From: a virus
Strand: one strand, 5' to 3'
Virus record (IMG/VR): IMGVR_UViG_3300047473_000009
Location: 1 to 48,885 of that record
DNA length: 48,885 nucleotides
Below, in pieces: positions 1-48,885 of this stretch (within the stretch, counting starts at the first letter, position 1; each line of letters opens with the position of its first letter). The notes under the pieces are model-generated. The model did not search any database. It saw only the letters and a program-made list of their open reading frames with translations, and had not been told where the DNA came from. The position numbers and the translations under genes were made by a program.

Positions 1-1
1 G

Positions 2-172
2 CCAAAGATATCGACCAATGCGAGCTATGAAGCTGAAGAAATGAAGCGTAAAGCTAAGTATGCTCTAGAAGATATCGAAAGAGCGGAAGGTCATAAACGT
101 GATAAAGAGTTAATGAAGCATGTGAAGAAAGAAGCTAAAGAAAAAATCAAGACTATGAGCAAGCTGTGTTAG
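2..172 (+). CDS. 3' end of a gene cut by the window edge
   Basis: An open frame runs from the first bases of the window to a TAG at 170-172, giving a very charged, lysine- and glutamate-rich, helical C-terminus of 56 residues ending KTMSKLC. It lies directly upstream of the head genes, so it may be the tail of the portal gene or of a small head gene. There is an internal ATG at 41, but nothing shows that it is a start. The function cannot be read from this fragment. Confidence 0.5.
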   Translation, partial: PKISTNASYEAEEMKRKAKYALEDIERAEGHKRDKELMKHVKKEAKEKIKTMSKLC

Positions 173-180
173 GAAAGCAT

Positions 181-399
181 ATGTACGAAGACTTATTTGC
201 AAAAGACGATGCGAAGATTGGAACAAACTTGAGAATAAGGTTGCCTAATGATTTTATTGTTAGAGATACCCACAAATTAGAAATAGCTAAACTAGAAGTT
301 GAGATAACTATGACCGAAGCGATTGCTTTAGGTGCTGTCGCCGTTGCTGTTAAAAATCCAGTTGTGTCTAGACGCTTTTGGAATATGTTTAAATGCTAA
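181..399 (+). CDS. small protein carrying a coat-protein fragment
   Basis: ATG at 181 has an AGGAAAG Shine-Dalgarno 6 nt upstream, which is better than the GTG at 166. The 72-residue product begins with a segment, AKIGTNLRIRLPNDFIV, that nearly matches the coat protein of this same phage (AKIGDTLRIRLPSDFIV, about residues 44-60 of the coat at 2685). After that the match stops, and a different, partly hydrophobic tail follows (AIALGAVAVAVKNPVVSRRFW). It is therefore a chimera of a coat fragment and something else, either a decayed duplicate or a small gene that captured coat sequence. The role is unknown. Confidence 0.6.
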   Translation: MYEDLFAKDDAKIGTNLRIRLPNDFIVRDTHKLEIAKLEVEITMTEAIALGAVAVAVKNPVVSRRFWNMFKC

Positions 400-602
400 A
401 CGGTAAAAAAGCATCCGATTTAGATGATAGGGCTTTGTTGAAGGCTTACGATTACTGTGGCCAAACAATCGCTAAACGCAATGAGGCGAGTAAGCATCCT
501 AAGTTTACTAACGGCAGTATGCCATTTCCGCCACCTAATTTAGCATTTATTAAAATGATGAATGATATTGAAAACGAATTAAAAAAAAGGAAATTACTGT
601 GA
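393..602 (+). CDS. hypothetical phage protein (69 aa)
   Basis: ATG overlaps the stop of the upstream gene (ATGCTAA), which indicates translational coupling. The product is basic and mostly helical, with a proline-rich patch (MPFPPPN) in the middle and a lysine-rich end. No family is recognised. Its place in the chain of overlapping genes leading to the scaffold suggests a minor head or assembly function, but this is inference from position only. Confidence 0.6.
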   Translation: MLNGKKASDLDDRALLKAYDYCGQTIAKRNEASKHPKFTNGSMPFPPPNLAFIKMMNDIENELKKRKLL

Positions 603-1009
603 ATAGAGAACTATTTTTGGCTATATTTAACGCTTGTAAAGATAATGACATTAAGATCAATAGACCTTACCGTTTACCCGATGGTGGCAGTGTTGGTGAT
701 CCTGCTGATTTTCAACTTTATATAATTAAAGAATATAACGCTGAAAAATATACAGTAAACAACAGCAACGTTGTATTAACAAAAACTAACGCTATTGAAG
801 AGTTTGTAGAAATTTTAATTGAAAAATCTAAAGGTAAAGATTTGCAATTTGTTCAAATGGTGATGCCTCAATTGGCCGTAGAATTTGCAGAAATGACAGA
901 CACTCAAAGGATACTGATCAGGCATATCATCGATTATCAGTCTATGTCTGATATTTTAATTGAGCGTTGGGACATACTGATTAAATTAAATGATAAGGTT
1001 GTATCATGA
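599..1009 (+). CDS. hypothetical protein upstream of scaffold (136 aa)
   Basis: It starts at GTG, overlapping the stop of the previous gene (GTGA), and its own stop overlaps the scaffold start (ATGA). It is part of a tightly coupled set. The protein is soluble, mixed alpha/beta and slightly acidic, with no signal peptide, membrane segment or recognised motif. Position suggests a head-assembly accessory role. Confidence 0.6.
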   Translation: MNRELFLAIFNACKDNDIKINRPYRLPDGGSVGDPADFQLYIIKEYNAEKYTVNNSNVVLTKTNAIEEFVEILIEKSKGKDLQFVQMVMPQLAVEFAEMTDTQRILIRHIIDYQSMSDILIERWDILIKLNDKVVS

Positions 1010-1893
1010 ACGAATTATTGCTTAAATATCTTAATTCAGTCAAGCTATTTGAAGCTCCTAACGATCAAGGTAGCTCGGAGCCCAAGCTCGTTATCGAGAG
1101 CGTAGACAATCGTAAGGATAGAGACGAAGAAGATAAGAACGTCGTATTGCAAGACGATGGTGATAAGACTGAAGATGATGAAGAGGAAGAAGAAGAGGAA
1201 GAGGATAGCGAAGAAGAAAAAGCTAGAAAAGAAAAAGAAAAAGAAGATCGCAAGCAAGAGCGATTACAACGTAAGTTTGATAAGCTAGCTGCTGAAAAAA
1301 CAAAGGCTGAAAAAGAAGTCGAGGCGCTGCGAAAGCAATTGGCTGAAAAGCCAATTGAAGGTTTGACCGAAGAAGAAGTAGAACGCCGCGCTGCTGCAAA
1401 GGCAGAACAATTAGCTGCTGCCAAAGAAGCTGAAAAGGCGCAAAAGGAATTTGAAAAGACTGCTGACAGTCTGATCAAAGCAGCTAACAAGGTCGATAAG
1501 GAATTTGAAAAGAAGATAAAAGATGTCGCTGCGGACACTGGCGTTTTGATGCCCAAATATATGGTTGAAATTCTAAGCGATCTTGATAATAAAAATGGTG
1601 GTGAAATTCTTGCTCGATTGGCTGATGATGAAGATCTGTATGAAGAGATCTGCACGCTGTCGGAAAGACGCATGACAAAGCGATTAGACAAAATGTCAGA
1701 AGAATTGAAGAATAGAAATAAGATCGTAAAGCCAAAAGAACGTGTTTTGCCTGATCCGATTGAGCCTATTAATGATGGCTCAAATAATCGTGGCAACGTC
1801 TTGCCTAAAAATCCAACTCAAAATATGGACGAATACGTTAGGATTAGGAATGCTCAGGCAGAAGCTTATCGTAAGAATAAAATGATGCGATGA
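1006..1893 (+). CDS. scaffold protein (head assembly), P22 gp8-like by position
   Basis: The protein has 295 aa. It has a strongly acidic stretch (runs of D/E at about residues 45-75), then a long K/E/A-rich coiled coil (about 75-170) and a basic C-terminal part. Such composition and a place directly before the coat gene are typical of scaffolding proteins, which guide coat polymerisation into a procapsid and then leave. The ATG overlaps the preceding stop, and the stop overlaps the GIY-YIG start at 1890. In P22 the coat-binding element is a basic helix-turn-helix at the extreme C-terminus, and here the last residues (EAYRKNKMMR) are also basic. The family assignment rests on composition and position, not on a sequence motif. 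Confidence 0.75.
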   Translation: MNELLLKYLNSVKLFEAPNDQGSSEPKLVIESVDNRKDRDEEDKNVVLQDDGDKTEDDEEEEEEEEDSEEEKARKEKEKEDRKQERLQRKFDKLAAEKTKAEKEVEALRKQLAEKPIEGLTEEEVERRAAAKAEQLAAAKEAEKAQKEFEKTADSLIKAANKVDKEFEKKIKDVAADTGVLMPKYMVEILSDLDNKNGGEILARLADDEDLYEEICTLSERRMTKRLDKMSEELKNRNKIVKPKERVLPDPIEPINDGSNNRGNVLPKNPTQNMDEYVRIRNAQAEAYRKNKMMR

Positions 1894-2546
1894 TTTGCAT
1901 TTATGCAATCATAAATATACTTGATGATAAACATTATGTTGGGCAAGCCAAGGATAGAGATTATCGGTGGCAAATCCATCGTAAAGAACTAAGAGGCTTT
2001 TATCATCACAGCATTCTTTTGCAACGTGCTTGGAGCAAGTACGGTGAAAAGAACTTTATTTTTGTTGTGCTTGAGGTTTTAGATAGCATTAAAGATTTAA
2101 TAGCCAGCGAGCAAAAAGTTATTTTAGATGATCGCGAACAATGGTGGATGGACACACTAAAATCTGAATATAATATATCTAAAGTTGCTGGCAGTCGTTT
2201 AGGTGTCAAACAATCAGACAACGCTAGATTAAAAATGAGAGAAAGTCATTTAGGTAAAAGTTGGCATACAGAAAATAGCAGAAAATTAGCATCTGAGCGG
2301 ATGCTAAGCAATACTTACAACACTGGACGAAAGCAAACACCAGAAAGAATAGAGGCTAGAGCGGCGCTACATAGGAAGCCTAAAACTCAAGAACATAAAG
2401 ACAAAATTGCCGCTGCACAAAAAGGCAGGACGTTGACAGAAGCTCACAAGCAAAAATTGCGAAAACCTAAGCGAAAGTCTATTGACAAAAATTTTAAACT
2501 TGATCTAAGTTGGGATGATATTTTACCGTCTTTGTCCGGTTCATAG
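1890..2546 (+). CDS. GIY-YIG homing endonuclease with NUMOD3 repeats
   Basis: The product has 218 aa. The N-terminus shows the GIY-YIG fold signature (IYAIINILDDKHYVGQ) with an R in the next helix and a downstream glutamate (IASEQ). From about residue 110 there are NUMOD3-type DNA-binding repeats with S/T-x-E and GKSW- or GRKQT-like turns. It is a freestanding homing endonuclease sitting between scaffold and coat, a common target zone in phages. The start overlaps the scaffold stop (ATGA). Unlike the two endonucleases in the early operon, I find no duplicated end of the neighbouring gene after it. The 138-bp gap behind it is structured (see 2570-2645). Confidence 0.88.
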   Translation: MICIYAIINILDDKHYVGQAKDRDYRWQIHRKELRGFYHHSILLQRAWSKYGEKNFIFVVLEVLDSIKDLIASEQKVILDDREQWWMDTLKSEYNISKVAGSRLGVKQSDNARLKMRESHLGKSWHTENSRKLASERMLSNTYNTGRKQTPERIEARAALHRKPKTQEHKDKIAAAQKGRTLTEAHKQKLRKPKRKSIDKNFKLDLSWDDILPSLSGS

Positions 2547-2569
2547 ACACTGCTTTTGCCAGTCTCCTT

Positions 2570-2645
2570 AGTCAGACTTTAAATAGGCTATTGGGTAGTC
2601 CGTTATTAACACTGCCTTCGGACAGCAGATAAATTTACCCAATAT
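2570..2645 (+). other. structured leader between GIY-YIG gene and coat gene
   Basis: TATTGGGTA (2589-2597) is complementary to TACCCAATA (2636-2644). Directly inside it, GTCCG (2598-2602) pairs with CGGAC (2619-2623). A GACT just upstream (2573-2577 region) could instead pair with AGTC at 2597-2600, as P7 does in group I introns. It may be a coat-gene leader hairpin, or the remains of an intron that once carried the endonuclease. No exon junction is evident. Confidence 0.4.
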
Positions 2646-2684
2646 TTCACCTATTCAAATCATTCTGATAAAAGGATATTTACA

Positions 2685-3926
2685 TTGGCCAATTCATATT
2701 TGACCATCGACATGATCACCGCAGAAGCGGTGCGACTTTTTAAGAACAGTAATCTGTTCGTTATGAATATGGATACTCAGTATAGTAAAGAATTTGCTGT
2801 AGATGGTGCCAAAATTGGCGACACTCTTCGCATTCGTCTGCCTTCTGATTTTATCGTAAATTCTGGTCCTGCGATGTCATTGCAGGATAATACGCAGCAG
2901 TTTACCCGTTTGACTGTTTCGACTCAGTTAAACGTTGCTACGCCATATACGACTGCTGAACGCACTATGAGCATAGATAATTGGAATGAGCTTACTGGCG
3001 TTCCGATGATCAACAACCTTGCTGGTAAGGTTGCGCTCACTATCATGACTGGCTCAGAAGGTGGTGTTTGCAACTTCGTTTCCAATACTGATGGTGGCGG
3101 TAACATCATTACTCCTGTTTCTGATCAGTTTTTGCAGGCTAACGCAATTCTTGATGATCAGGGCGCTACTCAGATGGATCGGCGCGTTGTCAATTCGCCA
3201 ACCACTGATGCGCGTACCACCACGGCGCTTCAGGGATTACTCAATCCAGCAACAGAAATTAGCTCTCAGTTCCGTAGCGGCATGATGAAGTCGGGTCTTG
3301 GTTATGATCGCTGGTTCCGTGATCAGACTGTTATTACCCACACTTCAGGCACATTCACAGCTGGTACTGTGAATGGTGGTAATCAGTTCACAGGTACTGG
3401 TGGTGGCCCTATCGTTACCAATCCTATCACCGGAACATTTAAGAAAGGTGATATCGTTACTTTCTCTGGTGTTAATGGTGTTAACCGAATTACTAAGCAA
3501 TCTCAGGGCACATTGAGACAATTTGTTATAACTGCTGATGTTGCCAATGGTGCTATCGCCCTTCCGATTTATCCTGGCCTTATCCCGTCTGCCACTTTTG
3601 TTGCTGGTGGCCCGGATCAGCAGTACCAGACTGTTGACTCTAGCCCGATCAATGGTGCAGCTATAAACATGGTAAGCAAAGCGTCTGAAGTATATCGCAA
3701 GTCGATTGCTTATACTCAGAAGGCTGTCACGATGGCGACCGCTGACCTTGTGCTGCCTCGTAGAGCGATTGAGGAAGGCGCTAGGGCTAATTACGATGGC
3801 ATCGCAATGCGCATCATTACCGACTATCTGCCCTTGTCGGATCAGTTGGCAACTCGCGTTGACGTGCTGTTTGGTTATTTGTATATCCGGCCTGAATGGC
3901 TTTGTGTCATAGCGGACCGTATTTAG
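2685..3926 (+). CDS. major capsid (coat) protein, P22 gp5 family
   Basis: The product has 413 aa, close to the 430 of P22 gp5. It starts at TTG (MANSYLTIDMITAEAVRLF) with AAAGGA upstream. N-terminal family features include NMDxQY followed by AKIGDTLRIRLPSDF. The mid-protein I-domain-like insertion contains GDIVTFSGVNGVNRITKQS and a following FVITADV strand. The region QTVDSSPINGAAI and the C-terminus RPEWLCVIADRI are also typical of the family. It forms the icosahedral HK97-fold shell around the scaffold. A terminator follows 12 nt after the stop. A short piece of this gene is echoed in the ORF at 181-399. Confidence 0.92.
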   Translation: MANSYLTIDMITAEAVRLFKNSNLFVMNMDTQYSKEFAVDGAKIGDTLRIRLPSDFIVNSGPAMSLQDNTQQFTRLTVSTQLNVATPYTTAERTMSIDNWNELTGVPMINNLAGKVALTIMTGSEGGVCNFVSNTDGGGNIITPVSDQFLQANAILDDQGATQMDRRVVNSPTTDARTTTALQGLLNPATEISSQFRSGMMKSGLGYDRWFRDQTVITHTSGTFTAGTVNGGNQFTGTGGGPIVTNPITGTFKKGDIVTFSGVNGVNRITKQSQGTLRQFVITADVANGAIALPIYPGLIPSATFVAGGPDQQYQTVDSSPINGAAINMVSKASEVYRKSIAYTQKAVTMATADLVLPRRAIEEGARANYDGIAMRIITDYLPLSDQLATRVDVLFGYLYIRPEWLCVIADRI

Positions 3927-3937
3927 TAGCAGCATTT

Positions 3938-3966
3938 TGCCCCCGGTCAAAAACCGGGGGCATTTG
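3938..3966 (+). terminator. hairpin terminator after coat, shared with the convergent gene
   Basis: TGCCCCCGGT and ACCGGGGGCA form a perfect 10-bp stem with loop CAAAA, followed by TTT. It sits between the coat stop and the stop of the convergent minus gene at 3970, so it can serve both strands (the minus side is followed by AAAATGC and is weaker). Confidence 0.75.
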
Positions 3967-3969
3967 ACT

Positions 3970-4164
3970 TTATCGCGATACTGCCACTTGCACGCTAAAG
4001 CGGCAGTGTTCGAGAGTGGTAATCCAACGCGGATCATCTTGAAGCATTTTGCGGCGCAAACCTTGGATAGCATCACCAATATTCAAAGCTTGCACATAAT
4101 CAGAAGCGACAACTTGATGGGGAAAATTAACCGACTTGGCAAATACGATGAAGTTGGTCATTTG
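3970..4164 (-). CDS. moron 1: small hypothetical protein (64 aa)
   Basis: It is transcribed against the head operon. The chosen start is the internal ATG at 4164 because CAACGGAGAACATCAA places a GGAG Shine-Dalgarno 8 nt before it and because a promoter lies just upstream (4189-4217). The protein (MTNFIVFAKSVNFPHQVVAS...) is soluble with a C-terminal RRKMLQDDPRW segment, and its family is unknown. A single gene with its own promoter in reverse orientation within the structural operon is the classic moron arrangement, often linked to host modification or superinfection exclusion; that role is inference. Confidence 0.65.
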   Translation of the reverse strand, partial: QMTNFIVFAKSVNFPHQVVASDYVQALNIGDAIQGLRRKMLQDDPRWITTLEHCRFSVQVAVSR

Positions 4165-4188
4165 ATGTTCTCCGTTGCTGATGTTCTT

Positions 4189-4217
4189 AACATAGTAGTC
4201 TAACAGCACTAAGTCAA
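4189..4217 (-). promoter_or_regulatory. sigma70-type promoter for moron 1
   Basis: On the minus strand TTGACT (4217-4212) is followed after 17 bp by TATGTT (4194-4189). It stands 25 nt before the start codon at 4164, with a CAACGGAGA leader between. The same arrangement recurs before several plus-strand genes at 34-39 kb. Confidence 0.75.
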
Positions 4218-4250
4218 CACTTATTTTTAAATAAAATAGGAAACCAATTA

Positions 4251-4652
4251 ATGCCTTTCGACTCAATGGAAGATAAACACGTTCCACCGACTTTCCAGCA
4301 GGCTACCGCTGCTGCAATGCCACAATTCAGTAAAAGCTTTGAGGTATATGGGGTTAGCAATCCCCATCCGGGTTATGGAACCGATCCGAACATCATTAAC
4401 TGTTTTGGTCACACCAAGTACCCTATGGCTATTAATCGTCCTGATGGTACTATTGTAGTGAATAATGAAGAGGAACATAACGCTGCTTTAGGTATCGTTA
4501 AAGAGCTAAAGCAGGACGGCCCTACGGTCGCTGAATATGTAGAACATGGCTATGATCCTAAAGGATATCCTCCGAAGGGACATACTTCTAAGATCGGTGA
4601 ACAAGAGATTAAAGCAGCGATTGAGGCATTTAAGCCTAAAATGAGTTGGTGA
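4251..4652 (+). CDS. hypothetical head-operon protein (133 aa)
   Basis: ATG at 4251 follows ATAGGAAACCAATTA. The protein is hydrophilic, with a glycine- and proline-rich middle (PHPGYGTD, NRPDGTIVVNNEEEHNAA) and a helical C-terminus. In P22-like phages a small gene of this sort, with a 'pattern plus E-H-x-A' end, often sits between coat and gp4, but its function is not known. The last 17 nt overlap the 3' end of the convergent minus gene at 4636. Confidence 0.65.
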   Translation: MPFDSMEDKHVPPTFQQATAAAMPQFSKSFEVYGVSNPHPGYGTDPNIINCFGHTKYPMAINRPDGTIVVNNEEEHNAALGIVKELKQDGPTVAEYVEHGYDPKGYPPKGHTSKIGEQEIKAAIEAFKPKMSW

Positions 4653-4962
4653 GGTTCTTTTTCGAAGTTCCTTTATCTGTGATATATTCGACACCATCTT
4701 GAACAATCCACTTTTTCAGGTAAGTCTGATAACACACAACACCAATAGCAATCATAGCCTTGAATTGATTGTCAAATTCTTCGTCAGTCCAAATCATCCA
4801 AGAGGAACCTTCACCGAAACGAACATAGCAGTAATGAGCTACCGCAAACTTACCGTTATCCTTACGAACAATCGCGCGGGTTTCCTCTGGAACAGCAGAC
4901 AGATTATCAAGCAAGCCACCATTGAAAGCAATTTCAGTCTTATATCCAAGATATGTTTTCAT
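4636..4962 (-). CDS. moron 2: small soluble protein (108 aa)
   Basis: ATG at 4962 has a strong AGGAG (AGGAGATAGCAA) and its own promoter at 4986-5014. The product starts MKTYLGYKTEIAFNGGLLDN and contains an aromatic-rich core (WMIWTDEEFDNQ, CYQTYLKKW). No family is recognised. It is the second single-gene reverse unit in the head operon. The two morons flank the structural gene at 4251, so they may have entered separately. Confidence 0.72.
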   Translation of the reverse strand: MKTYLGYKTEIAFNGGLLDNLSAVPEETRAIVRKDNGKFAVAHYCYVRFGEGSSWMIWTDEEFDNQFKAMIAIGVVCYQTYLKKWIVQDGVEYITDKGTSKKNLTNSF

Positions 4963-4985
4963 TTGCTATCTCCTGATCTGACATC

Positions 4986-5014
4986 AATATAAACGGTTCA
5001 AATGGTCCTGTCAA
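4986..5014 (-). promoter_or_regulatory. near-consensus sigma70 promoter for moron 2
   Basis: On the minus strand TTGACA (5014-5009), a 17-bp spacer, then TATATT (4991-4986). Only one base of the -10 hexamer differs from consensus. The start codon is 24 nt downstream. A promoter this strong inside a late operon implies expression independent of phage late control. Confidence 0.85.
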
Positions 5015-5033
5015 CTCATAAAATGAGATAATT

Positions 5034-6038
5034 GTGGGCATACAACCCGAAACCGTTCGTGATATGTGCACTCTTGCACTCAAAGAGGCAGGAGTGCTTG
5101 GCCTCGGCCAAACCGCCAATGCTGAAGATATTAACGACACTTTTACTTTACTAAACAGAATGCTTGCTCAATGGCAGGTTAAACGTTGGGTTGTTCCATC
5201 CTTATACGATATTGCTGCTGTTGCTAATGGTGCGGTGTCTAACCCTATAGGCCCCGGTCAATTCTGGAACGCGACTAGACCAAATAGAATACAAGCGGCT
5301 TATTTCATTCAAAATATAGCCGGTAGCCTTCCGAGCAATTCAAATGCTGTTAGCTGCCCGCTAACCGAGATCACTAGTTACGAAAAATATGCTGCGGTAG
5401 CTCTTAAGCAGTTGCCAGCTTGGCCACAATTCTTTTTTTACGATAATGCTTTTCCAAATGGTAATGTTTTCATTTGGCCTATTCCTGACTCCACTTACAC
5501 CATTCATTTAATTTTAAAATCACCGATTGGATTTACAATTGAAATCGAAACTGGCGAGATTAGTAACGGTGGTAACCTCTATACCAACGGTGTTTACACT
5601 GGTGTCCCCTTGGTTAATCTTACAGGTTACGGGTCTGGTACTACTGCTGATATTACTGTTGCTGGTAATGCCGTAACATCTGTTGTGATTGATCAGCCGG
5701 GCAATGGATACAATATCAACGATCAATTGACATTAAACGCCGCTTTGATTGGTGGTACTGGATCAGGATTTGTTTATACTGTCACAGATGTCACAGATGA
5801 CTTAGACGCTGTGATGAACATGCCTCCTGAGTATTATGAGGCGATACATTATAACTTAACGCTTCGCGTAATGAGCGCGTATAATTATCAGGCTGACCCG
5901 TTTAGGAGTGCATTAGCCAAAGGCGCTCTGAATACCATTCGTGTTGCCAATAGCCAAATTCCAACGCTTTCAATGCCCGCTGGCTATCGCAATAAACGTG
6001 GCAGCAACTTCTATATTTATAACGCAGATGCAAGGTAG
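5034..6038 (+). CDS. neck / tail accessory factor, P22 gp4-like, with inserted domain
   Basis: The product has 334 aa, against 166 for P22 gp4. The N-terminus (ETVRDMCTLALKEAGVLG, then NDTFTLLNRMLAQWQVKRW) is characteristic of the gp4 family, which forms the ring below the portal that closes the head and links it to gp10. The C-terminus resumes with MPPEYYEAIHYNLTLRV, also family-typical. Between them, about residues 179-256, lies a glycine-rich beta domain (NGVYTGVPL...TADITVAGNAV...GYNINDQLTL) that is also found in the gp10-like protein. The start is GTG at 5034, with a poor Shine-Dalgarno. Confidence 0.85.
   Translation: MGIQPETVRDMCTLALKEAGVLGLGQTANAEDINDTFTLLNRMLAQWQVKRWVVPSLYDIAAVANGAVSNPIGPGQFWNATRPNRIQAAYFIQNIAGSLPSNSNAVSCPLTEITSYEKYAAVALKQLPAWPQFFFYDNAFPNGNVFIWPIPDSTYTIHLILKSPIGFTIEIETGEISNGGNLYTNGVYTGVPLVNLTGYGSGTTADITVAGNAVTSVVIDQPGNGYNINDQLTLNAALIGGTGSGFVYTVTDVTDDLDAVMNMPPEYYEAIHYNLTLRVMSAYNYQADPFRSALAKGALNTIRVANSQIPTLSMPAGYRNKRGSNFYIYNADAR
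5565..5799 (+). repeat. inserted glycine-rich domain, copy 1 (in gp4-like protein)
   Basis: About 76 codons of a beta-rich, G/T/V-rich module (YTNGVYTG, TTADITVAGNAV, IGGTGSGFVYTVTDV). It matches copy 2 at 6961-7176 in protein, and a stretch around TADITVAGN is almost identical in DNA, suggesting recent gene conversion or duplication. Confidence 0.8.
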
Positions 6039-6042
6039 AAAG

Positions 6043-6225
6043 ATGAAAGATGATAAGGGCCATGGTGGTGACAGTAAGGGAAGTCTGAAAGCGAAGGCTG
6101 ATGCATTTGAGAGTGCATTTCGCTCTGCTCAGTCTGTTCCCACTAAGAAAAAAAAGAGTAAGGTAACAGCATCTTCATTTGAAAAAGCATTTCGTTCGTC
6201 TCAGAAGCTTCAGATTGCTAGATAG
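6043..6225 (+). CDS. small basic protein with an internal repeat (60 aa)
   Basis: ATG at 6043 follows AAGGTAGAAAG. The protein is short and very basic in its centre (TKKKKSKV). Two copies of a similar segment, ADAFESAFRSAQS and ASSFEKAFRSSQK, flank that patch. A duplicated F-x-x-A-F-R-S helix in a protein between gp4 and gp10 genes could bind other neck proteins or DNA. It has no known family. Confidence 0.7.
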   Translation: MKDDKGHGGDSKGSLKAKADAFESAFRSAQSVPTKKKKSKVTASSFEKAFRSSQKLQIAR

Positions 6226-6236
6226 GAGATATTATC

Positions 6237-6416
6237 ATGATGAATTATGATGACAGAACTGGTAAAAAACCGCCGCTCAATTTTAACCAAATAGCTGACA
6301 ATCAACCACAAACTAGCCAACCACAACCTAAGCCTATGGAGCCGGCTGGATCGCAAAGTTACGCAGCGAGGTTGCAAAAAGCTAAAGAGTCGGCCGATTG
6401 GTGGAAAAATCGCTAA
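6237..6416 (+). CDS. small Gln/Pro-rich protein (59 aa)
   Basis: ATG at 6237 has AGGAGAT upstream (TAGGAGATATTATC). The protein is disordered, with a Q/P-rich centre (NQPQTSQPQPKP) and a helical end SYAARLQKAKESADWWKNR. Its stop is directly followed by the ATG of the gp10-like gene (TAAATG). It is a small gene in the neck operon, of unknown function. Confidence 0.7.
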   Translation: MMNYDDRTGKKPPLNFNQIADNQPQTSQPQPKPMEPAGSQSYAARLQKAKESADWWKNR

Positions 6417-8132
6417 ATGCGTGTCCCTTTAACAGGTTCCTCATACGCTGGTAAAAGCATAATAGCCAGTGGTCAAGAAACCGTCAACCTATACGCTGAA
6501 GTCAATAACGCTGATCCTGAAAGCCCGGTTCCTGTAACTTATTATCCTACTGCTGGTACTTATCTGTATGCTACTTCAGCGCCTGCTAATTTAAGTGCAG
6601 TAAGAGGCGAGTATAGGACTTCCATAGGCACCGCTTATTGTGTGATTGGAAATATTGTCTATTCTGTGTCAACTGCTGGAACTCTGTCATCTCTTGGAAA
6701 TATAGCTAATCTTCCTAGTCAAGTTTACTTTTCTGACAACGGATTAGCTTGCGTTCTAGTTGATGGCACTAACGGCTATGCTATCGATCTGATTACTAAT
6801 AATAAAGGTCAGATTACCGATCCTAATTTTTATGGTGCTGATTACGTTGCGTTACTAGACACATTTTTTATTTTCAATAGACCTGGCACAAGTCAATTTT
6901 TTATCACCGGTTCTAACGTTACATACGCCATGCTCACTAGCAGCGCAGTATCCGATGGTACTTTGGTTGGTGGTACTGGCTACACTAATGGCACTTATGC
7001 TGGAGTAAGCTTAACAGGTGGCACAGGACGAAACGCTACTGCTGATATCACTGTTGCTGGTAATACCGTAACAGTAGTAGCTATAGATAGCGGCGGTGTT
7101 GGATATACAATAGGTGATGTTCTTAGCGCTTCTAGCATTGGAGCTGGTGCAGGATTTACCTATACTGTTACGGCGTTTTCTTCTGCTTTCGATCCGCTAG
7201 ATATAGCTGCTAAATCAGGTTTCAGTGATCCTATTGCGGGCATAGTGACAGTTCATCGCGAACTTTGGCTAATCGGATTGCTCACTACTGAAATATGGAT
7301 TGGCACAGGCGCTGCTGATTTTTATTTCCAGGAAGTACAAGGCACTTATGTCAATCATGGTTGCGGTGCTCAATATTCGATAGCCACGCAAGACGTTTTG
7401 GTATTTTTTCTACAACAAGATTTACAGGGTGATTGCCTTGTACTTCAAGGTCAAGGCTATGACGTTACTGAGATTTCTACGCCTCGCATCGTATCTGAAT
7501 TTAGAACTTATTCAACAGTAGCTGACGCTATCGGCTTTTGTTTCCAATTAGAAGATCATTCTTACTATGCTCTTGTGTTTCCAACTGCTAATAAAGGTTG
7601 GCTGTACGATTTAACAACTAGCGCTAAATTGGGTTCTCCCTATTGGTACGAATGGAACAGCATAGATGCTCAAGGCAATCTGATCCGGCCCCGAGCTAAC
7701 TGTGTCATGTTTTTTAATAATTTAAATCTGATTGGCGACTATGCCAATGGAAATATTCTAGTGCTGGATGTTAACACAAATACGGATGTTACAAGCGATG
7801 GTGTATTGCCAATAATCAGAATTAAAACATTTCCTCATTTGCTAGATGATAATAAACGAGTCACGTATGGTCAATTTCAAGCTGATATCGAAGCTGGTAT
7901 AGCAAAAGAAGGCGATAATCCGCAGATATCCCTAAGTTGGTCTGATGATAAAGGCAGGAGCTACGGTAATCCGGTTATGCAGTCAATGGGGATGATAGGC
8001 GGTTATGAAACAGTGCCCACTTGGAACCGTTTAGGAATGGCGCGCGATCGGGTTTTTAAACTGAGTTGGTCTACTGACGTTATTACGGCCTTGAACGGTG
8101 CTTTTATTGATATGCGGCCGTCAAGATCATGA
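6417..8132 (+). CDS. packaged DNA stabilisation protein, P22 gp10-like, with inserted domain
   Basis: The product has 571 aa (P22 gp10 has 472). The N-terminus, VPLTGSSYAGKSIIASGQET followed by VNLYAEV and a YYPTAGTYLY strand, is the hallmark of this beta-propeller neck family, as are the later segments REYRTSIGTAYCV-like, DNGLACVLVDG, HRELWLIG and the GCGAQYSIATQDVLVFF region. The protein forms a hexameric ring under gp4 and plugs the packaged DNA. An extra glycine-rich domain (about residues 184-253) is shared with the gp4-like protein. The C-terminus NRLGMARDRVFKLSWSTD is typical of the family. It overlaps the next gene by 4 nt. Confidence 0.88.
   Translation: MRVPLTGSSYAGKSIIASGQETVNLYAEVNNADPESPVPVTYYPTAGTYLYATSAPANLSAVRGEYRTSIGTAYCVIGNIVYSVSTAGTLSSLGNIANLPSQVYFSDNGLACVLVDGTNGYAIDLITNNKGQITDPNFYGADYVALLDTFFIFNRPGTSQFFITGSNVTYAMLTSSAVSDGTLVGGTGYTNGTYAGVSLTGGTGRNATADITVAGNTVTVVAIDSGGVGYTIGDVLSASSIGAGAGFTYTVTAFSSAFDPLDIAAKSGFSDPIAGIVTVHRELWLIGLLTTEIWIGTGAADFYFQEVQGTYVNHGCGAQYSIATQDVLVFFLQQDLQGDCLVLQGQGYDVTEISTPRIVSEFRTYSTVADAIGFCFQLEDHSYYALVFPTANKGWLYDLTTSAKLGSPYWYEWNSIDAQGNLIRPRANCVMFFNNLNLIGDYANGNILVLDVNTNTDVTSDGVLPIIRIKTFPHLLDDNKRVTYGQFQADIEAGIAKEGDNPQISLSWSDDKGRSYGNPVMQSMGMIGGYETVPTWNRLGMARDRVFKLSWSTDVITALNGAFIDMRPSRS
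6961..7176 (+). repeat. inserted glycine-rich domain, copy 2 (in gp10-like protein)
   Basis: About 70 codons (GGTGYTNGTYAGVSL, TADITVAGNTV, IGAGAGFTYTVT) homologous to the module at 5565-5799. The codons for TADITVAGN differ in only one base between the two copies. Confidence 0.8.
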
Positions 8133-8440
8133 GCAACACTAGGCCAGTACCAAATGTATTAGCGCAAGCGATTGACTTAAAAACTGGTAAATTTATTTCG
8201 CCGTGGATACAATTTTTTCAACAGTTTGTTCAAAAAGCTCCTACTATAATTGATGTTAGTTCGCAATCGCCTTATAAAGCAAATCAGCTGGGTACTATTA
8301 TTATTACTGGCGGAACTACGATCAAACTTATTCGCGGTAGTGATACAATAACGTTAGCCAATGGACAAGCAATTATACCAATATCGATTGGTGATGCTGT
8401 TTCATGGGCTAGTGGTACGGTTAAATTTTTAGGAGCCTGA
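8129..8440 (+). CDS. hypothetical tail-operon protein (103 aa)
   Basis: ATG overlaps the stop of the gp10-like gene. The N-terminus (NVLAQAIDLKTGKFISPWIQFFQQFVQK) looks like an oligomerising helix. A beta part with IIITGGTTIKLIRGSDTITL follows. This resembles small tail-associated proteins that cap or adapt fibres. It is not identified. Confidence 0.65.
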   Translation: MSNTRPVPNVLAQAIDLKTGKFISPWIQFFQQFVQKAPTIIDVSSQSPYKANQLGTIIITGGTTIKLIRGSDTITLANGQAIIPISIGDAVSWASGTVKFLGA

Positions 8441-8443
8441 TAT

Positions 8444-8896
8444 ATGGATGTAGCTTCAAATGAACTTCAAAGTTATGGAATGCGATCTAAAATAATTCAA
8501 TTTGAGGAGTTTGCTAAGCTTCAACTGCAATTAGATTTAAAGGTAAATCATCATTTTTCTTACGGTGTCTACGCAAGAGAGCTTTTTATTCCTGCTGACA
8601 CTATTCTTACAGGCGAAATACACAAATTTAGTAATTTAAATATTCTGATAAAAGGCAAAATCAAAGTTTCAATTGCTGATAAAATCGAAATTATGGAAGC
8701 CCCTTTTGTTGTTGTTTCGCCACCCGGCACTAAACGAATTGCCCACACTATTACAGATTGCATTTGGCTAACAATTCACGGGACGCATGAAACTAACGTT
8801 GACAAAATTAAAGAAATGTTTATAGCCAATTCTGAAAAGGATTGGCTTGAATTTTCAAACGTTAATCAATTGGAGTTACCTCTTTGGCATGGGTAG
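8444..8896 (+). CDS. cupin-like phage protein (150 aa)
   Basis: ATG follows TTTAGGAGCCTGATAT. The core YARELFIPADTILTGEIHKF, then SNLNILIKGKIKV and a PFVVVSPPGTKRIAHT strand, is the double-stranded beta-helix pattern seen in small phage cupin-type proteins. C-terminal to it is WLTIHGTHETNVDKIKEMF. The metal-binding histidines of enzyme cupins are only partly present (H in GEIHKF, H in RIAHT), so a structural or sensor role is as likely as catalysis. It sits between neck and ejection genes, as in many P22-like phages. Confidence 0.7.
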   Translation: MDVASNELQSYGMRSKIIQFEEFAKLQLQLDLKVNHHFSYGVYARELFIPADTILTGEIHKFSNLNILIKGKIKVSIADKIEIMEAPFVVVSPPGTKRIAHTITDCIWLTIHGTHETNVDKIKEMFIANSEKDWLEFSNVNQLELPLWHG

Positions 8897-9618
8897 CGAC
8901 TGCGATTATTGGTTCTGCTGTTGTCGGTGGAGCTGCCACAGCTTATGCTGCCAATACAGCGTCGAGCGCGCAACAGCAAGCAGCTGCTACAGCGGCCAAT
9001 ACGCAATTGCAGATGTATAATCAAACTCAGCAAACGCTATCGCCATATGTGAATGCTGGCAATAGTGCTACAAATCAACTGACTTCTATGCTACCTAGCT
9101 TAACTGCTCCAATAGCGCTACCTGATGTAAATCCGCAAGACTTTGTAAATAGCGATCAATACAAATTTTTACAGTCGCAAGGCGAGCGGGCTGTCACTAA
9201 TTCATCGGCTGCTAGAGGTTTGGCAACTTCAGGAGCGGCATTAAAAGGAGCGGCTACCTTTGAAAGCGGCTTAAACTCGACTCAATGGCAACAAGATTTT
9301 AACAATCAAGAAACCAATTTTAACAACCAAGTTACCAATCAAACAAATGCTTATAATCGTCTAAAGGGACTAATTGACACAGGTGAAAGTGCAGCTGCGC
9401 AAACTGGCACAGCTGCCACCGCGACAGGTCAAGGTGTAGCAGCGTCGGAAACTGCTGCTGGTAATGCTGCTGCTGCTGGTGCGAATGCTATTGGCACAGC
9501 AACTACCAATGTGGCTAACGCTGTACCTAATGCATTTATTACATCTGGTTTATATGGGAAGCTTACGAGTGGTACTTCTGCTGGGCCTACGTCTGTTGGC
9601 GGACTACCTTTAGCTTAG
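8884..9618 (+). CDS. DNA ejection protein, P22 gp7-like by position
   Basis: It starts at TTG (MAWVATAIIGSAVVGGAATAYAANTASSAQ...), overlapping the cupin-like gene. The 244-aa protein has a hydrophobic alanine-rich N-terminus, a Gln/Asn-rich helical middle (NTQLQMYNQTQQTLSPYVNAG, FNNQETNFNNQVTNQTNAYNRL) and a long low-complexity Ala/Thr/Gly tail. This is the usual appearance of the first of three internal proteins that leave the virion with the DNA and form a channel across the envelope. The assignment is by composition and gene order. Confidence 0.7.
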   Translation: MAWVATAIIGSAVVGGAATAYAANTASSAQQQAAATAANTQLQMYNQTQQTLSPYVNAGNSATNQLTSMLPSLTAPIALPDVNPQDFVNSDQYKFLQSQGERAVTNSSAARGLATSGAALKGAATFESGLNSTQWQQDFNNQETNFNNQVTNQTNAYNRLKGLIDTGESAAAQTGTAATATGQGVAASETAAGNAAAAGANAIGTATTNVANAVPNAFITSGLYGKLTSGTSAGPTSVGGLPLA

Positions 9619-9648
9619 CCTTGTCAAACCAATAAATTGAGATAGCTG

Positions 9649-11121
9649 ATGCCTTCACTTGATGTCGATACAAGCTCATACCTCAAGCCACAACCCGTTG
9701 CGCCAACTAATCCGTTGGATACAATGGGCAAGGTTATTGATATTCAGCGAGGGCAGCAAGCTTTACAGAGTGGTGGATTAAGCATTGACAAGCAAAAGCT
9801 TGATCTAATTAATCAGCGCTATGAAGATATGTCTCGTGGTCTAGCCGGTATTGCTACTGATCCTAATTTTAATGAAGATAAACTAAGACGATTTTTTACT
9901 AATCAAGTTAAAGCTCAACGCATGACGCCTGAAATGGCTGGTAATACCATTTCGTCATTGCCACCAACTCAAGGCATGAAACCAGCAGAAGCCGCAGCTA
10001 CTTTAAAACAATGGGTTAAAGAACAGCTTGTTCACGCTTCTGCTATTCATGAAGCTATTAACCATTACGCTGGCCAGAATGATACTCAAAACGATAACGC
10101 CAATACTTATGTTGGTGTGAGACAAAGCCCGCTACAAGGTGGTCGCTTTGATCCTACCAATGTTCTCCCTACTCAAGTGCCGCCAACTCAGCCGACCGTC
10201 AATAATCAATTACAGATGGGCGTAGTAGGCCCTTCGGCTCCATCTGGTGTCTACCCTGCTCAGTCTCAAAATAGCTTACCTGTGGCTTCGGCTAGCCCTC
10301 CTGTGCCTATGCCACAACGAAGGCCACCGAGCTTGCCTGTTGCGCCACCAGCGACTACCGGACCCACTGGACCGACGATAGATAGAGGGACAACCTTTAA
10401 TGATCGTTTTAATGGTGGTGGTAGCGGATTTATTCCAACTAGCGCGCCTCCTGGCGTCGCTGATGCAAAAGAAATAGTCGGCAAACAATCAGGTACGGAT
10501 TATGCGACCGCATTAAGTAATGCTGGTAATTTGGGTGCTGCTTTACAACCTGATTTAGCTGTATTGGATATCGTTAAGGGTAAAGGACCGGGAGACTTTG
10601 GACCAGGCACAGACAAGCTAAATCAGCTTAAAAAGTTAGCTGTGACTTGGTTGCCAAATGTTGATCCAAAATTAATAAACGATAGCTCTGATTTTGATAC
10701 GGTTAAAAAGTATCTAATACAAGGCGCCAGAAGTAACGGTAATACTAGTAGTAATGATCAGTTGGCAGCTGCTTTTGAAGGATCTCCTAATGTAACTATG
10801 AACACAGCCACTATCGAAAGCATTGTTAAATCTAGAGTAGCTTTAAAAAAGATGGAAGCTGCCGAAGCTCTAATGTTTCAAAATACTGGATTACCCGAGA
10901 GCGATTTTTCTAAATGGAAGTCTAAAAATCAAAATCAGTTCGATCCTAGAGCTTTTGGTTTTGATATGATGGACAGAGAAAAGCAAGACAAGTTACTTTC
11001 TGGTTTTACTGAAAAAGAAAACGATAGTAAGGAAATGAAAGCAGCTAAAGCCAAAGCATATACTAAATTTAGAAATACATTACAGTTTGCTCATGATGCT
11101 CAATTAATTGGTAATGAATAA
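9649..11121 (+). CDS. ejection / internal virion protein (490 aa)
   Basis: ATG at 9649 follows TTGAGATAGCTG. The N-terminal third is helical (GKVIDIQRGQQALQSGG...). There is a long Pro-rich, disordered middle (about residues 175-255, with PMPQRRPPSLP) and a helical C-terminal half. It is the second gene of the ejection trio by position (P22 gp20 or gp16 equivalent). No enzymatic motif is seen. Confidence 0.65.
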   Translation: MPSLDVDTSSYLKPQPVAPTNPLDTMGKVIDIQRGQQALQSGGLSIDKQKLDLINQRYEDMSRGLAGIATDPNFNEDKLRRFFTNQVKAQRMTPEMAGNTISSLPPTQGMKPAEAAATLKQWVKEQLVHASAIHEAINHYAGQNDTQNDNANTYVGVRQSPLQGGRFDPTNVLPTQVPPTQPTVNNQLQMGVVGPSAPSGVYPAQSQNSLPVASASPPVPMPQRRPPSLPVAPPATTGPTGPTIDRGTTFNDRFNGGGSGFIPTSAPPGVADAKEIVGKQSGTDYATALSNAGNLGAALQPDLAVLDIVKGKGPGDFGPGTDKLNQLKKLAVTWLPNVDPKLINDSSDFDTVKKYLIQGARSNGNTSSNDQLAAAFEGSPNVTMNTATIESIVKSRVALKKMEAAEALMFQNTGLPESDFSKWKSKNQNQFDPRAFGFDMMDREKQDKLLSGFTEKENDSKEMKAAKAKAYTKFRNTLQFAHDAQLIGNE

Positions 11122-13097
11122 TGCCTGATGATATTATCCAAATGTACTTGAAGCCGAAAGAAGGTGAGAGCAAGCCTTCTGCTGCTGTTAATTTCCCACA
11201 AAGCGACGATATCATAAAGCAATATTTAAAGCCTAAGTCGGCTAGTGCTTCTACTACCACACCTAGACCTCCTATATCTGGTGCCACAGAAGAAGAAAGT
11301 AGGATCATTAATTCCAAACCGTTTAAAATTTATAAAGATGGTCCGCAAGCTGGAAAAACTCTTAGCGATGTTGCTTTAGAAGCTGGTGGTAAAGGCTGGG
11401 ATGAATTAAAATCAGGAGTTTTGACTGCCGGTAGTGGTTTAGGTGATACGTTGTCTGGTAATCCAGCTAGCGGATTAGGTAAAATCGTCACAGGAGCTTC
11501 ACAGGTTTTAAAATCACCTTCTGCTTTTGTGTCATCTGTAGGCACAGATTTTACAGGCAGTGAAGAAGCTGGCGATAAGCTAGGTTTTGTTGCCAATGCT
11601 TTACCTCTTTCTAAATTAGCTCCATATAGCCCTTTAAAGCTACCATTGAGAATGCCAACTGATAATAATTTAAATCCATTAACAAGTCCTATTAAATATC
11701 CGAGCGTAGTTAGAAACAAAGCTTTAAACACGATTGTTGATAAAATCACTTCTAACGGTCGTGATCCTCAGGCTTTGGCTGATACTATTAACGCTATGAA
11801 AACCGACAGTCGTATTGGCCCCGCTGATACGTCGCCGGCAGTTTTAAATATGGCGCAGAAACTGTTTACTACTGAAGGTGATGCTGCTAAGAACTATTTG
11901 TTTAACACATCGAAAGGAAGAGTGGCCAATTTACCTGAAGATGTTAAAGCGGCGTATGACGCCGCTGGTGGTGTTCCTGTTAATGTGGTGGAAAAGCTTG
12001 CTGATTTATCTGCCGCTTCTAAGAAAGTTGGAACAGATTTAATAAATCCTGCTTTAGCTGGCGCAAAACCTGTCGATATTTCCAACACACTCGACTCGAT
12101 CGATAACATTTTAAAACCGGGAGTTTTAAAGATTGGAGATAGTGTTCCTTTAACTGCTGTCAAAAATGAATTAGCTGATATTCAGAAATCACTTAAAGCA
12201 AGTAAAGAATATGACGCTAACGATTTACATAAATTTCAATCTGGTTTACGAGTTACCGCGCAAAATATGTTAAAAAGCGCAGACGGTAACGCTAGGAGTG
12301 TTGGTCAAGCACTGATGGACGTTAGGCAAAATCTAGTCAAAGATATTGACGCAGCTGCTCCCGGCTATAAAGACGCTCTGCACGCTTACAAAGATGAAAA
12401 AGATATAGCTGATGCTTTTCGACATGCTCATGATGATGTGTTTTCCAAATCAACTAAAATGGAAAATGCGCCTGAAGTAACGGAGAAATGGTTTAACTCG
12501 TTAAGCGATCATGAGAAAGAAGCGGCTAGAGAAGGTGCTCGTTTAGCTATTCGCTCGAAAATGGGCGCTGCTGATAATGCTTATTTAGCTGGTGCTAATA
12601 TGGCTAAGTCTGAATATAATCAAAAGAAGCTCGAAATTATTTTTGGTAAAGAAGAAACAGCAAAGCTGTTACAAGATTTAGAGCATACTAAATCTATTAA
12701 AAATACAGATAATAAGATCATTGAAGGTTCGCAAACTGAAATGCGAAGGGCAAACGATCAGTCTGTGGCGCTATCAAAAGATAAACCTAAAGACGATGGA
12801 TTAGCCAAGTACATTTATCCCGGCATGGCTGCTGCTGGTGAGTATGCTACAGGCGGATCGGGCGCAGGGGTATTAGGCACGGCAGCGTTAGCTGGTATAA
12901 TCAAAGCAGGTTCAGCGGCCAGCCGCAAAATCACTGACCTGATGGAAAAAGAAAGAAATTTACATTTGGCGAAAATGTCGCTACCTGTCGAGGGACCAGA
13001 GCGCGCGAAATTAATTTCTGATCTTGAGCGTTTCTTGCCTCAGCCCAAGCCGTCCATACTCTCTCGTGTCGCCAGTAAGCTGCCCATATCTCCATAA
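11121..13097 (+). CDS. large ejection / internal virion protein (658 aa)
   Basis: The ATG overlaps the upstream stop (TAATG). The N-terminus carries two copies of a D-D-I-I-x-x-Y-L-K-P-K segment (DDIIQMYLKPK and DDIIKQYLKPK). Such tandem Y-L-K-P/K motifs are common at the start of phage internal proteins. The remainder is mostly helical, with a hydrophobic glycine/alanine-rich segment (MAAAGEYATGGSGAGVLGTAALAGIIKAGSA, near residues 570-600) that could insert into the membrane. It is the third ejection protein by position. Confidence 0.65.
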   Translation: MPDDIIQMYLKPKEGESKPSAAVNFPQSDDIIKQYLKPKSASASTTTPRPPISGATEEESRIINSKPFKIYKDGPQAGKTLSDVALEAGGKGWDELKSGVLTAGSGLGDTLSGNPASGLGKIVTGASQVLKSPSAFVSSVGTDFTGSEEAGDKLGFVANALPLSKLAPYSPLKLPLRMPTDNNLNPLTSPIKYPSVVRNKALNTIVDKITSNGRDPQALADTINAMKTDSRIGPADTSPAVLNMAQKLFTTEGDAAKNYLFNTSKGRVANLPEDVKAAYDAAGGVPVNVVEKLADLSAASKKVGTDLINPALAGAKPVDISNTLDSIDNILKPGVLKIGDSVPLTAVKNELADIQKSLKASKEYDANDLHKFQSGLRVTAQNMLKSADGNARSVGQALMDVRQNLVKDIDAAAPGYKDALHAYKDEKDIADAFRHAHDDVFSKSTKMENAPEVTEKWFNSLSDHEKEAAREGARLAIRSKMGAADNAYLAGANMAKSEYNQKKLEIIFGKEETAKLLQDLEHTKSIKNTDNKIIEGSQTEMRRANDQSVALSKDKPKDDGLAKYIYPGMAAAGEYATGGSGAGVLGTAALAGIIKAGSAASRKITDLMEKERNLHLAKMSLPVEGPERAKLISDLERFLPQPKPSILSRVASKLPISP

Positions 13098-13169
13098 TTT
13101 ATATTGCATAATTACCGGATCAATCGCTTTCCATTTAAAATAAGCAGCGAGTATTAAAATTACAGGCAT
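13011..13169 (-). CDS. possible small membrane protein, antisense to tail genes
   Basis: On the minus strand an AAGGAGG lies 9 nt before an ATG at 13169, giving 52 residues (MPVILILAAYFKWKAIDPV...), with one hydrophobic segment. The AGGAGG is also the complement of the N-terminal codons of the fibre gene (AACCTCCTT), so it may be coincidence. The frame extends upstream to 13223 with a second hydrophobic stretch. It overlaps coding sequence on both sides and no clear promoter is seen, hence low confidence. Confidence 0.25.
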   Translation of the reverse strand: MPVILILAAYFKWKAIDPVIMQYKLWRYGQLTGDTREYGRLGLRQETLKIRN

Positions 13170-13173
13170 CCAT

Positions 13174-16100
13174 ATGAACCTCCTTGCGATGACTAAAAAT
13201 AAAATTAAAATTATCCAATCCATTTTTTTAATTTTCCTAACTGTCGAACAATCGTTTGCTCAAACGCAAGGCAGTTTAATTCCTAACGGGCAAACTGTGT
13301 TCCTTGACAACAACGGCAAGCCTTTGTCAAGCGGGCAAGTATATTTTTACACGCAAGGCACAACCACCCCCAAAACAACGTACAAAGACATTAATCAAAC
13401 CGTTCCTAATACCAATCCTATTATATTAGACGCCACTGGTAGACCTTCTAGCGGTAATGGTATTTGGGGCATTGGCACATATCGACAAATAGTAAAAGAC
13501 AAAAACAATAATTTGATTTGGGATGTCAATACTGTTGCTGGCGGTTCTGGTGGTTCAGGTCCAACAGCGACAGGTGATGGCGATGCTGTGGGCACAATCA
13601 AACCTTGGGGTGGCACTTCGCCCCCTAATCAGTATCTATTTACATACGGACAAGCTTTAAATAGAACTGTCTATGCTCCATTATTTCAAGCGATTACTTC
13701 TACTCAAACTGTATTTTGTACATCTTCTAGTCCTATAATAACAGGTCTAAGCGACACTAATAGTTTTTGGATTGGCATGCCGGTTGAGCTAAGTTGCGTT
13801 CCTAGTGGATTTACAACCATAACAGCAAAAACTAGTAACAGTGTTACGCTAGCTGTTAACGCCAATTCATCCACTAATACAAATGCTACATTTTTTCCTT
13901 GGGGCGATGGTGATCATAGCTCTACGTTTAACTTACCTGACTATCGCGGTTTGATCCCCATGGGTAATAATATTATGGGGGGTATAGCAGGATCATTTAC
14001 AAACGATAATTATTTTGGTGCTGCGAGCGCCAGCTCTGCTGGTGCTGTTGGCGGACAATATAATGGCGGATCTGCTACGTTAGTGACTGCTAATTTGCCT
14101 GCTTATACTCCAACGGGAACTATCACTAACGGCGCTATCACTAACGGTGCTATCACTAGTACGTTTACGTCAAGTGGCCAAGCTGGCATCAATGGTGCTG
14201 TAGGAGGATCTTCTACTTTTAATAGTGGCGGTTTTGCTGAACAAACAGTCGCCGGTACGGTTGTATCAACACAAGCCGCGACCACTCAAGCCACTAGCAC
14301 GTTAGCTATGGCTTCTCAAGGTGGTACCTCGACCCCATTTTCAGTAATTTCACCTAGCAGAACAGTAAACTTTATAATCAAAGTTACACCTGATACTGCT
14401 TTTAGTGGCACTGGTGTTACGTCACTAGGCGGTATGACTGGTGATATTGTTTGCGGTGCTGGATTAAATTGCGCTGGTAATACCATATCAGGAACTAATA
14501 ATTTGGTTGTCGGAACTAGCGTAATCAACAATGGTTCTGCTGGTAATGTATTGTATGACAACGCTGGTATATTGGGCGAATATACCGTAAGCGGCAATTC
14601 GTCTACTGTCGCTACAACATCAGGAGCTTTAACTTCAGGACATTGTGTTCAAATAGACGCCAATGGTAATCTAGTTGACTCCGGTACAGTGGGGTGTGGC
14701 GCGCTACCGGCGTCTATTTCGTCGATCCCTTCAAGACAATCGATTTTGTTCAGCAGTGTCAGTGCTTCTGGCACTGCCAATTTCGCTGCTGCTGGTTCTG
14801 GCTTAAACGTTAACTTAACCGCCACTGCAACTCCACTAATCTTAACCTATGCGGCCGGATTTAACACCTCCGGCGCATTGGATTTCGTTGGCACCAAAGC
14901 CGCTGATGTCACTTCTTTCTGGGCTTCATTGCCCGCTAACCAGTATTCGTTTTTGTCCATCGACCGCAATGCCAGCACCGGTGCGTTGACCGCCTCTCAA
15001 ACGTTGGTACGGCCGCAAAAAGGTTCAATTTTTTATGCTCCACGTCAAGCATTACTTCATTTTGAAAATAATCTCACGGATGATTGGGGCAACACTTGGT
15101 CGTCATCTGGTGCTACTTTCACAGCACCATGTGCTAAATTTGGCAGTTTTGGTTTAAGCCTCAGCGGTAGTTCTTCTTATGCTCAGTCTACTTCCATTCT
15201 AAATCCAGGTCTAGGCAACTGGACCGTGGACGTTTGGGTGAGCCTTGTTAGCAATGTCTCGGCGAATATTTTTTCGGTTGGCAACGCATACGGGGTCCTT
15301 GTCGGTACCAATGGCTCCGGCCAGTTGGTGTTGTATCTTAGTTCTGGCGGGGCTAGTTGGGACATTTCCAATGGAACAGCAGGGGCTACCACAGTTACCG
15401 CCGGATCTTTTCATCATGTCGCATTAACATTTGATGGGTCTAATTATCGTTTATTTTTAGACGGTACTGTGCAGGTTACTGTGGCAAATCCCGCATCTCA
15501 AGCGATTTCAGGCACAGTGTGGCCCGAAGGCGTGGCCATGTCAGTTGGTGCACAGTCCGGCGTCTCGTCAACCACCGCAGGATGCTTCGACGAGTTTGAG
15601 TTTCTTCCTTACGCGAAGTGGGTTGCCAATTTTACTTCACCAACGACCGCCTCCACAGTCTCCGGCGATTGGTTTGATTCCAACGCAATGGTGATGAAAA
15701 CTGCCACTGGTGCTGGGCCCACATGGACAGCAATTCAACGTGAATATGTAGCGGAAGCTTCTACTAGTAGTGCTGCTGTATCTGCGGTTTATAATTACTC
15801 TTCAGTATCCAACTACAGCGGCGGACTAACTCTAAATCTCGGCAATGGACTAATCCGTAGTGGAAAGTCGGTGTTCTTTTCTGCGGCGTCGCAATTTATC
15901 ACCAACTCAACAATTCAAACTGCCCCTGTCACTTGGATTTTACCCCCATCAATAGTTCCACCAGATGCCACGGCTTTTTACGTGACGGGAAATCTACATG
16001 CACCCATCGCTGTTAATAGTGGCGTAAGTAATCAAGACTGCACTCTTAATGCTAGACTTCCAACAGGAGCTATTCAAAATTACCTTAGTATAGCTACAGC

Positions 16101-16305
16101 GTATAGTAATTTTAGCGGGATGGGGACTGCAACAAATACAGCAGCATTTACCGAAGGCATCGGTGGAGTAACTCCAGTAAAACTGCCAATGATGAATGGG
16201 ATTGCCGCGCTTGAAACCATAATCTCCGGCAGCAATTGCTCACAAGGTGGGGCTAATGCCGCTCGTATTTTAGGCGCCAATGTTATTGGATATGAAATGC
16301 CATGA
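13174..16305 (+). CDS. large tail fibre / adhesin with Sec signal peptide, collar and LamG-like domains
   Basis: The product has 1043 aa. The first 30 residues form a Sec signal (basic N-region TKNKIK, hydrophobic IFLIFLTV, then SFAQT). Next comes a phage-attachment-like domain (NGQTVFLDNNGKPLSSGQVY... followed by GIWGIGTYRQIVKD), then a tail-collar domain (GTIKPWGG ... TFNLPDYRGLIPMG, about 145-270). A G/T/S-rich region follows, and at about 620-790 a concanavalin-like LamG jelly roll (LLHFENNLTDDWGNTW ... WTVDVWVSL ... FHHVALTFDGSNYRLFLDG). The C-terminal beta domain is unknown. It probably binds host-surface glycans. A signal peptide on such a protein is unusual. No Shine-Dalgarno stands out. 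Confidence 0.8.
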   Translation: MNLLAMTKNKIKIIQSIFLIFLTVEQSFAQTQGSLIPNGQTVFLDNNGKPLSSGQVYFYTQGTTTPKTTYKDINQTVPNTNPIILDATGRPSSGNGIWGIGTYRQIVKDKNNNLIWDVNTVAGGSGGSGPTATGDGDAVGTIKPWGGTSPPNQYLFTYGQALNRTVYAPLFQAITSTQTVFCTSSSPIITGLSDTNSFWIGMPVELSCVPSGFTTITAKTSNSVTLAVNANSSTNTNATFFPWGDGDHSSTFNLPDYRGLIPMGNNIMGGIAGSFTNDNYFGAASASSAGAVGGQYNGGSATLVTANLPAYTPTGTITNGAITNGAITSTFTSSGQAGINGAVGGSSTFNSGGFAEQTVAGTVVSTQAATTQATSTLAMASQGGTSTPFSVISPSRTVNFIIKVTPDTAFSGTGVTSLGGMTGDIVCGAGLNCAGNTISGTNNLVVGTSVINNGSAGNVLYDNAGILGEYTVSGNSSTVATTSGALTSGHCVQIDANGNLVDSGTVGCGALPASISSIPSRQSILFSSVSASGTANFAAAGSGLNVNLTATATPLILTYAAGFNTSGALDFVGTKAADVTSFWASLPANQYSFLSIDRNASTGALTASQTLVRPQKGSIFYAPRQALLHFENNLTDDWGNTWSSSGATFTAPCAKFGSFGLSLSGSSSYAQSTSILNPGLGNWTVDVWVSLVSNVSANIFSVGNAYGVLVGTNGSGQLVLYLSSGGASWDISNGTAGATTVTAGSFHHVALTFDGSNYRLFLDGTVQVTVANPASQAISGTVWPEGVAMSVGAQSGVSSTTAGCFDEFEFLPYAKWVANFTSPTTASTVSGDWFDSNAMVMKTATGAGPTWTAIQREYVAEASTSSAAVSAVYNYSSVSNYSGGLTLNLGNGLIRSGKSVFFSAASQFITNSTIQTAPVTWILPPSIVPPDATAFYVTGNLHAPIAVNSGVSNQDCTLNARLPTGAIQNYLSIATAYSNFSGMGTATNTAAFTEGIGGVTPVKLPMMNGIAALETIISGSNCSQGGANAARILGANVIGYEMP

Positions 16306-16333
16306 TATTATTTTATAACAAAGGAAAATTACT

Positions 16334-16473
16334 ATGAACAAGCCATGGTACGTTCCCGATACTCAAAGGATTTCTAGCAGTAGCAATCATTGTCATTATA
16401 TCAGCTATCATACTGATTTTGCTTCTGCATCCATTACAAATTACCGATACTGTTAACAGTGTGCTTATGGAGC
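16334..16473 (+). pseudogene. frameshifted remnant of a small membrane protein
   Basis: ATG at 16334 has AAAGGAAAATTACT before it and begins MNKPWYVP, but this frame then becomes low-quality and stops at 16454-16456. In another frame, without a start, the same DNA encodes a clear transmembrane segment (GFLAVAIIVIISAIILILLL) followed by HPLQITDTVNSVLM. The two parts read as one small membrane protein split by an indel near 16350-16360. The end is fused abruptly to the fibre relic at 16474. Confidence 0.55.
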
Positions 16474-16749
16474 CGCTGGGGTTACGGGCAATAATTCAGG
16501 GGTGTCAGCGCAAGCCAATTCCGGGGGTGGAGGCAGTGGTGCTAGGAACGCATCGGGAACGTATTTTAACGTAGGCGCCGGGGGTGGGGCTCTCACATGA
16601 CCATTAATAATCCGTCTGCCACATACACCTACACGGTCGGCGCAGGGGGTTCCGGTGGATCTTCCACTAGCAGCGGTGGCAACGGTGGCAGTGGCTATAT
16701 ACTGGTAGAAGAACATTATAATTATCGAAAGGGTCCGCGCGAATGTTAG
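16474..16749 (+). pseudogene. relic of a Gly-rich tail fibre C-terminus, frameshifted
   Basis: The first part reads GAAGVTGNNSGVSAQANSGG and ends GAGGGALT-stop at 16598-16600. In a second frame the sequence carries straight on as TINNPSATYTYTVGAGGSGG, then SSTSSGGNGGSGYILVEEHY to a TAG at 16747-16749. This is the standard glycine-rich C-terminal end of phage tail fibres, cut by one indel and without its N-terminus. It is probably left from a replaced fibre gene. Confidence 0.7.
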
Positions 16750-16871
16750 GAATTTTCTTTATTGGAGCACTTATGCTGGTGATAGTGGTCGTGATAGAAT
16801 TACACAGAGATGGCGTTAGAGGCGCAGCCGATTTCGAGAAACGGAATAGTCACGATATAGGAGAAATCTAG
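16743..16871 (+). CDS. small single-span membrane protein (42 aa)
   Basis: ATG at 16743 overlaps the stop of the fibre relic, and its TAG overlaps the GTG start of the next gene. It has an N-terminal transmembrane helix (GIFFIGALMLVIVVVIEL) and a charged cytoplasmic tail. Its size, topology and place at the head of the lysis region fit a holin or spanin-like partner, but nothing identifies it. Confidence 0.55.
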   Translation: MLGIFFIGALMLVIVVVIELHRDGVRGAADFEKRNSHDIGEI

Positions 16872-17821
16872 TGATATTTAATATCCTTACCAAACACCAA
16901 CTTGCTGTCGCCGGGACTCATGTAGTAGTGGGCGCTAGTGGTTTTATCGGAGCAATGGCGTATTTTGGAGTGCTATCGCCAGATCAAATAGTCAGCGCTA
17001 CTGACGATGTAAAACGCATTGCCGCAGATCTAGAGGATCTATACACGGCAACAGCAGGGCTAGTCGGCATCAGCATCACCGCTTATGCAGCGGTAAAATC
17101 TGGTCCGCTAGCCAGTCTGTTTCGCGCAGCCGCTACCATCGCAGCTGATCCTAGCAAGATGGCTAAAATGGAGGCTGCTAGTATATCAGACAAGGCTAAC
17201 GTGGTCGCCATCACAGATAAACTGCCAGAAGTGGCGGGCATAAATACCGTTCCTACCACCGAGGGAAAGGCTTTGGCTATGTCGGTACCTAGCCCCACTG
17301 TGGCTGTGATAGCCCGAACGGCGGTATTGATAGCACTGATGCTATGGAGTGGGTTTGCCATGGCGCAAACAAAACCCAAGAACACCCTACAGCTTCCTAT
17401 CGACCCTCTCCACTTGAACGGGACTCCAATGACAGGTAACGCTTCAGCTGATTTGAAAGCCCTCTGGACTAAGATAGTGACGGCGTCACTATCCGATCTG
17501 AACTACGCTTCCGCGATGGCCGCCGCCTCGAAAACACCTGCTGGCAATACCCGCAAGCAATGCTGGGACGCCATTGCTGCGATTAATCAACAGGCCAATG
17601 GAGCGGGAGTTGTGGACTCCACAGGCAAACAGCTGGTCAAGCCTGACCCTAGCTTGTTTTCCGACGTTGAAAGCCAAGCCGAAATCCTCGACGCGCTGTC
17701 TCCGCAGGGGGCTTTGTTCACGTCTTGCGCCGGCTTTGCCGAAATGGCAAAAATGGATGTATTGCAACTAGTCAGCGCTGTGGTTACCGGGGTCGCTGGC
17801 TTCACAGCTGTGGTACCATGA
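16871..17821 (+). CDS. two-part membrane/exported protein: holin-like N-half and signal-bearing C-half
   Basis: It starts at GTG, giving 316 aa. The N-terminal part has two or three hydrophobic segments (THVVVGASGFIGAMAYFGVL; TAGLVGISITAYAAV), as in small phage holins, with a linker to about residue 140. Residues ~143-165 (ARTAVLIALMLWSGFAMAQT) look exactly like an N-terminal secretion signal, yet are internal. The rest (LPIDPLHLNGTPMTGNAS..., QGALFTSCAGFAEMAKMDVLQL) is a soluble exported-type domain. It appears to be a fusion of a holin-like and an exported small protein. Visibly more GC-rich than the fibre relic upstream. Confidence 0.6.
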   Translation: MIFNILTKHQLAVAGTHVVVGASGFIGAMAYFGVLSPDQIVSATDDVKRIAADLEDLYTATAGLVGISITAYAAVKSGPLASLFRAAATIAADPSKMAKMEAASISDKANVVAITDKLPEVAGINTVPTTEGKALAMSVPSPTVAVIARTAVLIALMLWSGFAMAQTKPKNTLQLPIDPLHLNGTPMTGNASADLKALWTKIVTASLSDLNYASAMAAASKTPAGNTRKQCWDAIAAINQQANGAGVVDSTGKQLVKPDPSLFSDVESQAEILDALSPQGALFTSCAGFAEMAKMDVLQLVSAVVTGVAGFTAVVP

Positions 17822-18330
17822 TCATGGGCATCATTCGCGTAGACTTCGTTACCCATGACGACATCGTGTCAGCCACTATTCGATCTAGGGATGGCGTTTC
17901 AATGCCGTTTACCCCCTCACACGCAGAAATTCTCTCTGAAGATGGCAAAACTTACATCGGGGCTTATGGCTTTGGTGGAGTGATGGAACGGCCCATAGAC
18001 TACGAGTCGTCCTACAAACCCTATATTCTTCCAAGTGGTAAGCCAGCTCGCATCACGGTACCGTTGCCAGCCACGGATGAACAAACCACAGAATTTTACA
18101 AATTCGCTCGAAGCAAAATCGGAGAACCCTACGACTGGCTAGCGATTTTCGGCGAGGCTCTAACTGACGTACACTTGCACACCCTAGATCACGTATATTG
18201 TTCGGCTTTCGTAACCATGTGCTTACGCCACGTCAATTGGTTCAGGTGGCCCCTTACCAAGCCATTTCATAAAATACCACCAGACGAACTATTTTTTGCC
18301 TTGAGTTCTCATGTGGAGATACTCCATTGA
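17818..18330 (+). CDS. NlpC/P60-superfamily (YiiX-like) protein, probable lysis or wall hydrolase
   Basis: The ATG at 17818 overlaps the upstream stop (ATGA). The 170-aa product has the permuted papain-like pattern: an early histidine (SHAEILSEDG), a family-typical helix KIGEPYDWLAIFGE, then a cysteine in HVYCSAFVTMCLRHV. The H-then-C order is typical of the YiiX/YebB branch, whose members cut peptide or acyl bonds. As no lysozyme-type endolysin is seen, this could be the lytic enzyme, or it could be a virion-associated hydrolase. It sits among small membrane proteins, which supports lysis. Confidence 0.7.
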   Translation: MIMGIIRVDFVTHDDIVSATIRSRDGVSMPFTPSHAEILSEDGKTYIGAYGFGGVMERPIDYESSYKPYILPSGKPARITVPLPATDEQTTEFYKFARSKIGEPYDWLAIFGEALTDVHLHTLDHVYCSAFVTMCLRHVNWFRWPLTKPFHKIPPDELFFALSSHVEILH

Positions 18331-18629
18331 CAATTGCTTGGGATTTAGGAGCGGCCATAAACGCTTATTGTCTGCTCTATATTTTGTCTAATTCTGATAG
18401 TTGGGTTGACGAAGGCTTATTGGGCGTAGGCAGAATTTTAGGTTTTTCTTTCGGCCCTATCATATTGACATTTTCAATGGTTGATAATCCGCCATTGAAT
18501 GTCACCACTGTAGTTTTATTGTGGAGTATTACCTATATTGTCGGCTTAAATTCTATATCAATTTACATTAAAAACAGGCGGCACGTAAATGTCATGGCCA
18601 CATTGGACAGCAATAGACGTATTAACTAG
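18327..18629 (+). CDS. multi-span membrane protein (100 aa)
   Basis: It starts at TTG, overlapping the previous stop. Three hydrophobic helices are visible (INAYCLLYILS; ILGFSFGPIILTFSMV; VVLLWSITYIVGLNSISIYI), with a short basic C-terminus. It is part of the lysis cassette by position. No family is recognised. Confidence 0.6.
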   Translation: MTIAWDLGAAINAYCLLYILSNSDSWVDEGLLGVGRILGFSFGPIILTFSMVDNPPLNVTTVVLLWSITYIVGLNSISIYIKNRRHVNVMATLDSNRRIN

Positions 18630-18789
18630 CGGGACGTGGATCACGTTAGTATCTGTTCCATTTTGGTCTATATCTGAAACAGAATGGCATTTACATTTGC
18701 AGATTGTGGCTGTGTTGCTTGGCTGTCTGCTAGCCATATTGCAGATAGCCAAGCTTGTCACGGAATGGCGTAAAAAGAAAACGCCTTAG
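18589..18789 (+). CDS. small membrane protein, holin-like (66 aa)
   Basis: ATG lies inside the end of the upstream gene. A transmembrane helix spans about residues 39-58 (IVAVLLGCLLAILQIAKLV), and the end is basic (EWRKKKTP), as expected for a cytoplasmic C-terminus. It is the last plus-strand gene of the late region, and its stop overlaps the stop of the convergent DNA polymerase gene. A role as holin or antiholin is plausible but not shown. Confidence 0.6.
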   Translation: MSWPHWTAIDVLTSGTWITLVSVPFWSISETEWHLHLQIVAVLLGCLLAILQIAKLVTEWRKKKTP

Positions 18790-20720
18790 AAAAAAGCAAC
18801 TTGCTTCGCTTGATGGTAATACCCGATATCGGTCAGTATTTCCTTAGCCGCGTTTATGTAATATTGGTGGTCGATTTGATCAGCAGGAAACTCTGCCGGC
18901 AAGTCTTGCAACGGCGTAGCACCTTCGGTATCTGGAACTTTGTTGCCGCTAAGTATGTAGTTGATTGTTCCATAACATTTTTTGTAATAAGCGAAACGTA
19001 CTACTTTCCCTAGATAGTGTCCGTCTTTGTGTGCTCCACCTTTGACATTTCTGACAACAACAAACCGTGATATATCCTTGCAGTTCATTATAGTTTGTTC
19101 TATCGGAACACCGCTAGATAAGAACTTCTTAATAGCGTCGCTACATATGAGCATGTTAGGATTGTTATCTAACTGAGTGCCGCTTTGCGATCCAACCTCG
19201 CTATACGGACCTTTAACCTTAGTTGTTCCATCGTCTTTTACTGCAAAATAGGCGTTAACATCGCGAGCGTAGTACTTCACATAGTCAGCATCTTCAAGCA
19301 CAAATCCGGTCATATCTTCCCAATACTTAATCCAATATTTTAGCTTCTCTTCATCTTCTTCTTTATAATAGACCACAAGACCATCAGTATTAGCAGATAC
19401 AATTTCCATTCCTTGACAAGTGAGCATCTCAGCAAGCATCAGTATCAGCAGCTGCCCGGTCAAATTCATATGAATAGTGTTCCACGGAGAATACATTTTA
19501 GAAAATGGATCGGACCATTTACCGCTAACACCATTCAAGAAAATTTTCAATCCTTTGTCTTTAGTAAATAACTTTTTCGCTTTTGCTTCTTCGCGGGATA
19601 GCTTAAATCCTTTGTAAATAATCAGAAAGTTTGGTCCCATAGCTGTCGGCATTAGCTCTAGGTTGATGATCGCGTTAGGATAATAACTTCTAACATCAAT
19701 ATCTTTCAGCTTCCAACCATTTTTGGCTTCATATGCTTTGCACTTGTCTTTAGAGTGCAAGCCGCCAATACCGAGCACATATTTGTTATTACCAATGATA
19801 GCCGGTTCATCTAACTCTTTTGGTGACGCTATTCGGCCATCGTGATCAACCTCAAAATTTATTCGTTTTACTCGCTCCAATAGTTTTTGCATCTGTGGCG
19901 TAGCAAAGCGTATATATTGTGGGCATCGATATTTAAACGTATGTCCTATGTCTATTTCAGGACGTTTGACATATCGACCGTTGAGCTTTGAAACTTCCTG
20001 AGAAATGACAGCTTCGGCCATTTGAGCATCTGACTTGCTCATAAGGTCTAAGTTATATTCCAGAGATATACTTTCGCGAAGCTCTAATCGTTCTTTGCAA
20101 AATTTAAATATTTGTTCTGTAACATCCAAATCATTGCAGTTATATTCCTGCACAACTGGTATCTGCCAATTGTCTAACGGTTCACTCTGAGAAAATGGCA
20201 AATCTTGGATACGAGGCGAGTGAAGTCTAGCCCCATAAAGCTTTAGTGATCCTTTCAACGGACAGACATTAAACAAATCTATGTGCTGTCTCGGTTGTAG
20301 CGGATAGCACTTGAAACCAAATTCTTTTTCTACTTCTTCTTTTCGCTTACCTTGCTGAATAAGAGCGTTAGCGACAGCTTTTAAAAAAGATGGACTGCGA
20401 TTAACATAGCTAGCCCACAATAAAATAAAATCAAAAGTAATAGAATTAAAGCCCACGGATCGAAACGAATTAAGTATCCAGCTAAGAAAATAAGGGTTAA
20501 AATCACCATCAAGCCTAATATATTTATTTGATCTGACATGTTTAAATCCTGCCATATAGTAATTGATGAAGCATTCTACGTCTAAAATAATATCGCCGCC
20601 AGCGGATTGCCTTATCTCATTTTCAGTCATGTATTGACGTGGCAAATAGGCGCGTGGAGTATAGGGCTTTAATTGAATGCCCTTGCCTACAATTATTTGG
20701 TTATCGGAGTTTAGGAGCAT
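18786..20720 (-). CDS. family B DNA polymerase with 3'-5' exonuclease
   Basis: The product has 644 aa. Exonuclease motifs: I, D47-x-E49 (ILDVECF); II, N92...D97 (FNSITFDF); III, Y193...D197 (YNCND). Polymerase motifs: A, D342 in DVRSYYPN; B, K392...N396-G397 (KIFLNGVSGK); C, N444-T-D446-G (SANTDGLVVYY), where the usual first aspartate of DTD is asparagine, as in many phage relatives. It works with the clamp-like protein and helicase encoded upstream. The start at ATG 20720 lies in a 31-bp repeat created by the methyltransferase insertion; the second copy holds what is probably the former TTG start. Confidence 0.9.
   Translation of the reverse strand: MLLNSDNQIIVGKGIQLKPYTPRAYLPRQYMTENEIRQSAGGDIILDVECFINYYMAGFKHVRSNKYIRLDGDFNPYFLSWILNSFRSVGFNSITFDFILLWASYVNRSPSFLKAVANALIQQGKRKEEVEKEFGFKCYPLQPRQHIDLFNVCPLKGSLKLYGARLHSPRIQDLPFSQSEPLDNWQIPVVQEYNCNDLDVTEQIFKFCKERLELRESISLEYNLDLMSKSDAQMAEAVISQEVSKLNGRYVKRPEIDIGHTFKYRCPQYIRFATPQMQKLLERVKRINFEVDHDGRIASPKELDEPAIIGNNKYVLGIGGLHSKDKCKAYEAKNGWKLKDIDVRSYYPNAIINLELMPTAMGPNFLIIYKGFKLSREEAKAKKLFTKDKGLKIFLNGVSGKWSDPFSKMYSPWNTIHMNLTGQLLILMLAEMLTCQGMEIVSANTDGLVVYYKEEDEEKLKYWIKYWEDMTGFVLEDADYVKYYARDVNAYFAVKDDGTTKVKGPYSEVGSQSGTQLDNNPNMLICSDAIKKFLSSGVPIEQTIMNCKDISRFVVVRNVKGGAHKDGHYLGKVVRFAYYKKCYGTINYILSGNKVPDTEGATPLQDLPAEFPADQIDHQYYINAAKEILTDIGYYHQAKQVAFF
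20689..20719 (-). repeat. 31-bp direct repeat, copy at the start of the polymerase gene
   Basis: Identical over 31 bp to 21577-21607. It covers the second base of the polymerase start codon and the codons for LLNSDNQIIV. Together the two copies bracket the methyltransferase gene exactly. Confidence 0.95.
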
Positions 20721-20724
20721 TTAT

Positions 20725-21561
20725 TTAGCTGTTTCCAAACGGTGAGTACCAAAACAACCAGGTTATCATATTAACCGTCCAACAATTACCTAATACTTTA
20801 TATCTATCATCCCTAGACAATCCTTCGGTATAACTATCCGGTAATGTCTGAAGTCTCTCACATTCTATTGGAGATAGATATCTGCAATAATCTTCGAATT
20901 GAATAAGACCGGCGTTTCCCCATCTATCTTGTTTTGTTGTTAAGCAATTTGATTTTTTAGCTGTTGTAATATCTTTGCATTTTTTTCCATACCACATATT
21001 ATCGCGCGAAGGTGTTCTATTTACTTTATAATCTTTAATATAATCATATTCTTTTATCAAGATATCGTTTAGATTGATTTTAAAATCATAAGGAGGAGGA
21101 ACGCTCCAATTATACCAATAGTACCGCCATCTGTTTTGAGCAGATACGATATCGGAATTTAAGGCGTGCGGACTTACTCCTATCCTATTAGATATTATTC
21201 CTAACCATTCTTTTCTCATTGGAACATTTTCTAATAAAAAATATTTAGGATTTATTTCTAGTTTAGCTCTTTCATATTCGAAATATAGCTTTGATCTGTT
21301 ATCATCAAAGCCAAGTGATTTTCCAGTCCTAGAAAATCCTTGGCAAGGTGACCCACCTATTAATAAATCAAATCCTTCAAATTCTTTAAAATTAGCATTT
21401 ATCACTGATCCGTGATGAATTATTTCAGGATGATTATTTTTAGCTACTTTAATAGCTTTATAATCAATTTCAAATGCATGATATTCTGTGACTTGTATTT
21501 TAGCCCTTTTTAATGCTGTTAATCCGCAAGCTATTCCATCAAATAAACTTAAAACTTTCAT
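20725..21561 (-). CDS. C5-cytosine DNA methyltransferase
   Basis: The product has 278 aa. SAM-binding motif I, SLFDGIACG; motif IV with the catalytic cysteine, GGSPCQGFSR; motif VI, FLLENV; motif VIII, QNRWRYYW; and the C-terminal motifs IX-X, LQTLPDSY and YKVLGNCWTVNMI. It methylates cytosine in an unknown target site, and in phages it usually protects against restriction. No cognate nuclease is adjacent. It is flanked by a perfect 31-bp direct repeat of the polymerase start, so it is an inserted cargo. The start overlaps the stop of the displaced polymerase leader (ATGA). Confidence 0.92.
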   Translation of the reverse strand: MKVLSLFDGIACGLTALKRAKIQVTEYHAFEIDYKAIKVAKNNHPEIIHHGSVINANFKEFEGFDLLIGGSPCQGFSRTGKSLGFDDNRSKLYFEYERAKLEINPKYFLLENVPMRKEWLGIISNRIGVSPHALNSDIVSAQNRWRYYWYNWSVPPPYDFKINLNDILIKEYDYIKDYKVNRTPSRDNMWYGKKCKDITTAKKSNCLTTKQDRWGNAGLIQFEDYCRYLSPIECERLQTLPDSYTEGLSRDDRYKVLGNCWTVNMITWLFWYSPFGNS

Positions 21562-21576
21562 ATTCTTCTTGCGACC

Positions 21577-21607
21577 ACAATTATTTGGTTATCGGAGTTT
21601 AGGAGCA
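21577..21607 (-). repeat. 31-bp direct repeat, displaced 5' end of the polymerase gene
   Basis: Identical to 20689-20719. Here the sequence follows the TAG of the upstream gene at once, and reads TTG (probable original start) then codons for LLNSDNQIIV, before running into unrelated codons and a TGA that overlaps the methyltransferase ATG. Confidence 0.9.
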
Positions 21608-21608
21608 A

Positions 21609-22004
21609 CTAGGTATATTCCTTTGTCACTTCCTGAATATCCTTCAGCGATTGTAGCACTTCCTCGCATGACAAAATAGCTTGTTGTAAGCAACCCGGAC
21701 AGATAGCTAGCCCTTGCATTTTCTCAGGCTCTTTCATTCCAATTTGAATAAGCAAAGCATCTTCCACAGTCTTGGTGATATTTATTGTTTGGACGCTAGC
21801 AGCATGCAACTGATAATAATGCTTGCTCATATCATTAGCACTATCGATGATAGCGATTAAACGATTAATCGCAGCATCTTGAATAGTGGTGCATTTCTTA
21901 TATCCAGCTTTAAATTTATCTATCATTTGAAATGCTCTTGTGCCTTCAAATATGATAGCACAAGATTTATGTTCATGTTGTTCGCCTAGAAATTGGTTGG
22001 TCAT
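21609..22004 (-). CDS. hypothetical early protein with a CxxC motif (131 aa)
   Basis: ATG at 22004 overlaps the previous stop. The protein is helical, with two cysteines in ICPGCLQQAILSCEE towards the C-terminus, which might bind zinc with a distant cysteine. There are no membrane segments. It was originally the gene directly before the polymerase, since its stop abuts the displaced polymerase leader. Function unknown. Confidence 0.65.
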   Translation of the reverse strand: MTNQFLGEQHEHKSCAIIFEGTRAFQMIDKFKAGYKKCTTIQDAAINRLIAIIDSANDMSKHYYQLHAASVQTINITKTVEDALLIQIGMKEPEKMQGLAICPGCLQQAILSCEEVLQSLKDIQEVTKEYT

Positions 22005-22135
22005 TGTTTATTTCCATGATGTTTGTGATAATATTCCCATCTCTTAGCTTCATCTTTTTCAAACATATCTGACATACAGCAAGAAAAATCAGGACAGCAT
22101 TCATTATCGATACGATTGTGATATGGCTGGCCCAT
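22001..22135 (-). CDS. small Cys-rich protein (44 aa)
   Basis: The start chosen is the ATG at 22135 (MGQPYHNRIDNECCPDFSCC). The open frame extends further up to 22201, but that part overlaps the displaced clamp end and is unlikely to be its own coding sequence. Two CC pairs (ECCPDFSCC) suggest metal binding. It lies between the clamp and the 131-aa gene. Small proteins with this CCPDFSCC pattern occur in replication operons of other phages, without known function. Confidence 0.6.
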   Translation of the reverse strand: MGQPYHNRIDNECCPDFSCCMSDMFEKDEAKRWEYYHKHHGNKQ

Positions 22136-22169
22136 GGCCCATTTTAACGTTTGACTGCGAACGCGCTCT

Positions 22170-22262
22170 TTATATCCGTCCTGCAATTGCCCCACGTACA
22201 TTTTCCCCTTTAAACATCATCATGTTATTAGGTGCCACTCGAAAATCAACAGTTTTAACCAA
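22170..22262 (-). pseudogene. displaced C-terminal end of the clamp gene
   Basis: In one frame the minus strand reads LVKTVDFRVAPNN, MMMFKGENVRGAIAGRI, then stop. This matches the intact clamp C-terminus (LIKKMDFAVSHNG, IFWLGDSSRGAIAGIKA). It has no start of its own and its first codons overlap the last codons of the GIY-YIG gene. It is the former gene end left behind after insertion of the endonuclease. Confidence 0.85.
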
Positions 22263-22803
22263 ATTTTTTCAATCTATATTTTGCTTGATATATGTCATTT
22301 CTTTTAAAATTACACTCTTGGCATCTACATCTACAACCATCTGTGTGAGGCCACTTCTCAGGCTTTCTTTGAGCTTCTGACATTTTTATTTTAGTATCAT
22401 CTGAAAATTTCAATCCGGTTTTGGCGGCTGACATTTTTAATTTAGCTTCATCAGATATTTCTTTTCCTATTTGTGAAGCTGATATTTTTGCGCGGGTTTC
22501 GATTGAAGGCGTACAACCCAGAGGGCTATTGGCGTCTTTTCTTATGTTATATCCATTTACTGTGGCGTTAGTCCAATCAAGCCAAAATTGTTCGCGAATT
22601 ATTAAGTCAGAGGTGACTTCTAATATTTGAAACTCAAAAGATTTTGCTCCATACTTATCCCAAGCTCTTTGTAAATGAGTGTTTTTGTGTTTTCCATTTT
22701 TTAATTCCCATATATGAAAAGTCCATCTTTTGCTAAAATTTGTAGCACTGCCAATATAAAACTTTCCGTTGATTTTATTTAGAATTTGATGTATTCTGGG
22801 CAT
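22255..22803 (-). CDS. GIY-YIG homing endonuclease with NUMOD3 repeats and Cys-rich end
   Basis: The product has 182 aa. The N-terminus IHQILNKINGKFYIGS is the GIY-YIG signature, followed by R in FSKRW and a glutamate in IIREQF. NUMOD3-type repeats (TRAKISASQIGKEIS; AKLKMSAAKTGLKFS) lie at about 105-150. A C-terminal CRCRCQEC cluster may bind zinc. It starts on the clamp stop (TAATG) and its end overlaps a second, divergent copy of the clamp C-terminus. The position shows insertion into the 3' end of the clamp gene. Confidence 0.9.
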   Translation of the reverse strand: MPRIHQILNKINGKFYIGSATNFSKRWTFHIWELKNGKHKNTHLQRAWDKYGAKSFEFQILEVTSDLIIREQFWLDWTNATVNGYNIRKDANSPLGCTPSIETRAKISASQIGKEISDEAKLKMSAAKTGLKFSDDTKIKMSEAQRKPEKWPHTDGCRCRCQECNFKRNDIYQAKYRLKKFG

Positions 22804-23780
22804 TACGCTTTTATTCCAGCTATAGCACCTCGCGAACTATCACCTAACCAAAATATAGACTTATGTCCGTTATGCGAAACTGCAAAATCCATTTTTTTAA
22901 TAAGAGGCTTTAACATTTTAAAATCTTTAATTCTCAACGTCGGACCTTCAGGCAATCCATATACTTCATAGCTAGCGCCTTTACCATCTTCATTATGTGA
23001 TATCATCTTATTGCTCAGACACCTAACAAATCCATCTTCGCTAAACTTCTCTAATGCGTCAATGGCGTTGTAAAATTCATCAGGCACAGGATGAAACACA
23101 GCCTTCTTATTCAATATGCCATCAATGTCAGGCCACTTTTCAGCAAAGTATTGTGACTTGATCCAGCTTTTATCCTCGAAATGAAACGTGCAGCTAGAAT
23201 TGCTATAGCCAAATCCGACTAGCTTCTTAGTATTTCCAATTAGCGGTTTAATCAGCGTTTTTGGTAGCGTCAATACTGGTAAATCTATACCGTGAAAATG
23301 CTGTATGATCACATTGCGATCGGTAGCCGTCACACAACCTCCCTGAAGCAATACAGAGGCTGTCACGACGCTTAATTCGTCTAAAGCTAATGGAGCTACG
23401 GCTAAAAGGGAAGCCTTCAGGCGATCATCGCAAGGCGCTATGGCTGGATCAGGGAAAGCCCCTTGGATATCCTCTGGCGGGATGCAGGGGATTACAGCCT
23501 TAAAGCGGCCTCCCTTGATTTCGAGAGTGTGTGGTAGCTCCGTGATCGAAAAACTCGCCCCACATTTAGCTAAAGCTTCGCGTAATAATAAACCGTTGGG
23601 GGCGACGTTCAAATCCTCTTGGATTGGTTCCCCTATCGAAAGGATACCGTTTGTTGCAGTTGCGAGATGGTCTTTCAGGAGGACGTGACGTTCTAGCACT
23701 GAGCCATCATCCTTAAGGATACTGGATAGCGCCTTTAAGGATGATAATAGTTGGCTATCGGTTTTGACTGGGCGTTTCAT
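22803..23780 (-). CDS. beta-clamp-like DNA polymerase processivity factor
   Basis: The product has 325 aa, against about 366 for DnaN. Segments typical of the sliding clamp fold are visible: KDHLATATNGILSIGEPI (domain 1), LEIKGGRFKAVIPCIPPEDI (the S-x-F-x-x-x-x-P region) and the domain-2 pattern LLQGGCVTATDRNVIIQHF, with the TD(R) that lines the DNA hole, then LPVLTLPKTLI. It would encircle DNA and hold the phage polymerase. The overall identity to cellular clamps must be low, so the call rests on the segment order and on its place in the replication operon. Confidence 0.75.
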   Translation of the reverse strand: MKRPVKTDSQLLSSLKALSSILKDDGSVLERHVLLKDHLATATNGILSIGEPIQEDLNVAPNGLLLREALAKCGASFSITELPHTLEIKGGRFKAVIPCIPPEDIQGAFPDPAIAPCDDRLKASLLAVAPLALDELSVVTASVLLQGGCVTATDRNVIIQHFHGIDLPVLTLPKTLIKPLIGNTKKLVGFGYSNSSCTFHFEDKSWIKSQYFAEKWPDIDGILNKKAVFHPVPDEFYNAIDALEKFSEDGFVRCLSNKMISHNEDGKGASYEVYGLPEGPTLRIKDFKMLKPLIKKMDFAVSHNGHKSIFWLGDSSRGAIAGIKA

Positions 23781-23882
23781 TTTTCACTATATGGATTAAA
23801 CGTGTCTAGGTGTGTATCGAGAATAACCCGCATAGCCATAGTAGCAAGCTGTAAGACTCATATGGTTTCATTTACCATTCTC

Positions 23883-24053
23883 CTAAAACGGTACGAACTC
23901 GTGTTTTGGGCAACCATTAACGATAATCTTAGCTGGTGGTCGCTGTTTATACAAAGTGCATATTTCTGTTTGTTCAACAAAATTAACACATCCCAAACAG
24001 CTTCTATCTTGCGCCCAATTCTTGAATAGTTTTATTGTCTTTTCGTCTGTCAT
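23883..24053 (-). CDS. small zinc-finger-like protein (56 aa)
   Basis: ATG at 24053 is 2 nt from the stop of the upstream gene. The sequence has a C-x-x-C (SCLGCVNF), a further C (EICTLY) and a C near the end (NGCPKHEF), the usual spacing for a four-cysteine zinc-binding fold. It lies between the nucleotide-processing gene and the clamp gene. No function is known. Confidence 0.6.
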   Translation of the reverse strand: MTDEKTIKLFKNWAQDRSCLGCVNFVEQTEICTLYKQRPPAKIIVNGCPKHEFVPF

Positions 24054-24055
24054 GA

Positions 24056-24466
24056 TTATTCACTTTCACAAGTATTCGAGTAGCGTCGTTTCATCAATTG
24101 GGCAAGCCATTCGACGGCTTGTTCTATGTTCTCAACAGTTAACACTCTATCTAAATGATGAAAAATGTTTTCAGGTTTACCAGCATTCACAACAATCATT
24201 AACTTGTGCGTAGCAAGACCATATCCAAATTCAACATGCCTGCCACCGCTACTAAACATGGTTCCTTTAGGAAGGCACAAGCATATCACAGCATCAGCGC
24301 TATCAATATCGTTTAAATCCATTTGTGCAGCGTCGTTTAAAGACATGCCCTCTTCATTGCCGTGTATCCAATTAGCTGTGCATTTGTGACCAGCTAATTT
24401 TAACTTTTGCTCCCATTCAAGCATTAACTTCATTTCACCGTATGGTGCTGCTAAATATACTTTCAA
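24056..24466 (-). CDS. nucleoside 2-deoxyribosyltransferase-like protein
   Basis: The product has 136 aa and starts at TTG, with AGGAG 7 nt upstream. The N-terminus VYLAAPYGEM, the middle D-L-N-D-I-D-S-A-D-A-V-I and the GGRHVEFGYGLATHK motif (with the catalytic-type glutamate) match the nucleoside 2-deoxyribosyltransferase / DNPH1-like Rossmann family. Such phage enzymes act on nucleotides or free bases, for example to remodel the pool or degrade NAD-derived signals; the substrate cannot be told here. It was the direct downstream neighbour of the helicase before the HNH insertion. Confidence 0.7.
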   Translation of the reverse strand: MKVYLAAPYGEMKLMLEWEQKLKLAGHKCTANWIHGNEEGMSLNDAAQMDLNDIDSADAVICLCLPKGTMFSSGGRHVEFGYGLATHKLMIVVNAGKPENIFHHLDRVLTVENIEQAVEWLAQLMKRRYSNTCESE

Positions 24467-24479
24467 AATTTCGCTCCTA

Positions 24480-24545
24480 TTAGAACTCGCTAGATAATAT
24501 TTCAGGAAATATTCTGCCCTTAATTATCCTATTAACATGCACTCT
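24480..24545 (-). pseudogene. displaced C-terminal end of the helicase gene
   Basis: The minus strand encodes RVHVNRIIKGRIFPEILSSEF and a stop. This matches the intact helicase C-terminus (RVYINRMVKGKILPEILSAEF) at 14 of 21 residues, with many codon-level changes. It has no start, and its first codons overlap the end of the HNH gene. Its stop is followed by TAGGAGC, the ribosome site of the next gene, showing that this was the original helicase end. Confidence 0.9.
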
Positions 24546-25035
24546 TTGAAACAGAACTATGAACAAACTCACCTTGATTTCTAGCTTCGTTATCATAAGC
24601 TCGCTTTGCTTCTTCTGCGGTATCAAACAAACCCAGATTTTTGTGTATCTTATTTAGTTTAATGTAAGCTGCAAACTTGCCGCTTCTTTTTTCAAAGCTC
24701 ACACCTTTGATTTTTAATTTATTGTTACGCTGAAAGCCTCTATTATAACCATTTTCAATTTCTGTCGCTAACCTTAAATTATACCAAGAGTTGTCATCTC
24801 TGATTGTGTTTTTATGATCAATGTCTCTAGGTGGCCACTCGCCTGTCATGTTGAACCAAGCTAAGCGATGTGCTTGGTAAGCTTTACCATTAATGTATAT
24901 TCTCCAATATCCATAATTAGTCAATTTACCAGCTACTTGACCAATTTCATATCTACTAGATGAAATCAGCCAAGTAAAATCGCCGCTAGATTGATCATAG
25001 TATAAAATAGATTTTAAATATTCTTGCGTTAGCAT
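24532..25035 (-). CDS. HNH homing endonuclease with AP2 DNA-binding domain
   Basis: The product has 167 aa. Residues ~1-110 carry an HNH_3 module (QAHRLAWFNMTGEWP; DIDHKNTIRDDNSWYNLRLAT). Residues ~115-155 form an AP2-like domain (GVSFEKRSGKFAAYIKLNKI; LGLFDTAEEAKRAYD). It starts one base after the helicase stop (TAAATG) and ends inside the displaced helicase end. It is a freestanding element inserted at the 3' end of an essential gene. Confidence 0.92.
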   Translation of the reverse strand: MLTQEYLKSILYYDQSSGDFTWLISSSRYEIGQVAGKLTNYGYWRIYINGKAYQAHRLAWFNMTGEWPPRDIDHKNTIRDDNSWYNLRLATEIENGYNRGFQRNNKLKIKGVSFEKRSGKFAAYIKLNKIHKNLGLFDTAEEAKRAYDNEARNQGEFVHSSVSKSAC

Positions 25036-26631
25036 TTAAAATTCTGCCGATAATATTTCAGGAAGTATCTTTCCTTTGACCATACGATTTATGTAAACCC
25101 GTACACGTGCCGGCCTTCGTAGCTCACTAGTAAACTTAATCGCTTCATCTGCTGTAGCCGGCACTTCTCTAGTAGACCTTTGACGCCACCAATTCGCAAA
25201 GAACGATCTATTCTTAGATTGTGGGAAAATGTATTCCTTAAAGCTATTCATGCCGCAAAAATAAGTAGCACAGATATATTCTGGTTTGTCCGCTTTCTGA
25301 TGCTTCTTATATACTACATGATTAACATCAAAGTATTCAATAACCAATGCTTCAGGCTGCTTGATTAATTCCTCAGTGCCAGCGCGTTCTACTATCTTAA
25401 CTTGGAACTCGAATGGTGTTCCGCAAGCATCGCATTTTCTAGCAGAGATATGATTGTAAACGCCGCAAGCATCGCATATTTTTATAGGTAAATCACCAGT
25501 CTTATTGCCCTTCTTATTTGGTATTTGTGGATCATTGATCGGACCTAACCTAGCTGTATTGCGAGCGAAGTCCATAACAAGAGCGTTTACTTTACCTTCG
25601 CAAGGTCTAGTCGCTCGCCCTAACATCTGTACCCACAATCCAACACTCATCGTCGGGCGTAACATGATGATAAAATCTATTCCCTGATGGTTGAAGCCCG
25701 TCGTAAGCTTTCCATAGTTAACGATAGCGCGAAGCTCAAATCGCTTAAATCGTCTAATTGCTGCGGCGTTATGATCAGCGGATTGTTTTGAATGGACGGA
25801 TACGCACTCGACGCCAATCTTGCACAGCATTTCAGCGATATGATTAGCATGTTCAATGCCAGTCGCAAAAATAAGCCATGAACGGCGGTTTTGACCATAA
25901 TAGCAAGCCTCCTGTAAAGCTTTCCATGTTATTTCTGCTTTATCAACTTCGTGCTGAAGCTGACTTGATACAAATTCGCCGCGCTGTATCCCGACGTTTG
26001 ATAAATCTAGCTTTACTTGTGTTGATTTTGGAACAATGGGGCAAAGATAGCCATCGTCAATCAGCTTATTAAAATTTTCCATGCTTGTTAAGTCATGAAC
26101 GACCTCATCCCACAGTTTACCGTCAACGAGCATTCCCATTCCGACGCGAAATGGTGTGGCAGTCAAGCCGATAACTTTTAATCGCGGATTGACAGCCTTT
26201 AGCTCGTTTATGAATTTAAGATACATTGAAGCATCTTCATCGGATATCAAATGAGCTTCGTCTACCCACAATATATCACGATGACCGAAGTTAGTAGCTC
26301 CTATCTTATAAGCGCTTTGAATAGTGCCATAGATGATTGGCGACACAACGTCTTTACGCTTTAAGCCTGCACAATATAAACCAATAGGAGCTTCAGACCA
26401 AACTGATTGGAGAGCTTCAGCGTCTTGCTTTACTAATTCGCTGGAATGCGTCAAGAGCATGAAACGCTGATCCGGCCAAAGCTTCATAGCTTCTCGAATA
26501 AAGATAGCAGGACAAATCGATTTACCAGTTCCAGTAGGCCAGCACAATAAGACGTTGCCTTTACCGCCATTAGAGTAATAGCGCCATAGTGCTGCTAGGC
26601 CGTCAGATTGATATTGGCGTAGTTCGATCAC
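25036..26631 (-). CDS. SF2 DNA helicase with zinc finger
   Basis: The product has 531 aa. Motif I, PTGTGKS; motif II, DEAH; motif III, TATPFR; motif VI, QMLGRATRP. This is the DEAD/ResIII plus helicase-C arrangement of phage replication and repair helicases (Rad25/UvsW-like). At about residue 385 is a four-cysteine zinc finger (CDACGVYNHISARKCDACG). The last 21 codons exist a second time at 24480-24545, beyond the HNH gene. The intact copy present here may be a replacement tail supplied by the HNH cassette. Confidence 0.9.
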   Translation of the reverse strand: MIELRQYQSDGLAALWRYYSNGGKGNVLLCWPTGTGKSICPAIFIREAMKLWPDQRFMLLTHSSELVKQDAEALQSVWSEAPIGLYCAGLKRKDVVSPIIYGTIQSAYKIGATNFGHRDILWVDEAHLISDEDASMYLKFINELKAVNPRLKVIGLTATPFRVGMGMLVDGKLWDEVVHDLTSMENFNKLIDDGYLCPIVPKSTQVKLDLSNVGIQRGEFVSSQLQHEVDKAEITWKALQEACYYGQNRRSWLIFATGIEHANHIAEMLCKIGVECVSVHSKQSADHNAAAIRRFKRFELRAIVNYGKLTTGFNHQGIDFIIMLRPTMSVGLWVQMLGRATRPCEGKVNALVMDFARNTARLGPINDPQIPNKKGNKTGDLPIKICDACGVYNHISARKCDACGTPFEFQVKIVERAGTEELIKQPEALVIEYFDVNHVVYKKHQKADKPEYICATYFCGMNSFKEYIFPQSKNRSFFANWWRQRSTREVPATADEAIKFTSELRRPARVRVYINRMVKGKILPEILSAEF

Positions 26632-26891
26632 TGTTTTAATTGCCTTAGCTTATCTTCACACGCCTTCTTAACATCATCAAAATTATTCCATATACCATCT
26701 ATTCTTTTTGTTAAATGTTTGTGACCTAAATTACTTCGATACGATGCAGTATAGCCAGTCCATTTTTCATAATTTTTGCCCATCCTCATTTCACAAGTTA
26801 TAACAAAATTCCAATTGTGTGTATGAGCACCGTAAATTTTAAAATCAGGTATGGGGCAAAGTAGCTCAATAAAATCTAAACCGGCATCCAT
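26628..26891 (-). CDS. hypothetical early protein (87 aa)
   Basis: The ATG at 26891 is preferred over GTG 26900 because AAAGGG lies about 9 nt before it. It overlaps the end of the RecB-like gene, and its stop overlaps the helicase start. The sequence, with IPDFKIYGAHTHNWNFVITCEM and YTASYRSNLGHKHLTKRIDG, is a compact alpha/beta protein without recognised family. Confidence 0.6.
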   Translation of the reverse strand: MDAGLDFIELLCPIPDFKIYGAHTHNWNFVITCEMRMGKNYEKWTGYTASYRSNLGHKHLTKRIDGIWNNFDDVKKACEDKLRQLKQ

Positions 26892-27712
26892 TCTTGGCAC
26901 CCTTTAGCTATAAACTCATTCGGTATAATACCAAACTTACTACAAGTCCAACTAGTATTCTCAGTAGCCTTAACATTCTTGCAGCTACGGCAGTTACGAA
27001 CCGGGATAGCTCCGTTATGACAAACATCTTTAGCAAAGCAGTATTTACACTCAAAGTACGCGGAATTATCGCTGATCCTAGCAAGAGGTTCACTAGCCGT
27101 AACAATCTCTTCTGCTTTACGCTCTAGCGACTTACCAAGCTCCCAATCAAGCTTTATTGCGGTTACTCGGATATGATCATCGTTCTTATTCTCAGGAAAA
27201 TACAACCCATACTTGATTTGCATCTTTTCGCCATAGCCGGACATTTGGGCAAAATGCTTAGGCTTAGATAACCGCAAACCTTTATCAAGGTAATGAACAA
27301 ACGATTTTGTATTATGTGTTTTCATTTCGAGTAGGAAAGGCTCGCTATACCATGGTGTGATAACAACTCCATCGCAGCTACCGCCATAGTGGCCCATAAC
27401 TCCGCTAACGCGAAACTGCTTACCGCTATCATCAAATCTTTTAACCGTGCAACCAATGCCCTCAAGATAATTAATAAACCGTTCTTCTTCCCTATGCCCT
27501 CGTTTGAATAGCCGCAACATCCGACCGTCAAACTGTTCAAACGCAGCCCAACGAAACTTATACCATAACTTACGCTTGCAATCTTCGCCTATCTCTGAAA
27601 TGCCTAAATGAGTGCGCGGCTCACCAGCTAACGTTTTAACTGACCAGTCTTCGATAGCCTTATTTATATTGTCGGCTATTTCGGTTAGTTGAGTGTGGGT
27701 AAGATCGGTCAT
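26876..27712 (-). CDS. PD-(D/E)XK nuclease, RecB/Cas4-like
   Basis: The ATG at 27712 with GGAAAG upstream is preferred over TTG 27727. The protein of 278 aa has the nuclease core: an early SEIGEDCKRKLWY (helix with cysteine), R-G-H-R-E-E-E, then GGSCDGVV (D), FLLEMKTHN (E-x-K) and a Q-M-x-x-Y motif (FAQMSGYG). Its C-terminus has many cysteines (CKYCFAKDVCH; CRSCKNV; CSKFG), as in Cas4-type Fe-S or zinc-bound nucleases. With the RecA-like ATPase and SSB it forms a phage recombination set. Confidence 0.85.
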   Translation of the reverse strand: MTDLTHTQLTEIADNINKAIEDWSVKTLAGEPRTHLGISEIGEDCKRKLWYKFRWAAFEQFDGRMLRLFKRGHREEERFINYLEGIGCTVKRFDDSGKQFRVSGVMGHYGGSCDGVVITPWYSEPFLLEMKTHNTKSFVHYLDKGLRLSKPKHFAQMSGYGEKMQIKYGLYFPENKNDDHIRVTAIKLDWELGKSLERKAEEIVTASEPLARISDNSAYFECKYCFAKDVCHNGAIPVRNCRSCKNVKATENTSWTCSKFGIIPNEFIAKGCQEWMPV

Positions 27713-27882
27713 TCGGTGACTTTCCAATCGACACGTCTAGTTATAATCCAATTTCCATAATATTCAGATTTTAAAGCATCCTCTATTGATTGAAAACTTG
27801 TAGGTTTCCAACCTTCATAGCCATAGTCTACCCACAATATGATCGGCCCAACTATATCTTTATCGTCTGATTGGGCGGTCAT
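27709..27882 (-). CDS. small hypothetical protein (57 aa)
   Basis: ATG at 27882 follows AAAGGTGAAA, and the stop overlaps the start of the nuclease gene (ATGA). The sequence (MTAQSDDKDIVGPIILWVDY..., WKPTSFQSIEDALKS) has an aromatic-rich beta part and a helix, and ends TRRVDWKVTE. It has the compactness of many small phage accessory proteins. Unknown function. Confidence 0.65.
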   Translation of the reverse strand: MTAQSDDKDIVGPIILWVDYGYEGWKPTSFQSIEDALKSEYYGNWIITRRVDWKVTE

Positions 27883-28029
27883 TTTCACCTTTTTTCTTTT
27901 CTAATTCTTTAAGCAACTCTTTGGAATAATTAGGAAATGTCTCAGAAAGGCTTTTGGCAAAAGCTTTAGGATTTTTAGCGTTTCCTTTTTTATCAAATCC
28001 TTCTTTATAGCTAAGAAGTTTCTGCATTT
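27860..28029 (-). pseudogene. small gene split by a frameshift in an A5 run
   Basis: ATG at 28029 with AGGTGA upstream starts MQK, but in that frame the sequence looks like a shadow. Frame +1 from the A5 run at 28016-28024 reads KLLSYKEGFDKKGNAKNP, then KAFAKSLSETFPNYSKELL, and a charged end, stopping at 27860 within the next gene. Adding one A (A6) would join start and body. It is a mutation, an assembly error or a programmed slip. Confidence 0.5.
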
Positions 28030-28041
28030 CATCACCTATGA

Positions 28042-28083
28042 AAAATGAATGCTGTTAACGAGAGGTATCTTAACAGCATTCAA
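28042..28083 (-). terminator. hairpin terminator inside the early operon
   Basis: GAATGCTGTTAA (28049-28060) and TTAACAGCATTC (28072-28083) form a perfect 12-bp stem with an 11-nt loop. On the minus strand it is followed by ATTTTTC. It lies between the SSB-like gene and the small frameshifted gene and would attenuate the downstream replication genes. Confidence 0.75.
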
Positions 28084-28120
28084 GTTGTTACGTCCTTATG
28101 CTGTATTGTGGACGTAATTG

Positions 28121-28744
28121 CTAGCCCCATGGTGGTTTAGTATCGGTAGCACTAGCTCCCGGTTGCCAAGATGGTTGCGGTTGATTAGCAGCATTAACGG
28201 TAGGAGCAGCACCACCCCAACTATTAACAGGCGGTGTCGTCTGCTGCGCTACTTGCTGTTGTGCAGTATTGCCAAACCCATTGCTAGCCTGTGGCGCAGA
28301 GCCTTTACTCGGTTCATTGCCGTGAATATCGTAAATCTTCTTTACCTCAACGTATCCGCCTTCAGGCTTTTCGGCTGATGGCTCATGGCCGGATTGGAAA
28401 CCAACATCCATAAGACCTTTACCGCCGATCAATTCTTTGCCAGCCGGACCTTCGTTGCTATCATTGGGGAAGGTGACTTTGATAATGCCGGTAGCGTGGC
28501 AAAGTGCAGAAAGCTGTCCTACAGACATCTTGCGTGCGGTCTCGCTAGAATTCCACAAATTATAATTAAAGCGGATTGATCCAGCAGGTGAAGTGAACGT
28601 TACTTCGAATAGCTTCTGACCATCATTGGCCTTAGTCGCCTTTACTTCAGTGTTAGTGATAGTAAAAGGAAACTTGTTTCCCGGTGGATGCTTTCCACCA
28701 GCTTGCATAGGTTCATGTTGTGAGGCGTCGAAAACAAAAGCCAT
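28121..28744 (-). CDS. single-stranded DNA-binding protein, DUF669-like
   Basis: The product has 207 aa. The N-terminal half has the beta-barrel pattern of DUF669-type phage SSBs (FPFTITNTEVKATKANDGQK, FEVTFTSPAGSIRFNYNLWN, then ARKMSVGQLSALCHATGI). The C-terminal half is disordered, Gln/Pro/Gly-rich, and ends KPPWG, an aromatic tip like the protein-binding tip of SSBs, though not acidic. It would coat single strands for the polymerase and recombinase. Confidence 0.78.
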   Translation of the reverse strand: MAFVFDASQHEPMQAGGKHPPGNKFPFTITNTEVKATKANDGQKLFEVTFTSPAGSIRFNYNLWNSSETARKMSVGQLSALCHATGIIKVTFPNDSNEGPAGKELIGGKGLMDVGFQSGHEPSAEKPEGGYVEVKKIYDIHGNEPSKGSAPQASNGFGNTAQQQVAQQTTPPVNSWGGAAPTVNAANQPQPSWQPGASATDTKPPWG

Positions 28745-28761
28745 TCTATGTAACCTTTCTA

Positions 28762-29013
28762 TTACCAGCTTGTTTGCGGTTCTGTCTTAGCGGCTGCTAC
28801 TTGTGGATTATCTTTAGGAAAAGGATCATCATAAAGACCACCAGTAGAGGCAACCTCAATTTCAGGAGTATTCTTATTAAGACGTTTAGTCAAGTTGTGA
28901 ATACGTTCGGAAGTTTCGGTTGAGTAGTTTTTAACATGCCAATGACTACTATGATAATGGTCAATCAGCGCTTTTAACTCATGTTCGGTTAGAATTAGCT
29001 TAAACTTTTTCAT
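28762..29013 (-). CDS. small helical early protein (83 aa)
   Basis: ATG at 29013 overlaps the previous stop (ATGA). Helical N-terminal half (LTEHELKALIDHYHSSHWHVKNY..., RIHNLTKRLNKN) with several histidines, then a flexible end. It is directly downstream of the Acb2-like gene and translationally coupled to it. No recognised family. Confidence 0.62.
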   Translation of the reverse strand: MKKFKLILTEHELKALIDHYHSSHWHVKNYSTETSERIHNLTKRLNKNTPEIEVASTGGLYDDPFPKDNPQVAAAKTEPQTSW

Positions 29014-29231
29014 CCTGTAATCCCCTTAACTGCCCACATAACAGCTTCTTCAGCTTTTGTTTTTGCGATCGAATACTCGCGTCTTGATCCTAGCTGATCA
29101 ATCGTTTGAATAAGGACCAAACCCAAATTCTTAATCCGTATCATATCGGCTTTTTCTTCATCGCTCAGCATGCGATACTGATGGCGTACAGTGTTGTTTA
29201 ACGTTCGTTTATCGTCGGTAGAGTCAATCAT
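29010..29231 (-). CDS. Acb2/Tad1-hairpin-like protein: candidate anti-CBASS cyclic-nucleotide sponge
   Basis: The product has 73 aa. After a short N-terminus the sequence RMLSDEEKADMIRIKNLG, then LIQTIDQL, then SRREYSIAKTKAEEAVMWAV reproduces the Acb2 family pattern: R-x-L-S-x-x-E, a K-x-x-G turn, and a second long helix with R-E-x-S-x-A-x-T-K-x-E-E-A-x-M-W-A. Acb2 proteins form helical hexamers that bind cyclic di- and trinucleotides made by CBASS. It sits in the early operon directly downstream of the ATPase gene, so it would be made at once on infection. The assignment is by remembered pattern, not by search. Confidence 0.72.
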   Translation of the reverse strand: MIDSTDDKRTLNNTVRHQYRMLSDEEKADMIRIKNLGLVLIQTIDQLGSRREYSIAKTKAEEAVMWAVKGITG

Positions 29232-29236
29232 TTTAT

Positions 29237-29902
29237 TTACCTCATCACTTTTAAAATGATCTTACCAAAATCAGGCGGTTCATAATCTGCTAGATCACCA
29301 GTGCGATTACGAGCCAGTATGTCAGCGGTACCATTGCATTGGAAAGCTAACGTTTCGCCAACATTGGGAATTGGTACTCTGGCTAGACGTAAAATACAAT
29401 CATATAAATGTGAAACGCCGCTTGAGCCATTTAATTGTTTACCGGGAAATGCAGGACGGCGCTTTGCATCCTCAGTTAACTCTTCTTTACAAATTAAATA
29501 AAGGTGTTTCTCTTTCATGTAATATAATCGCTGTAGATACGGCATCACATAATCAGCCATTTCGCCATATTGCTGTAGACCGTGAGACTTCTTACTTTCA
29601 TCCAACGCAATATTGCACATTTGGCTAACGCTATCGATAACGAGAGTATCAAAGTTTTTAGTTTCTGCCGATAGCTCAAACCATTTAAAAAATTCGTCTA
29701 TTCTAGCTTTAGTTGGTGCTATCCATGTAGGCATGTTGCTGTTACGCATCGATAGCAAGCCCGGTTCAACTGCTAGCATCACAGGTCTTGGTGACGTTCC
29801 TGATATTGGGGTTTTGCCTGTACCTGGAGGGCCATATACAAGCGCTTTTACTCCAAAAAGTAAAGCAAACTCTTTTGCGGGTCTCAAATCACTCGCTTGC
29901 AT
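29237..29902 (-). CDS. RecA-like ATPase, Sak4/AAA_24-type
   Basis: The product has 221 aa. Walker A is GPPGTGKT at about 24-31. A typical family turn, AVEPGLLSMR, follows, and Walker B is FDTLVIDSVSQM. This short form matches phage Sak4-like single-strand annealing or recombination ATPases that work with a phage SSB, which is encoded close by. The same set also includes the RecB-like nuclease. Confidence 0.82.
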   Translation of the reverse strand: MQASDLRPAKEFALLFGVKALVYGPPGTGKTPISGTSPRPVMLAVEPGLLSMRNSNMPTWIAPTKARIDEFFKWFELSAETKNFDTLVIDSVSQMCNIALDESKKSHGLQQYGEMADYVMPYLQRLYYMKEKHLYLICKEELTEDAKRRPAFPGKQLNGSSGVSHLYDCILRLARVPIPNVGETLAFQCNGTADILARNRTGDLADYEPPDFGKIILKVMR

Positions 29903-29951
29903 CAGCTATGTCCTGTACCATTGCTATAGCAGCAGCTGGCTATTACTATTT

Positions 29952-30509
29952 TCATTTCTTCTTCGCCTTCGGTTCAATGATATCCAACGTTGGCGCGGCC
30001 TCTGTCACTGTTAACATTTCAGCATTAATAATCGCGAGAATAGCCTTAGCGTCCTCGCTACCACTTTCAGCCGCTTCCTTCAATGTTGTGTATTCAGTTT
30101 TGAGAAAATTGGGTGTCCAACTTACTAACCGTTCAGCAATGAAAGAACCTCGGTTTCCTACCTTACTAATTTTATCGAGGCAAGACCAAATCTTTTCGTT
30201 ATCGCTATCGAGCTTGTAGTTATAGTTGTTGACAATCTTGGCCTTAAAACCGTTGCCTAGCTCGACATTAGTTGCACCTTCAGTCTTAGCAGGCACTAGC
30301 TCAACCACTGCGATCTTTCGCAGCATCATTTCTTCTTCTTTGAAATAATCGAGTTGAGCTTTAGCCCATTTATGTAGCATCAGCAGCCCGTCACGATTAC
30401 GAGGATATTTAGCGGCAGCTAGCTTCTTTTCAATATCGTCAGTCAACCATTTCGGTTTAGTACTAGGCTGAATAGCTTCGATTGATTGCGACCACGGGTC
30501 ATTATTCAT
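29952..30509 (-). CDS. conserved phage early protein (185 aa)
   Basis: The ATG at 30509 shares a base with the preceding stop (TAATG) and has GAGGAAATTG upstream. The protein has a helical N-terminal part (WAKAQLDYFKEEEMMLRKIAVVELV), a beta middle with NGFKAKIVNNYNYKLDSDNEKIW, then GNRGSFIAERLVSWTPN and a C-terminal LTVTEAAPTLDIIEPK. Proteins of this plan are found directly before recombination ATPases in many phages, and their role is not known. Confidence 0.7.
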   Translation of the reverse strand: MNNDPWSQSIEAIQPSTKPKWLTDDIEKKLAAAKYPRNRDGLLMLHKWAKAQLDYFKEEEMMLRKIAVVELVPAKTEGATNVELGNGFKAKIVNNYNYKLDSDNEKIWSCLDKISKVGNRGSFIAERLVSWTPNFLKTEYTTLKEAAESGSEDAKAILAIINAEMLTVTEAAPTLDIIEPKAKKK

Positions 30510-30652
30510 TATTCAATTTCCTCATTCTCTCTTTCAACTCGATTAACCGTTTCATCATCCAAGCCAGTTTCAATACTAAACACAAAAAACGCGATAACGA
30601 GCACTGTCAAACCGCAAACCAACCAAAAAATGACGCCAGCCGACTGTTCCAT
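30509..30652 (-). CDS. small membrane protein, first gene of the early operon (47 aa)
   Basis: ATG at 30652 gives MEQSAGVIFWLVCGLTVLVI and AFFVFSIETG, one transmembrane helix, then an acidic tail (VERENEEIE) that reaches the cytoplasm. It ends by overlapping the next start. A possible TTGACA lies 30 nt upstream (30684-30689 on the minus strand), with a weak -10. A membrane peptide made first could affect the host envelope or exclude other phages; that is speculation. Confidence 0.6.
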   Translation of the reverse strand: MEQSAGVIFWLVCGLTVLVIAFFVFSIETGLDDETVNRVERENEEIE

Positions 30653-30785
30653 GATCAAAACGCTAGACGCTTGCTTTTCTCCTGTCAAGCACCAAATTTA
30701 GCTTGCTCGCTCTTTTTTTTTCGTTTAGGCTGATGACTTTCTTGTCGCTTCCATTTTTTGCAGGGGCGAAACAATGAGGTAAAGA

Positions 30786-31016
30786 ATGAAGCATCCGGTT
30801 TACCAATCGGTTATCCGCGATCGCACGAGGCGATTACTTCGCGAATTTCTTAAACTCAAACGCAACACTTTCGGCTCAATAGCTAGAGATACAGAGCTAT
30901 CAGAAACATGGATAGCGATGTTTCACAATAATAAAATTAAGCACACTGATATAGGGCGAGTAGAGCGCTTGCATGATTACGTATCAGATATAAAAATAAA
31001 AGACCTTATTCAATAA
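30786..31016 (+). CDS. HTH DNA-binding regulator (76 aa), divergent from the early operon
   Basis: ATG at 30786 follows GAGGTAAAGA. The helix-turn-helix is in FGSIARDTELSETWIAMFHNNKI, with a basic N-terminus (RDRTRRLLREFLKLKRN). The size and divergent position relative to the minus early operon fit a Cro-like repressor or an autoregulated switch for early genes. The 133-bp gap between them would hold both promoters and operators; I see a T9 run at 30714-30722 but no clear operator repeats. Confidence 0.7.
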   Translation: MKHPVYQSVIRDRTRRLLREFLKLKRNTFGSIARDTELSETWIAMFHNNKIKHTDIGRVERLHDYVSDIKIKDLIQ

Positions 31017-31050
31017 TATTGCCCACACTTAATAGGGCTGTGGGGAAGCA

Positions 31051-33336
31051 ATGAATAATTTCGATCGCATTCCGAGCGAGCTTAAAGAGTTACGTCAATG
31101 GATACTTTGGAAAAAGGAGATACTTGAGAATGGCAAAACAACCAAGATACCATATTCTACATTTCATACTCTCGCTAGCGTCACAAATCCTAACGATTGG
31201 TCTACTTTCGATAATGTTGTTCACTGTTATAGTGTTGGTGGATATGATGGTATAGGTTTTGTTTTTACTAGTGGTGATCCTTATGCCTTTATTGATTTAG
31301 ATATTAAAGAAAATCAGGAGCCATCAGAAGTTCAAAAGCAAATCTATTCTGAATTTGATACATACTCTGAATATAGTCCGTCCGGTCGCGGTCTACATCT
31401 AATTATCAAAGGATCTATACCAAAAGGATTAAATTACGGTAGCATAGAACTTTATTCTAATCTTCGCTATGCTACTATGACCGGCAACGTATTAGTTGAT
31501 AAGCCAATAGCCGATAAGCATGACTTGCTCAATCAGCTTTTTCAGCAGATGGAAAAAGAAAGATCAAAGGGAAAGTCCAACACAAATACAGTTAGTGGTG
31601 AAGAAACTCAAAGTGACGAAGCGATATTAGAACTAGCATTTAAACACAATTCAGAAAAGTTTGTTCCTTTATCGTTAGGAGAGTGGCGAGGTTCTTATCC
31701 TTCACAATCTGAAGCCGATCAAGCCTATATGAATATTATAGGCTATTACACTAACAACAAAGAACAAGTTGTTCGCATATATTCTAAATCAGAACTAGCT
31801 AAAACAGATAAAAAACGCAAGACAACCGCTTATCTTAATCGTACAGTAAATAAGGCGTTTGATCAAAAGCTTTCAAATGTTGTCTTTGAAGGTTATGATC
31901 AAAATAGTGGTCCCGTAGCTCAGCGGTCAGAGCCAATCGCTCATAACGGTTTGGTCGCAGGTTCAAATCCTGCCGGGACTACCAATAGTCAGACTATCGA
32001 ACCGCCTCCCGGCTTAGTAGGAGACATAGCAAAATTTATATATGGTGCTGCCCCGCGTCCTGTACCTGAAATCGCTATTGGTGCAGCTATTGGTTTGATG
32101 GCTGGTATTTGTGGGAAGGCTTATAATTTTATTGATACCGGCTTAAATCTTTACGTTATGTGTCTTGCTAAAACAGGACGTGGTAAAGAAGCTATGGCGT
32201 CTGGTATAGATAAGCTTATTAATGAAGTTCAAAAGCAAGTTCCTGTCGCTGCTGAATTTATTGGACCTGCTGAAATAGCATCAGGACAAGCTCTGGTTAA
32301 GTATGTAGCAAATAAATCTTCATGTTTTGTATCAGTGCTTGGCGAGTTTGGCATTAGGCTACAATTGATGGCCGATCCTCGTTCTAACAGCGCGGAAAAG
32401 ACATTACAAAAAACATTGCTAGAGCTTTATCAAAAATCTGGCTATGGACAAATCATGCGTTCTAGCATTTTTGCTGATAAAGATAAAAACACAAGTGACA
32501 CAACAGCGCCAGCTTTTTCAATTCTTGCAGAAGGAACACCTGAAACTGTATATGAGGCTGCTGATGAAAAGATGATCTTGAGTGGTCTATTGCCGCGATT
32601 TATTATATTAGATTATGACGGCGACAGGCAATTTTTGAATAAAAATCGTAACGCAAAGCCTAACGACAAATTAGTAAATGATATCGCTATGCTAATGAGT
32701 AATGCAAAAACACTCATGGCAAACAATACTGTTAAATATGTTCAATCTGATGAAGAGACTTCTCAATTATTAGACGACTACGATAAGCTTACTACAAATA
32801 GAATTAATTCAAAAGAAGAACATCGCGCGATTATTGAACTGTGGAATAGAGCGCACATTAAAGTTGTAAAGTTAGCTTCTCTGGTAGCGATTGGTATCGA
32901 TGCCCACAATCCGGTTATCAATAAAGATATATTTCTTTGGGCTAAGCAAATAGTTGAAATGGGGATTTTTACATTGGCTAAGAAGTTTGAAACCGGCGAT
33001 GTTGGCATATCATCTAATGAGATAAAACAGACTGATGAAATGACTAGAATTTTGAAAGAATATGTTGAAAAGGATTTCAGTTACGTCGCTAAATATAATG
33101 CAACTCAGTCTTTGCATACTTCCAAAATTGTTTGTAATACCTATCTTAGCTTGAGATTAACTAAGATGGCAGCTTTTAGAAATGATAGACTTGGTGGAAC
33201 TTCTGCATTGAAACGAACTATACAAATTATGATTGATAATGGTGTTTTAAAGTTAGTTGGCGGTCCCGAGTTTCAGGAGCGACACAAGATCACTGGTAAA
33301 GCTTATCATATTAATACAAGCATTTTATCCAAATAG
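31051..33336 (+). CDS. primase-helicase with a tRNA inside its reading frame
   Basis: The product has 761 aa. The N-terminal part has the archaeo-eukaryotic primase pattern of phage NrS-1-type proteins: F-I-D-L-D-I-K (catalytic aspartates), YSEYSPSGRGLHLIIKG, and IELYSNLRYATMTGN, to about residue 180. A middle linker contains the translated tRNA (residues 287-311, PVAQRSEPIAHNG...). The C-terminal part (from about 320) has a phage helicase-like ATPase region with Walker-A-like AKTGRGKEAM and an FVSVLGEFG segment. It would make primers and unwind at the origin candidate just downstream. Confidence 0.8.
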   Translation: MNNFDRIPSELKELRQWILWKKEILENGKTTKIPYSTFHTLASVTNPNDWSTFDNVVHCYSVGGYDGIGFVFTSGDPYAFIDLDIKENQEPSEVQKQIYSEFDTYSEYSPSGRGLHLIIKGSIPKGLNYGSIELYSNLRYATMTGNVLVDKPIADKHDLLNQLFQQMEKERSKGKSNTNTVSGEETQSDEAILELAFKHNSEKFVPLSLGEWRGSYPSQSEADQAYMNIIGYYTNNKEQVVRIYSKSELAKTDKKRKTTAYLNRTVNKAFDQKLSNVVFEGYDQNSGPVAQRSEPIAHNGLVAGSNPAGTTNSQTIEPPPGLVGDIAKFIYGAAPRPVPEIAIGAAIGLMAGICGKAYNFIDTGLNLYVMCLAKTGRGKEAMASGIDKLINEVQKQVPVAAEFIGPAEIASGQALVKYVANKSSCFVSVLGEFGIRLQLMADPRSNSAEKTLQKTLLELYQKSGYGQIMRSSIFADKDKNTSDTTAPAFSILAEGTPETVYEAADEKMILSGLLPRFIILDYDGDRQFLNKNRNAKPNDKLVNDIAMLMSNAKTLMANNTVKYVQSDEETSQLLDDYDKLTTNRINSKEEHRAIIELWNRAHIKVVKLASLVAIGIDAHNPVINKDIFLWAKQIVEMGIFTLAKKFETGDVGISSNEIKQTDEMTRILKEYVEKDFSYVAKYNATQSLHTSKIVCNTYLSLRLTKMAAFRNDRLGGTSALKRTIQIMIDNGVLKLVGGPEFQERHKITGKAYHINTSILSK
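31909..31984 (+). tRNA. tRNA(CAU), Met or Ile2-type, inside the primase-helicase ORF
   Basis: It has 76 nt with encoded CCA. The acceptor GGTCCCG pairs with CGGGACT (one G-T). The D arm is GCTC/GAGC. The anticodon stem AATCG/CGGTT encloses loop CTCATAA, with anticodon CAT. The T arm is GCAGG-TTCAAAT-CCTGC. All arms are canonical, so it is likely functional. It lies in sense orientation in a continuously open protein frame. CAU could be elongator Met or lysidine-modified Ile. Confidence 0.92.
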
Positions 33337-33342
33337 GATGGA

Positions 33343-33546
33343 TAGTATGGCGTTAGTATGGGGCTAAGTGTTTGAAATCGTTGAAAATAGTATGAAATAG
33401 TATGGGTTCAAAATAGTATGCTAAGAGAGACTATAAATGTGTGACATTTTTGCACTACCCCCTCCCCCCCCTCTCTTTTTTTTCTTATACTATTCTATAC
33501 TATTATACTATATATAATATTTTCAAGGGTTTAGCTGTCCTAAACC
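33343..33546 (+). other. iteron-like repeat region, candidate replication origin
   Basis: Five TAGTATG copies (33343, 33354, 33388, 33398, 33414) lie on one side. After a 29-nt pure pyrimidine tract (33458-33486) come three inverted ATACTA copies (33487-33510) in a very AT-rich stretch. The hairpin GGTTTAG/CTAAACC (33528-33546) ends the region. There is no gene from 33337 to 33596. Its position right after the primase-helicase suits an origin. Confidence 0.6.
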
Positions 33547-33596
33547 TCGTACTAGGCCATCCTATCGGTAGTTTCCACTAAAATAAGGAAAATAAA

Positions 33597-33791
33597 ATGC
33601 AAAAGCTTGAGCTTGATTGTGAGTTTGGTAGTATGTCAATATTAGGAGGAACTACATTACTAGGATTTGTAGTTGATGCTACCGAAAGTCCTGTCCCCAA
33701 CACAATAATGTTAAGAGAGAAACAAGCGACAGAACTCGCAAAATATTTAGTAGCGTGGTTGAACAGATCAGCAGAAGAAAGGAGACCATAA
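33597..33791 (+). CDS. small hypothetical protein (64 aa)
   Basis: ATG at 33597 follows AATAAGGAAAATAAA. First of the long series of small plus-strand genes. The sequence MQKLELDCEFGSMSILGGTT then a hydrophobic-alternating strand and a helical basic end (LAKYLVAWLNRSAEERRP). Function unknown. Confidence 0.65.
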   Translation: MQKLELDCEFGSMSILGGTTLLGFVVDATESPVPNTIMLREKQATELAKYLVAWLNRSAEERRP

Positions 33792-33792
33792 A

Positions 33793-33990
33793 ATGACAAT
33801 CGAATTGAAAACGCAACGTGATGTAGAAGTGTGGAATGCTGCGATTGATGCTGTTGGCGAGCATGTTACCGGCAGTTGGGTTAAGTCGTTCAAGCGGCCT
33901 GATATTGTGGGAAAAAACAATTACTCAAACGAGCTTGATAAAGTAATAGAAGATGAAATGAAGCACAAGCCGAAGGATATAATGAAATGA
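33793..33990 (+). CDS. small hypothetical protein (65 aa)
   Basis: ATG follows GAAAGGAGACCATAAA (a good Shine-Dalgarno). The sequence TIELKTQRDVEVWNAAIDAV is helical, and the end is basic and lysine-rich (DEMKHKPKDIMK). The next gene starts by overlap (ATGA). Unknown function. Confidence 0.65.
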   Translation: MTIELKTQRDVEVWNAAIDAVGEHVTGSWVKSFKRPDIVGKNNYSNELDKVIEDEMKHKPKDIMK

Positions 33991-34130
33991 CGCGCGATAT
34001 CAACGAATATACTTGCCGCTTTGCTGATATGTCGAATGAAGCGCTCGTTGCTTGGCTATGGTTTGTTGAAAGGCGATACAATCCAGCCAGGCTGACGATT
34101 ACGGGGCGTCGGGTGGCTTGCAGGAGATAG
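33987..34130 (+). CDS. very small protein (47 aa)
   Basis: ATGA overlap with the previous gene. MTRDINEYTCRFADMSNEAL then VAWLWFVERRYNPARL, ending in a basic tail. It is short and Trp- and Arg-rich. The 220 bp that follow (34131-34350) hold no convincing gene on either strand. Confidence 0.5.
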   Translation: MTRDINEYTCRFADMSNEALVAWLWFVERRYNPARLTITGRRVACRR

Positions 34131-34350
34131 GTATTTGAGCACCATCTATCTATTTCGCTATGCGATGGGCTAGCCTCGAGCCGATCCAGAACGATAATAG
34201 GAAGGGCTAGGATAGACGCTGATGCGAGTTCCATTCGTTTCTGGTGCATCGTCGCTCCTGGTCCTTCGATTAACTCCTAGGGCTTCTAATTGGAGGTATT
34301 CTGGTATGATAGGAAAATGCAATTTATTTAAAAATAATTTCATTTTGTTG

Positions 34351-34378
34351 TTGACTTTGATGCTGGAACGTCTATAAC
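34351..34378 (+). promoter_or_regulatory. sigma70-type promoter with CAACGGAG leader
   Basis: TTGACT (34351-34356), a 16-bp spacer and TATAAC (34373-34378), then CAACAACGGAGCAAGCAA before the ATG at 34406. It belongs to a set of near-identical promoter-leader units. Confidence 0.75.
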
Positions 34379-34405
34379 TATGTTTACCAACAACGGAGCA
34401 AGCAA

Positions 34406-34531
34406 ATGACAGCCAAGCAAATGCAGAAGCGAGTTGCCAAGTACACCAAAGCTTACGAAGCTCGCGAGATTACTGCAAATGAATATAATGGATTATTGGA
34501 AGCTCTCGCAAAAATAATGGCTGGGAACTAA
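34406..34531 (+). CDS. small basic helical protein (41 aa)
   Basis: ATG at 34406 with ACGGAGCAAGCAA. MTAKQMQKRVAKYTKAYEAR..., a single long helix with positive N-terminal half. It has its own promoter and a hairpin (34519-34539) overlapping its stop, so it is a one-gene unit. Unknown function. Confidence 0.6.
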   Translation: MTAKQMQKRVAKYTKAYEAREITANEYNGLLEALAKIMAGN

Positions 34532-34539
34532 TCCCAGCC
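34519..34539 (+). terminator. hairpin at the end of the 41-aa gene
   Basis: GGCTGGGA and TCCCAGCC form an 8-bp stem over a 5-nt loop that contains the stop codon. No clear T-run follows, so termination may be partial, or the hairpin may protect the mRNA end. Confidence 0.5.
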
Positions 34540-34577
34540 TACCAGCTTCTATTAATACAACCATTGGAGAATGGAAA

Positions 34578-35051
34578 ATGAACGTGATCAAGCTCAAGAT
34601 CCCTGCTACCGCAAAGAAACCCAATCGCGCCTTCGCAAAGAAGATGAAGCGGCAAGCGCTTAGTGGTGTTGCTATCGGTGCTGTCGCTGTCTGCCTCACT
34701 GGTTTGTCACTGTCGCATCTGGCTCACGGTATCGAGCTGGTGACCGATAGCGGACAAACTGAGGCATGGGCGATGGCAGTCGGTATCGATATTGGCTTTA
34801 TTGCAATGGAACTGGCGCAACTCAATGCTGCTACCGATAAGGTCGCCAAGGCAATCAGCCGCTTCACCAAGCCTGCTATCGTTGGTACGTTGGTATTCAG
34901 TGCCGCAATGAATGCTTTTGCCTTCTCAGCTCAGGCCAAGGGCTATATGATTGCTCCTGCTGTTGTGCTTGGTGTGGCAATCCCGGCTCTGATCTATGCC
35001 TTGACGCGGATCGGTGCTGCGCTGTATATCGATTGTGATAGCAGGAAATAA
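34578..35051 (+). CDS. four-span membrane protein (157 aa)
   Basis: ATG at 34578 with CATTGGAGAATGGAAA. A basic N-terminus (KKPNRAFAKKMKRQ) is followed by four hydrophobic helices (AIGAVAVCLTGLSLSHL; AWAMAVGIDIGFIAMEL; AIVGTLVFSAAMNAFAF; APAVVLGVAIPALIYAL). Such phage membrane proteins without recognised family often act in envelope modification or superinfection exclusion. Unknown here. Confidence 0.7.
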   Translation: MNVIKLKIPATAKKPNRAFAKKMKRQALSGVAIGAVAVCLTGLSLSHLAHGIELVTDSGQTEAWAMAVGIDIGFIAMELAQLNAATDKVAKAISRFTKPAIVGTLVFSAAMNAFAFSAQAKGYMIAPAVVLGVAIPALIYALTRIGAALYIDCDSRK

Positions 35052-35075
35052 TCGTAATTTATTTTAAAATAGTGC

Positions 35076-35104
35076 TTGACTAGCGCTGATGATCCGGTTA
35101 TATA
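35076..35104 (+). promoter_or_regulatory. sigma70-type promoter
   Basis: TTGACT (35076-35081), 17 bp, TATATA (35099-35104). The start codon at 35132 follows with CAGCAACGGAGATAGCAAC. This leader is like the one of moron 1 at 4164-4189. Confidence 0.8.
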
Positions 35105-35131
35105 AGGGTCATCAGCAACGGAGATAGCAAC

Positions 35132-35353
35132 ATGATTACTACTTCAGCAACCAACTACATCATCGTTACTCAGTCTGCTTTTGGTCAACTGTTCCTTCGC
35201 AAGGCTGATAGCGCTGCTGGTAGGTTTGTAGTGGAAAAGGATAAGGCAACGAAGTTCCATGACGTTGGCGTTGCTAAGGAATGGCTTGCAGAGCAGAAAA
35301 GCTCTATGAATAAGCAGATTTATGATCGTTGCAAGATCATTGAAGAGTTTTAA
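35132..35353 (+). CDS. small hypothetical protein (73 aa)
   Basis: ATG with CAACGGAGATAGCAAC. MITTSATNYIIVTQSAFGQL, a beta part, then a helical basic C-terminal half. It is a single-gene unit between the promoter at 35076 and a hairpin at 35365. Unknown function. Confidence 0.65.
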   Translation: MITTSATNYIIVTQSAFGQLFLRKADSAAGRFVVEKDKATKFHDVGVAKEWLAEQKSSMNKQIYDRCKIIEEF

Positions 35354-35364
35354 ATAATTCCCAA

Positions 35365-35398
35365 ATACCCGGTTGGCAGACTATCACCAACCGGGTAT
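35365..35398. terminator. 12-bp perfect hairpin
   Basis: ATACCCGGTTGG (35365-35376) and CCAACCGGGTAT (35387-35398) with a 10-nt loop. On the plus strand it is not followed by a T-run (AAGATTGG); on the minus strand it is followed by TTTGGG. It ends the single-gene unit. Confidence 0.6.
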
Positions 35399-35425
35399 AA
35401 GATTGGTTATCAGATGGAGGATAGA

Positions 35426-35575
35426 GTGGCACAGAAACTGGCTTTTGTACTTGGCCTCTTGCTCAGCCTTGCGGCGCCGATATTGTTCATGTTCGGCCGT
35501 CACGCGCGACCTGAAATAGGATTGCCAATGTATGTTGGCGGCCTAGCACTAATCTTGGTCGCCGGGCTGCTGTAA
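35426..35575 (+). CDS. small two-span membrane protein (49 aa)
   Basis: The GTG at 35426 is preferred because GGAGG lies 5 nt upstream; an in-frame ATG at 35414 precedes the ribosome site. Two hydrophobic helices (LAFVLGLLLSLAAPILFMF; GGLALILVAGLL) are separated by a short charged turn. Visibly more GC-rich than its neighbours. Unknown function. Confidence 0.6.
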   Translation: MAQKLAFVLGLLLSLAAPILFMFGRHARPEIGLPMYVGGLALILVAGLL

Positions 35576-35616
35576 AGCAAGCCAATAAGGCAGACAACAA
35601 ATAGGAGAATAATCTC

Positions 35617-35645
35617 TTGACTTTTCAAACTTTCACAACTATGGT
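35617..35645 (+). promoter_or_regulatory. sigma70-type promoter
   Basis: TTGACT (35617-35622), 17 bp, TATGGT (35640-35645), before the GTG-started gene at 35677 (CGGAGTTTGGCTAA ribosome site). Confidence 0.6.
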
Positions 35646-35676
35646 GACTTTCAGAAATCAATCGGAGTTTGGCTAA

Positions 35677-35895
35677 GTGAATGAGATTTTTGAAAGTTCA
35701 CCAAAGTTGAAGCAAGTTAGACAAATCGATAGGCGTTGGGAAACTATTGAAAGTGGTCAAAGTTTTGCAATACCTCTTGATGATGCAAAGATTGATAACT
35801 TGCGTTCAAAATGTTGGGCGATGGGTAAGAAGTTGAATAAGCGCTTTCGTGTCGTCAAGCACGAAACGTGCTATGAAATAGGAAGGATCAAATAA
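35677..35895 (+). CDS. small hypothetical protein (72 aa)
   Basis: It starts at GTG with CGGAGT 9 nt before. The sequence is basic, with a W-E-T-I-E-S-G strand and an RSKCWAMGKKLNKRFRVVKHE stretch that could contact nucleic acid. Unknown function. The 105 bp after it contain only an unconvincing 38-codon frame and the terminator. Confidence 0.6.
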   Translation: MNEIFESSPKLKQVRQIDRRWETIESGQSFAIPLDDAKIDNLRSKCWAMGKKLNKRFRVVKHETCYEIGRIK

Positions 35896-36000
35896 GTTTA
35901 CCTCATAGCAGCAATGAGCAAGCGCAATAGCAACATCAACCGGCTTAGTGACCCAAGTGAGCTATTGGCAATACAAGCTACAGGATGCTATGAGGATCGG

Positions 36001-36047
36001 GAGCTAGCGCAGCATCAACCGGCAAGCTGACTGCGCTAGCTCTTTTT
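36001..36047 (+). terminator. strong rho-independent terminator
   Basis: GAGCTAGCGCAG (36001-36012) pairs perfectly with CTGCGCTAGCTC (36031-36042), followed at once by TTTTT. The 18-nt loop is long but the 12-bp stem is uninterrupted. Confidence 0.85.
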
Positions 36048-36063
36048 AATAGAGGAATGCGTT

Positions 36064-36252
36064 ATGCCCGCTTCATCACCTTACTTTTGTAAGAATGGTC
36101 ACAGACGCAATCCAAGAAATACGTCTTGGCAATATAAGCGTCTAAAATATAAAGATAAAGTCTATGAAATAACGAGCTTGCGGTGTATGGCGTGTGACAG
36201 CGAAATTAGCAAGCGGCAATATATGAGAAAGAAAAATGGTAGTAGTAAATAA
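36064..36252 (+). CDS. small zinc-ribbon-like protein (62 aa)
   Basis: ATG at 36064 with AGAGGAATGCGTT. The C-x-x-x-H (FCKNGHRR) and a later C-x-x-C (RCMACDSE) form a plausible zinc site, in a very basic context (YKRLKYKDK; RQYMRKKNG). This resembles the small HNH-like or zinc-ribbon proteins of phages, but no catalytic H-N-H is complete. Probably binds nucleic acid. Confidence 0.6.
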   Translation: MPASSPYFCKNGHRRNPRNTSWQYKRLKYKDKVYEITSLRCMACDSEISKRQYMRKKNGSSK

Positions 36253-36406
36253 GCGCAGCTTTAAGCCGATATTTCAAGAGCGATTGGCGAAAGAGGATGT
36301 CGAGTTGCTAATCTCTATTCTTAATGCCAACATGGATCATCCGGCCGCCTCACACACTCGACTTGAAATGCTGATTGAGAAGCTGAAGAGGATGAAGGGC
36401 AAATGA
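36236..36406 (+). CDS. small helical protein (56 aa)
   Basis: ATG lies inside the end of the previous gene. MVVVNKRSFKPIFQERLAKE then LLISILNANMDHPAASHTRL and a basic end. It overlaps the next gene (ATGA). Unknown function. Confidence 0.55.
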   Translation: MVVVNKRSFKPIFQERLAKEDVELLISILNANMDHPAASHTRLEMLIEKLKRMKGK

Positions 36407-36471
36407 GCGAAGCGTTGTTATACGTAATCATAAGTTGGCTTGTTCTAGGCTTTTGCATAGCGGCGTTATGA
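36403..36471 (+). CDS. 22-residue membrane peptide
   Basis: MSEALLYVIISWLVLGFCIAAL is a single transmembrane helix. The ATGA overlap with the upstream stop supports translation. It is very short, so confidence is limited. Confidence 0.4.
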   Translation: MSEALLYVIISWLVLGFCIAAL

Positions 36472-36472
36472 T

Positions 36473-36748
36473 ATGGATTATTGGATCAACACTAACTCAA
36501 AGATGGAATTATTCAAGCGCGACGGCTTGACCGCTGAGATTGAAGCATATCTAATCGCCGCTAAAGGTGTTGATCCAATATTGATCGCTAATGATTTAAA
36601 GATATCGGTTAATAAGATAATGCGTTGGCAACGTGAGCTTGGCTTGCGGACAATGTCGATAGCTGGTAAAGCGACAGCTCGTTATCATATTAATATGCGA
36701 GGACATAATAGGAAAAAGAAGAATGGCGCGCAAAGCTCAAACGATTGA
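36473..36748 (+). CDS. HTH protein A of a tandem pair (91 aa)
   Basis: ATG follows the previous stop by 1 nt (TGATATGG). The helix-turn-helix is GVDPILIANDLKISVNKIMRWQRELGL. The C-terminus is very basic (RYHINMRGHNRKKKNG). It may be a small regulator. Its partner at 36723 has a related HTH, suggesting gene duplication. Confidence 0.65.
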   Translation: MDYWINTNSKMELFKRDGLTAEIEAYLIAAKGVDPILIANDLKISVNKIMRWQRELGLRTMSIAGKATARYHINMRGHNRKKKNGAQSSND

Positions 36749-36881
36749 TGTTGAACGGCTAAAACGATATTGGAACTGGCTACCTGTTGCAATTATAGCA
36801 CAAAGATTAAATCATTCGCGCGGTACTATTTATAGAAAAGCAAAAAAGATTGGGTTGACACTGCCGAATAACCGTCCATAG
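36723..36881 (+). CDS. HTH protein B of a tandem pair (52 aa)
   Basis: ATG overlaps the 3' end of HTH protein A. The protein is an almost bare HTH: YWNWLPVAIIAQRLNHSRGT, then IYRKAKKIGL. The pattern (V-A/I-x-I-A-x-x-L, then helix with R-K/A-x-x-x-G-L) is like protein A. Probably DNA-binding. Confidence 0.62.
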   Translation: MARKAQTIDVERLKRYWNWLPVAIIAQRLNHSRGTIYRKAKKIGLTLPNNRP

Positions 36882-36916
36882 TGTGGGTATAGATTGAAGC
36901 TTTGGAGAAAGAGAAG

Positions 36917-37045
36917 ATGGAAATTAGCTATAATCCCCATTCAAAAGAATGGTTGCTTTGGAAGCCAAATCAAGGTGTTATAAGCAGACATAAGACTAGA
37001 AAAGAGGCTGAAGATGCCTTGAAAGCTTTGGAGAAGGCAGAATGA
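36917..37045 (+). CDS. very small protein (42 aa)
   Basis: ATG with TTTGGAGAAAGAGAAG. MEISYNPHSKEWLLWKPNQG then a helical R/K/E-rich end. Its stop overlaps the next start (ATGA). Unknown. Confidence 0.55.
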   Translation: MEISYNPHSKEWLLWKPNQGVISRHKTRKEAEDALKALEKAE

Positions 37046-37452
37046 CAACAAATCTTGTAGTAGCTTACCGCGCTAGCGATGACAGTGCGACTGACGAAAA
37101 TATGCGATGGCTTGCCTACGTCGTCTTGCCTACTGGTGACTTTTGGCACGTTCGCTTTAATGGCGCTACTGAGGAAGTGGCTCGTTCCAAGGCTGTTGCT
37201 TTGTGGACTAAGGTAAATGAGAAGTGGAGTAAATTAGGATTGAATAGGCAGGAGGATATTGAGCCTGAAACTAATGAGGCTTGGAACCAACCTGCTCCTG
37301 ATCCATGGGCAACGCCTAGCGGTCGCGGTGCTCACTTTGTCGGTACTGTATGGATGAAGCATCCAGTTGATGGATTGAAACGAGTAGCATTGACTGAGAT
37401 AACAATGTATGAAAAGAATGGGTTTGTGCGCTCTGGACCGCGAAGCAAATGA
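37042..37452 (+). CDS. hypothetical protein (136 aa)
   Basis: Coupled to the previous and next genes by ATGA overlaps. The sequence is mixed: NLVVAYRASDDSATDENMRW, a WHVRFNGATEEVARSKAVALW segment, a Pro-rich loop (QPAPDPWATP), then a C-terminal VGTVWMKHPVDG strand. It is the largest gene of this neighbourhood. No family is recognised. Confidence 0.65.
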   Translation: MTTNLVVAYRASDDSATDENMRWLAYVVLPTGDFWHVRFNGATEEVARSKAVALWTKVNEKWSKLGLNRQEDIEPETNEAWNQPAPDPWATPSGRGAHFVGTVWMKHPVDGLKRVALTEITMYEKNGFVRSGPRSK

Positions 37453-37640
37453 CATTGACTAGACGAGAACGCGAAGTGGCCGTTTTTCTACTGCTCGGTT
37501 TAACAGCTAAAGAAATATCAACTAGATTGTCGATATCGAGCAGAACGGTTGAAGATCACATATTGGCTTGCCTACGCAAGTTTGGTGTCCGCTCGACTAT
37601 AAGTTTGGTTCATGAACTATGGAAATTAGCGCAGGAATGA
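37449..37640 (+). CDS. standalone LuxR/GerE-type HTH regulator (63 aa)
   Basis: The whole protein is one LuxR-type HTH: LTRREREVAVFLLLGLTAKE, then ISTRLSISSRTVEDHILACL, then RKFGVRST. The family signature (T-x-R-E-x-E-V, L-G-L-T/S-x-K-E-I-A, S-x-R-T-V-E-x-H) is fully present. It lacks any sensor or receiver domain, so it would bind DNA constitutively, or interfere with host LuxR-type regulators. ATGA overlap with the upstream gene. Confidence 0.88.
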   Translation: MTLTRREREVAVFLLLGLTAKEISTRLSISSRTVEDHILACLRKFGVRSTISLVHELWKLAQE

Positions 37641-37691
37641 TTTAGCGGATCATTGTATGATCTTGTTAGCGAATGGAATGGAGAATAACAA

Positions 37692-37991
37692 ATGGTTAAG
37701 TTGTCGAGAATGCGGTTTGCTAGAGTGGTGGCGCATTGCTGCGCTAACAACATGAACCAGGGTGATTATGAAATCGGTCGCCTTGACGAATTGTGCGAGT
37801 TTGAAACGCCGGTCAATGATCTTGATAACCTTTTGATGCTGATGGCTGAAAGCGAACGTAAGCTCGAAGCTATCAAGGCTTATCGCGCGCTTACTGGTGC
37901 TGAATTTAAGGAAAGCAGGGACGCTGTTGAGCGGTATTGGAATGATAAACGCGATAAAAGTGTGCAGCTTCTTCGCCCATGTAGTCTTTGA
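37692..37991 (+). CDS. small protein with ribosomal L7/L12-like helix-hairpin (99 aa)
   Basis: ATG follows GAATGGAGAATAACAA. The C-terminal part KLEAIKAYRALTGAEFKESR, then DAVERYW, has the pattern of the L7/L12 C-terminal domain (K-I-x-x-I-K-x-x-R-x-x-T-G-x-x-L-K-E-A/S-x-D/R-x-V-E). Phages carry several such small proteins. The N-terminal half is helical, with two adjacent cysteines (HCCAN). Role unknown. Confidence 0.62.
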   Translation: MVKLSRMRFARVVAHCCANNMNQGDYEIGRLDELCEFETPVNDLDNLLMLMAESERKLEAIKAYRALTGAEFKESRDAVERYWNDKRDKSVQLLRPCSL

Positions 37992-38022
37992 TATTCTGAA
38001 TTGTGTTGGTCGAAAATAGCTA

Positions 38023-38054
38023 TTGACAACCTAGCCGTTTAAAGCCAGGTTGTC
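38023..38054 (+). promoter_or_regulatory. TTGACA element within an inverted repeat
   Basis: TTGACA at 38023-38028 overlaps GACAACCT (38025-38032), which is repeated in inverse as AGGTTGTC (38047-38054). It precedes the gene at 38084 in the same manner as the other promoters, but I find no good -10 at 16-18 bp. It may be a promoter with an operator, or a hairpin. Confidence 0.4.
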
Positions 38055-38083
38055 GGCTATCGGCAAAGCATTGGAGAATGCAA

Positions 38084-38260
38084 ATGACCAAATCAGCCCT
38101 ATTTACCTTCGCTCACAACATCACCAAATGCAAAAATGTTGCCTATTTCGGTAGCTACCAAAAGGCTTTTGCTGCTGTACTGCGCGATTTATATGCCCAA
38201 GGCTATCATAAAGGTGGCTACGGATTTCAGATTATTGAGCCGGAAAGGTTGTGGGCATGA
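38084..38260 (+). CDS. small hypothetical protein (58 aa)
   Basis: The ATG at 38084 is chosen (MTKSALFTFAHNITKC...) because the GGAG of CATTGGAGAATGCAA is 7 nt before it; an in-frame ATG at 38078 lies within the ribosome site. Alpha/beta with an AFAAVLRDLYAQGYHKGGYG end. Unknown. Confidence 0.6.
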   Translation: MTKSALFTFAHNITKCKNVAYFGSYQKAFAAVLRDLYAQGYHKGGYGFQIIEPERLWA

Positions 38261-38442
38261 CTGATAGTGAGCTTAATCAGCTATTCAACTCAATCAACGA
38301 TACTGCAAATAATGCTATCGACAAGCTTATTGCAGTGCGGCAAGCTACTGGCGATGCGGTAAAATACCGATATGTGATTAAAAAGCTAGAAATAATTGTA
38401 GGTGCTTGTAATAGATCGTTGGATAAGTTAAATGGAACATGA
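38257..38442 (+). CDS. small helical protein (61 aa)
   Basis: The ATG at 38257 overlaps the previous stop (ATGA). Helical, with ELNQLFNSINDTANNAIDKL and KLEIIVGACNRSLDKL. Unknown function. Confidence 0.6.
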   Translation: MTDSELNQLFNSINDTANNAIDKLIAVRQATGDAVKYRYVIKKLEIIVGACNRSLDKLNGT

Positions 38443-38596
38443 TACCGCTTTAATTTTTAAAGCCGCTGCTAGAGTAGGTTTAAGATCTTGGCAGCTAGAT
38501 CGCGGAATTGTTAATGTGATTAAGTATACGTTGGATAAATATAGATATTGGGACGATATCGATGCTGAAATAAAAACACAATTAATGATAAAATAG
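38432..38596 (+). CDS. small hypothetical protein (54 aa)
   Basis: ATG lies inside the end of the previous gene. MEHDTALIFKAAARVGLRSW then a basic/aromatic helix (IKYTLDKYRYWDDI). Unknown. The next promoter begins 3 nt after its stop. Confidence 0.55.
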   Translation: MEHDTALIFKAAARVGLRSWQLDRGIVNVIKYTLDKYRYWDDIDAEIKTQLMIK

Positions 38597-38598
38597 TG

Positions 38599-38627
38599 TT
38601 GACAAGCTAAATAGTGGCGTATAGAAC
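38599..38627 (+). promoter_or_regulatory. sigma70-type promoter for the ParB-like gene
   Basis: TTGACA (38599-38604), 17 bp, TAGAAC (38622-38627). Its leader contains CCATTGGAGAAC, the recurrent leader sequence, and then a better ribosome site AAAGGAAC before the ATG at 38686. Confidence 0.65.
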
Positions 38628-38685
38628 CATAATTGTTCAACCATTGGAGAACATATCACTGTTGGAGAACAGAAAGGAACATCAA

Positions 38686-39489
38686 ATGGCTAAAGCTACC
38701 GGAATTGCTCAATTCAGTCAGGGAAAGAGCGAAGTATTCAAAGTTGACCCAGCACTACTGGTTATTGAAAAGAACTGGAATACTCGCGACGATAGTCCGG
38801 AACTGCTGGAGCATATCGACACGCTGGCGCAATCAATTGCTGAAATTGGTGTTCGCAAACCGATTGAAGTAAAGCTTGTCAACGGCGAATTGATTGTCCG
38901 CGATGGGCATTGCCGCACTCGCGCCACTATGCGAGCTATTGAGCACTACAAGGCTGATATCAAAACGGTTCCTGTTATCAGCGTTGATCGCTACGCTAAC
39001 GACGCTGATTTAATCCTTAACCAAGTCATCAGCAATAGCGGTAAACCGCTGACTGTGCTTGAAGAAGCTCGGGTTTATAAAAAGTTGCTTGACATGGGTT
39101 GGCAGCAAGTCGATATCGGTAAGAAAGTTGGCAAGTCCAATGGACGGATTAGTCAAATCCTTGATCTTCTGACCATGCCGGTTGCTGTACAGGCTCAAGT
39201 TGCCACTGGTGCGGTTTCCGCTTCGCTGGCACAATCGGTAGTCAAGGCTAGCGAAACGCCCGCACAGGCTTCTCAGGCTCTTCAGGAGGCTGTTGCTGTT
39301 GCAAGTGCTGAAGGCAGAAAGGTTAAGCCGTCTGATGTTGGCAGAAGCTCGAATGCTTTGACGGTATTGCGGGATGCTTTCGAGAATAGCGATATCGACT
39401 GTAGCGATGAATTGATGTCATCTGGCATTGTTTCTATTGACATGCCAGTTGAGGAATGGGATAAGGTCCGGGAATTGTTGAAGTTGTGA
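38686..39489 (+). CDS. ParB-like DNA-binding protein / nuclease-fold regulator
   Basis: The ATG at 38686 (AAAGGAACATCAA) is chosen over 38614. The product has 267 aa. ParB N-terminal domain: ELLEHIDTLAQSIAEIGVRK (box I-like), then P-I-E-V and VRDGHCRTRATMRA (box II, G-x-x-R-x-x-A). HTH: WQQVDIGKKVGKSNGRISQI. The C-terminal part is Ala-rich and ends acidic. No parA-type ATPase gene or parS site is seen, so partition of a plasmid-prophage is not supported. Such ParB/Srx proteins in phages may act as CTP-dependent regulators or nickases. Confidence 0.82.
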   Translation: MAKATGIAQFSQGKSEVFKVDPALLVIEKNWNTRDDSPELLEHIDTLAQSIAEIGVRKPIEVKLVNGELIVRDGHCRTRATMRAIEHYKADIKTVPVISVDRYANDADLILNQVISNSGKPLTVLEEARVYKKLLDMGWQQVDIGKKVGKSNGRISQILDLLTMPVAVQAQVATGAVSASLAQSVVKASETPAQASQALQEAVAVASAEGRKVKPSDVGRSSNALTVLRDAFENSDIDCSDELMSSGIVSIDMPVEEWDKVRELLKL

Positions 39490-39549
39490 TATTTTTAATC
39501 TCTTGGGTAGCAACCAAGTAATCAGTGGAACGAGAGCCGATCCGGGGAT

Positions 39550-39621
39550 GAGGGACGTAGCATAATGGTAGTGCGTCACTCGTGGGAGTGGAGGATGTGC
39601 GTTCAAGTCGCACCGTTCCTC
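39550..39621 (+). tRNA. tRNA-His-like (GTG) with a shortened 6-nt anticodon loop
   Basis: Acceptor AGGGACG (39551-39557) pairs with CGTTCCT (39614-39620), D stem GCA/TGC with AATGGTA loop, and T arm GTGCG-TTCAAGT-CGCAC. The G at 39550 opposite C at 39621 is the G-1:C73 identity pair of tRNA-His. The anticodon stem TCACT/AGTGG encloses only CGTGGG, so the U33 position appears lost. No CCA is encoded. It may be a decayed tRNA or a tRNA-like RNA. Confidence 0.7.
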
Positions 39622-39731
39622 GCTTATCGGGTAGCTGCTAAGGAGCAGAGCAAGTAAAACGAGGCGTCGATCCCACGCCTATTGTCCACAAGCCGGATAT
39701 TGCTACCGGCAACTTATTTAAAAGGTTTGAA

Positions 39732-39929
39732 GTGACTAATGTAATTCAATTGAACGAAAAACGCCAAGCTCGCCCTATCGTTCGCGTTATCAATTGGGTA
39801 TTGTCACACGATAAAGTTATTGTTATCGGTACTAGTGATGTTGAAGGACGAATGAGAGAGCTTGCAAGCTGGTTTCCAGATGCTAGGTTAGAAGCTGTTG
39901 AGTTAGGGATTAAGATATCAAATGGTTAG
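39732..39929 (+). CDS. small hypothetical protein (65 aa)
   Basis: GTG start with AAAAGGTTTGAA. MTNVIQLNEKRQARPIVRVI then a V-I-V-I-G-T strand and a helical end. The 242 bp upstream hold the tRNA-like gene and no ORF. Unknown function. The 157 bp after it have only an unsupported 35-codon frame. Confidence 0.6.
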   Translation: MTNVIQLNEKRQARPIVRVINWVLSHDKVIVIGTSDVEGRMRELASWFPDARLEAVELGIKISNG

Positions 39930-40086
39930 GTGTGCTGTCCTCCTAAAATGGTTAGTATCAGGATCATAAGCGAAAGCAAAAGAGTTTACCTGCATATTAT
40001 GTATGTCAACCAATCGCATAGCACGCCTGAACATTTGAAAGGCGACAAAAGGTAAACGGCTGATACAATTAATTGGGAATAGATGA

Positions 40087-40509
40087 ATGATCCGTCCTGA
40101 AGATTTAGCTGCTTGTGGATCTGAAAGCGGACACCAGAAAGCGCTTTTCTGTTGGGCTGCTCTAAATGTGGCTACTTACCCACAATTGAAATGGCTCTAT
40201 GCTGTTCCGAACGGCTTCTTTAGCACATCAGGCCAAAAGGCTAAGATGAAGGCTGAAGGACTTAGGGATGGTGTACCAGATATTTGTTTAGCTGTGCCCA
40301 CATTTAGCGAATATCTTCCTAAAGTGATGTTGTGCGCTGGCCTCTATATCGAGCTAAAGATAGAAAAGCGGCGCAATCAAAAGAATGGTGGTTGCTCAGA
40401 AGAGCAACTAGAATGGCTTGACTATTTGCAGCGTGCCGGGTATAAAGCGCTAGTATGTTATGGATGGCAGGAAGCTGTTAAGGCAATAGAGGAATATTTG
40501 AATGGCTGA
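40087..40509 (+). CDS. VRR-NUC domain nuclease (140 aa)
   Basis: The protein has the stand-alone phage VRR-NUC pattern: ESGHQKALFCWAAL (E), then VPNGFFSTS, LRDGVPDICLA (D) and YIELKIEKR (E-x-K), then SEEQLEWLDYLQRAGYKALV (Q). These are the PD-(D/E)XK catalytic residues, acting on branched DNA or on free ends. The role may be Holliday-type resolution during replication or recombination. Confidence 0.85.
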   Translation: MIRPEDLAACGSESGHQKALFCWAALNVATYPQLKWLYAVPNGFFSTSGQKAKMKAEGLRDGVPDICLAVPTFSEYLPKVMLCAGLYIELKIEKRRNQKNGGCSEEQLEWLDYLQRAGYKALVCYGWQEAVKAIEEYLNG

Positions 40510-40708
40510 TCGACGCTGTCCTAATTGCAGCTATATGCTTGGATATCAAGCTGGTTATATGAACGCTTTAGATTTAAAAGATCATCAAAAATGTATAATA
40601 TTTGGTATGGAAGCTAGAGAGATTTTAGATATCTTGAGCAAGCATGTAAAAATTGATTGGTCAATAATGCTAGAGGGAATTAGGAAATGTCACTTGAAAA
40701 ACGTCTAG
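40502..40708 (+). CDS. small CxxC protein (68 aa)
   Basis: ATG lies in the end of the nuclease gene. The CPNC at residues 6-9, later C (HQKC) and C near the end might bind zinc. Helical C-terminal half (MEAREILDILSKHVKIDW). Unknown. Confidence 0.6.
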   Translation: MADRRCPNCSYMLGYQAGYMNALDLKDHQKCIIFGMEAREILDILSKHVKIDWSIMLEGIRKCHLKNV

Positions 40709-40911
40709 CTCGCCACTATGCTCGACGATTTCTTCAAATGAGCGCTGTCACTCACGGTTTCATTTGGGGAGCCGTTTTCTCGCCGTTCGCGTACCTCGTG
40801 TACGCGCTCTGGCGCGATTGGCCCAGGGAGTCGCCCTCGCCCGAGGAGATGAACCGTAGGGTGCAGGCGGACCTGCGGCATACCCCGCGCTGGTGGTACG
40901 ACAAGAGATAA
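40687..40911 (+). CDS. small membrane protein with GC-rich second half (74 aa)
   Basis: ATG within the previous gene's end. A basic N-terminus (EKRLARHYARRF), a hydrophobic segment (THGFIWGAVFSPFAYLVYAL), then a W/R/P-rich basic tail. From about 40775 to 40905 the DNA is strikingly GC-rich compared with everything around it, with C/G third positions (RRVQADLRHTPRWWYDKR). This suggests a recently acquired segment. Confidence 0.62.
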   Translation: MSLEKRLARHYARRFLQMSAVTHGFIWGAVFSPFAYLVYALWRDWPRESPSPEEMNRRVQADLRHTPRWWYDKR

Positions 40912-40947
40912 TGATTATTTCAGCGTGGAAGAAGGGATTTATTTGAA

Positions 40948-41115
40948 ATGGATGATGAATATAGGAAAGAATGGAATGCTGAATTGCGTGAAGTAACTAA
41001 AGCATATAAAGAATATGTAAAAGCGTGTCATTCTAAAATTGGAGTATTTGCTACTGAATACAGTTTTAAGGAATGGCTTGCTGCTGGTAAACCAAAAGGA
41101 CCAGATTGGTCATGA
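40948..41115 (+). CDS. small hypothetical protein (55 aa)
   Basis: ATG at 40948 (AAGGGATTTATTTGAA). MDDEYRKEWNAELREVTKAY then KEYVKACHSKIGVF and a FKEWLAAGKPKGPDW end. It overlaps the next gene (ATGA). Unknown. Confidence 0.58.
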   Translation: MDDEYRKEWNAELREVTKAYKEYVKACHSKIGVFATEYSFKEWLAAGKPKGPDWS

Positions 41116-41303
41116 ACCTAGAAACTCGTCTAGCTCGCTGTATCGCCTATCGCGATGAAGCAATGAAACAGCCCGAATTACACCCTTTATACATCGAAGA
41201 TTTGAATTTGACTATCAAGATGCTAGAAGGATGTATAGCTAAAACGCCATTGCTGGCTGATGGCAAACCAATAATTGATAAAGGATGGAGCGATGACGAA
41301 TAG
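41112..41303 (+). CDS. small hypothetical protein (63 aa)
   Basis: The ATG at 41112 overlaps the previous stop. MNLETRLARCIAYRDEAMKQ shares its beginning (M-x-L-E-x-R-L-A-R) with the gene at 40687. Helical, ends acidic. Unknown. Confidence 0.6.
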   Translation: MNLETRLARCIAYRDEAMKQPELHPLYIEDLNLTIKMLEGCIAKTPLLADGKPIIDKGWSDDE

Positions 41304-41454
41304 TATTTTTCTTCGCACTTGTCAAAGTTGTGGAAATAAGCAAGAGGATAAAGACCCTAAAGGAAAGCAGCCTGGCGCTGGCTATTGTAATCGAAAATGT
41401 AAGCGCTGTGGGTCATCAGATTTAGATTATGGATCAACTAAATATGAAGAATAG
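41293..41454 (+). CDS. small zinc-ribbon protein (53 aa)
   Basis: Cysteines are arranged as C-x-x-C (RTCQSCGN) ... C-x-x-x-C-x-x-C (YCNRKCKRCGS), a clear four- to five-cysteine zinc ribbon. ATG lies within the previous gene. Such ribbons bind nucleic acid or RNA polymerase; partner unknown. Confidence 0.65.
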   Translation: MTNSIFLRTCQSCGNKQEDKDPKGKQPGAGYCNRKCKRCGSSDLDYGSTKYEE

Positions 41455-41578
41455 AACTGTCTGGTGGTGTCAATATCATAGCCTTGAGCATCTGAGAATG
41501 ATTAAGGCTGGTTGGCAAGAGCATAATTGTGTTTATGCTGATGATGAAGTGTGGATCAAGCTAAGTAAAAAAATTTAA
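41429..41578 (+). CDS. small hypothetical protein (49 aa)
   Basis: ATG overlaps the end of the zinc-ribbon gene; an alternative ATG is at 41444. NRTVWWCQYHSLEHLRMIKA then GWQEHNCVYADDEVWIKL. Trp-rich. Unknown. Confidence 0.5.
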   Translation: MDQLNMKNRTVWWCQYHSLEHLRMIKAGWQEHNCVYADDEVWIKLSKKI

Positions 41579-41614
41579 AAATGGAAAAGATATCTTGCTA
41601 GAATTGGAGCGCTA

Positions 41615-41812
41615 ATGTACTTTGTCTGGATAACCGGCTTACGTGGTCCGTCGCCTCAGATATGGGCTGAGGATCAGCTCGATAGCGCAACAGGCAAGAG
41701 CAAATCAATCTTAGTGAAAATTAAGCTGGATAGAGGCGACGACTTTCTTTCGCTTGATCAATTATCGAAAAAGTACCCATTCACTGTTGACAAAGAAACT
41801 GATCGGAACTAA
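41615..41812 (+). CDS. small hypothetical protein (65 aa)
   Basis: ATG at 41615 with GGAGCGCTA. MYFVWITGLRGPSPQIWAED and an alternating K/V strand (SILVKIKLDRG). Unknown. Confidence 0.6.
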   Translation: MYFVWITGLRGPSPQIWAEDQLDSATGKSKSILVKIKLDRGDDFLSLDQLSKKYPFTVDKETDRN

Positions 41813-41907
41813 ATCGCAGTTATTGGGTTTTACCTAATACTTAACGCTAAGCGATACTAGGAACGCCAAGCGCTCCACACAGTATCATAAACAAAAAGGA
41901 ACAAACT

Positions 41908-42555
41908 ATGGAATTGACTGTTTTGCGTGCTGTGGCGAATGCGACCGCTGCTAATACTGTGCTCTACGTTACCGCTGCTGAAGGTAAGCCGCTGTTGGAC
42001 GCTGGTTTTATCACTATTGATCCGGCCAATCGTGATCCTGAAGATGCGAATAAGATTGCTGCCAAGGTTACTGATGCTGGCGTTCATGAGCTTAATGGCT
42101 CACACGCTCATATACCGGCCATCACTGGCACCTTCGCTATTCAGAAGGGCGGAATTGAACTGCCGAAGGTTGAACGCGGCTTTAAAAAGGGCGTTGGCGG
42201 TGGTGGTCGTGCTGCAAAGTATGACTTTGAGGCAATGGAAATTGGCGATTTCTTCTTTGTCGCTAATTCTGCTGTCAAGAATGGCGATGCCGTCAAGACG
42301 CTTGGTTCTGCTGCTGGCTCAGCCAATCAGCGCTTTGCTGAACCGACTGGCGAAACCGAAAAGGTTATGCGTGCGAAGCGCGGTCCTGATCATAAGGCCA
42401 TTAAGGGGCCTGATGGTAAGAACGTGATGGAAGAGGCCATTGTAGAAAAGAAGAACTTTACGCGCAAGTTTGTTGTGCGTGAAGTAAAGGCGAATGTTGC
42501 TTATGGTGCGTTCACCGCTCCTGCTGATGGTGCTGTGGTTGCGCGTAGTAAGTAA
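41908..42555 (+). CDS. hypothetical protein (215 aa), probably abundant
   Basis: ATG with AAAAAGGAACAAACT, a strong ribosome site. The N-terminal half includes LYVTAAEGKPLLDAGFITID and KVTDAGVHELN, like a small winged-helix. A GFKKGVGGGGRAAKYDFEAM linker and a basic C-terminal half (NFTRKFVVREVKANVAYGAF) follow. Codons are better adapted (more C/G-ended) than in neighbouring small genes and a structured terminator follows, suggesting high expression. It could be a DNA-binding or head-decoration protein. Confidence 0.62.
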   Translation: MELTVLRAVANATAANTVLYVTAAEGKPLLDAGFITIDPANRDPEDANKIAAKVTDAGVHELNGSHAHIPAITGTFAIQKGGIELPKVERGFKKGVGGGGRAAKYDFEAMEIGDFFFVANSAVKNGDAVKTLGSAAGSANQRFAEPTGETEKVMRAKRGPDHKAIKGPDGKNVMEEAIVEKKNFTRKFVVREVKANVAYGAFTAPADGAVVARSK

Positions 42556-42560
42556 GTGAG

Positions 42561-42648
42561 TTTGCCCCCTGCTGTTCGTAGCTCACTTCCTATATGGTGT
42601 GAGTTGATTATACAGTGATGTATAATTCTGGCAGGGGGCAAAGCTTTT
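42561..42648 (+). ncRNA. branched RNA structure / terminator after the 215-aa gene
   Basis: An outer stem TTTGCCCCCTGC (42561-42572) / GCAGGGGGCAAA (42631-42642) of 12 perfect pairs closes about 58 nt. Inside are a hairpin around GCTCAC / GTGTGAG (42591-42604 region) and a perfect ATTATAC/GTATAAT hairpin (42607-42626 region). CTTTT follows. This is a three-way junction, more than a terminator needs. Confidence 0.6.
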
Positions 42649-42713
42649 AATTATACCGCTAAGACTGATATGAGCGCAGTCAATGGAATTAATTATTTAA
42701 CTGGTATATAATA

Positions 42714-42959
42714 ATGAAATATAAATCCGGCATTGAAAATCTTCCTTTACGCCAAATCAACACTCATTGCCCTATCATAGTTATAGTTACCGATTTGTCT
42801 ACTGACGAAATAGTATCGACAATTGAGCTAGATTATGCTAAGATTGATGACAGAAAACATTTGGGTCGTCTGAGTTTCTGGGCTATCAGCAATAAGCATA
42901 GTGTCGAAACACTGTCTAAGTCAGATGTGGATTTGGCCAGGATTGGGGAAGGTGAATGA
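42714..42959 (+). CDS. small hypothetical protein (81 aa)
   Basis: ATG with GGTATATAATA (weak). Sequence of a compact alpha/beta type (INTHCPIIVIVTDLSTDEIV..., LGRLSFWAIS). ATGA overlap with the next gene. Unknown. Confidence 0.58.
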   Translation: MKYKSGIENLPLRQINTHCPIIVIVTDLSTDEIVSTIELDYAKIDDRKHLGRLSFWAISNKHSVETLSKSDVDLARIGEGE

Positions 42960-43174
42960 GAAATAGTCAATATGTCAATGAAGTAAATGTGTCTGTTAGC
43001 GAAATGGTCAGATTGGTGTTTAGCGAGGTAATGCCGCAACACAATAATGGCACTCTTCACGTAGCTACTATTTGTATGCACCTTGAGTTTTTAAAGGAAA
43101 TGAGCAGAGTTATAAATAAGGCGTTGGATGACTACAAAGCTTTGAATGTTGATGTCGCTAAGGGGATGAATTAG
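42956..43174 (+). CDS. small helical protein (72 aa)
   Basis: ATGA overlap with the preceding stop. VNVSVSEMVRLVFSEVMPQH then two helices. The stop is 2 nt before the tRNA-Leu. Unknown. Confidence 0.58.
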   Translation: MRNSQYVNEVNVSVSEMVRLVFSEVMPQHNNGTLHVATICMHLEFLKEMSRVINKALDDYKALNVDVAKGMN

Positions 43175-43175
43175 C

Positions 43176-43260
43176 GCGGGCTTGTTGTAACTGGTAGCCA
43201 AGAGGCACTTAAAATGCCTTGCTGTAAAGCGTCCCGGTTCGAGTCCGGGAGCCCGCACCA
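43176..43260 (+). tRNA. tRNA-Leu (anticodon TAA)
   Basis: It has 85 nt with encoded CCA. The acceptor GCGGGCT/AGCCCGC is perfect. The anticodon arm AGGCA-CTTAAAA-TGCCT has anticodon TAA. The long variable arm (type II, as for Leu) is followed by CCCGG-TTCGAGT-CCGGG. It would supply UUA decoding, useful in an AT-rich phage within a more GC-rich host. Confidence 0.95.
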
Positions 43261-43279
43261 AAATAATGAGGTAATATAA

Positions 43280-43516
43280 ATGTCAAAAGAAATAGATATC
43301 ATCGCTAAAGCGTTATGGGACAATTATCAATCACAGCCATACGTACAATATGGAATATATAATAGATACGTGTTCGGTAAGCAGGATGGAGAAAAGGTCA
43401 CTTGGGAAGAGTTAATGGTTCCTAATGTTGTGCCTTATATTGCTAACGAATATCGTGAAATGGCTAGAGCAGCGCTTAGAGCTATTCGCGAGCTACCTGA
43501 AGGCAAACGTTGGTAA
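43280..43516 (+). CDS. small hypothetical protein (78 aa)
   Basis: ATG with ATGAGGTAATATAA. MSKEIDIIAKALWDNYQSQP, then a Y/V-rich strand and a helix (NEYREMARAALRAIREL). The plan resembles small phage proteins that bind nucleotides, but nothing is conclusive. Confidence 0.6.
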   Translation: MSKEIDIIAKALWDNYQSQPYVQYGIYNRYVFGKQDGEKVTWEELMVPNVVPYIANEYREMARAALRAIRELPEGKRW

Positions 43517-43670
43517 GTCGCTGAATTATCGTGAGACTTCTATCTTCGGCAATGAATATCGGCCGAATGGGTCGTTTTTGGTATGCAATCGACCATCGAT
43601 TACCAAGATCGGTAAAGAGTGGCTTGCACGGGTTACCATGAAAGATGGCTTGATTTTGAAAGTGGAGTAG
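43425..43670 (+). CDS. possible small gene with uncertain start
   Basis: Codons from about 43510 to the TAG at 43668-43670 look coding (SLNYRETSIFGNEYRPNG..., KEWLARVTMKDGLILKVE). The upstream part of the frame overlaps the previous gene in another frame and has no ribosome site; possible starts are TTG 43425 or GTG 43455. It may also be the rear half of a gene broken at 43516. Confidence 0.35.
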   Translation: MLCLILLTNIVKWLEQRLELFASYLKANVGKSLNYRETSIFGNEYRPNGSFLVCNRPSITKIGKEWLARVTMKDGLILKVE

Positions 43671-43740
43671 TGTAGCATCCTTTCATCAATGGGGGCAGGA
43701 AGTTAACCCACTGATGGTTATTTGCATCACCAAATAATTC

Positions 43741-43772
43741 GCCCCGGCATCTTTTCAGGTGTCGGGGCTTTT
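43741..43772 (+). terminator. rho-independent terminator before the packaging gene
   Basis: GCCCCGGCAT (43741-43750) pairs with GTGTCGGGGC (43759-43768) over an 8-nt loop, followed by TTTT. It separates the accessory-gene region from the late packaging region. The TATGAT that follows (43775) could be a -10 of the next unit, but no good -35 is seen. Confidence 0.8.
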
Positions 43773-43785
43773 GCTATGATGGGCC

Positions 43786-44364
43786 ATGGAATGGCCGAAA
43801 CCAATCACATTTGACGCTCGAAATGTCGCCTCATGGGTGGCAGAACCTACTTATTCAGCACCTCCAAGGCCGGATTTTGCTGACGACGAAGAGCTTAAGA
43901 AAGCCTTTGGTATCGAGCTAGGACGGAGTCTGGATAGCTTTAATGCTGGATTGGCTGTATTTGATCAGGCGATGCCTAAAGCATTGTGGGCAAGCGTCCA
44001 TTGGTCCAAAGACCCGGTTGTTATCGCTTCGCGTGATGCTTATGTGGCTACGCTAAAGAAAGCTCAAAAGCCGCTTGACAGAGAAGAACTTTTAGCGGAA
44101 GTCTTGGAGAATGCTAAAACCGCGCCAGAATTTAAAGATAAGGCTGCGCTTTTAAAATTATATTCTGAGATAGCCGGGTTTACGGGCCCTAAGATTGCAA
44201 TCGACGCCTCTACTACTACAAATAATACTCAAAATAATTATGCCAAGATTGTTCTAGTTAAAGGCTCTCAAGAGCCAACAAATAACAAAGCTCCCGACAT
44301 GAATAGCCAATCAAAAATACAAAATAGCCTTCCTCCATTGAAGTTGGTTGGAGGCTTAAAGTAG
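43786..44364 (+). CDS. putative terminase small subunit
   Basis: The product has 192 aa. It is helical, with EELLAEVLENAKTAPEFKDK then AALLKLYSEIAGFTGPKI, the pattern of the oligomerisation end of phage TerS proteins (K-x-x-A-L-x-L-Y-x-x-x-x-G-x-x-x-P-K). The C-terminal tail is Asn/Gln-rich and flexible. A HTH in the N-terminal half is not obvious. It is the first gene of the late block, where terminase would lie if the genome is read on through the missing portal to the scaffold at 1006. ATG at 43786 has little ribosome site. Confidence 0.5.
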   Translation: MEWPKPITFDARNVASWVAEPTYSAPPRPDFADDEELKKAFGIELGRSLDSFNAGLAVFDQAMPKALWASVHWSKDPVVIASRDAYVATLKKAQKPLDREELLAEVLENAKTAPEFKDKAALLKLYSEIAGFTGPKIAIDASTTTNNTQNNYAKIVLVKGSQEPTNNKAPDMNSQSKIQNSLPPLKLVGGLK

Positions 44365-44400
44365 TATTTTTGATGTTGCGCAACAATTGGAGCTAAAATT

Positions 44401-45894
44401 ATGAAAAAGAAGCTGTTACTTGGTTTGGTGGCTTTGGCTGCTATTCCGAGCATTGCTATCGCTAACGGTGTTTGGAATGGTTTTCCAGAGGTTGGTGATC
44501 CCGGTAACACCACTTGTCTTAGCTACGGTAGCACACCGTCAATTTCTCCCGGTAACTGTAATCAGTACAGCCCGGCTGGTCCGTCTGGCACAACTGGTTT
44601 GGAAATGGTTCCGGCCGACACTGGCAGTAATAATCCAGCCTCTGTTTACATTCCAACTAGCGTGCTTGGATTTTCTACCAATCGTTTGATTGGTGGTGAT
44701 ATGACTACCAATCTGGCGCAACGCCTAAGTACTGCTAAAGGCGTCAGTGCTCTTGCTGCTCTGTCTCCCACATCTGCTGTTATGACTGCTGATAGGTGGT
44801 GGGTTATTGCTCCGGCCGCTGGTGTCACTGTTACTATTGATAGCACGGCTTCTAGCGCTGTTATTCCGGGCTTTAACAACACTAAAGCACTTCGCGTTGC
44901 GCGTACCTCTGGCGGCGCTGCTGGTATCGTTTGTGTCGGTCAAACGCTCGATAAAGCTGCCTCTTTTCCGTTGATTGGTAATAATGCTGTTTTCTCATTT
45001 TATGAAGAAAATGGTTCTACTCAGTCTGCGACTAGTGGCAACATTACTGTAAACATTGACTATACGTCTGCTGCTGATACTGTTGGTACTCAAGCTACTT
45101 TGGGTTTTGCTGGTGGTAATGGTTCCAAGTTTGCGCTTGGAGACGCTGGGCAGTCTGGTACGCCAACGAACTATACCAACGCTGTAACGGGTCTTTCCAG
45201 TGGTACTACTGGCTCTATTACGAGCGGAGTAGCTACTATTAAAGCTTCTACGGCTTGGAATAGATATTCTGTTTGGGCTGCTATTCCTACCAATGTTCCC
45301 GGTACTACTACTCCTGTAACTTCTGTTAGTGTTTCGATTTGTTGGACTCCTACAGCAACTACTGCGGTAGCTACCGACTATATCGAAATTAACGGTATGC
45401 AGTTGGAAGCTAAGCCCAGCGCTACAGCTCTGTTGCCTAATGGTGGTTCTACTGTTGCCAGCGCTCTTGCTACTAATGGTGTCACAGCTCCAAACGCTTT
45501 TGAAAAGCGACCTGCTTCTTTAGAGGCTTTGCTTCAGTACTCGTATCTCTACTTTAACTATGAAAATCAATCTTTAGTTGCTCCTGTTGCGTCGTGTGAA
45601 AACATTGCCGCTACTGGTGCGAATTGCTATCTGCAATTCCCGGTTCCGATGCGAATTGCTCCAGCAATGCAGTATACGGCAGGTTTTCAAGCTTTTGCTG
45701 TAGTCGCGGAAACGTCCGTAAGTGCTTGTTCGGCTCTTGCTACGTATTCTAACACTGTGGTTTCGGTCCCTTCTCAGAACGGTGTATTTGTGCAATGCAC
45801 CGCATCTGTCGGCGCAGCTGGAACCGCAAATCAGCTATTGTCGCTTGGTACTTCGTCGGCTACTGGTATCATTTCAGCTTCGGCAGAACCGTAG
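44401..45894 (+). CDS. virion- or surface-type protein with Sec signal peptide (497 aa)
   Basis: ATG with TTGGAGCTAAAATT. The signal MKKKLLLGLVALAAIPSIAI-A-N is typical (basic start, hydrophobic core, small residues at the cut). The mature part has RLIGGDMTTNLAQRL, MTADRWWVIAP, then beta-sandwich repeats ending with DYIEINGMQLEAKPSATALL and a FEKRPASLEALLQYSYLYF segment. This order (G-G-D-x-x-T-N-L, T-A-D-R-W, W-x-R-Y-S, Q-L-E...P-A-x-x-F-E-x-R) is that of phage carbohydrate-binding or decoration proteins. Signal peptides are not expected there. Confidence 0.68.
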   Translation: MKKKLLLGLVALAAIPSIAIANGVWNGFPEVGDPGNTTCLSYGSTPSISPGNCNQYSPAGPSGTTGLEMVPADTGSNNPASVYIPTSVLGFSTNRLIGGDMTTNLAQRLSTAKGVSALAALSPTSAVMTADRWWVIAPAAGVTVTIDSTASSAVIPGFNNTKALRVARTSGGAAGIVCVGQTLDKAASFPLIGNNAVFSFYEENGSTQSATSGNITVNIDYTSAADTVGTQATLGFAGGNGSKFALGDAGQSGTPTNYTNAVTGLSSGTTGSITSGVATIKASTAWNRYSVWAAIPTNVPGTTTPVTSVSVSICWTPTATTAVATDYIEINGMQLEAKPSATALLPNGGSTVASALATNGVTAPNAFEKRPASLEALLQYSYLYFNYENQSLVAPVASCENIAATGANCYLQFPVPMRIAPAMQYTAGFQAFAVVAETSVSACSALATYSNTVVSVPSQNGVFVQCTASVGAAGTANQLLSLGTSSATGIISASAEP

Positions 45895-45926
45895 GATTTA
45901 ACCCCTCACAGAAAGGATTAAATCCA

Positions 45927-46916
45927 ATGGTGCTAGTTTTAGCAAATAGACAGCCTAGAATTTACACTACCAGTAAGCAGTTGATCGGTGGTGATGATTT
46001 TAACGCTGTGAACGCTTTGCTTACGTCAAGTAAAGCTTTGACTGCTGGTGTTGGTGGCACTTTAACTGTAGCGACGCAAATCAACTCAGCTAACGTCACT
46101 CTCACCGTTAATAACTCAGGTGACAGTGTTATTCTGCCACCTTCTTATCCGGGTCTTAGAGTACAGATCGAAATTCCGTCAGGTGCTAACAGTGCTACTG
46201 TTTTCCCCTATCAGACTAACGCTCTTAACTCCAATACTGCTGACAATATCGATGGCAATACTAGCGTAACTCAGTTTCAAGGTGGAGCAATCGAATACGA
46301 CTGCACTACTATCGGAACTTGGCATAGAAATGTTGCTGTCGGTGCTGTTAATCCGTCTACTGAAATTACACAATTCGGCAGTGGATCAGCTACTTTCTTA
46401 GAAGAGGGTAATATCTCACGACAAACTTTAGCTGTTGGTAGTGGCGTATCTCCTGTAGGCACTGGTGCAGATAGTGTTCTAGCGTTCTTTACCATTCCTG
46501 CAAATTCGTTTGATATCGCAGGACGTGGCTTGCAAATTACTGCCGCCGGTTCATTTGCAGCCAATGGTAACAACAAGACAGTAAAGCTTATAGCTAGCAA
46601 TACTCTTCCTGTTGTTGGTAACGCCCCTCCCGGTACTGGTAATGCTATCACTATAGCGACTACTGGTGTCGTTACTACCAATAACCAAGGTTGGTCTATT
46701 TCGGCTAACTTATTCAAGTATGGCGCGAATGGTTCCAATACTCAGTTGGCTATCCATTCTCAGGCTCAAGTCGGTGCTGCTGTCTCTGCCTTGCAGGTGC
46801 CAGCAAACGCGACTTTGATTGAAAACGCCGCTATGTATTTAATGTCAACTGGCAACGCTGGTACTACAGCCACTGACATTGTACAAAACTGGTTTGAAAT
46901 TAACGCTATGAACTAG
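45927..46916 (+). CDS. virion protein, probable fibre or decoration (329 aa)
   Basis: The ATG at 45927 with AGAAAGGATTAAATCCA is chosen; the open frame upstream overlaps the preceding gene. No signal peptide. The N-terminus has TTSKQLIGGDDFNAVNALLT, echoing the ...LIGGDMTTNL segment of the gene before. A beta-rich body follows (VTLTVNNSGDSVILPPSYPG..., ATVFPYQTNALNSN), then ISRQTLAVGSGVSPVGTGAD and a last domain typical of phage surface proteins. A strong terminator follows. Confidence 0.65.
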   Translation: MVLVLANRQPRIYTTSKQLIGGDDFNAVNALLTSSKALTAGVGGTLTVATQINSANVTLTVNNSGDSVILPPSYPGLRVQIEIPSGANSATVFPYQTNALNSNTADNIDGNTSVTQFQGGAIEYDCTTIGTWHRNVAVGAVNPSTEITQFGSGSATFLEEGNISRQTLAVGSGVSPVGTGADSVLAFFTIPANSFDIAGRGLQITAAGSFAANGNNKTVKLIASNTLPVVGNAPPGTGNAITIATTGVVTTNNQGWSISANLFKYGANGSNTQLAIHSQAQVGAAVSALQVPANATLIENAAMYLMSTGNAGTTATDIVQNWFEINAMN

Positions 46917-46924
46917 TTTTAACT

Positions 46925-46955
46925 GGCCGGATCGCAAATGATCCGGCCGATTTTT
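46925..46955 (+). terminator. rho-independent terminator
   Basis: GGCCGGATC and GATCCGGCC form a perfect 9-bp stem with loop GCAAAT, followed by GATTTTT. Confidence 0.9.
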
Positions 46956-46964
46956 AGGTGATAT

Positions 46965-47501
46965 ATGAAGAGACTATTGCGGGTAATCGTGGGGCTTTTA
47001 CTCTTGCCCACATTCGCATTCGCGCAAATCTATTTAACCACTGAATTTGATGTTAGTGTGACGCCTAACGTTCAAAACGCTTCCTACTCTTCTGGTAACG
47101 CTATTGGCGGCTTACAAACCATCACTCCGTTTCGTAGCGTACAGCCAACAGGAATTTTAAATAATATTTCTGTGTTGTCTAATGGTGGCTCAACTACACC
47201 CATCACATTATACATTTTTAAAGCCAATCCTAGCGCGACAATTTGTACTGACAAGAGCGCTTTTGTATTAGCTGCCGCTGATCAAAATAAGCTTATTAAC
47301 GCCGTTCCTCCTGTTTTAACCCCTGCTGTTGTTGGTGCTGGTACTACTGCTACTACAGCTTCGCAACAATCACCTATTTCAATCAGAAATCAAGACGCTC
47401 CTGCTACAACCAAATTATACATTTGTCCTGTGGTCGGTGGCACAGTTACTCCTGCTAGCACTTCTGATTTAGTGTTTGGTTATTCAGGGATTAGGGATTA
47501 A
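46965..47501 (+). CDS. small exported protein with Sec signal peptide (178 aa)
   Basis: ATG with TTTTTAGGTGATAT. The signal is MKRLLRVIVGLLLLPTFAFA, with the cut before QIYL. The mature part is beta-rich (SGNAIGGLQTITPFR, STTPITLYIFKANPSATICT), with paired cysteines. It has the look of a small periplasmic or surface protein, or a fibre cap. It directly precedes another signal-bearing gene. Confidence 0.62.
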   Translation: MKRLLRVIVGLLLLPTFAFAQIYLTTEFDVSVTPNVQNASYSSGNAIGGLQTITPFRSVQPTGILNNISVLSNGGSTTPITLYIFKANPSATICTDKSAFVLAAADQNKLINAVPPVLTPAVVGAGTTATTASQQSPISIRNQDAPATTKLYICPVVGGTVTPASTSDLVFGYSGIRD

Positions 47502-47504
47502 TTT

Positions 47505-48368
47505 ATGCTGACACGTCGAAAACTGATCACGGGCGCGGCTGCGCTGGCGGCGTATTCTCAGATGGAGGATGCGGGGGCGCAGACAACGCGCAGAGTGCTG
47601 TTGGGGGGTGGCGTAAACCCAGTTGCTGCTGCGCTATTTGCCAGAATGTCCCCCGCGCCCACTGCGGCAAGACAGGCGTTGATGTCCAGCTTAATTGGGT
47701 CGCTTCAGACTAGCGGCGTCTGGGCTTCGTTGGACGCGTTTTACGTCCTGGCCAATTTTTCAACTCAAGCCGCAAGTCTCAACTGGATATCCACTCAGTA
47801 CTCTCCTCTCGTTGCGATAAACGCGCCGACTTTCACTACCGATCAGGGGTACGCAGGAAATGGTACCAGCTCATATCTTCAAACTAGTTTTAACCCAAGC
47901 TCGCCTGGAATTAAGTTTGCTCAAAATAATTGCTCACTCTTTGCGAGATCAAATACGAACCTCAGACAAGATAGCGGCAGTTGTGTGGGCAACGCTTCAA
48001 CTTTTGGCACCGGGCCAGGGGCCAATATTAACCCCTGGAATATGAGCCTTAACAACGGAAGCTATGCGTTGAACACGCCCAACATCAACCAACTGGTACC
48101 AACTTCCGCTAAGGGCCTCTTCAGCACAACCCGATCGGGGTCAAGTTCGTTCAGCGTGTACGAAGATGTGTCTTTGCTCGGATCGATCACATCTGCCTCC
48201 GCGACCCCCTACAACGCCACCTTTTCCATATGCGCCGCGAACGGCGCAAATTTTTACACAACCCGCCAAATCTCTATCGCGGGCTGGGGTTCCTACCTCA
48301 GCGGCACCCAAGTATCCGCGCTGTCATCGGCCATCACAACCTACCTTTCAGCAATCGGAGTTTCCTGA
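47505..48368 (+). CDS. LamG-like protein with Tat-type signal peptide (287 aa)
   Basis: ATG at 47505. The N-terminus MLTRRKLITGAAALAAYSQM has the twin-arginine R-R-x-x followed by an Ala-rich hydrophobic part, and AGAQ as a possible cut. The body contains a concanavalin-like jelly roll (NGTSSYLQTSFNP, NPWNMSLNNGSYAL, RSGSSSFSVYEDVSLLG, then SICAANGANFYTTRQISIAG), as in phage receptor-binding tips and in bacterial exported lectins. The DNA is more GC-rich than the gene before. It could be a glycan-binding adhesin. Confidence 0.65.
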   Translation: MLTRRKLITGAAALAAYSQMEDAGAQTTRRVLLGGGVNPVAAALFARMSPAPTAARQALMSSLIGSLQTSGVWASLDAFYVLANFSTQAASLNWISTQYSPLVAINAPTFTTDQGYAGNGTSSYLQTSFNPSSPGIKFAQNNCSLFARSNTNLRQDSGSCVGNASTFGTGPGANINPWNMSLNNGSYALNTPNINQLVPTSAKGLFSTTRSGSSSFSVYEDVSLLGSITSASATPYNATFSICAANGANFYTTRQISIAGWGSYLSGTQVSALSSAITTYLSAIGVS

Positions 48369-48387
48369 CATGTTGGGGGCTCACCCA

Positions 48388-48885
48388 ATGAACAGATTTA
48401 TTATTACGCTCCTGTCATTGCTGTTGCTGAGCACTTCTGCAAATGCTCAGAGCATCACCATTTCATACCCAATGCCTCTAGTGATAAGCCTTGGCCAGCC
48501 ACAACCTTTTGCCGGACTTAGCGTCGTTGATTCCAACTCTGGAGCAACAAGCGACGTTGTTACAATCTCAGTGTCGGGCACAGCGGGAGGAACCCTGAGT
48601 AGCAATTCTCTCGCTAGCGGATCAACATTAACTGGCACTGGCCCGTACACATTGACGACGACGCCGAGCAATCTTCAGGCCGACGTGCAATCGCTTCTTT
48701 ACGCACCAGCCAACCTGACAAACACAACAGAAGATTTTACGCTTTCTGTTGCTAGTTTCCAGACCACTCAACTGGGCACTGTAACGGCAACGCCAATTGA
48801 ACTCGGCAATATAAATATAACCAGCGAAGTTCCCTATCCGCCGCCAACCGGCACCTTCACGCCGCGCAATTTTAAGGGTGTGAAT
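48388..48885 (+). CDS. signal-bearing surface protein, cut by the window end
   Basis: ATG at 48388 is chosen over the in-frame ATG at 48370 because the Sec signal begins there (MNRFIITLLSLLLLSTSANA, cut before QS). The mature part is of the Ca-binding / repeat adhesin style (FAGLSVVDSNSGATSDVVTI, then SGTAGGTLSS...TGTGPYTLT). It ends, within the window, in a Pro-rich linker (YPPPTGTF). The continuation lies outside. Confidence 0.65.
   Translation, partial: MNRFIITLLSLLLLSTSANAQSITISYPMPLVISLGQPQPFAGLSVVDSNSGATSDVVTISVSGTAGGTLSSNSLASGSTLTGTGPYTLTTTPSNLQADVQSLLYAPANLTNTTEDFTLSVASFQTTQLGTVTATPIELGNINITSEVPYPPPTGTFTPRNFKGVN

Follow-up and report, generated by a model that had tools for sequence, protein, structure and literature searches.

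A tRNA gene within the reading frame of a phage primase-helicase, and its probable dual use as RNA and as codons

The stretch of DNA analysed here, which we call the window, comprises the 48,885 nucleotides of IMG/VR virus record IMGVR_UViG_3300047473_000009. It encodes a primase-helicase whose two parts are joined by a linker, and a whole tRNA gene lies in frame within that linker. Of about 130 distinct primase ORFs, 19, including that of the window, have a single tRNA or a pair of tRNAs on the sense strand at this linker. On the sequence evidence we consider it probable that this DNA is used twice, being translated as the linker of the fused protein and, in some transcripts, processed to a tRNA.

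A tRNA(CAU) in the interdomain linker

The gene is a continuous ORF of 761 amino acids on the plus strand (31051–33336), encoding an NrS-1-like primase-polymerase followed by an AAA+ helicase with an MCM-like fold. Because the protein matches the phrog_3022 DNA primase family from end to end (residues 2–743, E = 6e-203) and aligns over 99% of its length with proteins of cultured siphophages (Septimatrevirus, KL1, Halfdan and XAJ2; 41–42% identity), both halves belong to one real gene. The N-terminal half matches the PDB NrS-1 primase profile (E = 6e-44), with a Foldseek match to the primase part at E = 1e-14, and the primase part ends in the NrS-1 polymerase helical bundle domain (PF22763, E = 2.5e-8; residues 219–272; 31705–31866, plus strand), identifying this half as an NrS-1-type primase-polymerase. 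The helicase part runs from the motif PPGLVGDI onward (32005–33333, plus strand). It matches MCM AAA+ ATPases by Foldseek (E = 6e-7) and DUF3987 at residues 478–636 with 26.5 bits, slightly below the 27-bit cut-off; together with the full-length phrog_3022 match, these results identify the C-terminal half as an AAA+ helicase. An AlphaFold model (43-row alignment, mean pLDDT 88) has a single long low-confidence stretch, residues 277–313 (pLDDT <50; 31879–31989, plus strand), a predicted disordered interdomain linker that varies in length among relatives. The residues encoded by the tRNA, 287–312, fall inside it.

ARAGORN labels positions 31909–31984 (plus strand, 76 nt) as tRNA-Met(CAT) with exactly this span, and Rfam RF00005 matches 31909–31981 with 64.4 bits (E = 8e-12, cut-off 29). 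All four stems are paired, with G1–U72 and U29–G41 as wobbles, and the sequence includes A73 and encodes CCA. The first-pass annotation had described a complete tRNA(CAU) with canonical arms and encoded CCA, lying sense-strand in an uninterrupted frame of 761 codons; the two programs agree on the tRNA, its four stems pair, and the ORF has no internal stop. The anticodon CAU (31942–31944, plus strand) sits in the loop CUCAUAA, which is unchanged in 13 of 13 aligned relatives.

A CAU anticodon is found here in a tRNA of the elongator Met or Ile2 type. In the CAU tRNAs of this set, positions 1 and 72 are paired (G–U, G–C or A–U) and the GGG/CCC run at 29–31/39–41 is absent; by these features the window tRNA is not an initiator tRNA-fMet. 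Of the Ile codons used in the window, 27% are AUA, a usage that fits Ile2 identity, although only as a hint. Read as codons, the tRNA specifies residues 287–312, GPVAQRSEPIAHNGLVAGSNPAGTTN, with the next two bases completing the last residue, and a predicted tryptic peptide from this protein is SEPIAHNGLVAGSNPAGTTNSQTIEPPPGLVGDIAK. A second tRNA-like gene in the window (39550–39623, plus strand; 48.5 bits) is intergenic and has a shortened anticodon loop with no readable anticodon (ARAGORN 'tg'); it is possibly decaying or unusual.

tRNAs at the same linker in relatives

The primase ORFs compared came nearly all from virus contigs, through virus-contig scans and one genome scan (118 ORFs, including L213, a partial duplicate, and 14 more). 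Every case of the arrangement is on a metagenomic virus contig. The 19 ORFs hold 29 tRNAs, every one on the sense strand. CAU occurs alone in the window, its nearest relative L126, L009, L013 and L079, and Gln(UUG) alone in L010 and L492. The two stand in tandem as CAU then Gln (L017, L021, L027, L098, L106, L108 and L114) or as Gln then CAU (L012, L018 and L030). A Tyr tRNA is present in L044 and a Leu tRNA in L048. Rfam scores at the first 12 loci ranged from 48 to 72 bits, and the tandem pairs are separated by anything from a 1-base overlap (L018, 4948–5096) to 25 bases (L098, 6847–7021). Within the 14 tRNA-bearing records searched with ARAGORN, all CAU and Gln tRNAs found were inside the primase gene, and several records had no further tRNA above the cut-off. 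L013 also carries a 140-nt tRNA resembling Leu(UAA) (8731–8870, plus strand; Rfam 36.1 bits) that ARAGORN missed, with a long insertion in the anticodon arm and variable region containing GTTGCAAC twice.

In the cultured relatives examined we found no tRNA in the linker, and our searches found no cultured phage that spans both the tRNA peptide and the helicase. Bacterial genomes likewise yielded no tRNA in the gene where the alignment covered most of the protein (80 relatives kept). A scan by DNA pattern returned mostly unrelated contigs in which spurious frames run over tRNA arrays. Long spurious frames of that kind are common over tRNA arrays in some tRNA-rich contigs, and could suggest that the present arrangement is an assembly chimera or a frame open by chance. 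However, the GC content here is 42%, both flanks align in the same frame to one protein family, and the arrangement recurs in 19 differing contigs, which makes an artefact extremely unlikely.

Relatives without a tRNA have a linker at the same place, of similar length and of unrelated sequence. The first-pass annotation had named relatives with the same protein linker written in non-tRNA codons as part of what would speak against it; the outcome was the opposite, the tRNA-free relatives carrying a different linker peptide. Two ORFs have irregularities of another sort. The tRNA-free primase ORF of L374 (whose protein region is the same as that of L452) has one in-frame stop after residue 441, in the helicase part, which may reflect a sequencing error or a gene that is broken. 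Several ORFs make up the split primase gene of L008 (2998–5682, the Pseudomonas phage PSV3 record), perhaps owing to sequence errors.

On a tree of 115 rows, made by a quick method without bootstrap and before L492 was found, a single clade of 29 rows (SH-aLRT 99) takes in 17 of the 18 ORFs with a tRNA known at that point, together with 12 ORFs without one; the Leu-bearing L048 lies outside it. Presence of the tRNA requires at least ten gains or losses. About a dozen clade members have no linker tRNA, and in no record searched does a CAU or Gln tRNA occur elsewhere, which makes the tRNA dispensable. This patchy presence, with at least ten changes on the tree, together with the close pair L013/L381, in which other linker DNA stands in place of the tRNA, would also be expected if recombination had recently brought in the tRNAs as passive passengers that the linker only tolerates.

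The pattern of change within the tRNAs argues against passengers. Across the 13 CAU tRNAs, 99.3% of pair cells are standard and 17 of 21 pairs show two-sided changes, with 50 such cells against 14.7 in shuffles (0 of 500); none of the 500 shuffles approached the CAU tRNAs on any pairing measure. The 11 Gln tRNAs behave in the same way, with 98.7% paired, 17 of 21 pairs altered in both partners, and 62 two-sided cells. The anticodon loop, T-loop and CCA are conserved in both sets, and in the aligned CAU tRNAs CCA, T54-T55-C56, U8 and U33 do not change. Between the window and its nearest relative the tRNA is identical at 75 of 76 positions, whereas identity is 64% and 70% in the two flanking parts of the gene and 50–52% at third codon positions. 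These compensatory changes and the near-identity of the tRNA amid diverged flanks show that selection acts on the tRNA itself, clearly so on its fold, its anticodon and the CCA. Compensatory change reaching deep into all four stems, and a tRNA held nearly constant amid strong divergence, as under long-term selection, leave the idea of passive passengers quite improbable.

Selection on structure could also be explained if the insert were an element of the mRNA alone, a ribosome pause or RNA stability device with no working tRNA. Its site is exactly at the domain boundary, where pausing could aid folding, and the region is more stably folded than shuffles (z −2.4). For a pause, however, there would be no need to keep the anticodon loop CUCAUAA, the T-loop and CCA invariant, nor for the tRNA to be freely CAU, Gln, Tyr or Leu, and most relatives lack the structure. 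We consider such an element unlikely.

Predicted translation through the tRNAs and possible excision from the message

No in-frame stop occurs in any of the 19 tRNA-bearing frames. All 29 tRNAs are in an open codon phase, and 22 of the 29 have no other open phase. The window tRNA begins on codon position 1, its only stop-free phase, since the other two are closed by UAG (U8-A9-G10) and UAA (U36-A37-A38). The remaining CAU tRNAs also use phase 0, except in L108 (75 nt, one base shorter; phase 1) and L009 (77 nt; phase 2), where the shifted phase is the only open one of each; Gln tRNAs use phase 2, and in the tandem pairs the phase is kept despite variable spacing. Phage tRNAs taken at random and read in a random phase are open in 42% of cases. 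The naive chance of open phases for the first 28 tRNAs is 6e-12, a value that is too small because the relatives share ancestry; with ten changes on the tree and the background rate of 0.42, the chance is about 2e-4. Most of the tRNAs have a length that does not divide by three, so the flanking DNA must have changed to suit, as expected under selection for translation of the full-length protein. That the protein tolerates a tRNA-coded linker, one of two outcomes put forward in the first-pass annotation, is strongly supported: the linker is disordered and variable in length, the frame is open in 19 of 19 cases, and in relatives that lack the tRNA an ordinary linker occupies this place.

The other outcome put forward there was that tRNA processing separates the two activities, excision dividing the mRNA into parts that yield the primase and the helicase as individual proteins. 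An RNase P cut at the folded tRNA would indeed fall at the boundary between the two domains. However, the window offers no in-frame start until 38–39 codons past the tRNA, within the helicase domain, no start codon after the tRNA is conserved among relatives, and no stop closes the primase part before it. The open phase, kept in 19 of 19, would be unneeded for separate proteins, and tRNA-free relatives encode the fused protein. We therefore regard production of two proteins in this way as very unlikely, and that earlier suggestion as unsupported.

Dual use of the same DNA would instead give one primase-helicase transcript two alternative fates. If translated, the tRNA sequence would be read as 25–26 codons and yield a flexible linker between primase and helicase. 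If free of ribosomes, it would be expected to fold as a tRNA, be cut by RNase P at 31909 and have the encoded CCA as its matured 3' end. The phage would then gain a tRNA for AUA codons, if of the Ile2 type, or for AUG codons, if of the Met type. Cleavage of some transcripts is likely, and would destroy the mRNA rather than yield two mRNAs: the cut message would be lost for protein, because the 5' piece has no stop and the 3' piece no start. The yields of tRNA and of primase-helicase would thus compete.

Two other routes to a free tRNA or an intact message were considered. A dedicated tRNA promoter was rejected, as no promoter immediately upstream of the tRNA is conserved across relatives and the 9/12 match in the window is at the level of shuffles; without one, tRNA output would depend on cutting of the mRNA. 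Splicing the tRNA out of the message was rejected too, since single inserts are 76, 74, 77 and 88 nt long, not multiples of three, and the rejoined frame in the window would meet TAG after ten codons. We can speculate further that the embedded tRNA is a switch, in which ribosome load on the mRNA sets the balance between replication enzyme and tRNA supply, RNase P cleavage giving tRNA at the cost of replication protein; this extension of the dual-use reading is possible but doubtful.

Comparison with known systems

The closest known proteins are the primase-polymerase/helicase of phage NrS-1 (PDB 6a9w, 7rr3) and the replicative primases of Septimatrevirus, Kilunavirus KL1 and Halfdan, which share the family and domain order of the window gene. 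Unlike the window gene, the cultured NrS-1-type relatives examined have a linker without a tRNA. Phage-encoded tRNA genes, as in T4, T5 and many others, normally lie between genes or in tRNA clusters. They resemble the window tRNA in being complete, with CCA encoded, and in serving AT-rich codons, but are not normally placed within a conserved reading frame. We know of no precedent for entire tRNA genes being translated in frame as part of a conserved protein, and found the same arrangement nowhere in the open-access papers that made up most of our literature coverage, subscription journals lying mostly outside it.

Real genes of this kind can be overlooked or broken up by annotation pipelines, which regard peptides encoded by tRNAs as artefacts. 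The arrangement also raises the question of how the cell chooses between translating the message and cutting out the tRNA.

Sequences with a dual use as RNA and protein are of a known general kind. Rickettsia palindromic elements are selfish repeats inserted in frame in protein genes and, like the window tRNA, are RNA-folding DNA tolerated in flexible parts of proteins; the insert here differs in being a selected tRNA at one fixed site. Overlaps between mitochondrial tRNA and protein genes are partial. In these overlaps and in dual-function RNAs such as SgrS, as here, one sequence is both RNA and mRNA, whereas in the present genes one or two whole tRNAs are predicted to be translated as an internal linker. 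If a replication enzyme indeed takes some of its codons from a complete tRNA gene, this would be an extreme form of dual coding, with a structured RNA and a protein frame selected in the same letters across 19 relatives and four types of tRNA.
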